NCBI GenBank assembly: GCA_027307325.1
Contig: DAHUXE010000107.1
Coordinates: 1-32,134 of the forward strand
Origin: Gammaproteobacteria bacterium
GTDB lineage: Bacteria; Pseudomonadota; Gammaproteobacteria; Steroidobacterales; Steroidobacteraceae
Direction: 5' to 3'
Length of the DNA stretch: 32,134 nucleotides
In this document: positions 1 to 32,134 of the stretch, piece after piece
Numbering within the stretch: the stretch's first letter is position 1
How the letters are laid out: every line of letters starts with the position of its first letter
The notes under the pieces: model-generated
What the model saw: only the letters and a program-made list of their open reading frames with translations
Database searches by the model: none
Told to the model about the DNA's origin: nothing
Position numbers and translations under genes: made by a program

Positions 1-1633
1 TCCTCAAAATCTTCCCCACATTCGACTTCGGCAGGTCCTTCCTGAAATGCACGTGCTTCGGCACTTTGTAACCTGCAAGAGATTCACGCATATATTCAAT
101 AACAGCCTTCTCCGTGAGCGCCGGATCCTTGCGCACCACGAAGAGCGCGACCACTTCGCCTGAGTGCTCGTCGGGCTGGGCGACTGCGGCGGCCTCGAGG
201 ATCCCGGGATGCGCCGCGGCGACGGCCTCGACCTCGTTCGGGTAAACGTTGAAGCCCGACACCAGGATCATGTCCTTCTTGCGGTCCTCGATGAAGACGA
301 AGCCGCGCTCGTCCATGTGGCCGACGTCGCCGGTCCGCAGGTATCCGTCCGGCAGCATCACCTTGGCGGTCTCGTCCGGGCGGTTCCAGTAGCCCTTCAT
401 GACCTGCGGGCCGCGCACGCAGATCTCGCCGACCTTGCCGAGCGGCAGGTCGTTGCCGGCATCGTCCTTGATCGCGACCTCGGTGGAGGGGATCGGCACG
501 CCGATCGAGCCGTTGAAGTCCTCGGCCGGCGGGTTGATGCACGCGGCGGGCGAGGTCTCGGTGAGGCCCCAGGCCTGGGAGAGCACGCTGCCGGTCGCCT
601 CCTTCCACTTCGCCGCGACCGCGCCCTGCACTGCCATGCCGCCGCCGAGCGAGATCTTCAGTCCGCTGAAATCGATCTTGTCGAAGCCCGGCGCGTGCAG
701 CATCGCGTTGAAGAGCGTGTTGACGCCCGAGATGAAGTTGCACGGATAGCGCTGCATGTCGGCGATGAGGGACTTGATGTCGCGCGGATTGATGATGAGG
801 AGGTTCCGCCACCCGAGGCGCGCGAACACCATGCAGTTACAGGAGAGCGCGAAGATGTGATAGAGCGGGATGGCGGTGAGGAGCGTGCCCTGATCCGGCA
901 GGCTCTCGCCGATCCAGGCCTCCGCCTGCAGTACGTTCGTGCTCACGTTGCCGTGGGAGAGCATCGCGCCCTTGGAGACGCCGGTGGTGCCGCCCGTGTA
1001 CTGCAGGAACGCGAGATCGTCGGGGCCCAGCTCGACCGGTGCGAGCGGCAGGCTCTTGCCCGCGCTCACCGCCGACTTGAACGGCGTCGCTGCCGGGATA
1101 TGCCAGGGCGGCACCTGCTTCTTCACGCGCCGCACGACGAAGTTGACGATTGCGGACTTGGGGAAGGAGAGGAAATCGCCGACGGCGGTGACCAGCACGG
1201 TCTTGAGCTTCGTGTGCGGCAGCACCTTCTCCACGACCTGCGCGAAGTTCTCCAGCACCACGATGGCCGTCGCCCCCGCATCGGTGAGCTGGTGCTCGAG
1301 CTCCGGGGCGGTGTAGAGCGGGTTGGTGTTGACGACGACGAGCCCGGCCCGCAGCGCCCCGAACATGGCGACCGGATACTGCGGGCAGTTCGGCAGCATG
1401 ATGGCGATGCGGTCGCCCTTGTGGAACCCGGCGCGCTGCAGCCAGGCGCCGAAGGCGCGCGACAGTGCGTCGAGATGCCGGTAGGTGAGCGTCGCCCCCA
1501 TGAAGATGTAGGCCACCCGGTCGGCGTGCCTGGCGCAGGTCTCCTCGAGGAGCTGCTTCACCGAGCGCAGCTTCGAGGGGTCGACCTCCGCAGGCACGTA
1601 CGGCGGGTACGCCTTCAACCAGATCTTGTCCAT
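1..1633 (-). CDS. fadD: Long-chain fatty acid--CoA ligase (FadD-like), 3' end cut by window edge
   Basis: This enzyme activates free fatty acids to acyl-CoA with ATP and CoA, the entry step of beta-oxidation. The reading frame is open from the ATG at 1633 to base 1: 544 residues and still open, so the last 10-20 codons are missing (E. coli FadD has 561). The ATP/AMP motif YTGGTTGVSKG lies at residues 212-222, AWGLTET at 354-360, and the fatty acyl-CoA synthetase signature (YLRTGDVGHMDERGF, then DRKKDMILVSGFNVYPNEVE) at about 431-469. The C-terminal domain reaches the conserved PKSNVGKILR, whose lysine is needed for adenylation. It starts 3 bp after the tesA stop, so the two are probably cotranscribed: a thioesterase that frees fatty acids and a ligase that reactivates them. 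Other AMP-binding acyl ligases are possible but less likely given the signature. Confidence 0.93.
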   Translation of the reverse strand, partial: MDKIWLKAYPPYVPAEVDPSKLRSVKQLLEETCARHADRVAYIFMGATLTYRHLDALSRAFGAWLQRAGFHKGDRIAIMLPNCPQYPVAMFGALRAGLVVVNTNPLYTAPELEHQLTDAGATAIVVLENFAQVVEKVLPHTKLKTVLVTAVGDFLSFPKSAIVNFVVRRVKKQVPPWHIPAATPFKSAVSAGKSLPLAPVELGPDDLAFLQYTGGTTGVSKGAMLSHGNVSTNVLQAEAWIGESLPDQGTLLTAIPLYHIFALSCNCMVFARLGWRNLLIINPRDIKSLIADMQRYPCNFISGVNTLFNAMLHAPGFDKIDFSGLKISLGGGMAVQGAVAAKWKEATGSVLSQAWGLTETSPAACINPPAEDFNGSIGVPIPSTEVAIKDDAGNDLPLGKVGEICVRGPQVMKGYWNRPDETAKVMLPDGYLRTGDVGHMDERGFVFIEDRKKDMILVSGFNVYPNEVEAVAAAHPGILEAAAVAQPDEHSGEVVALFVVRKDPALTEKAVIEYMRESLAGYKVPKHVHFRKDLPKSNVGKILR

Positions 1634-1636
1634 CAA

Positions 1637-2290
1637 CTACCCCCGGGTGCGGTGTTTCTTCGCGAGGAGCGGTTCCAGGTACGGCCACACGGTATCGAGC
1701 ACCGGCGCTTCACCGCGCGCATTCGGGTGCAGCCCGTCGGCCTGCATGAGCGCCGGATCGAGCGCCACCTTCGCGAGCAGGAACGGCACCAGCGGCAGAT
1801 GATATTGGTTTGCGAGCTCCGGGAACACGCGCTCGAACTCGCCCGTGTAGCGTGGCCCGTAGTTGGGCGGAATGCGGATGCCGATGAGCAGCACCCGCGC
1901 CCCGGTCGCGCGCGCGAGGGCGACCATCCGCTCGAGGTTGGCGCGCAGCTCGCTCAACGGCAGCGCGCGCAACCCGTCGTTGGCGCCGAGCTCGAGAATC
2001 ACCAGTTGCGGTTTGTGGAGCCTGAGCGCGCGCGGCAACCGTTCGAGGCCGCCGCCGCTCGTCTCGCCGCTTTCGCTGGCATTGACGACCTCGTATCCGT
2101 ACCCTTGGACACGCAGTCGCTGCGCGAGCAATGCGACCCAACCCTCCTGTGGAGCGAGTCCGTATGCGGCGCTCAGGCTGTCACCGAAGACGAGGATGGT
2201 GCGGCCGGAGGCCGCCTCGGCCCCGAGCGCAATGAGCAGCACGCCTAAGCCGAGCGCGCCGGCGCCGGCTAGCTTTGACTTCGTTCTCAA
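1637..2290 (-). CDS. tesA: Periplasmic SGNH esterase / acyl-CoA thioesterase I (TesA-like)
   Basis: A 217-residue SGNH-family hydrolase of the TesA/arylesterase type, which cleaves thioesters and esters of fatty acids in the periplasm. SGNH blocks are visible: FGDSLSAAYG with nucleophile Ser38, Gly in SGETSGGG (about 74-81), GAND with Asn104, and DGLHPN with Asp185/His188. I chose the TTG at 2290: it follows GAGG with 9-nt spacing and gives a normal signal peptide (RTKSK, hydrophobic GALGLGVLLIALGAEA, then A-S). An ATG at 2341 would add 17 residues before the signal and overlap the divergent ATPase gene by 110 bp. Even with TTG the 5' end overlaps that gene by 59 bp. tesA next to ybbA-ybbP is the E. 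coli arrangement. The family call is firm; the start is inferred. Confidence 0.88.
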   Translation of the reverse strand: MRTKSKLAGAGALGLGVLLIALGAEAASGRTILVFGDSLSAAYGLAPQEGWVALLAQRLRVQGYGYEVVNASESGETSGGGLERLPRALRLHKPQLVILELGANDGLRALPLSELRANLERMVALARATGARVLLIGIRIPPNYGPRYTGEFERVFPELANQYHLPLVPFLLAKVALDPALMQADGLHPNARGEAPVLDTVWPYLEPLLAKKHRTRG

Positions 2291-2939
2291 GGCCGAAAAC
2301 CTCGTCAAGCAGGTTAGCAGTCCGGAAGGCGCGCTGACCATCGTCGATTCCGTGTCGCTCGCGATCGCGCGCGGGGAGTCGGTGGCGGTTGCAGGTCCCT
2401 CGGGAGCCGGCAAGTCGACGCTGCTCGCGCTGCTCGCCGGTCTCGACACCCCCACCTCGGGGAGCGTGCTGCTCGAGGGCACCGACCTGACCCGGCTCGA
2501 CGAGGACGGCCGGGCGCGCCTGCGCGCGCAGCGTGTCGGCTTCGTGTTCCAGTCGTTCCACCTGATTCCGGCGCTCACCGCGCTCGAGAACGTGATGCTG
2601 CCCCTCGAGCTCGCCGGGAGCAGCGAGGCACGCCGCGCGGCGGCCGAGACGCTGAGCCGCGTCGGGCTCAAAGACCGCACCAACCATTACCCGCGCCAGC
2701 TCTCGGGGGGCGAGCAGCAGCGCGTCGCGCTCGCGCGCGCCTTCGTCACCCGGCCGGCGGTGCTGTTCGCGGACGAGCCTACCGGGAACCTCGATACCGT
2801 CACCGGCGCGCGGGTCGGGGAGCTGCTCTTCGAGCTGAACGCGAGCGCCCACACGACGCTCGTCCTCGTGACCCACGACCGCGAGCTCGCCGCACGCTGC
2901 GGACGGACGCTGCGCATGGAAGCCGGGCGGATCGTATGA
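2232..2939 (+). CDS. ybbA: ABC transporter ATP-binding protein (YbbA/LolD type)
   Basis: A 235-residue ATPase of the LolD/MacB-like class that works with FtsX-type permeases on lipids or lipoproteins rather than ordinary solutes. Walker A is GPSGAGKST (55-63), the Q-loop is VFQSFHL (105-111), the signature is LSGGEQQR (157-164), Walker B is AVLFADEP (176-183) and the switch histidine is in VTHDR (213-217). The ATG at 2232 has only a weak upstream ribosome site. The first 14 residues are Ser/Pro/Ala-rich and lie antisense to the tesA signal-peptide region, so the start is less certain than the rest. The stop overlaps the permease start as ATGA (2936-2939), which implies translational coupling. 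Divergence from tesA is shared with E. coli tesA-ybbA-ybbP. Confidence 0.93.
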   Translation: MSSTPKPSAPAPASFDFVLKAENLVKQVSSPEGALTIVDSVSLAIARGESVAVAGPSGAGKSTLLALLAGLDTPTSGSVLLEGTDLTRLDEDGRARLRAQRVGFVFQSFHLIPALTALENVMLPLELAGSSEARRAAAETLSRVGLKDRTNHYPRQLSGGEQQRVALARAFVTRPAVLFADEPTGNLDTVTGARVGELLFELNASAHTTLVLVTHDRELAARCGRTLRMEAGRIV

Positions 2940-5428
2940 AGGCGGCAGCGCTGGCGCTGCGAACCCTGGCGCGCGAGTGGCGCTCGGGAGAGCTCGGCGT
3001 GCTGCTGCTCGCGCTCACCGTGGCGGTCGCGGCTCTCACGGGCGTCGGCTTCCTGGTCGGGCGCATCAGCGCCGCCGTGGCGCTGCAGGCGAGTTCGGTG
3101 CTCGCGGCCGACGTACGCCTGAGCTCACCCCGGCCGCTGAGCGACGACTATTTTTCCGAGGCCACGCGCCGCGGGCTTAGCACCGCGAGGAGCACCTCAC
3201 TCCTCTCGGTGGTCTTCAACGGCGACGCGAGTCAGCTCACCAACGTGACGGCCGTGACGGCCGGCTATCCGCTCCGCGGCCGGCTGCTCCTCGCCGCGGA
3301 GCCCTTCGCACCGGGCGCGCCGGCGGCCGGTATCCCGCCGCCGGGCGAGGTCTGGCCCGCCTCGAAGCTGCTCGCCGCGGTCGGCGGCGGGGTCGGCTCG
3401 CAGTTGTCGATCGGCGCGGCCACCTTCCGCGTGACGCGCGTCCTCATCTCGCGCCCCGACCAGGGCGGCACCTTCGCCGAGCTCGCGCCGAGCCTCATCA
3501 TGAACGCGGCGGACCTGCCGGCGACACGCCTCATCCAGCCCGGGAGCCGCGCGAGCTATGCCGGCCTCTTCGCCGGGCAGCGCGCCGCGATCGATGAGTT
3601 CAAGGCCTGGCTTTCGGACCACAAGCTGCGCGGCGAGCGGCTGCGTGACATCACCGACGCCAGCCCCCAGGTGCGCAACGCCGTCGACCGCGCCGGCCGG
3701 TTCCTGAGTCTCGCCAGCCTGGTGAGCGTGCTCTTGTGCGCGATTGCGGTGGCGATGGCGGCGCGGCGCTACGTGCACCGGCACCTCGACACCGTGGCGC
3801 TGCTCAAGACCCTCGGTGCGACGCGTGCCTTCACGCTCGCGGTCGCCGTGCTGCAACTGCTCGCGCTCGCGCTGGTTGCGTCGCTCCTCGGCGCGGTTCT
3901 CGGCTTCCTCGCGCAGGAGTGGCTGCTGCGCACCATCCGCGGACTGCTCGCGGTGACCGAGCTGCCGGCGCCGGGGGCCGCGCCGCTCGCTCGCGGGTTC
4001 ATGACGGCGATCGCGGTGCTCGCCGGGTTCGCGCTGCCGCCGCTCATTCAGCTCGGGCGCGTGCCGGCGCTGCGCGTCCTGCGCCGCGACGTCGGTCCGC
4101 CGCCGCCGCTCATGCTGCTCGCCTTCGGCCCGGCGGTTGCGGTGGTGGCGCTCCTCATCTACTGGGTGGTGCGGGATGCGCGGCTGTTCCTCTATCTGGC
4201 CGTCGGGCTCGCGGCGTTCGTCGCGGTGCTTGCCGTTGCCGGCACGGGGCTGGTGCTCGCCGCCGGGCGCCTCCGCGGGCGCGTGGGGGTGGCGTGGCGC
4301 TTCGGGGTGGCGAACCTGAGCCGCCGCCGTGTCGAGAGCGTCGTGCAGCTCGTGGCCTTCGGCGCCGGGATCATGGTGCTGCTGCTGCTCGGCATCATTC
4401 GCGACGATCTCAACAGCGACTGGAAGCGCACCCTCCCGCCCGATCTTCCCAACTACTTCTTCATCAACATCCCGCCTGCCGAGCGTGACGCCTTCGTCCG
4501 CTTCGTCGAGCAGCAGGGCGCGCGCACCACGCGCGTGCTGCCCATGATTCGCGGGCGCCTCATCGCCATCGACGGGCGCGCGATCGACGCGGGGCGCCGC
4601 GGCGGCCGGGGAGAGGAGGAGAGTTTCGCGACGCGCGAGCAGAACCTCACCTGGACCACCGACTTAGGTGCCGACAACCGTATCGTCGCCGGGCGCTGGT
4701 GGACGCAGCAGGACTCAGGCAGGCCGCTGGTGTCGCTCGCGACCGAGTTCCAGGAGGCGCTCGGGGTGGTCGTCGGCGACCGGCTGACCTTCGATGTCGG
4801 CGGCGAGACCATCGAGGCCACGGTCGCGAGCATCCGCAAGGTGAAGTGGGACAGCTTCCGGCCGAACTTCTTCATCGTGTTCGCGCCCGGGGTGCTGGAC
4901 CGCGTGGCCGGAACCTACATGACGAGCGCGTACTTCAGGCCCGGCACGGCGCGCACGCTCGCCGAGCTCGCGCACCGCTTCCCGAGCGTCTCGATCTTCG
5001 ACATCGAGGAGCTGCTCGATCAGGTGCGCGCCGTGCTCGACAAGGCGGCGCTCGCGGTGCAGAGCGTCTTCGTCTTCACGCTGTTCGCGGGACTCACGGT
5101 GCTGCTCGCGGCGGTGCAGTCGAGCCGCGACGAGCGGCGCTACGAGAGCGCGATGCTGCGTACGCTCGGCGCGAGCCGCGGCACGGTGGTGCAGGGGGTG
5201 CTCGCGGAGTTCGTGACCTTAGGAGCCCTCTCCGGGCTCATCGCCGCGGCCGGCGCCTCGCTCGCCGCCTACTTCCTCACGACGCGCTGGCTCGAGCTGC
5301 GCTACACGTTCGATCTCACGCCCTGGGCGGTCGGCGTCGTGGGTGGAGCCCTGCTGGTGGCGGCCGGCGGCTGGCTCGCAACGCGCTCGGTGGTCAATCA
5401 GCCGCCGCTCACGACGCTGCGGGCCTGA
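2936..5428 (+). CDS. ybbP: Large FtsX-family ABC permease (YbbP-like)
   Basis: An 830-residue inner-membrane permease, close to the E. coli YbbP length (about 800). It has an N-terminal membrane anchor (about 18-45), a first periplasmic domain, a first FtsX core with helices near 257-275, 297-330 and 349-373, and central helices at about 392-447. Next come a helix near 463-487, a second periplasmic domain and a C-terminal FtsX core (about 705-780 and 796-820) holding SSRDERRYESAMLRTLGASR, typical of MacB/FtsX permeases. It overlaps ybbA by 4 bp and with it forms one transporter. The substrate of YbbAP-type systems is poorly defined; the pairing with TesA points to lipids or hydrophobic esters, which is inference. 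The last 31 bp overlap the 3' end of nirD on the other strand. Confidence 0.92.
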   Translation: MKAAALALRTLAREWRSGELGVLLLALTVAVAALTGVGFLVGRISAAVALQASSVLAADVRLSSPRPLSDDYFSEATRRGLSTARSTSLLSVVFNGDASQLTNVTAVTAGYPLRGRLLLAAEPFAPGAPAAGIPPPGEVWPASKLLAAVGGGVGSQLSIGAATFRVTRVLISRPDQGGTFAELAPSLIMNAADLPATRLIQPGSRASYAGLFAGQRAAIDEFKAWLSDHKLRGERLRDITDASPQVRNAVDRAGRFLSLASLVSVLLCAIAVAMAARRYVHRHLDTVALLKTLGATRAFTLAVAVLQLLALALVASLLGAVLGFLAQEWLLRTIRGLLAVTELPAPGAAPLARGFMTAIAVLAGFALPPLIQLGRVPALRVLRRDVGPPPPLMLLAFGPAVAVVALLIYWVVRDARLFLYLAVGLAAFVAVLAVAGTGLVLAAGRLRGRVGVAWRFGVANLSRRRVESVVQLVAFGAGIMVLLLLGIIRDDLNSDWKRTLPPDLPNYFFINIPPAERDAFVRFVEQQGARTTRVLPMIRGRLIAIDGRAIDAGRRGGRGEEESFATREQNLTWTTDLGADNRIVAGRWWTQQDSGRPLVSLATEFQEALGVVVGDRLTFDVGGETIEATVASIRKVKWDSFRPNFFIVFAPGVLDRVAGTYMTSAYFRPGTARTLAELAHRFPSVSIFDIEELLDQVRAVLDKAALAVQSVFVFTLFAGLTVLLAAVQSSRDERRYESAMLRTLGASRGTVVQGVLAEFVTLGALSGLIAAAGASLAAYFLTTRWLELRYTFDLTPWAVGVVGGALLVAAGGWLATRSVVNQPPLTTLRA

Positions 5429-5778
5429 GGCTCCTCACGGCCCTTGGCGGTTCTCGCCGCTGGACGTGGCGTGACCTCGAGCCACACGTCCCCGTCGACG
5501 ATCCGCACCGGGTAGCGGCCCGTGCAACCCTCGTCCGGCGCTTCCGCCGCGCCGTCACGGAGCCCGATCACCCAGCCGTGCAGCGGGCAGGTGACCTGCT
5601 CGCCGTGCACGATGCCCTGCGACAAGGGCCCGCCCTTGTGCGGACAGCGGTCGCGCAGGGCGAAGACCCGATTGTCGGCCGTGCGAAATACGGCGATGGT
5701 GGTTCCGGCGACCTCGACCACGCGGGCGCCGAGCGCGGGGATGTCGCTGATGGCGCAGATCCTCGACCACTCGCTCAT
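5398..5778 (-). CDS. nirD: Nitrite reductase (NADH) small subunit, Rieske-type
   Basis: A 126-residue Rieske-fold protein, the small subunit of cytoplasmic NADH-dependent nitrite reductase. Cluster ligands are visible: CPH (Cys45, His47) and CPLH (Cys64, His67), so it keeps the full 2Fe-2S set that many enterobacterial NirD proteins have lost. This resembles the assimilatory NirD/NasE type. The start ATG overlaps the nirB stop (ATGA), which implies coupled translation and a fixed subunit ratio. The 3' end overlaps the convergent permease gene by 31 bp. The C-terminal tail after about residue 105 is charged, low in complexity and unlikely to be structured. A stand-alone Rieske ferredoxin is the alternative, but the nirB junction argues for NirD. 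Confidence 0.93.
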   Translation of the reverse strand: MSEWSRICAISDIPALGARVVEVAGTTIAVFRTADNRVFALRDRCPHKGGPLSQGIVHGEQVTCPLHGWVIGLRDGAAEAPDEGCTGRYPVRIVDGDVWLEVTPRPAARTAKGREEPQARSVVSGG

Positions 5779-8228
5779 TGCCGCGTGACCTCGCTCTCGG
5801 ACGTCACGCGCAGCGACTCGAATTCATGCCGGGCCACGCCCGCGACCCGTTCCTTCCAGGGGTCGGGCTCCCCGCTGATCGCGAACTGCAGCCGCTCGTA
5901 GAGCGCCTTGCGCTGCGCGCGGTCGCTGACCACCCTCGCCTTGCAGTAGTCGAGTCCGACGCGCGCCACGAAATGCACGGTGCGTTCCAGGTAATAGCCT
6001 TCCTCCCGGTACAGCTGCAGGAAGGCGCCGGCGTACTCCAGCACCTCCTCCCGGGTTTCCACCTTGGCGAAGAATTGCGCCACCTCGGTCTTGGTACCGC
6101 CGTTTCCGGCGACGTGGATCTCCCAGCCCGAGTCCACCGCAATCACGCCGACGTCCTTGATGCCGGCCTCGGCGCAATTGCGCGGGCAGCCGGAGACCGC
6201 CAGTTTCACCTTGTGCGGGGCGTACATGCGCCACAGCGCCTGTTCGAGCTCGATGCCCATCCGGGTCGAGTCCTGGACGCCGAACCGGCACCACTCCGAG
6301 CCCACGCAGGTCTTCACCGTCCGCAGCGCCTTGGCATAGGCGTGGCCCGAGGGCATATCGAGATCGCGCCATACGGCCGGCAGATCCTCCTTGCGGACGC
6401 CGAGCAGATCGATGCGCTGGCCGCCGGTGATCTTGACCGTCGGAATCCGGTACTTGTCGACCACGTCGGCGATGCGGCGCAGCTCCGCGGCGCTGGTCGA
6501 GCCGCCCCACATCCGCGGCACCACCGAGTAGGTGCCGTTCTTCTGGATGTTGGCATGCGCGCGCTCGTTGATGAACCGCGATTGCGGATCGTCCTGCGCC
6601 TCGCGCGGCCACGTCGACAGCACGTAATAATTGAGCGCCGGCCTGCACCTGGCGCAGCCGTTCACCGTGCGCCAGGCCATCATCTTCATGGCCGCGTCCA
6701 CCGAGAGCAGGTGCTGCTCGCGGATCGTGCGGCGCACTTCCTCGTGGGTGTGCTCGGTGCAGGGGCACAGCGGCTTCGCCCTGGGAGCAGGCGAATAGTC
6801 CCCGCCGGCTGTGATCGCCAGCAGCTGCTCGACGAGACCGGTGCAGGAGCCGCAGGACGAGGAGGCCTTGGTGCGCTTGCGCACCTCCTCGAGCGTGAAG
6901 AGGCCCTGTTCCTTGATGGCCTTGACGATCGTGCCCTTAGCTACGCCGTTGCAGCCGCATACCTCCATCGCGTCCGTCATGGCCGCGGCGCGCTCGCGCC
7001 CCTGGTAGCCGCCGTTGCCAAGGTTGCGGTCGCCGTACATGAGCTGCGGACGCAGCGGCGCGACGTTCGTGCCCTCGCGCAGCAGCTTGAAGTACCAGGC
7101 GCCGTCGGCGGCATCGCCGTACATGACGCTGCCGATGAGCTTGTCGTCCCTGATCACGAGCTTCTTGTAGACGCCGGCCGCCGGATCCGAGAGCACGATC
7201 TCTTCCGCGCCCCTGCCGCCCTGGAAGTCGCCGGCCGAGAACAGGTCGATCCCGGTCACCTTGAGGCGCGCGGAGGGCACCGAGCCGCAGTAGCGCCCGA
7301 TGCCGTACTGCGCCAGATGGTTGGCGGCGACCTTGGCCATCTCGAAGAGCGGCGCTACCAGCCCGTAGGCAACGCCGCGGTGGCTCACGCATTCACCCAC
7401 GGCATAGATGCGCGGATCGAAGGTCTGCATCGTATCGTTGACGACGATCCCACGGTCGCAGTGCAGGCGCGCCGATTCGGCGAGTTCGGTGTTGGGGCGA
7501 ATGCCGACGGCCATCACGACGAGCTGTGCCGGCAGCCGGCGCCCGTCGGCGAGCTCGACCGCGCACACCCGTCCCGCGGCGTCGCCGAGCACGGCCTGCG
7601 TCTTCGCCTCGAGAACGAAGCCGATGCCGCGCGCCTCGAGCGATTCCTTGAGCAGCAGCGCCGCCGCCCGGTCGAGCTGCCTTTCCATAAGCCAGGGCAT
7701 GAGGTGCACCACCGTGACTCTCATGCCGCGCGCCCTGAGTCCATTGGCGGCCTCGAGCCCGAGCAGGCCTCCGCCGATCACGACCGCATCGGAGAAGCGC
7801 GCGGCTGCCTCGATCATGCTCCGGGTGTCCTGGGCGTCGCGGTAGGTGATGACGCCTTCGAGCTCCTTGCCCGGGAGCGGCAGAATCACCGGCCGCGAGC
7901 CGGTCGCAAGCAGCAGCCGGTCGTAGTGCGCGGCCGTGCCGTCCTCGCTCACGACGCGCCGGGCGGTGCGGTCGAGCTTCACCACCTTGCTGTCGAGGTG
8001 CAGGCGGATGCCGTGGCGCTCGTACCAGATGAGGTCGTTGAGGATGATCTCCGGCAGCGTCTGTTCGCCGGAGAGCACCGGCGACAGCAGGATCCGGTTG
8101 TAGTTGGGCAAGGGCTCTGCGCCGAATACGGTGATGTCGTAGAGGTCGGGCGCGTACTTCAGCAGCTCCTCGAGCGTGCGCCCGCCCGCCATGCCGTTAC
8201 CGACCACGACCAAACGCTGCTTCTGCAT
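5775..8228 (-). CDS. nirB: Nitrite reductase (NADH) large subunit
   Basis: An 817-residue siroheme enzyme that reduces nitrite to ammonium with NADH in the cytoplasm. Domain order: FAD/NAD-binding reductase (about 1-400; VVGNGMAGGRTLEELL at the N-terminus, VVIGGGLLGLEAANGL for NAD), a BFD-like 2Fe-2S domain (CGCNGV...SCGSC, about 424-470) with a second Cys set (CPCTEHTHEEV and NGCARCRPALNYY), then the nitrite/sulfite reductase half-domains. The 4Fe-4S/siroheme ligands are CVGSEWC (about 641-647) and CPRNC (about 680-684). The ATG at 8228 has AGGGA a few bases upstream; codons upstream of it remain open but look non-coding. E. coli NirB has 847 residues. No nitrate reductase gene is in the window, so whether nitrate also feeds this pathway is unknown. 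It is probably driven by the sigma-54 promoter at 8270-8284. Confidence 0.96.
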   Translation of the reverse strand: MQKQRLVVVGNGMAGGRTLEELLKYAPDLYDITVFGAEPLPNYNRILLSPVLSGEQTLPEIILNDLIWYERHGIRLHLDSKVVKLDRTARRVVSEDGTAAHYDRLLLATGSRPVILPLPGKELEGVITYRDAQDTRSMIEAAARFSDAVVIGGGLLGLEAANGLRARGMRVTVVHLMPWLMERQLDRAAALLLKESLEARGIGFVLEAKTQAVLGDAAGRVCAVELADGRRLPAQLVVMAVGIRPNTELAESARLHCDRGIVVNDTMQTFDPRIYAVGECVSHRGVAYGLVAPLFEMAKVAANHLAQYGIGRYCGSVPSARLKVTGIDLFSAGDFQGGRGAEEIVLSDPAAGVYKKLVIRDDKLIGSVMYGDAADGAWYFKLLREGTNVAPLRPQLMYGDRNLGNGGYQGRERAAAMTDAMEVCGCNGVAKGTIVKAIKEQGLFTLEEVRKRTKASSSCGSCTGLVEQLLAITAGGDYSPAPRAKPLCPCTEHTHEEVRRTIREQHLLSVDAAMKMMAWRTVNGCARCRPALNYYVLSTWPREAQDDPQSRFINERAHANIQKNGTYSVVPRMWGGSTSAAELRRIADVVDKYRIPTVKITGGQRIDLLGVRKEDLPAVWRDLDMPSGHAYAKALRTVKTCVGSEWCRFGVQDSTRMGIELEQALWRMYAPHKVKLAVSGCPRNCAEAGIKDVGVIAVDSGWEIHVAGNGGTKTEVAQFFAKVETREEVLEYAGAFLQLYREEGYYLERTVHFVARVGLDYCKARVVSDRAQRKALYERLQFAISGEPDPWKERVAGVARHEFESLRVTSESEVTRQ

Positions 8229-8254
8229 GCCGATTCCCTGCGCTCGCCCCGCTA

Positions 8255-8263
8255 CCCCTGGGG
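8255..8263. promoter_or_regulatory. Palindrome CCCCTGGGG at predicted nirB start site
   Basis: CCCCTGGGG in the wider context GCTACCCCTGGGGAGCAG. Its centre (8259) sits at about -1 of the transcript predicted from the sigma-54 element. A second copy lies at 8453-8461. The 1-nt centre rules out an RNA hairpin, so a protein operator is more plausible. The function is inferred. Confidence 0.4.
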
Positions 8264-8269
8264 AGCAGA

Positions 8270-8284
8270 GCAAGATCGGTGCCA
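8270..8284 (-). promoter_or_regulatory. Sigma-54 (-24/-12) promoter for nirBD
   Basis: On the minus strand the sequence reads TGGCACCGATCTTGC followed by T. This matches the RpoN consensus TGGCAC-N5-TTGCW, with the invariant GG and GC 10 nt apart. The predicted transcript start is near 8258, giving a leader of about 30 nt that holds the nirB ribosome site. RpoN promoters need an enhancer-binding activator, and a candidate NtrC dyad lies upstream at 8325-8341. Confidence 0.75.
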
Positions 8285-8324
8285 CCCCGCGCGGCGCGGG
8301 ATCCGTGCCCCTGGCCCTCGCACC

Positions 8325-8341
8325 TGCACCGATTCGGGGCA
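8325..8341. promoter_or_regulatory. NtrC-like binding dyad
   Basis: TGCACCGATTCGGGGCA matches the NtrC dyad TGCACY-N5-RGTGCA except for one base in the right half (GGGGCA instead of GGTGCA). Its centre is about 75 bp upstream of the predicted nirB start and 117 bp upstream of the predicted channel-gene start, so one site could serve both sigma-54 promoters. A perfect 8-bp inverted repeat links its left half (GCACCGAT, 8326-8333) with ATCGGTGC in the nirB promoter (8275-8282). Confidence 0.5.
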
Positions 8342-8423
8342 CGCCCGGCCGCTTTGCGTCAGCCTGGATCAGGACGTGCGGCCCACCCTGCGGCTCGAAG
8401 CCTGGAAGGAGGCGCGGTGGCCG

Positions 8424-8439
8424 TGGCATGTGCGTTGCA
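8424..8439 (+). promoter_or_regulatory. Sigma-54 (-24/-12) promoter for the nitrite channel-cysG operon
   Basis: TGGCATGTGCGTTGCA fits the RpoN consensus with GG (8425-8426) and GC (8437-8438) exactly 10 nt apart; only the C of GGCAC is changed to T. The predicted start is near 8450, 50 nt before the ATG at 8500. It faces away from the nirBD sigma-54 promoter. Confidence 0.68.
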
Positions 8440-8452
8440 TCCCTAACTCGCA

Positions 8453-8461
8453 CCCCTGGGG
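8453..8461. promoter_or_regulatory. Palindrome CCCCTGGGG at predicted channel-gene start site
   Basis: This is the second copy of ACCCCTGGGG followed by (C)AGCAG, centred at about +8 of the predicted transcript. It is the same core as at 8255-8263 and sits in the equivalent place relative to the other sigma-54 promoter. It is a candidate shared operator. Confidence 0.4.
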
Positions 8462-8499
8462 CAGCAGCACCGGGCTTGCCAGACCTCGAGGAGCTTGAG

Positions 8500-9372
8500 A
8501 TGGATTACGTGGGACCTAACGCAGTCGTGGCAGCCATGGTGAGTGCGGGAGTCGCCAAGGCGCGACTCCCGCGCAGCGATCTGCTCATTCGCGGCGCCCT
8601 GTCGGGCGCTCTGCTCGGGGTGGCAACGAGTCTCGCGCTCGGGGCGGCGGTACAGACGGGTCAGGGCATCGTGGGCGCGCTGCTCTTCCCCGCCGGCTTC
8701 GTGATGATCGTGCTGCTCGGTCTCGAGCTCCTCACGGGGAGCTTCGCGCTGCTGCCGCTCGCGTGGATCGAGGGCAAGGCGAGCGCGGCCGAGGTGCTCG
8801 GGAACTGGAGCTGGGTGTTCCTCGGCAACCTGTTGGGCGCATTGCTCTATGCCGCGCTGCTTGCCACCGCGCTCTCGACGATGGGCAGCGGTGCGCAGCA
8901 GGATCCGCTGGCCGCGAAGCTGCTCGCCGTCGCGACCGCCAAGACGCTCGGCTACCAGCACGCCGGGCTGGCGGGCCTCGTGACGGTGTTCGTCAAGGCG
9001 ATGCTCTGCAACTGGCTGGTCTGCCTCGGCGTCGTCATGGCGATGACCTCGGCCTCCACCGTCGGCAAGATCGCCGCCGCCTGGTTGCCGATCGTGGTGT
9101 TCTTTGCCCAGGGCTTCGAGCACTCGGTGGTCAACATGTTCGTGATCCCGGCGGGCATGATGTTGGGAGCCAGGGTCGGCGTCGCGGACTGGTGGTTGTG
9201 GAACCAGTTGCCGGTGACGCTCGGTAACCTGGTCGGCGGGTTTGGCTTCACCGGGCTTGCCCTGTACCTCACCTATCGCCCTCAGACGGAATCCGGTATC
9301 GAGCGAGCGCCCGGTACGCCGCTGCAGCCGCTGCCGGAAGTACCCCGCGACGCGGCGCTCCCCGCGACCTGA
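8500..9372 (+). CDS. Formate/nitrite transporter (FNT) family channel, probable nitrite uptake
   Basis: A 290-residue FNT-family membrane protein, a pentameric channel type with six helices per subunit. Family marks are NWLVCLGVVMA in the fourth-fifth helix region and the conserved GFEHSVVNMFVIP late in the protein. The N-terminus (SDLLIRGALSGALLGVATSLA) is also typical. The ATG at 8500 follows GAGGAG with 6-nt spacing, a strong ribosome site. It is divergent from nirBD and 13 bp upstream of cysG, so nitrite (NirC/NitA-like) is the likely substrate; formate channels share the same fold. The C-terminal tail of about 30 residues is Pro-rich and probably cytosolic. It is longer than E. coli NirC (268 residues). 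Confidence 0.9.
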   Translation: MDYVGPNAVVAAMVSAGVAKARLPRSDLLIRGALSGALLGVATSLALGAAVQTGQGIVGALLFPAGFVMIVLLGLELLTGSFALLPLAWIEGKASAAEVLGNWSWVFLGNLLGALLYAALLATALSTMGSGAQQDPLAAKLLAVATAKTLGYQHAGLAGLVTVFVKAMLCNWLVCLGVVMAMTSASTVGKIAAAWLPIVVFFAQGFEHSVVNMFVIPAGMMLGARVGVADWWLWNQLPVTLGNLVGGFGFTGLALYLTYRPQTESGIERAPGTPLQPLPEVPRDAALPAT

Positions 9373-9385
9373 TCGGCGCCGCGCC

Positions 9386-10879
9386 GTGGACTATCTGCCG
9401 GTCTTTCTGCGCATCGAGGGGCGCCGCGCTGTGGTGGTCGGCGGCGGCCAGGTCGCCGCGCGCAAGGTGGACGCGCTGGCGAAGTGCGGCGCCCGCGTGA
9501 CGGTCGTGGCCCCGCGCCTCTCGCCGCAGCTCGCGCAGCGCGCCGGCGCCGCTCAGCTCGAGCACCTCGCGGCGGAGTTCTCTGCGGCGCAGCTCGACGG
9601 CGCGGCGCTCGCGGTCGCGGCGACCGATGATGCGGCCGTGAACGGCGCCGTCTCGCGCGCTGCACAGGCGCGGCAGATTCCCGTCAACGTGGTCGATGAG
9701 CCCTCGCTCTCGAGTTTCATCTTCCCCGCCATCGTCGACCGCTCGCCGCTCGTCGTGGCGGTGAGCTCCGCCGGCGGCGCCCCGGTGCTGGCGCGGCGGG
9801 TGCGCGCACAGATCGAGGCGCTGCTGCCGGCGCGCCTCGGCGCGCTCGCGCGTTTCATGCGCGAGCGCCGCGCGCAGGTGCGGCGCGTCCTCGGCGCGCC
9901 CGCGCGCCGTGCGTTCTGGGAGCGCATCGCCGCGGGCGCCACCGGGAGCCGCGTGCTGGCCGGAGACGAGGCGGGGGCAGCGCAGGCCTTCGCGCGCGAG
10001 CTCCTCGGCTCGCAGGCCGGCGCTTCTCGGGCCACCGCCGGCAACATCTGCGGCGAGGTGTACCTGATCGGTGCCGGCCCGGGTGACCCGGACCTGCTGA
10101 CACTGCGGGCGCTGCAGCTGCTGCAGCAGGCCGACGTCATCCTCTACGACCGCCTGGTGCCGGATGCGCTGCTCGACAGGGCGCGCCGCGATGCGCAGCG
10201 GATCTTCGTCGGCAAGGGGCCCGGCGAGCACGCACAGCAGGCGTACATCAACGAGCTGCTGGTCGAGCTTGCACGAGCGGGCAAGCGCGTCGCGCGCTTG
10301 AAGGGCGGCGATCCCTTCGTGTTCGGCCGCGGTGGCGAGGAGCTCGAGGTGCTCGCCTCGCATGCCATCCCCTGTCTCGTCGTTCCGGGCGTCACCGCCG
10401 CGCTCGGGGCCGCCGCCTGCGCCGGCATTCCGCTCACCCATCGGGGGCTGTCACATAGCGTGACCCTGGCGTCCGGTCACGCGGCTCTCGATGGCTCGCT
10501 CGACTGGCGCTCGCTCGCGCGCAGCGCGCAGACCGTGGTGTTCTACATGGGCGTGGCGCAGCTGCCGCGCATCGTCGCCAGGTTGCGCGCCGCGGGCGCG
10601 GCTGCCGATGTGCCCGCCGCCCTCATCGCCGAGGCGACCCTGCCCGGGCAGCGGGTGCTGCGGGCGGAGCTCGAGCACATCGCGGAGCTCGCCGCCCGCG
10701 AGCAGATCGCCTCACCGGCGCTGTTGATCGTGGGTGCGGTGGCGGCGCTTTCCGGGGTGGGATCACCTCCCCGGGCTCGCAGCCGTGCGCAGCCTCAGCG
10801 CTGCGCGATACCGATCGTCACCCAGGAATCCGGCTGCGGCTCGAGGCGCATGGTGAGCCCCTCGATGGTCAGCAGGTAG
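9386..10879 (+). CDS. cysG: Siroheme synthase CysG (trifunctional)
   Basis: A 497-residue fusion that makes siroheme from uroporphyrinogen III. The N-terminal Met8/SirC-like part (about 1-210) is an NAD-binding dehydrogenase/ferrochelatase with GGGQVAARK (19-27) and NVVDEPSLSSFIFPA. The C-terminal part (about 222-460) is the SAM-dependent uroporphyrinogen III methyltransferase, with VYLIGAGPGDPDLLTLRAL, VILYDRLV and RLKGGDPFVFGRGGEE. The only sensible start is the GTG at 9386, 13 bp after the channel gene. It supplies the siroheme of NirB, which explains the shared operon. The last 40 or so residues are Arg/Pro-rich, have no family counterpart I know of, and overlap the convergent gene by 85 bp; E. 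coli CysG has 457 residues. Confidence 0.95.
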   Translation: MDYLPVFLRIEGRRAVVVGGGQVAARKVDALAKCGARVTVVAPRLSPQLAQRAGAAQLEHLAAEFSAAQLDGAALAVAATDDAAVNGAVSRAAQARQIPVNVVDEPSLSSFIFPAIVDRSPLVVAVSSAGGAPVLARRVRAQIEALLPARLGALARFMRERRAQVRRVLGAPARRAFWERIAAGATGSRVLAGDEAGAAQAFARELLGSQAGASRATAGNICGEVYLIGAGPGDPDLLTLRALQLLQQADVILYDRLVPDALLDRARRDAQRIFVGKGPGEHAQQAYINELLVELARAGKRVARLKGGDPFVFGRGGEELEVLASHAIPCLVVPGVTAALGAAACAGIPLTHRGLSHSVTLASGHAALDGSLDWRSLARSAQTVVFYMGVAQLPRIVARLRAAGAAADVPAALIAEATLPGQRVLRAELEHIAELAAREQIASPALLIVGAVAALSGVGSPPRARSRAQPQRCAIPIVTQESGCGSRRMVSPSMVSR

Positions 10880-12453
10880 CTTCCGGGGCCGAAGGCGGAG
10901 CTGTTGACCGCGACCCGCAGGTGGCCGTTGGAGTCCTTGGTGAGATTGTCGATCACCATGACGCGCCCCTGGTCGATGAGGTCGATGGTGACCCGGAACT
11001 CCTGGTAGGGCGAGCGCGACTCGTCGATGTGGAAGTCGACGAGCTGCGCCGCTCCGCCGCCGATCACGATGGCGGGCGTGTTGGTGGCGCCCGAGCGGTT
11101 CGGCAGGAGGCGGATGATGCGGGTGCTGGTCGCCGCATCGAGGGTGCGGTCGGCCACCTGCCGCTGCTGGTCGAGGATCTTGCGGCTCTTGGTGGCGCTT
11201 CCGGCCACGACGATCGAGAGCGCGAGTGCGAGAACCAGGGCGAAGCCGGCGATGCCGAGGATCGCCACCGGCCTCTGCCAGAGCGGTTTCGGCGCTTCCT
11301 GCCAGGGCTCGGGCTTGCCGCTCGCCTCGAGCAGCCGCAACCCCGCGTTGACGCGCTCGGGCACTCCGAGCTCATCGAGGAGCTGCGGGTGCTCCTTGCA
11401 GTAGCGTTCGAAATCGGTCGCCGCCTTGATCGGCAGCTTCCCCGAGAAGTAACGGTCGACGACCTGGTTGCGGGCGATGAAGTCGCGGTCCATTCCCCGC
11501 GTCGGGGTTGCCCCTGCAGGTTGCGGTGCTACCGGTGCGGCACGCGGGGCTGGTGCCGGCGGCGATGGGGCCCTGAGTCTCTCGGCGGCAGGGACTTGCG
11601 CGGGTTTTGCCGCAGGGGTGACCGGGCGCGGTGCGGCACCCGCCGCAGTCCTCGCCGAGGCGGCCGCGGCGGCGCGCGCGCTCGCCCAGCTCGCGAGCGA
11701 CGGGGCTTCCGCAGCCGGTGTCGGGGTCGCGGACGCGGGTGGCGCCTGCGCCGGGGCCGGAGCAGGCTTTCTCGCGATCGGTGTGACGCTCGCGCCCGCT
11801 GCCGGCGTTGCTGGCTTCACGGGAGCGGCCGGAGAGGTGGAAGCGCTGGGCGGGGGCTTGAGAGCACCCTGCGGTACCGCGGTCGCGGCCGCCGCGGCGG
11901 CGAGCTTTTCGGCGGCGGCGCTTAAGGAAGCGCGCCGGGCGAGCGGCACCAGCGCGGCTGCGGCCAGCGGCACGGCATCGCCGCCCGTCGCGGCCGGCGC
12001 GCGGCTTGCGCTCGGGGCCTTGGCATCGGGCGCGGCGGCGGGCTTGGAAGGCGACGCCGTGTCCGGGATGAGGGTCAGCTCCTCCTCGACGTGTGCTGCG
12101 CGCAGCGTCGGCGGCCGGGGGACCTGCGGCTGCGGCGGCGGCGGCGACGACAGCATCCGGTCGAGCTCTAAGCCGCTGTCGAGCGTGAGCGGCGCGTCGG
12201 GGTCGACTTCGAGCAGCTGCGGAGCCTCGTACGGCGTCTCCGTGAGTCCGGGAATGGTCGGCTCGTCGTCGCCGGCGAGCAGCGCCTCGGGCCTGAGCAG
12301 CGTCTGGGTCGCCGCCGTGTCGACCGCGGCGGCCGCCGCCGGCGCCGGCTCGGTGACGGGTCTCGCCGTTGGGGCGGACGGAGCGGCGTCCGCCGGCTCC
12401 TCGGCCGGCAGCTCAGGCAGGGATTCCATGGGTGGGCGGTACGTGGCTTCCAT
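10795..12453 (-). CDS. Ala/Pro-rich single-pass membrane protein with anti-sigma-like motif, function unknown
   Basis: A 552-residue protein of no family I recognise. Residues 1-320 are a long Ala/Pro-rich disordered region with acidic patches. Residues 321-380 are ordered: ARNQVVDRYFSGKLP followed by DFERYCKEHPQLLDEL resembles the N-terminal fold of zinc-finger anti-sigma factors but lacks the His/Cys ligands. One transmembrane helix follows (about 395-417), then a basic patch, a short coiled stretch and a 110-residue C-terminal domain (about 440-552) that alternates like a beta-sandwich. Topology is probably cytoplasmic N-terminus and periplasmic C-terminus. It lies 144 bp downstream of the LytTR regulator on the same strand and may be its target or partner. 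The ATG at 12453 was chosen; Met9 is an alternative. The 3' end overlaps cysG by 85 bp. Confidence 0.8.
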   Translation of the reverse strand: MEATYRPPMESLPELPAEEPADAAPSAPTARPVTEPAPAAAAAVDTAATQTLLRPEALLAGDDEPTIPGLTETPYEAPQLLEVDPDAPLTLDSGLELDRMLSSPPPPQPQVPRPPTLRAAHVEEELTLIPDTASPSKPAAAPDAKAPSASRAPAATGGDAVPLAAAALVPLARRASLSAAAEKLAAAAAATAVPQGALKPPPSASTSPAAPVKPATPAAGASVTPIARKPAPAPAQAPPASATPTPAAEAPSLASWASARAAAAASARTAAGAAPRPVTPAAKPAQVPAAERLRAPSPPAPAPRAAPVAPQPAGATPTRGMDRDFIARNQVVDRYFSGKLPIKAATDFERYCKEHPQLLDELGVPERVNAGLRLLEASGKPEPWQEAPKPLWQRPVAILGIAGFALVLALALSIVVAGSATKSRKILDQQRQVADRTLDAATSTRIIRLLPNRSGATNTPAIVIGGGAAQLVDFHIDESRSPYQEFRVTIDLIDQGRVMVIDNLTKDSNGHLRVAVNSSAFGPGSYLLTIEGLTMRLEPQPDSWVTIGIAQR

Positions 12454-12597
12454 ACACGCCTAAACTTAAAGAACGCGGCCGGGTGGCGGCGTCGGGGTGG
12501 CTCACAGATCGAGGAGGGCTTCCCCGCGGTGTGACGCAGTTCTCACTTGCCGCGAGCCGCGAGCGCGGCCCGCGGGGCTTAAGAGTCCTGCTGCGCC

Positions 12598-13419
12598 TCA
12601 GCTGGTCGAGCCGGAGAGGAAGTACTCGATCTTGTCGCGATAGGTGCGCGAGAGCTTCAGCTCGTGCCCGCTCTCGAGGGTGAGGAAGTACTCGCCGTTC
12701 ATGTGGGCACGGAGGCTGCGCACCAGGCGCAGGTTAACGATCGTCGAGCGGTGCACCCGCTGGAACAGCTTCGGATCGAGCAGCTCCTCGAGCTCCTTCA
12801 TGGTGCCGCGCAGGATGTGGGTCTCGCCGCCGGCGTGGATGCACATGTAGTCGCCGGCCGCATCGACCCACTGGATGCTCGCCACCGGCACGCGTACGGT
12901 CTCGCGTCCCTGGCGGATCGGCAGCACCTCGGGGCGCCCGCCGTCGAGCGCCTCGCGGCCGCGCTCGAGCAGCTCATCGAGCGCGAGCTGTCCGCAGCCG
13001 GTGATCTCCGCGATGATCTGCATCAGGCGATCGCGCTGCGCCGCGGCGCTGCGCGCCCGCAGGTGCTCGCGCACCCGCTCCACCGCCTCGGCGAAGCGCT
13101 GCTCGTCGATGGGTTTCAGCAGATAGTCGACGGCGCGCGCCTCGAACGCCTGGATCGCGTACTGGTCGTAGGCGGTGACGAACACCACCAGCGGGAACGA
13201 TTCCTGCGGCAGGTGTGCCAGCACCTCGAAGCCCGACATGCCCGGCATCTGGATGTCGAGGAACACCAGGTCCGGCTTGTACTGCTGGATGGCGGCGAGC
13301 GCCTCGCGGCCGTTGGCGCATTGCGCCACGATCTCGAAGTCCGCGAGCTCGCGCGTGCGGATCTCGAGCCCGCGCCGTGACAGCACCTCGTCGTCGACGA
13401 TGATCGTGTGCACCTTCAT
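12598..13419 (-). CDS. LytTR-family response regulator (YehT/LytR type)
   Basis: A 273-residue DNA-binding response regulator. The receiver domain (about 1-122) has acidic Asp9/Asp10, phospho-acceptor Asp55 in VFLDIQMPG, Thr82 in VTAYD and Lys102 in LLKPID, so all switch residues are present. The LytTR DNA-binding domain covers about 165-268 (IQWVDAAGDYMCIH, then FQRVHRSTIVNL and ELKLSRTY). The linker at 123-160 is predicted helical. The ATG overlaps the kinase stop (ATGA at 13416-13419), so the two are coupled and almost certainly form one two-component system. LytTR regulators often control membrane or surface genes, and the next gene downstream encodes a membrane protein. An AlgR-like role is possible; the target is unknown. 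Confidence 0.94.
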   Translation of the reverse strand: MKVHTIIVDDEVLSRRGLEIRTRELADFEIVAQCANGREALAAIQQYKPDLVFLDIQMPGMSGFEVLAHLPQESFPLVVFVTAYDQYAIQAFEARAVDYLLKPIDEQRFAEAVERVREHLRARSAAAQRDRLMQIIAEITGCGQLALDELLERGREALDGGRPEVLPIRQGRETVRVPVASIQWVDAAGDYMCIHAGGETHILRGTMKELEELLDPKLFQRVHRSTIVNLRLVRSLRAHMNGEYFLTLESGHELKLSRTYRDKIEYFLSGSTS

Positions 13420-14546
13420 ACGTGAACGCCCCCCGAACGCCGCGCGCTCAGGTTCCGCTGGAGCGAGCGTTCCTCGGGCGGTGCGGTCTCGAGCGGCAGC
13501 GCCATGTCGACCCGCAGCCCCGGGTGCGTGTTGAGCGCCGCGAAGCGGCAGTTCTCCCCGTAGAGCACCTTGAGCCGCTCGCGCGTGTTGGCAAGCCCGA
13601 CGCCGCGGCGGTCGCCAGTCGGCGGCCCGTCGGGCAGCCCCGGGCCGTCGTCGATCACCGAGAGCTCGAGCAGCCCCTCGCGCGTGCGGCCCTCGATGCG
13701 CACCAGCCCTCCCTGCTCGCGCGCCGATACCGCGTATTTCAGCGAGTTCTCCAGCAGCGGCTGCAGCAGCAGGCTCGGCACCAGCGCCTCGAGCGCCGGC
13801 TCCTCGATCGCGTACTCGAGCTTGAGCCGCTCGCCGAAGCGCAGCCGCTCGGTGCCGAGATAGAGGTCGAGGGCCTCGATCTCCTGGCGCAGCGTCACCT
13901 TTTTCATCGGGTCCTGGTCGAGCGTGTAGCGCAGGAAGTCCGACAGCCGCGCGACCGCGTGGTTCGCCTTGCGGTTCTGGTTGTCGAGAATCAGCGTCGA
14001 GATGGCATTCAGCGTATTGAAGAGGAAGTGGGGATTGAGCTGGTAGCGCAGCATCTTGAGCTGCGCTTCCTGGGCGAGCGCCACCGCCTTGAGCATCGCC
14101 TCCTCCTGCTGCCGCTTGGATTCGTAGAACTTGATGCCGAAGTACAGCACGCTCCAGCACAGCAGCAGGTACGCCGTCGAGAGCGCGCCGCCGAAGATCT
14201 CGAACCGGGTCTGCATCTGCCAGTCCGGTGCGACGAATTCGATGTAGGAGAGATTGATCACCACGCGCAGCGCGAGCGCCGTCACGTAGCAGGTGAGGAG
14301 CACGCCGACGATGATGATGCGCGGCGCGCGGCCCCACAGCTGCCGGTAGATGTAGCGCATCGGTGCCGAGAGGACGAATCCCGCGAGCGATGCCACCAGC
14401 CACACCCGCGCATAGCTCGCGGGCTTCTCGTAGAACAGCGCGCCGACGTACTGCGTGATGCCGTACGCCGTCCAGCCCGCCGCGTGCAGCGTCCAGAAGA
14501 GGACGCTGCGGTTCTTACGGAATTGCTCGAGAGTCGGCATCTTCAT
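13416..14546 (-). CDS. LytS/YehU-type membrane sensor histidine kinase
   Basis: A 376-residue sensor kinase. Four hydrophobic segments fill residues 12-140 with short loops, so it probably senses within or near the membrane rather than through a periplasmic domain. A short coiled coil (about 142-168) leads to the His_kinase motif QLNPHFLFNTLNAIS with His173, followed by a HATPase_c domain with N-box LLENSLKYAV (Asn267), DDGPGLP (299-305) and GVGLANTRERL (315-325). The ATG at 14546 follows GAGGGA; an ATG two codons later is a weaker choice, and the upstream extension to 14585 is unlikely. It overlaps the regulator gene by 4 bp. The 180-bp upstream gap holds a perfect GGCATATGCC palindrome (14607-14616). 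Confidence 0.93.
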   Translation of the reverse strand: MKMPTLEQFRKNRSVLFWTLHAAGWTAYGITQYVGALFYEKPASYARVWLVASLAGFVLSAPMRYIYRQLWGRAPRIIIVGVLLTCYVTALALRVVINLSYIEFVAPDWQMQTRFEIFGGALSTAYLLLCWSVLYFGIKFYESKRQQEEAMLKAVALAQEAQLKMLRYQLNPHFLFNTLNAISTLILDNQNRKANHAVARLSDFLRYTLDQDPMKKVTLRQEIEALDLYLGTERLRFGERLKLEYAIEEPALEALVPSLLLQPLLENSLKYAVSAREQGGLVRIEGRTREGLLELSVIDDGPGLPDGPPTGDRRGVGLANTRERLKVLYGENCRFAALNTHPGLRVDMALPLETAPPEERSLQRNLSARRSGGVHV

Positions 14547-14606
14547 GGGGCGCCGTCCCTCGAGGGCGCCTGACGCGCGCGGCAAGGGCGGGTCTTGGAA
14601 GCTTAG

Positions 14607-14616
14607 GGCATATGCC
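14607..14616. promoter_or_regulatory. GGCATATGCC palindrome upstream of the sensor kinase
   Basis: A 10-bp perfect palindrome, AT-rich at its centre in an otherwise GC-rich gap, 61 bp upstream of the kinase ATG. It may be part of a promoter or operator. No convincing -35/-10 pair is visible, so the role is only suggested. Confidence 0.25.
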
Positions 14617-14625
14617 GTGCCCGGT

Positions 14626-14645
14626 GCCGGCCGGCCGGGCGCGCG
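14626..14645. repeat. GGCCGGCC-type intergenic palindrome, copy 1
   Basis: GCCGGCCGGCCGGGCGCGCG in the gap upstream of the sensor kinase. It matches 24936-24955 at 19 of 20 positions, in the same orientation. It may be a small dispersed palindromic element or simply GC-rich intergenic sequence. Confidence 0.3.
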
Positions 14646-14726
14646 ACAGCCACGCTTCGTCGCACCGCGGCCTGGAGGGAACGCGCGGCAGGCTCGACGT
14701 CAGACCGGTGTAACGAATTGACTTTA

Positions 14727-16940
14727 CTAGTTATTCTCTGAGGCGGCCATCCAGTTGGAGCGGGAGTCCGTGGCCGTTGCGAGCGCCTCGAGAGGCACGG
14801 TTCGCGAGGGCCCGGCGCCCTGCGCGTAGTCGAGGCCGATCGCGGCGAGATACTGGAGCGAGGCGTTCGAGTCGGCCTTCTTCGCCGCGCAATGGATGCC
14901 GAGCACTTTGGCCGCCTGCACGGTGGCGACCACCAGGGCCTGCGAGAGCTTGTCGCGCAGCGCCGCCGACGTGAGCCGCGCGTCGAGCTTCAGCATCCGC
15001 AGCGCCTTGGAGCGCAGCAGTGGCAGCACCTGAGAGTCGAACGAGAAGTCGTCGATGGCGATCCACACGCCGACCTTCTCGCACTGGGCGAAGAAACGCT
15101 CGACCTTGGCGCGCTGCTGGCCGCACAGCGACTCGGCGATCTCGAAGCCGAGTGTCTCGGCGGCGATGCCGTGAGTGTTGAGCGCGGCGCCGACCCTCGC
15201 GAGGAAGCGCTCGTCCTCGAGCGTCGCGATCGAGAGATTGATCGTGAAGCTCGTCGGCACGCCGTTCCAGAGCGCGCGGTTGGCGGCGAGCCAGGCGAGC
15301 AGCTGCTGCACGGTCTGCTCATCGAAAGCGGCCGGATCGCGCTGCGAGGCAGCCGCGCGCGGCTGCACCTGGAAGCGCCGCGTCTGACCGCCGGCACGCA
15401 GCTTCGCAAAGGGAATCAGGTCGAGCGCCGGGCTCGGCATGCTCGCGGGCGCCGCGGCGGCCGGAGCGGCAGTCTCGACGAGGGCGGGAGCGGTGGCCAC
15501 GGGCGCAGCCGGTGCCGGTGCGGGAGCGGGAGCCGCTGTCCGTGCCGCGTGTTGCGGCCGCGGTGCCGCGGCGGCGGGGCGAGTGGCGGCCGGGGCAGGG
15601 GCTGCGCTGCGAGCGGGTACGCGTGTCGGCTGCGCGGCGGGCTTCGCCGGCGGAGCGCTGCGCTTCTCCGCGGCGGGCGGGGCCTTGGCGGGCGCTGCAC
15701 GCCCCGCCGCGGTGGTCGGGTCGGAGTCGAAGAGCACGACCACGTCCTCGCTCGTGTCGAGGGTGAGCCGCGAGTGAGGCGGAACGGGCTCGAAAGGGTT
15801 ACGCCCGGGCCCGTTGGGCACCAGGGTCACGGTGCGGGTCACTGGCCGCGCGGCCGCCGCGGTTCCGGCACCGGGAGCGCTCGGCGCCGGCGCTTTGGCT
15901 TTCGCGGCCGGGGCAGGCAGGGGGCGCGGGCCGCGGGTCGGCGCGACCTCGGCCGCCTTGGAGGCTGCCTGGAGCTTTTTCGCTACGGCACTCGGATTTG
16001 CGGCGGGCTGCACGACCGGCGGCTCGGCGAGGAACTCGAGCTTCAGCATTCCCGAGTCGGCGACTCCGTTCTCGCTGGCTGCGTGCGTGGCCGGAGCGGG
16101 CCTGGGGGCGGGTTTCGACGGTGCGGCGGCGGGAGCGCGCTTGGCGGCGGGCGCAGGCGCAGGCGGGGGCGCGGCCGATACCTCCTCGGCTGCGAGCTCG
16201 AGCTCGAGGATGTTGGCGATCTCGGCCGCGGTGATGCTGGTTTCGGAGAGGTCGTCGTCGGCAGCGGGCGTGGCGCGGGGCGCCGGGGCCGGCGCGGACC
16301 GCTCTGCGACCGGCTCCTCGGGGACGAGTGCCAGCTCGAGCTCGGAGGCGAGCACCTCGACCGGCTCGGGATCTTCAAGTGGTTGCGCGGCTTCGGCCGC
16401 CTCTACAGCTCTCACGACGTCATCGGGCTCGAGGCGCACGGGGGCGTGAACGATCGGCACGGCGGCTGCGGGAGCCCCCGCGGGCCGGAGCAGCACCGCG
16501 AGGCGCTGCATGATCGAGCGTATCGGTACGGCGGTGAGGCGCTCGAGCGTGTCATCGCCGACGGACTTGCTGTCGGCGAGGATCATGGCGACGCCCACCA
16601 GGCTTCCGGTGGGCGCGCGGACCGGCAGGAAGACGGCGAGCCGCCCGTCCTCGACGGCGGTCTCGTGGCAGGGGATCGAGGGATCGGCGGTGAGGACCTC
16701 GAGGGCCTCCATCACCAGCACGTGCTCGTCGGGTCCGAGCGCGCCTTCGGAGAGCCACAACACGTTGGCTTCGTGATCGCAGAGCGAAACCGACTGCAGC
16801 CGGCGCGCGGGCAGCACTTCGCGCAGCTGCTGGCCGAGCGACTCCACGGTCGCCGGGCCGCTGGGCGCCGGTGCAGGTGTCGGCACGTGGGCGGCGGCGG
16901 GGTTGGCAGCCGCGCGCGCGGCCCTGAATTTCTGCAGCAA
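14727..16940 (-). CDS. Ala/Pro-rich protein with GAF-like N-terminus and degenerate C-terminal EAL domain
   Basis: A 737-residue soluble protein starting at TTG (16940) with GGAAG upstream. Residues about 30-160 look like a GAF/roadblock-type alpha-beta domain (SVSLCDHEANVLWLSEGAL, LAVFLPVRAPTGSLVGVAMI). Residues 170-500 are a disordered Ala/Pro linker with acidic islands. The C-terminal part (about 510-725) follows the EAL phosphodiesterase pattern: INLSIATL (metal-site Asn568), FEIAES (Glu600/Glu603), IAIDDFS (Asp630/Asp631), LKLD (Lys651, Asp653) and DYAQG (Gln707). However, the EAL motif itself is replaced by FQVQPR and the AEGVE loop by CAAKKAD. It is therefore probably inactive as a c-di-GMP phosphodiesterase and may be a c-di-GMP sensor or protein-binding module. 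It lies upstream of the kinase-regulator pair on the same strand. Confidence 0.82.
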   Translation of the reverse strand: MLQKFRAARAAANPAAAHVPTPAPAPSGPATVESLGQQLREVLPARRLQSVSLCDHEANVLWLSEGALGPDEHVLVMEALEVLTADPSIPCHETAVEDGRLAVFLPVRAPTGSLVGVAMILADSKSVGDDTLERLTAVPIRSIMQRLAVLLRPAGAPAAAVPIVHAPVRLEPDDVVRAVEAAEAAQPLEDPEPVEVLASELELALVPEEPVAERSAPAPAPRATPAADDDLSETSITAAEIANILELELAAEEVSAAPPPAPAPAAKRAPAAAPSKPAPRPAPATHAASENGVADSGMLKLEFLAEPPVVQPAANPSAVAKKLQAASKAAEVAPTRGPRPLPAPAAKAKAPAPSAPGAGTAAAARPVTRTVTLVPNGPGRNPFEPVPPHSRLTLDTSEDVVVLFDSDPTTAAGRAAPAKAPPAAEKRSAPPAKPAAQPTRVPARSAAPAPAATRPAAAAPRPQHAARTAAPAPAPAPAAPVATAPALVETAAPAAAAPASMPSPALDLIPFAKLRAGGQTRRFQVQPRAAASQRDPAAFDEQTVQQLLAWLAANRALWNGVPTSFTINLSIATLEDERFLARVGAALNTHGIAAETLGFEIAESLCGQQRAKVERFFAQCEKVGVWIAIDDFSFDSQVLPLLRSKALRMLKLDARLTSAALRDKLSQALVVATVQAAKVLGIHCAAKKADSNASLQYLAAIGLDYAQGAGPSRTVPLEALATATDSRSNWMAASENN

Positions 16941-17202
16941 AGGTTCTTCCCGGTACTGGACTGAGACACCGAGCGCGCGCCGTGCAGGCGCAGCGCTTTC
17001 CCTCCGGAAAGAGGGTGGCAGTACGAGACCTGAGCTGCCGTGATTTCGCTCGCGTTTGTTCGCAAAAAGGCGACAGCAGCGCCGCCGTCATTTGTCATAT
17101 TGGCCGCGGCGCGCCGCAGCGCGGGAAACGTTGCGCGCACCTCACAGTTCCCCCGGCCGGCCGCGCCTTCCGACGGCTTCGGCCCGCGTGCGCGCCGGGA
17201 CT
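16941..17202. other. 262-bp intergenic region upstream of the EAL-like gene
   Basis: This lies between the 3' end of the DUF1993 gene and the TTG start of the EAL-like gene, both leftward. It must hold the promoter of the latter if that gene is transcribed alone, but no clear sigma-70 or sigma-54 element is visible. It contains one GGCCGGCC palindrome (17155-17162). No short gene or terminator with a U-tract was seen. Confidence 0.4.
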
Positions 17203-17712
17203 TCAGCGCGGCCCGCCGAGAAAATCGCGCTTGCCGAGCTCGACGCCGTTGTGGCGCAGGATCGCGTAGGCCATCGTCACGTGGAAGAACACGTTCGGGA
17301 TCGCCCAGTGCTCGAGGAACTCGAGCCCCTTGAACTCGAGCGTGCGATCGCGGGTCGGCACCTTGACCTCGCGCGTCTCCGTTCCCTCGAGCGCGCTCGC
17401 GGGCACGCCCTTCAGGTAGTCGATGGTGCGCGCGATGCGCGCGTGCAGCTCCTCGAAGCTCGCCTCGGTGTCCGGGAAACGCGGCGGCTCCTCTCCCGTG
17501 AGCCGCGCGACCGAGTTCTTCGCGAGGTCGCACGCGAGCTGCACCTGGCGGGTGAGCGGGAACATGTCGGGCGCGAGGCGCGAGGCGAGCAGCACCGCGG
17601 GCTCGAACTTGCGCTGCGTGGCGTGCGCCTGGCCCTTCTCGAGGCAGGCCGAGAGGTTGCCGAGCGCGTGCGTGAAGACATTCACCGACATGGCGTGCAT
17701 CGAGATCTTCAT
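17203..17712 (-). CDS. DUF1993 family protein
   Basis: A 169-residue protein matching the DUF1993 family in length and pattern: N-terminal MSVNVFTHALGNLSACLEKGQAHA, then LASRLAPDMFPLTRQVQLACD and the C-terminal LEHWAIPNVFFHVTMAYAILRHNGVELGKRDFLG. The family is all-helical and related to the DinB/YfiT four-helix fold; I know of no assigned biochemical role. The ATG at 17712 follows AAGGGA with good spacing; Met5 and Met8 are alternatives. It is divergent from the LysR-type gene (gap about 120 bp), so that regulator may control it, as is common for LysR genes. Confidence 0.88.
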   Translation of the reverse strand: MKISMHAMSVNVFTHALGNLSACLEKGQAHATQRKFEPAVLLASRLAPDMFPLTRQVQLACDLAKNSVARLTGEEPPRFPDTEASFEELHARIARTIDYLKGVPASALEGTETREVKVPTRDRTLEFKGLEFLEHWAIPNVFFHVTMAYAILRHNGVELGKRDFLGGPR

Positions 17713-17834
17713 GGGTTCCCTTTTCGCGAATCACCTGCAGCAGAGGGGCCGCCGATTCTAGCCGCCGCAGGACTGGCGCGCGTGCTTCCCGGGTGAAACA
17801 ATGGTTCCGGGCACAAAACAGGATTGAGCCTGCC

Positions 17835-18758
17835 ATGAGCCTGATCTGGACGCCCGCTCAACTCGCGATGCTGGCCAAGGTCGTCGATTTGAACGGCTTC
17901 TCGGCCGCGGCACGCGCGCTCGGAGTGCCCAAGGCGGCCGTGAGCCGCGCGGTTGCGGACCTCGAGAAGACGCTCGGGACGCGCGTGCTCGAGCGCACCA
18001 CGCGCCGCATCGCGCTCACCTCGGCGGGCCGGCTCGTGTACCCGCACGCGCGCCGTGTCGGCGAGGAATCCGACCTGGCCCGCAGCGCGATCTTCCGGCT
18101 CCTCACCCCCGAGGGGCGGCCGCTGCGGGTAGTGGCGGATCCGACCTACGGGCGGGTGCTGCTCTCGCCGCTCGTGCCGCGGTTTCTCGAGGCCTTCGCG
18201 CACGTGCCGCTCGACGTCGCGCTCGACGCTCAACAGCTCGCCGCGGGCGCCTGGGACGTGGCAATCCGCACGCGCCCGCCCACCGACGCCGCGCTCACAC
18301 AGCGCCTGCTCGGCGCGCCGCCGGCGCTGCTCGCCGCCACGCCCGGATACCTGCAGCAGCGCGGCATTCCCGCCCGGCCCGACGATCTGCGCACGCACGA
18401 CATGCTGACGCCGGAGCTCTCCGGGCAGCCCGAGTTTCGCCTGACGCTCGCGCGCGGCGCGCAGCGCGCCGAGGTGCCGCTCGTCCCGAAGCTCGCGGTC
18501 GACGATCCGGCGGTGCTGCACGCCGCCACCGCCGCCGGGCTCGGGGTGGGGCTGCTGCCGGAGTTCCTGTGCCGTCAGGGGCTCGCGACCGCGCGCCTGA
18601 AGACCGTGCTGCCGGAGTGGACGGTGCCGCCGGCGGATGCGCTCTACGCGCTCTACCCGGCGGCGCTCGAATCCGACCCGCGCGTCCAGCAGTTCGTCGA
18701 CTTCCTGGCCGCGAACATCGTTCCGGCGCTCGCCACTCCCGCTGCCGCTCGCGCCTGA
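17835..18758 (+). CDS. LysR-family transcriptional regulator
   Basis: A 307-residue LysR-type regulator. The winged helix-turn-helix is at residues 6-65 (AMLAKVVDLNGFSAAARALG, then KAAVSRAVADLEKTLGTRVL and RTTRRIALTSAG). The effector-binding domain (about 92-300) has the usual two-lobe pattern, ending near AATAAGLGVGLLPEFLC. The sequence resembles the CrgA/DmlR group, which often governs oxidoreductases or aromatic and organic acid use; that group call is tentative. The ATG at 17835 fits the family start; a GTG at 17793 would add 14 unusual residues. It is divergent from the DUF1993 gene and 91 bp upstream of the acyl-CoA dehydrogenase, so either could be its target. Confidence 0.92.
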   Translation: MSLIWTPAQLAMLAKVVDLNGFSAAARALGVPKAAVSRAVADLEKTLGTRVLERTTRRIALTSAGRLVYPHARRVGEESDLARSAIFRLLTPEGRPLRVVADPTYGRVLLSPLVPRFLEAFAHVPLDVALDAQQLAAGAWDVAIRTRPPTDAALTQRLLGAPPALLAATPGYLQQRGIPARPDDLRTHDMLTPELSGQPEFRLTLARGAQRAEVPLVPKLAVDDPAVLHAATAAGLGVGLLPEFLCRQGLATARLKTVLPEWTVPPADALYALYPAALESDPRVQQFVDFLAANIVPALATPAAARA

Positions 18759-18814
18759 AGTACGAGGTACACTGAAAGCCTCTGCGACCAGGGAAAGCGC
18801 CGCCGGCGGCTCGA

Positions 18815-18826
18815 GCGGCCGGCCGC
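18815..18826. repeat. GCGGCCGGCCGC palindrome upstream of the acyl-CoA dehydrogenase
   Basis: A 12-bp perfect palindrome centred 30 bp before the ATG at 18850. It shares the GGCCGGCC core seen in other gaps (14629, 17155, 24935). It could be an operator for the adjacent LysR regulator, but LysR sites normally have a T-N11-A core, which it lacks. Confidence 0.3.
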
Positions 18827-18849
18827 AGAGGGGTGAGGGGGGTTCGCCC

Positions 18850-20628
18850 ATGTACCGTGCGCCACTTCGGGAAATGCGCTTCGTGCTCGAGGAGCTCCTC
18901 AGGGCGGGCACTCTGAGCGCGTGCCCGCGCTTCGCCGAATACTCCGACGAGCTCGCCCGCTCGGTGCTCGAGGAAGCGGCGCACTTCGCCGAGGACGTGC
19001 TCGAACCGCTCAACCGCCCGGGCGACACCGAGGGCGCGCGCTGGACTCCCGATGGCGTCGTCACGGCGCCGGGTTTCCGCGCCGCCTACGAGCGCTTCGT
19101 GGCCGGCGGCTGGCCGGCGCTCGGCTCCGATTCCGATTTCGGCGGCCAGCCGGTGCCGCGCGTGCTGGTGAGCGCGGTCGGGGAGTTCTGGGGCTCGGCC
19201 AATCTCGCCTTCAAGCTCGGTCCCATGCTGACGCACGGCGCGGTGCACGCGCTCGAGCTCACGGGCTCGGCGGCGCTGAAGGCGCGCTACCTGCCGAAGA
19301 TGGTGAAGGGCGAGTGGAGCGGCACCATGGTGCTCACCGAGGCGCAGGCGGGCTCGGACCTGGGTGCGGTGCGCACGCGCGCCGTGCCCGAGGGCGATCA
19401 CTACCGGCTGTTCGGCCAGAAGATCTTCATCACCTGGGGCGACCACGATCTCACCGCCAACACCATCCACATGGTGCTGGCGCGCGCCGAGGGAGCGCCG
19501 CCCGGGGTGAAGGGCATCTCGCTGTTCATCGTGCCGAAGGTGCTGGTGAACGCCGACGGCTCGCTCGGCGAGCGCAACGACGTGCGCTGCCTCTCGATCG
19601 AGCACAAGCTCGGGATCAACGCCAGCCCGACCTGCGTGCTCGCCTTCGGCGAGAAGCAGGGAGCCCTGGGTTACCTGATCGGCGAGCCGGGCCGGGGCCT
19701 CGAGTACATGTTCATCATGATGAACAGCGCCCGGCTCTCGGTCGGCAGCGAGGGTTACGCGGTCGGCGAGCGCGCCTTCCAGCGCGCCGCCGAGTGGGCC
19801 CGCACACGCGTGCAGGGCCGCCCTCCCGGCGCCGAGCGCGGCAGCGCGGCGCCGATCATCAATCACCCCGACGTGAAGCGCATGCTCCTCATGATGAAGT
19901 CGCAGACCGAGGCCTCGCGCGCGCTCACGCTCTATACCGCGCTGCAGTTCGATCTCGCCGCGGGGAGCCCGGATGCCGCGGTGCGCGCCGCGAGCCAGGC
20001 GCGCGGCGAGCTGCTGACGCCGATCGTCAAGGGCTGGTGCACCGAGGTCGGCAACGAGGTGGCCTCGATCGGCGTGCAGGTCCACGGCGGCATGGGCTTC
20101 ATCGAGGAGACGGGAGCCGCGCAGTACATGCGCGACGTGCGCATCACCACGATCTACGAGGGCACCACCGGGATCCAGGCGAACGATCTCATCGGCCGCA
20201 AGCTCGCCCGTGACCGGGGCGCTGCGATGACGGCGTTCCTCACCGAGATGGACCGCGAGCTCGAGGGTCTGGCCGCCGCCGAGGAGCTGGTCGATGGCAC
20301 CTGCCGCGCGGCCCGCGCCGGCGTTGCGGCACTCGCCCGCGCCACGCGCGCGCTCGGCAAGGCGCTCGCGACGCGCCCCGAGCTGGCGCAGGCGGTGTCG
20401 GTGCCGTACCTGAAGCTGTGCGGCTACGTGGCGGGCGGGTGGCTGCTCGCGAAGTCCGCCGCGCGCTGCGAGGAGAAGACGCAGGGCGCCGAGCGCGAGT
20501 TCTACGCGGCCAAGATCCACACCGCGGGCTTCTACGCCAGCCAGGTGCTGCCGCTTGCGGAAGCGCTCGCGCGCGTGGTCGAGAGCGGCGCGGCGAGCGT
20601 CGTGGAGACCGACGCGGCACTGATCTGA
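18850..20628 (+). CDS. Acyl-CoA dehydrogenase, long (about 600-residue) DmdC/AidB-related type
   Basis: A 592-residue FAD-dependent acyl-CoA dehydrogenase. It opens with the short N-terminal motif of the long subfamily (YRAPLREMRFVLEELL), followed by the three standard domains: N-terminal helices, FAD-binding middle domain (MVLTEAQAGSDLGAVRT, IFITWGDHDL) and C-terminal helices with VQVHGGMGFIEETG and the presumed catalytic base Glu437 in TIYEGTTGIQ. A further C-terminal domain (about 465-585) is typical of this subfamily. Relatives include 3-methylmercaptopropionyl-CoA dehydrogenase DmdC, but many members act on ordinary or branched acyl-CoA, so the substrate is open. The ATG at 18850 follows a G-rich ribosome site (GAGGGGGG). 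It lies downstream of a LysR gene and may pair with the fadD pathway. Confidence 0.93.
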   Translation: MYRAPLREMRFVLEELLRAGTLSACPRFAEYSDELARSVLEEAAHFAEDVLEPLNRPGDTEGARWTPDGVVTAPGFRAAYERFVAGGWPALGSDSDFGGQPVPRVLVSAVGEFWGSANLAFKLGPMLTHGAVHALELTGSAALKARYLPKMVKGEWSGTMVLTEAQAGSDLGAVRTRAVPEGDHYRLFGQKIFITWGDHDLTANTIHMVLARAEGAPPGVKGISLFIVPKVLVNADGSLGERNDVRCLSIEHKLGINASPTCVLAFGEKQGALGYLIGEPGRGLEYMFIMMNSARLSVGSEGYAVGERAFQRAAEWARTRVQGRPPGAERGSAAPIINHPDVKRMLLMMKSQTEASRALTLYTALQFDLAAGSPDAAVRAASQARGELLTPIVKGWCTEVGNEVASIGVQVHGGMGFIEETGAAQYMRDVRITTIYEGTTGIQANDLIGRKLARDRGAAMTAFLTEMDRELEGLAAAEELVDGTCRAARAGVAALARATRALGKALATRPELAQAVSVPYLKLCGYVAGGWLLAKSAARCEEKTQGAEREFYAAKIHTAGFYASQVLPLAEALARVVESGAASVVETDAALI

Positions 20629-20677
20629 AGAAGTGACGCGCCGGCGTGCGCTCCGGCGCAAAGTGAGGGATCCAGTC

Positions 20678-21196
20678 ATGAACCGATTCGCGCTGCTCGC
20701 TGCTCTGGCGCTGGCGGCCGTGGCCGGGCTGCCGGCGCTGGCCGCTGCGGAGGATCGCGCCGCAGAGCAGATCATCGGCACCTGGAAGCTCGTCTCCTAT
20801 GTCGGCGAGGACGTAGCCTCCGGGGCGCGCACCGACGTCATGGGCGCGCACCCGTCCGGGTACATCGCCTACGGGCGCGACGGACGCATGATCGTGATCA
20901 TCACCGGCACGGACCGCAGCAAGCCCGCCGGTCCCGTGGCGACCCCGGCGGAGGCTCAGGCCCTGCTCACGAGCCTGCTCGCGTATGCCGGCACTTACAC
21001 GCTCGATACCGCGGCCCACACCGTGACCCATCACATCGACGTGTCCTGGGACGAGACGCGCACCGGGGAGTCGCACCTGCGCACCTACCGCTTCGACGGC
21101 GACCGGCTGACCCTCACCACCCGGCCCTCGCGCGATCCGGCGACGGGAAAGCCGTCGGTGCGCACGGTGGTGTGGGAGCGGGTCCGCTCGCCGTGA
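20678..21196 (+). CDS. Exported lipocalin-like protein
   Basis: A 172-residue protein with a Sec signal peptide (MNRFALLAALALAAVAGLPALAAA, cleavage near 24) and a lipocalin-like domain. IIGTWKLVSY at 31-40 is the classic opening strand, followed by GYIAYGRDGRMIVII, a central helix-rich stretch, and HLRTYRFDGDRLTLTTRP with a closing VVWERV strand. The family (Lipocalin_5 type) is thought to bind small hydrophobic ligands; no ligand is known here. The ATG at 20678 follows GAGGGA. It lies 49 bp after the dehydrogenase, and its stop overlaps the aldo/keto reductase start (GTGA), so those two are translationally coupled and both appear to be exported. Confidence 0.85.
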   Translation: MNRFALLAALALAAVAGLPALAAAEDRAAEQIIGTWKLVSYVGEDVASGARTDVMGAHPSGYIAYGRDGRMIVIITGTDRSKPAGPVATPAEAQALLTSLLAYAGTYTLDTAAHTVTHHIDVSWDETRTGESHLRTYRFDGDRLTLTTRPSRDPATGKPSVRTVVWERVRSP

Positions 21197-22140
21197 ACCG
21201 GCGTGATCTGCTCGGCAGCGCCGTCGCCCTGAGCGCTGCCACCATGAGCCGCGTCAGCACCGGCCGCACCGCGAGGAAGATCGCCCCCGCCGCGAGCGCC
21301 GGGGGCGCGGCCTCGAGCGCCGCGCCGATCTCGCGGCGCATCCCCTCGAGCGGCGAGGAGATCCCGGTCATCGGGCTCGGCACCTCGCGCACCTTCGAGG
21401 TCGGGGTCACCGCGGCGGAGCGCGAGCCGCGGCGCGCGGTGCTCGAGGCCTTCTTCGCCGGGGGGGCGCGCCTCATCGACACCTCGCCCATGTACTCGAC
21501 CGCCGAGCGGGTGCTGGGAGAGCTGCTCACTCCCGAGATGCATGCGCGCGCCTTCCTCGCCACCAAGGTCTGGACGCGCGGTGCGCGCGCCGGCATCGAG
21601 CAGATGACGCACTCCGAGCAGCTGCTGCGGGCGAAACCCCTAGACCTGATCCAGGTGCACAACCTGCTCGATCTCGACACCCAGCTCGCGACGCTGCGCG
21701 AGTGGCAGGCGGCCGGGCGGGTGCGCTACGTCGGCGTGACGCACTACACGGTGGGCGGCCAGGCGGATCTCGAGCGCGTCGTGAGCCGCGAGCGAATCGA
21801 CTTCGTGCAGCTCAACTACTCGCCGGTGACGCGCGCCGCGGAACGGCGCCTGCTGCCGCTGGCGGCCGAGCGCGGCGTCGCGGTGCTCGTCAACCGCCCC
21901 TTCGAGGACGGCGGGGTCTTCGTCAGGATCCGCGGCAAGCCGCTGCCGGCCTTGGCCGCCGACCTCGGTGCGGCGAGCTGGGGGCAGCTCATCCTCAAGT
22001 TCATCGCCGCGCACCCGGCGGTGACCTGCATCATCCCGGCGACCGCGAGCGTCGAGCATCTCGAGGACAATCTCGCCGCCGGCCGCGGGCGGCTGCCCGA
22101 TGCGCGCGAGCGCGAGGCGATCGCCGCCGCGCTCGGCTAG
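21193..22140 (+). CDS. Aldo/keto reductase with twin-arginine (Tat) signal
   Basis: A 315-residue aldo/keto reductase, normally an NADPH-dependent carbonyl reductase. The catalytic tetrad is complete: Asp96 and Tyr101 in DTSPMY, Lys125 in ATKVW and His156 in IQVHN. The C-terminal cofactor loop region is IIPATASVEHLEDNLAA. The N-terminus VNRRDLLGSAVALSAAT is a Tat-type leader, followed by an Ala/Ser-rich stretch to about 48, so the folded enzyme is probably exported. The start chosen is the GTG at 21193, overlapping the lipocalin stop; an in-frame GTG at 21172 would put seven residues before the Arg pair. A periplasmic location is odd for an NADPH enzyme, though Tat export allows cofactor loading first. 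Confidence 0.88.
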   Translation: MNRRDLLGSAVALSAATMSRVSTGRTARKIAPAASAGGAASSAAPISRRIPSSGEEIPVIGLGTSRTFEVGVTAAEREPRRAVLEAFFAGGARLIDTSPMYSTAERVLGELLTPEMHARAFLATKVWTRGARAGIEQMTHSEQLLRAKPLDLIQVHNLLDLDTQLATLREWQAAGRVRYVGVTHYTVGGQADLERVVSRERIDFVQLNYSPVTRAAERRLLPLAAERGVAVLVNRPFEDGGVFVRIRGKPLPALAADLGAASWGQLILKFIAAHPAVTCIIPATASVEHLEDNLAAGRGRLPDAREREAIAAALG

Positions 22141-22176
22141 CCTGCGAGAGAGCGGTTCGCCCGCGGCGCCGTCGGC

Positions 22177-23475
22177 TCAGCGCCTGGCGCGGCCGGGCGG
22201 TACCCGCAGCGTGAACCGCGGCGGCTCGTTGAGATTCTCCAGGAACGCGCGGCGCGCCTCGGGCGAGAGCGCGCCCCAGTCGACCTTCGCGGCGTGCGTG
22301 CGGCGCAGCTCCCGATCGCTCACCCGCGCCGCGGCACGGCTCGCGCTCCTCCAGCGCGCCGGCAGACGGCCGCTCGCCCCGCGCTCGAGGAAGTCGACCA
22401 CCGCCGCGGCCACCACCGGGTCGCGGGTGAGATCGCTGTGCGCCACGCGCGCGTACGCGCACGGGACGCCCGCGAGCGCCGCGCTCGCCGCCGGCACGGT
22501 GCCGTCCCCGTGGCGCGTGAGCGTGTAGACGAAGTCGTCGCGCTGGCGCGCGACCGCGGTGACGGTCTCCGCGCCGACGCCGACGATCGCGGCGAAGCGC
22601 GCATCGGGGGGCGCTAGCACGCTCTGCGTGGCGCGCGAGCGCTCGAGGAGCTCCGCGCGCGGCTGCGGCCCCGAGCGCGGCCAGGCTTGCGGCTCGAGCA
22701 GGTCGGCGCGGCCGCTCCAGTCTCCGCTCGGCAGCATGTCGTAGAGGCTCGGGAAGCTCGAGAACACCTCGGTGGCGAGCGTTTCGGCGGACGGCTGCGC
22801 GGCGAGACGCGCCACCTTGCGCACCACGGCGTAGGTGCCACGCAGCGCCTGCACCGCGGCGCAGGAGCCGAGGTTCGGCGTGCCGAGCAGCACCAGGCGC
22901 GTGACGTGCCGCGTCGCCGAATCCTTCAGCGCGGCCCGGGCGACGAGCCCGCCCATGCTGTGTGCCACGACGGCGATGCGCTCCACCGCCGCGATGCGCT
23001 CCGCGAGCGCGCGCCCGAGCTCGGCGACCCCGAGCCGCCAGTCGTAGTCGTGAAACTCGGCGGCGAAGCCGCGCGCGCGCAGCGCGAGCTTCAGGCGCAG
23101 GTGCGAGTAGAGCACGGCGCCGAGCGGCACGACCGGAGCGCCTGCCCCCACCCTGAGCACCGCGAGGCGCCCCTGCTGGATGTCGAACGGGTCGAGCCAC
23201 ACGATGTCGTCCGGCAGCGGCGCTGCGCGCCTGAGCCCGAGCTGCGAGCCCATGATCCCGGGCACCAGCAGCACGCGCAGCGCGTCCGCCGCGAGCGGCG
23301 TGCGATGCGCGCGGCGCGCCAGCGCCTTGAGCGCGCGGTACTCGGCGGCGCCGAAATAGGCGCCGAGCTCGGCGGCGTGCAGCCCCTCGACCAGCCACGC
23401 CTCGATCTGCGTATCGCTCCAGGCGAAGCGATCGTAGGGGGTGACGTGATCGCGGGGGGAGTCGGGGGGGATCAC
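22177..23475 (-). CDS. Alpha/beta hydrolase, LCAT/phospholipase-like
   Basis: A 432-residue alpha/beta hydrolase of the lecithin:cholesterol acyltransferase-like group (lipases and acyltransferases on lipid esters). Visible parts are the oxyanion strand VLLVPGIMGSQLGL (68-81), nucleophile elbow VAHSMGGLVAR with Ser173, a family-typical LVLLGTPNLGS, and late Asp and His candidates in RHGDGTVPAAS and VAHSDLTRDP. The first 60 residues lack a signal peptide, so it is probably cytoplasmic. The start chosen is the GTG at 23475, which overlaps the copper-chaperone stop (GTGA); a GTG ten codons upstream is possible. The C-terminal 60 residues are basic. The link with the copper chaperone is only positional. 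The exact substrate is not predictable. Confidence 0.85.
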   Translation of the reverse strand: MIPPDSPRDHVTPYDRFAWSDTQIEAWLVEGLHAAELGAYFGAAEYRALKALARRAHRTPLAADALRVLLVPGIMGSQLGLRRAAPLPDDIVWLDPFDIQQGRLAVLRVGAGAPVVPLGAVLYSHLRLKLALRARGFAAEFHDYDWRLGVAELGRALAERIAAVERIAVVAHSMGGLVARAALKDSATRHVTRLVLLGTPNLGSCAAVQALRGTYAVVRKVARLAAQPSAETLATEVFSSFPSLYDMLPSGDWSGRADLLEPQAWPRSGPQPRAELLERSRATQSVLAPPDARFAAIVGVGAETVTAVARQRDDFVYTLTRHGDGTVPAASAALAGVPCAYARVAHSDLTRDPVVAAAVVDFLERGASGRLPARWRSASRAAARVSDRELRRTHAAKVDWGALSPEARRAFLENLNEPPRFTLRVPPGRARR

Positions 23476-23930
23476 TCGGCGCTCAGCGGCCGCACGCGCG
23501 CGCACAGCGCGACGCTTCCGCCGCCTGCGAGCAGCAGCTCGAGCGGCACCTGCTCGCCGACCGCGAGCGGATGGGCGAGGTCGTGCAGCATCACGTGCAG
23601 CCCGCCGGGCTTGAGCTCGACGCTCGCGCCCGCGGCGACCGTCAGCGGCAGGTGCGCGCGCATGGTGGCGACCCCGTTGACGAGCAGCGACTCGTGAATC
23701 ATCGCCTGCCCGGCGAGCGTCGAGCGTACGCCGGTGACGCGCACCACCCGCGGGCCGCCGTTGTGCAGCCTCATGTAGGCGACCGCGACCGCCGCGCCCG
23801 GCACGGCGCGCACCCAGGCACCGCTGACGGTGAGCGTGCCCGCCTCTGCGCCCGGCTGCGCGTGCGACGGCAGCGCCGCGAGCGTCGCGAGAGCGGCGCC
23901 GAGCGCCAGCAGGAGATTCGCGCCGCGCAT
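23472..23930 (-). CDS. Periplasmic copper chaperone PCu(A)C
   Basis: A 152-residue periplasmic Cu(I) chaperone that delivers copper to the CuA centre of cytochrome c oxidase. The full family motif is present with exact spacing: His79-x10-Met90-x21-His112-x-Met114. A signal peptide (GANLLLALGAALATLAALPSHA, cleavage near 24) precedes the beta-barrel. The ATG at 23930 is the first plausible start. No ribosome site precedes it, and an extended -10 element (23937-23945) places transcription start at the ATG, so the message may be leaderless. Neither a Sco protein nor oxidase subunits are nearby. It overlaps the hydrolase by 4 bp downstream. Confidence 0.92.
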   Translation of the reverse strand: MRGANLLLALGAALATLAALPSHAQPGAEAGTLTVSGAWVRAVPGAAVAVAYMRLHNGGPRVVRVTGVRSTLAGQAMIHESLLVNGVATMRAHLPLTVAAGASVELKPGGLHVMLHDLAHPLAVGEQVPLELLLAGGGSVALCARVRPLSAE

Positions 23931-23936
23931 CGGCTG

Positions 23937-23945
23937 ATTATGCCA
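23937..23945 (-). promoter_or_regulatory. Extended -10 promoter element for the copper chaperone gene
   Basis: The minus strand reads TGGCATAAT, an extended -10 (TGn plus CATAAT, 5 of 6 matches to TATAAT). It ends 7 bp before the ATG at 23930, so the start of transcription would coincide with the start codon. No good -35 is visible, which is acceptable for extended -10 promoters. Confidence 0.4.
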
Positions 23946-23967
23946 GACGCCTCCCGGCACGACCGAC

Positions 23968-23973
23968 TATGAT
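23968..23973 (+). promoter_or_regulatory. Possible -10 element for the EamA gene
   Basis: TATGAT (5 of 6 matches to TATAAT) ends 18 bp before the ATG at 23992. No matching -35 is seen at 17-18 bp. It faces away from the copper chaperone promoter element in the same 61-bp gap. Confidence 0.3.
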
Positions 23974-23991
23974 CTCTCGCACTCTCGCGTC

Positions 23992-24927
23992 ATGATGAAA
24001 CCCGAGCGCTCGGAACTTTCCGCCCTGTTGGCGCTGTTGGCCGGTGCGCTGGCGATCGGCAGCTCGGGCATCTTCGTGAGGATCGCCGAGACCGGGCCGG
24101 TAGCCGCGGCGTTCTGGCGCGGCGCACTCGCCCTGCCGCCGCTCGCGCTGTGGGCGCTCATCGAGCGCCGTGGGCCGGTGGCGGCGGACCGCGCGCGCCC
24201 ACGCGGCGCGCTGCTCGATCCCGGGTTCCTCTGGGCCGGCGTATTCTTTGCCGCCGACATCGCGCTCTATCACCTGTCGCTGATGCGCACCTCGATCGCG
24301 GCTTCGAGCCTCGAGGCGAACACCGCGCCGATCGTCGTCACCATTCTCGCCTGGGTGCTCTGGGGCGAGCGCCCGCGCCTCGGCTTTCTGCTCGCGACGC
24401 TGCTCGCCTTCGGCGGGCTGCTGCTGATGGTGAGCCCGAAGCTCGCCGCCGGCGGCCATGCGCTCGGCGGCGACTGCCTCGCGCTCGGCGCCGCCTGGTT
24501 CTACGCCGCCTACATTCTCGCCGTGTCCCGTCTGCGCGTCCGGCACGGCACCGGCGCGGTCATGTTCGCCAGCACGCTCGTCTTCAGTCTGCTGCTCCTG
24601 CCGCTGCCGCTGCTGATGGGCGAGAAGCTTCTGCCGGACACCGCCCGCGGCTGGCTGGTGCTCGCAGCCCTCGCACTCTCGGCGCAGGCGCTCGGGCAGA
24701 GCCTGATCGCGTATGCGCTGGCGCACCTGCCCGCGACCTTCGGCGCGGTGGGGCTCTACCTGCAGGTGATCGCCGCGACGGTGTACGCCTGGCTGCTGCT
24801 CGATGAGCGCCTGCGGCCCGTGCAGCTCGTGGGCGGCGTCATCGTCCTCGTCGGCATCGCCCTCGCCCGCGCCTCGCGCCTGAGGAGCGCCGCCCCGCCG
24901 GCGAGCGAGCCCGCCGCCTCGGGCTGA
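23992..24927 (+). CDS. EamA/DMT-superfamily transporter
   Basis: A 311-residue inner-membrane protein with about ten hydrophobic helices in two repeated EamA halves. Typical marks are SSGIFVRIAETGPVAAAFWR in the first helix pair, LMRTSIAASSLEANTAPIVV, LGERPR-like WGERPRLGFLLA, and in the second half ALAHLPATFGAVGLYLQVIAA and LDERLRPVQLVGGVIVLVG. Family members export amino acids, nucleosides or other metabolites; the substrate cannot be told here. Two adjacent ATG codons (23992 and 23995) are both possible starts, and the leader is very short. It is divergent from the copper chaperone. A 14-bp palindrome lies just after its stop (24934-24947). Confidence 0.92.
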   Translation: MMKPERSELSALLALLAGALAIGSSGIFVRIAETGPVAAAFWRGALALPPLALWALIERRGPVAADRARPRGALLDPGFLWAGVFFAADIALYHLSLMRTSIAASSLEANTAPIVVTILAWVLWGERPRLGFLLATLLAFGGLLLMVSPKLAAGGHALGGDCLALGAAWFYAAYILAVSRLRVRHGTGAVMFASTLVFSLLLLPLPLLMGEKLLPDTARGWLVLAALALSAQALGQSLIAYALAHLPATFGAVGLYLQVIAATVYAWLLLDERLRPVQLVGGVIVLVGIALARASRLRSAAPPASEPAASG

Positions 24928-24933
24928 CAACCG

Positions 24934-24955
24934 GGGCCGGCCGGCCCGGCGCGCG
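24934..24955. repeat. GGGCCGGCCGGCCC palindrome after the EamA gene
   Basis: A 14-bp perfect palindrome (24934-24947) starting 7 bp after the EamA stop, followed by a GCGCGC run. It may slow transcription as a hairpin but has no U-tract, so it is not a standard intrinsic terminator. The rest of the 209-bp gap to 25136 holds an AT-richer stretch (about 25007-25032) and the AGGAG of the next gene; no clear promoter was identified. Confidence 0.35.
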
Positions 24956-25136
24956 CGCATTTCCCTGCGGGGCATTTCTGAGGAGAGCCGGCTGCCCGCG
25001 AGTCGGGTACCTCTTTCTTTGTTGATGCATACGACGTGCGTGCGTCCCGTGAGCGGCAGTACCCGGATGCCGGCGCGCCGACTCCTGTGCTTTCAAGGAC
25101 GCGCATCGGGCGTGTCCGCAACACCAGGAGAAGCGT

Positions 25137-25682
25137 ATGCACCTCAACATGCCCGTCATTGCCTGCGTCGCGGTCGCCGCCGTGGCCGCCGCCGGATGCG
25201 CCGGCACCGCGCCCAGGCCCGAGTTCTCGCACACCACCAGCGTGGCGCGCCTTGCGGCCGCCGACGCCGTGCAGGTCAACGTGAGCGCCGCGGGCGATGT
25301 GCAGGCTCTGCCGGAGGAGCAGACCCGGCTCGCGCAGAAGATCAAGCTGCGGATCGACAACCGCAAGCTTGCTCATCAGCTCCCCGGCGATGCCCGTAAT
25401 TTCGAGCTGGATCTGCAGCTGTCGCGCTACCAGAAGGGGAGCGCTTTCGCGCGCGCCATGCTGGCGGGCCTCGGGCAGATTCACATCGCCGGCAAGGTCC
25501 GTCTCTACCAGATGCCCTCGCACGAGCTCGTGGCCGAGTTCGATCTCACCAAGACCTTCGCGTGGGGCGGCATTTACGGCGCGTCGACCTCGATCGAGGA
25601 CATCGAGAACACCTTCGCCGACGGCGTCGCGGCCGCCGTGACGGATGAGAGGCCTGCGCAGCCGAAGCAGAAAGGGACGTGA
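25137..25682 (+). CDS. Outer-membrane-type lipoprotein, DUF4410-like
   Basis: A 181-residue predicted lipoprotein: signal peptide ending in VAAAGC with lipidated Cys21, followed by a compact alpha-beta domain ([55 protein letters not shown]). The pattern, including the late [22 protein letters not shown], resembles DUF4410 lipoproteins; that match is by eye and moderate. A good ribosome site (AGGAG) lies 6 nt before the ATG. Residue 22 is Ala, so the Lol rule predicts outer-membrane sorting. The gene runs almost directly into the propeller lipoprotein (5-bp gap to its chosen ATG), so the two probably act at the same surface. Confidence 0.78.
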
Positions 25683-25687
25683 GCGTC

Positions 25688-27952
25688 ATGGGCCGAAATC
25701 GCCTGGGCTTGTCCGTCGCTCTGATCACCCTGGGTGCGCTTGCAGGCTGCGGCGCGGGAGGCAATGGCTCCTCGCCGCCGCCGCCCCCGGATCTATCCGG
25801 AGTCTGGGCGGGCAGCTGGCAGGGAGTCGATCCTGCCATCGGGCCCGTCTCGGGGACCTGGGAGGCGACCCTCTCCGGGAGTGCGACCGGCGTCTCGGGT
25901 AGTGGAACGCTGCTCGGCGATGTCGATTGCATGGACGGCACGGTTGCCGGCGCGGTAAGCGGCAACACCTTTCCCGGGACGCTCGATCGCCCGCCCTGCG
26001 GAACGAACTCCTGGAGTCTGTTGGCTTTGAGTACGCCCGACGAGACTGCGAGCGGCAGCTGGAGCCAACAGAGCAGCAACGCACAGGGGACCTTTACCGG
26101 CGTGCGGATCGCCCGCCCCGGGGGACCCCGCATCGCATTCGTGTCACCGCCGGGGGGCGCGCCCGGCACGGTGGTCACGATCGTCGGCAGCTCTTTCGAT
26201 GCGGCGGCCGCGAACGATACCGTGTCGTTCAGCAACTCTCCGGCCGAGGTCCTCTCGTCCAGCGCGACGGTGCTCTCGGTCCGGGTCCCCGCGCAAGCGG
26301 GCACGGCGCCGCTGATGCTCAGCACCCCGGTGAGCCACGCGCAGAGTCCGCGAGCCTTCAACGCCGACGTGACCTCTCCGGCCGCCGTGGCGGGCACTCA
26401 GGTCGCCGTGGGCTCCGGGCCGCAGACCCTTGCCTTCAGTCCGGACGGCCGCAAGCTCTACGTCGCGAGCCAGGGATCGGTGACCTTGATCAGCGCCGTC
26501 ACCAACCAGGTGATCGTGCCGAGTCCCGCTCTTCCCAACACCGCGCCGGCGGTCGGCTCCGGCATCGTGGCGAGCCCCGACGGCAGGCGTGTCTACGTCA
26601 CCGCGGGCGCCGCCGGTGTCATCGCCATGGACGCAGCGCTCATTCAGCCGATCGCCGCCGAGTCGATCTCGGGCTTCACCGCCGGGTCCGGCGGCCAGTT
26701 CAGCGACCAGTCGCTGGCGATGAGCCCGGACGGGACGATGCTGTACGTCGCCGACAATCTCGACGGCGGCGTGGTGCGCCTGATCGCCCTGGCGAGCGCC
26801 ACGTATGTGTCCTCGTCCGCTTTCGGGGCGGGCCTGGTTCCCGCGGCCGTCGCCGCCAGTCCCGATGGCGGCAAGCTCTTTGCGGCTATCGTCGATCCGA
26901 CCAGGGGCACCGGGGACTTCATCGCTATCCTCGATCCTCACAGCGGCGCGCTGCGCTCATCGATCATCCTCGGTAACGGCGCGGCTCCGGCAGCCATCGC
27001 CTTCTCCCCGGACGGCAAGACGGCTTACGTCGCGAACCGCGGCGCCAATACCGTGAGCCTCATCGACACCGCGAGCGACACGGCCGGTACACAAATTTCC
27101 GGGCTCAACGCCCCGACTGCCGTTGTCGTGAGTCCCGACGGGGTAAGGCTCCTGATCGCCAACAGCGGCAACGGCACCGTCACCGTGATAGACACGCCGA
27201 GCGGCACCGCCGAGACGATCGCCATACCCGGCGCACTCGGCCCGTCCCTCGCCGGCATGATCGTGAGTCCCGACGGCAGTCATGCCTACGTCGCAGATCC
27301 GCCGGCCAACAACATTACGGAGATCGGCGACTCGGTCACCGTGACGATCGGGATTGCCGGAACCGGGCTCGGCTCGGTCACCTCGACCCCCTCGGGCATA
27401 GCGTGCGGCACGGCCTGTCAGGTCCGTTTCCCGCGCGGCACCTCGGTGGCACTGAGCGCTCTGGCAGGCACCGGCTCGAGTTTCGCCGGCTGGAGCGGAA
27501 CCGGTTGCGGCAGCGGCATGATTACCCTCGAGGCTCCGGTGAGCATCTGCACGGCGACCTTCACCAACGTCTCCGCATCGACCGGTGCGAATGGTTTCGC
27601 AGGCTGCTTCATCGCGACGGCGGCCTACGGAAGCGCCATGGCGAGGGAGGTCGTCGTGCTGCGCCGGTTCCGCGACCGGCACCTGATGACCAACGCCGCG
27701 GGACGCGCCTTCGTGCGGCTCTACTACCGCTACTCACCGCCGCTCGCGCGCTTCATCAGCGGGCACGAGCGGCTCCGGGCAGTGGTACGTGGCGGCCTGT
27801 GGCCCGTCGTTTACTCGGTCAAGCACCCCGGAGCATTCGCGGCGGCGCTCGCGTTATTGCTGGGGCTCGGGGGGTTGCGTCTGCGCGTCCGGGTCCCGAG
27901 GGTCAGAAGCGCCACGGTGCCGCGACACCCAGGGTCCGCGGACGAAAGGTAG
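25688..27952 (+). CDS. YVTN beta-propeller lipoprotein with IPT/TIG and CFI-box C-terminus
   Basis: A 754-residue envelope protein. Order: lipoprotein signal with LAGC (Cys21); a beta-rich N-domain (about 30-130); an IPT/TIG-like domain (about 143-225); seven YVTN-type repeats, each marked by SPDG ([33 protein letters not shown] and others), forming a seven-bladed propeller (about 235-545); a Cys-bearing GWSG-type repeat domain (about 550-630). It ends in the CFI-box module [25 protein letters not shown] (here shown in part; Cys640), [16 protein letters not shown], a hydrophobic helix near 716-735 and a basic tail. The ATG at 25688 is preceded by AAAGGGA; a GTG at 25679 overlaps the previous stop. 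The partner or ligand is unknown. The 3' end overlaps the convergent receptor gene by 50 bp. Confidence 0.88.
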
Positions 27953-30398
27953 TGGCGTAGTACAGGTTGCTCACGTCTACGCCCTTGTTGCGCTTGAGGA
28001 GTGTCGGCTGGGCGTCGAAGACATTGTCGAGGAACGCCGCGATCTCGAGCCCGTCGCGGCGGACGGTCGCACGCAGATTGACCAGGTTGGTCGAGGGGTC
28101 CGAGCCGAGCCCGGGCGCGAAGAACGGCGACCCGGAAATAGCGGTGTAGAACGGTCCGGGGTTACGGCTGTGGAAGACGTCTGCGGCGCGCACGGCGAGG
28201 TGGGTCCGCTCCCCGAGCAGCAGGTCGCGCTCGAGCGCGGCGCTGACGTTCCAGGGCGACGTCACGACGGGGGGCGTGCCGAGCGCGTCGCCGCGATTGA
28301 CGATGAGAACACCGCCGGAGCGCACCGTGTCCGTGTAGCGCGCGTCGATGTAGGAAAGCGCGAGCATCGCCCGCAGCTGCCGGCTCTCGCTCACGGTCGC
28401 ATCCCCGGCGAGCTCGAAGCCGCTGCTGGCTGCGCCGCCCGGGACGTGAGTCACCAGGCAATTGCCGGTCACGGCCGGGCCGTTGTTCCAGCGCGCCTCG
28501 AACACCGTGGCGTTCACCCGTGCGGCGCCCTCGAACAATCCGATCTTCCATCCGAGCTCATAGCTCCACACCGTGTCGGCCGGGTAGGGCATCGGGTTCT
28601 CGAAGCAGGTCGGCAGCGCCGCGTCGACGCCGGCCGGCGAGTAGCCCCGGGCGGCGGACACGTACCCCACGTCGTGTCCGCCGGATTCGTATGAGAGCGA
28701 GAGCCGCGGTACCGCCAGCGTCTGGTGCCCGGTGCCCTGGAAGACCGGGACGGCGAGGGAGCGTGAGTCGTAGTCGTCGTACTCGAGGCGCAGCCCCGCG
28801 CTCAGGGTGAAATGCCGCAGCAGCCGCCGCTCCACCAGCCCGTAGCCGGCCAGCTGGCTCTGCGCGGTGGTGGTGGAATTGCTCGCGTCGAGCGGTCCGG
28901 CCAGCACCGGGATGTACTGCCCGACCACGTGGTAAGCCTCGGTGTCGCGGGTGTTGGAGTAGGCGAGTCCCGCGAGCCACGTGAGCGGGCTGTCCGGGCG
29001 CGCCGGCGTCAGCCGCAGCTCCTGTGAGAAGAGGTTCTGCCGCAACCGCGTGTAGGTGACGACCGCGTTGGCGTAGCTCGCCGGAAAGGCCGGTCCGAGA
29101 GGATTTCCCCAGCCGCCCCATTTGACCGACTCGGTGTCGTCGACAGTCAGATTGCCGGCGCGGTGGTAGTAGGCGGTGAGACTGGTGACAGCCGCGGCCT
29201 CGCCGGTCGCGCTGACCTTGACTGATGCCAGATGGAAGGTGTCGTCGAACGGCTGTGGCAGGAGACTGCCGTTGTCGAGCACCCCGGCGCCGGGATCGGA
29301 GAGGTAGGTGAAGAACGACGGCGAGTCGTGGGCCCGCGTGGAGACGTAGCTGAAGGACGGCGTGATGCTGAGCGACTCCGTCGGGGACCAGGTGAGGGCG
29401 CCGCGGGCGCTGCGGCTGCTGACCCGGTTCGAGCTCGCATCGACGACGGTTCCGGTGAACGGATCGACTCGATCGACGTAACCGCCGTCGGCGCGATACC
29501 AGGCACTCAGGCGGAATCCGAGCTGCTCGGGGATCAGCGGGCCGCCGGCGGCCGCGCCGGCCTCGTAGCTCGGGCCGCCGCGGGCCGTCACGGCCCATTC
29601 GGCGTGGGCAAGCCCCGAGGCCTGTGTCAGGTCGGGCTCGTTCGGCACGAACTTGACGGCTCCGCCCTGGGTGTCGGCGCCGAGCAACGTCCCCTGCGGC
29701 CCGCGCCAGACTTCGACGCTCTTGATATCGAAGTAAAACGGCAGTGCGCGCCCGAAGGTGTTGATGCGCGCGGCCGGGAGCGCGATGTCGTCGAAGAAGA
29801 TGCCGGTGGCACTGCCGTGCCGGTCGATGATCCCGCGCATCGTGAGGTCCGTGTAGACGCCGCTGCCGACGGTCGAGAAGAAATCGAACGCCACGCCGGG
29901 CGTGAGGGCGCTCAGGTCCGCGATGTTCTTGACTCCCGAGGCCTGCAGAGCGTCCGCGCTCCACACGAAGGCATCGACCGGCACGCGCGACAGCAGCTCG
30001 CCGCCGCGCGCGGCGGTAATGATGATCTGTTGCGCGGAGTTCTCGGTGGCCGCCGGCGGCACGGACGGGGTCGTGGTGCGGCGCCGGGCGTAGACGGTGA
30101 AGGTCCGCGCGTTGAGAAATTCGAACGTGAGGCCCGTGCCGCGCAGCAGGCGCGCCAGTGCCTCCGCCGGGGACAGGCCGGCGCGCGCGCCCCGGGTGTG
30201 TGCGCGAGCCACGACGTCCGCGACATACGCGCCCTGCAGGCCGGTCAGGTCCTGGAACGTCCTGAGGGCCGCGGCGAGCGGCTGAGGTGCAATCGCCGCG
30301 CTCAGCGCCGGCGCGGCAGGCGGTGGCGCGGCAGTGAGCGCCACGGGGGCGCACAGCCACGCCGCCAGCACGCACGCCTGGAGCCCGCGTGGCAGCAC
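27903..30398 (-). CDS. TonB-dependent receptor with N-terminal STN signalling domain (FecA type)
   Basis: An 831-residue outer-membrane receptor that imports a scarce ligand using TonB energy and signals its presence inward. Order: signal peptide (about 1-24); STN domain (about 35-105, [41 protein letters not shown]); a TonB-box-like IIITA (about 125); plug (about 135-250, [21 protein letters not shown]); a 22-strand-type barrel ending in the terminal Phe of LGVAAPWRF. The start is a GTG at 30398, 3 bp after the fecR stop, so expression is coupled. With the sigma factor and FecR it forms a complete cell-surface signalling cascade. No siderophore, haem or vitamin genes adjoin, so the ligand is unknown; it need not be iron. 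Confidence 0.93.
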
Positions 30399-30401
30399 GG
30401 A

Positions 30402-31448
30402 CTACTTCTTGAATACCCGGATGCCGGTCGGGGTGACCTCCACGCCGACCCCGTCCAGGCTGCGCAGGAAAGCGACGAACGATTCCGTGTCATCGACGGA
30501 GAACACGCCGCTGACCGCCACCGAGCGCAGCGCCGGGGTCTCGATCTCGACCGGCACGGCGGCGTAGCGATTGAACTCGGCCGCGACGTCGCCGAGCGGT
30601 GCTGCCTCGAAGGAGATCTGACGGTGCAGCCAGGCGGTCGCGCGGGACGCGTCGATCGGCAGCGGGCCCGAGGGCGGCCGCCCGCTCTCGACGCGGACCA
30701 TCTGGCCGGCGACGACCTCGACGGGCGTGCGCGCCGCGGGGCGCGTGGCGCCGGGTGTAAGGATGTTGTCGACCGTCACCCGACCTTCAGTCACCGTGAC
30801 GAGTGTCGTGCTGCCCTTGAGGTAGACGTCGAAGCGGGTTCCGACCGCAATGACCTCTGCCGCGCCCGCCAGCACGCGGAACGGACGCGCCGGATCGTGG
30901 GCGACGGCGAAGACCACCTGGCCGCGCTCGAGCGTCACCAGGCGCTGGGTCGGCTCGTAGCGGACCGCCACCGCGGTGTCGGTGTCCAGGGACAGCTGCG
31001 AGCCGTCCGACAACCGCTCGCTGCGCTGCTCGCCGTGCTGCGTCGAGAAGTGCAGCAAGCCCGCAGCCGCCGGAGCCGGCTGGGTGCGCGGCAGGCTCAG
31101 CCACGCGAGCCCCAGGGCGAGCGCCGCGAGCGTCGCGGCGGCGGCATACAGCCAGCGCGCAGATGCCGTGCGGGTTGCACGTACTGGGCGTCTCGGCTGC
31201 ACCTGCGGCTCATCCCCGGCGCGCGCGGCCTCGAGCAGCGCGGCGAGCGGCACCGGGGAGCTGCCCGCCGCCGCGCGCAGCTCGCCCGCGAGTCGTGCGA
31301 TGGTCAGGTATTCCTCCACGTGCTCGGCTGAGCTCTGCAGCCAGACGGTGAATCGCCGCCGCTGCTCGGCATCGAGGCCTTCGCGGTTGGCCGCGAACCA
31401 GTCGGCGGCCTCGCTGGCCACTACTGTGCGCTGGGGTTGCAGGCTCAT
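30402..31448 (-). CDS. FecR-family anti-sigma / sigma-regulator membrane protein
   Basis: A 348-residue single-pass inner-membrane protein that relays the receptor signal to the sigma factor. An N-terminal DUF4880 domain (about 10-60, EAADWFAANREGLDAEQRRRF) should bind the sigma factor in the cytoplasm. A transmembrane helix follows (about 98-120), then the periplasmic FecR domain (about 133-230, LSDGSQLSLDTDTAVAVRY, EVIAVGTRFDVY) and a C-terminal STN-like domain (about 265-345, ISFEAAPLGDVAAEFNRYA). The C-terminal domain and the receptor STN domain are related folds, which fits the known receptor-FecR contact. GAGGTGA precedes the ATG at 31448 by a few bases, and the sigma gene ends 4 bp upstream. 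Confidence 0.94.
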   Translation of the reverse strand: MSLQPQRTVVASEAADWFAANREGLDAEQRRRFTVWLQSSAEHVEEYLTIARLAGELRAAAGSSPVPLAALLEAARAGDEPQVQPRRPVRATRTASARWLYAAAATLAALALGLAWLSLPRTQPAPAAAGLLHFSTQHGEQRSERLSDGSQLSLDTDTAVAVRYEPTQRLVTLERGQVVFAVAHDPARPFRVLAGAAEVIAVGTRFDVYLKGSTTLVTVTEGRVTVDNILTPGATRPAARTPVEVVAGQMVRVESGRPPSGPLPIDASRATAWLHRQISFEAAPLGDVAAEFNRYAAVPVEIETPALRSVAVSGVFSVDDTESFVAFLRSLDGVGVEVTPTGIRVFKK

Positions 31449-31452
31449 CGGC

Positions 31453-32076
31453 TCACCTCAGCCGCCCCATGCGACGCCGCAGCAGCACGAGCGCCTGGCT
31501 GTGATACTTCTTGACCATGTGAGTCGAGACGCCGAGCTGCTGCGCGATCTGCTGGTAGCTCTGGTCGTGCCAGTACTGCAGCGCGACGGCCGCCCGGGCT
31601 TTCGGCGACAGCTCGGCCAGCACCTGGTGCAATCTGCGGGTGCGCAGCTGCGTATCGATCTCGGCGCCGACTGCCGACGGCACGGCGAGCTGTTCCGCCA
31701 CTTCGGGGTCGTCGACGTCGCTGTCGCGCTGCGCCCGCCGCTCGGCCACGCCGTGCCGGCGCGCCAGGTTCCTTGCGACCGTGAAGAGGTAGGCCTCCGG
31801 ATCGCGGATCGAGGCCGGGTCTTCGATCTCGAGCATGCGCGTCCAGACTTCCTGCGCGAGCTCGGCGCCCTCCGCCTGGCTGCGAAGGCGCCTCGAGAAG
31901 AAGCCGAGCAAGGCGCGTCCCTGTTCCCTGAACAGCCGCTCGATGAGCGCCGGCCAGGCCTCCGTCCTCGACGGAGCCTGCCCGGAAGGGGGCTCGGCGC
32001 ATGGGACATCTAGCGTCTGCACGGTCTCAGGCTGCGACTGACCGCCCTCCGGACTTCCGTGAATGGAGCCGCGCAT
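31453..32076 (-). CDS. FecI-like ECF sigma factor
   Basis: A 207-residue extracytoplasmic-function sigma factor. Region 2 (about 50-110) includes FREQGRALLGFFSRRL, AELAQEVWTRML and AYLFTVARNLARRHGVAERR; region 4 (about 150-205) includes LAELSPKARAAVALQYWHDQ, QIAQQLGVSTHMVKKYHSQA and LVLLRRRMG. It should direct RNA polymerase to the receptor gene and perhaps its own operon. The start is uncertain: the ATG at 32076 lacks a clear ribosome site, an upstream TTG at 32121 stays open, and the family is usually about 170 residues, so the first 35-40 Pro/Gly-rich residues may not be translated. Only 58 bp upstream lie in the window, too little to find its promoter. Confidence 0.9.
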   Translation of the reverse strand: MRGSIHGSPEGGQSQPETVQTLDVPCAEPPSGQAPSRTEAWPALIERLFREQGRALLGFFSRRLRSQAEGAELAQEVWTRMLEIEDPASIRDPEAYLFTVARNLARRHGVAERRAQRDSDVDDPEVAEQLAVPSAVGAEIDTQLRTRRLHQVLAELSPKARAAVALQYWHDQSYQQIAQQLGVSTHMVKKYHSQALVLLRRRMGRLR

Positions 32077-32134
32077 TCCCAAGGAGCCGTTACTCCAGGG
32101 ATCGGGTACCGGAATCCGCAACCCGGGCCAAGTC

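Follow-up and report, generated by a model that had tools for sequence, protein, structure and literature searches.

How is transcription governed from the 271-nt gap that separates nirB (minus strand, ATG at 8228) from a channel gene read in the opposite direction (plus strand, ATG at 8500)? A sequence-only reading of the window, by which we mean the whole 32,134-nt stretch of DNA analysed here, had placed two divergent sigma-54 promoters in the gap, one driving nitrite reduction and the other nitrite uptake and siroheme synthesis. We propose that the gap is, with high probability, a bidirectional nitrogen-starvation control region for nirBD and channel-cysG. The features that matter to this proposal are, in window coordinates:

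5398–5778, minus strand: nirD-like ORF for a Rieske-type small subunit, downstream of nirB; CPHKGGPLSQG...CPLHGW in its translation, recognized as Rieske-type by eye
5775–8228, minus strand: nirB, nitrite reductase large subunit; TIGR02374 at 896.7 bits (cut-off 578.35); inferred start ATG at 8228
8269–8284, minus strand: predicted sigma-54 -24/-12 promoter of nirBD; TGGCACCGATCTTGCT, 0 mismatches to TGGCAC-N5-TTGCW; inferred start 8258
8325–8341, no strand assigned: NtrC-type box; TGCACC-GATTC-GGGGCA, agreeing at 11 of 12 positions with TGCACC-N5-GGTGCA
8424–8439, plus strand: predicted sigma-54 -24/-12 promoter of the channel gene and cysG; TGGCATGTGCGTTGCA, 1 mismatch; inferred start 8450
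8500–9372, plus strand: formate/nitrite transporter (FNT family) channel gene; PF01226 at 222.7 bits (cut-off 34.6)
9386–10879, plus strand: cysG-type siroheme synthase; NF007922 at 559.9 bits (cut-off 400)

The gene assignments differ in firmness. The nirD-like ORF had no NCBIfam match at E ≤ 1e-30, which is a stringent threshold for a protein of this length; a relative lies downstream of nirB in 79 of 80 loci sampled from named genomes (the best 80 of 586 confirmed nirB relatives, to which all counts out of 80 below refer). The channel passes the PF01226 family model yet scores too low for the fnt, FocA and NirC models (57.4 bits against a cut-off of 293 for NirC NF008595), so nitrite as its substrate was inferred from context. 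The GTG start of cysG, chosen by eye, lies 13 nt past the channel stop.

Two outward-facing sigma-54-type sites

The two sites face outward, and in both the GG and GC are 10 nt apart. Sigma-54 promoters carry their GC at -13/-12, and this numbering gives the inferred starts 8258 and 8450, with leaders of 30 nt to the nirB ATG and 50 nt to the channel ATG (start codons inferred). The spacing, the opposite orientation and the leader lengths of about 30 and 50 nt given in the sequence-only reading were thus all recovered, at 0 and 1 mismatches.

With at most one mismatch allowed, TGGCAC-N5-TTGCW occurs twice in the whole window, both times in this gap. With up to two mismatches the window holds 13 matches against a shuffle mean of 10.3, a count equalled or exceeded in 25 of 100 shuffles, and we therefore placed weight on strict matches alone. 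Across the genome (2,984,702 bases in 199 contigs, 97.88% complete), there are 44 matches with at most one mismatch, including 8 exact ones, whereas the reversed control pattern has 96. As the motif shows no enrichment, the claim rests on position, orientation and conservation rather than frequency. From 44 matches per 2.98 Mb, simple arithmetic gives about 0.004 expected in the gap, so two outward-facing matches would be improbable by chance, which bears out the earlier view that chance is unlikely. The lack of genome-wide enrichment is what speaks for both matches being accidental, an explanation that we regard as extremely improbable given their position, orientation and conservation and the sites found near relatives.

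One of the eight exact genome matches is the nirB site. Among the other seven, the only one assigned by eye lies upstream of a gene that reads as type IV pilin, near an enhancer-binding-protein gene, and provides a same-genome control; at least one (L008) sits within a long ORF. A sigma-54-like site with 2 mismatches (L200, 1444–1459) lies just 5' of the sole P-II gene found in the genome.

Scoring with an RpoN weight matrix, a check suggested with the sequence-only reading, gave a divided outcome. In a scan of the window with a matrix trained on 40 related nirB sigma-54 sites (training minimum 15.5), the two sites took the top two ranks. The minus site came first (19.9), within the training range; the plus site came second (10.75, or about 10.8), below every training site and near decoys at 10.5 (10.54) and 9.1. 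Of the two predicted promoters, that on the plus strand is the weaker.

In E. coli, nirBDC-cysG is a single operon controlled by FNR and NarL. The gene content is equal to that here (nirB, nirD, FNT channel, cysG), which is arranged instead as two divergent sigma-54-type units. Control by oxygen and nitrate through FNR and NarL, as for E. coli nirB, would draw on a single NarL-type heptamer, TACCCCT at 8253–8259, of which about 0.3 are expected by chance (rough estimate). The site search disfavours it: the best match to an FNR-type TTGAT-N4-ATCAA site has 4 mismatches of 10, confirming the earlier remark that no such site is visible. We consider this form of control very unlikely.

Conservation in the genus and order

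Just one further genome of the genus (G167, locus L138) carries the cluster, with NirB 90% identical and the channel 75% identical. Its gap has accumulated many substitutions and indels outside three blocks. The minus sigma-54-type site is identical at 16 of 16 positions, the box core GCACCGATTCGGGGC is unchanged while its outer two bases are altered symmetrically (T/A to C/G), and the plus site retains TGGCATG..CGTTGCATC. The minus site and the box are 40 nt apart in both genomes, and the box and the plus site 82 nt apart in the window and 81 nt in G167.

Outside the genus, 396 genomes of the order yielded four nirB relatives. In two of these (L099, L201), the 1500 nt upstream of nirB hold no sigma-54 site even with two mismatches allowed; in one (L203) an exact forward site lies upstream of nirB, and in the fourth (L202) exact sites there point both ways. 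The two-way sites of L202 lie at about 1268–1463, and the gene divergent from nirB there was matched by neither the FNT nor the NarK query used.

Sites near relatives of nirB and of the channel

The 80 nirB loci (best 80 of 586) bear mostly betaproteobacterial titles, with some plain 'Proteobacteria' and one 'Gammaproteobacteria'; they are related to each other, so counts over them are not independent. Within 200 nt upstream of nirB and at no more than one mismatch, a forward site occurs in 40 of the 80 and a reverse site in 2; shuffles gave a mean of 0.21 and at most 2, and inside-gene controls 0 of 80. For the 40 loci without a near site, the search of upstream DNA up to 4 kb returned 25 forward and 2 reverse matches, and 15 of the 80 loci have no forward site in the upstream DNA examined (up to 4 kb). 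Twenty-one of those 25 forward sites lie 3.1–3.8 kb upstream of nirB (for example L018, L020, L064, L065, L068 and L083), as might be expected at the start of a longer operon.

A divergent NarK-family transporter gene lies beside nirB in 9 of the best 80 of 586 loci, and in 8 of these 9 a reverse sigma-54 site occurs within 450 nt upstream of nirB (at most one mismatch). Six of the nine NarK-family proteins were scanned and scored 255–297 bits against TIGR00886, below its cut-off of 311.7. These loci share with ours two outward sigma-54 sites, with nirBD on one side and a nitrate/nitrite transporter on the other; the transporter there is of the MFS type, whereas here an FNT channel is joined by cysG.

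Channel relatives outside this cluster (n = 39) show the same strand preference, with a forward site within 400 nt (at most one mismatch) in 14 of 39 and a reverse site in none. In no case among the 39 is nirB divergent from the channel within the DNA examined, and one locus (L157) has nirB and nirD ahead of the channel in the same direction. Seen from the nirB side, the channel adjoins nirB in none of the best 80 of 586 loci, and an FNT relative lies about 2 kb or more upstream in two of the 80 (L063, L089). Among the loci examined, the layout of nirBD facing an FNT gene is confined to this genome (G000) and G167.

These data bear on whether the nirB promoter alone is sigma-54 dependent, with the plus match a chance one and the channel and cysG served by another promoter. 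The mismatch in the plus site and its low matrix score, near those of decoys, would suit such an arrangement. We nevertheless find it quite unlikely, as the plus motif and its distance from the box are retained in L138, the channel relatives carry forward sites and no reverse ones, and no sigma-70-type match was found at 8200–8530.

An NtrC-type box and its candidate activator

The genome encodes a single RpoN (TIGR02395, 469 bits against a cut-off of 277). Its presence, the conservation in L138 and the strand-specific enrichment near nirB and channel relatives support the two divergent sigma-54 promoters of the sequence-only reading, and RpoN control of the nirB–channel gap is a prediction well supported by the sequence. 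That reading also called for an enhancer-binding protein and left open which one; NtrC is now the best candidate, given a box between the promoters and an NtrC in the genome (L009).

The box is a near-palindrome that the sequence-only reading had missed. NtrC-type palindromes follow the consensus TGCACC-N5-GGTGCA, and the search pattern was widened by one base to admit 8325–8341, where GGGGCA stands for GGTGCA. Its centre lies about 75 nt from one inferred start and about 117 nt from the other. In the best 80 of 586 nirB loci, NtrC-type boxes (up to two mismatches, 450 nt) accompany 20 of the 40 loci with a near sigma-54 site and 4 of the 40 that lack one; shuffling gave means of 1.86 and 2.2, respectively.

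A second place in the genome has a similar layout. On contig C42, a sigma-54-type site with 1 mismatch (1167–1182, minus strand) and an NtrC-type palindrome (1327–1343) precede a gene that we called glutamine synthetase (glnA) by eye from its translation. As glnA is an expected NtrC target, the C42 layout serves as a positive control. By-eye comparison of the match lists found sigma-54-like and NtrC-like matches within 500 bases of each other at two places in the genome, C42 and this gap.

PF00158 matches eight proteins in the genome, five of them strongly. Of the five scanned, L009 alone passes the NtrC cut-offs (TIGR01818 and NF008176), with 697.9 bits against 558.6 for TIGR01818 (ntrC). The same sigma-54 promoters could answer to another activator sensing nitrite, nitric oxide or redox, such as the NtrX-like L013, or L011 or L012; five strong PF00158 proteins, one of them past an NtrC cut-off, leave room for this, as does the mismatch in the box. 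The box, however, resembles the palindrome 5' of this genome's glnA, none of the five proteins passes the NorR cut-off, and alpha- and betaproteobacterial NtrC regulons, in the accessible part of the published account, take in nitrite reductase, narK and nrtABC (PMC5343134). Another activator is accordingly unlikely in our estimation, and RpoN control probably acts through NtrC.

We propose that, under nitrogen limitation, NtrC, presumably phosphorylated, would bind the box at 8325–8341 and loop to sigma-54 RNA polymerase at either -24/-12 promoter. ATP hydrolysis would then open the nirBD promoter on the minus strand and the promoter of the channel and siroheme synthase genes on the plus strand. 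Scarce ammonium would in this way lead the cell to produce nitrite reductase, its siroheme cofactor and the means of nitrite uptake together.

An accessory island for nitrite

Searched at E ≤ 1e-200, 56 of the 58 genomes in this genus lack this NirB, as do 27 of the 28 with at least 90% completeness and no more than 5% contamination. The adjacent permease gene, which ends at 5428 in the window, is widespread: of the 41 same-genus genomes searched, 36 have a relative, the closest (91%) being that of G172. In five of nine same-genus permease loci, sequence matching the window from 10.79 kb onwards follows within about 70 bases, so about 5429–10790 is an insertion relative to those five. The other four lack such a junction: three (L130, L131, L137) have nothing matching, and one (L129, from G172) has a nirD-like tail beside the permease at about 1362–1500, yet no matching NirB in that genome (87% complete), which suggests a remnant left by decay of the island. 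G167 has its permease and its cluster on separate contigs, and the permease flank has no match to the cluster.

The top named NirB relative among the matches listed is 76% identical and titled Betaproteobacteria. The island was likely gained by transfer, with loss from most of the genus as a possible alternative. We also considered a mis-binned contig and judged it unlikely, in view of the permease relatives in 36 of 41 genomes and the 10.79-kb continuation in five of nine loci.

PF00384 matched two proteins of the genome, one scoring above the cut-off for formate dehydrogenase alpha and the other above that for NuoG. As neither reaches the cut-off of a nitrate reductase model, the search turned up no molybdenum nitrate reductase, although at 97.88% completeness absence is not proof. 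The island would therefore serve nitrite from outside.

Elsewhere in the window, an ORF at 12598–14403 has response-regulator and LytTR domains confined to its second half (residues 334–593); its first half has no Pfam match, and its start may therefore be over-extended.

Relation to known systems

The sequence-only reading described this control as unlike that of E. coli, which is fair for the missing FNR site. RpoN/NtrC control of assimilatory nitrite reductase is already described, so the locus is less unusual in this respect than that reading implied. In the accessible parts of the sources, NtrC regulons of alpha- and betaproteobacteria cover assimilatory nitrite reductase together with narK and nrtABC (PMC5343134). 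Nitrite reductase and nitrate/nitrite transporters under NtrC are the common ground; here the transporter is an FNT channel accompanied by cysG, in a genome that yielded no molybdenum nitrate reductase. In Pseudomonas aeruginosa, the available text places nirBD-PA1779-cobA under RpoN with NtrC and NasT (PMC8092218). That system likewise combines RpoN with an NtrC activator and includes a siroheme-pathway gene, but it is one operon on which NasT also acts, whereas our locus is split into two divergent units, and a search of 8200–8530 found nothing terminator-like. For Azoarcus olearius BH72, the portion available reports nirB and nirC induced >50-fold in nitrogen-fixing growth and reduced assimilatory nitrate reductase expression in an ntrBC mutant (PMC8467165); unlike here, a full nitrate assimilation set is present.

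Accounts of Pseudomonas putida, also available in part, are mixed. Its nirB was predicted as a new, likely member of the sigma-54 regulon (PMC3162934), yet in an rpoN mutant nirB is still induced under nitrogen limitation (5.21 versus 13.37 in the wild type), and its regulation is called not clear (PMC7801951). Strict RpoN dependence may therefore not hold everywhere.

Less usual here are the FNT channel and cysG as divergent partner, the lack of a detected molybdenum nitrate reductase and the accessory-island setting. We found no description of nirBD facing FNT-cysG with two sigma-54 promoters in the open-licence literature, for which partial text makes this weak evidence. The chances seem evenly balanced that both divergent sigma-54 promoters share one NtrC box as their enhancer and lie on a mobile island devoted to nitrite alone, in a bacterium without a molybdenum nitrate reductase, an acquired cassette thereby joining the host NtrC circuit. 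If the proposed control holds, nitrogen starvation would govern nitrite uptake, cofactor synthesis and reduction alike in a lineage that carries the cluster as an accessory island, and the compact region of two promoters and one box would offer a test bed for enhancer sharing between divergent sigma-54 promoters.
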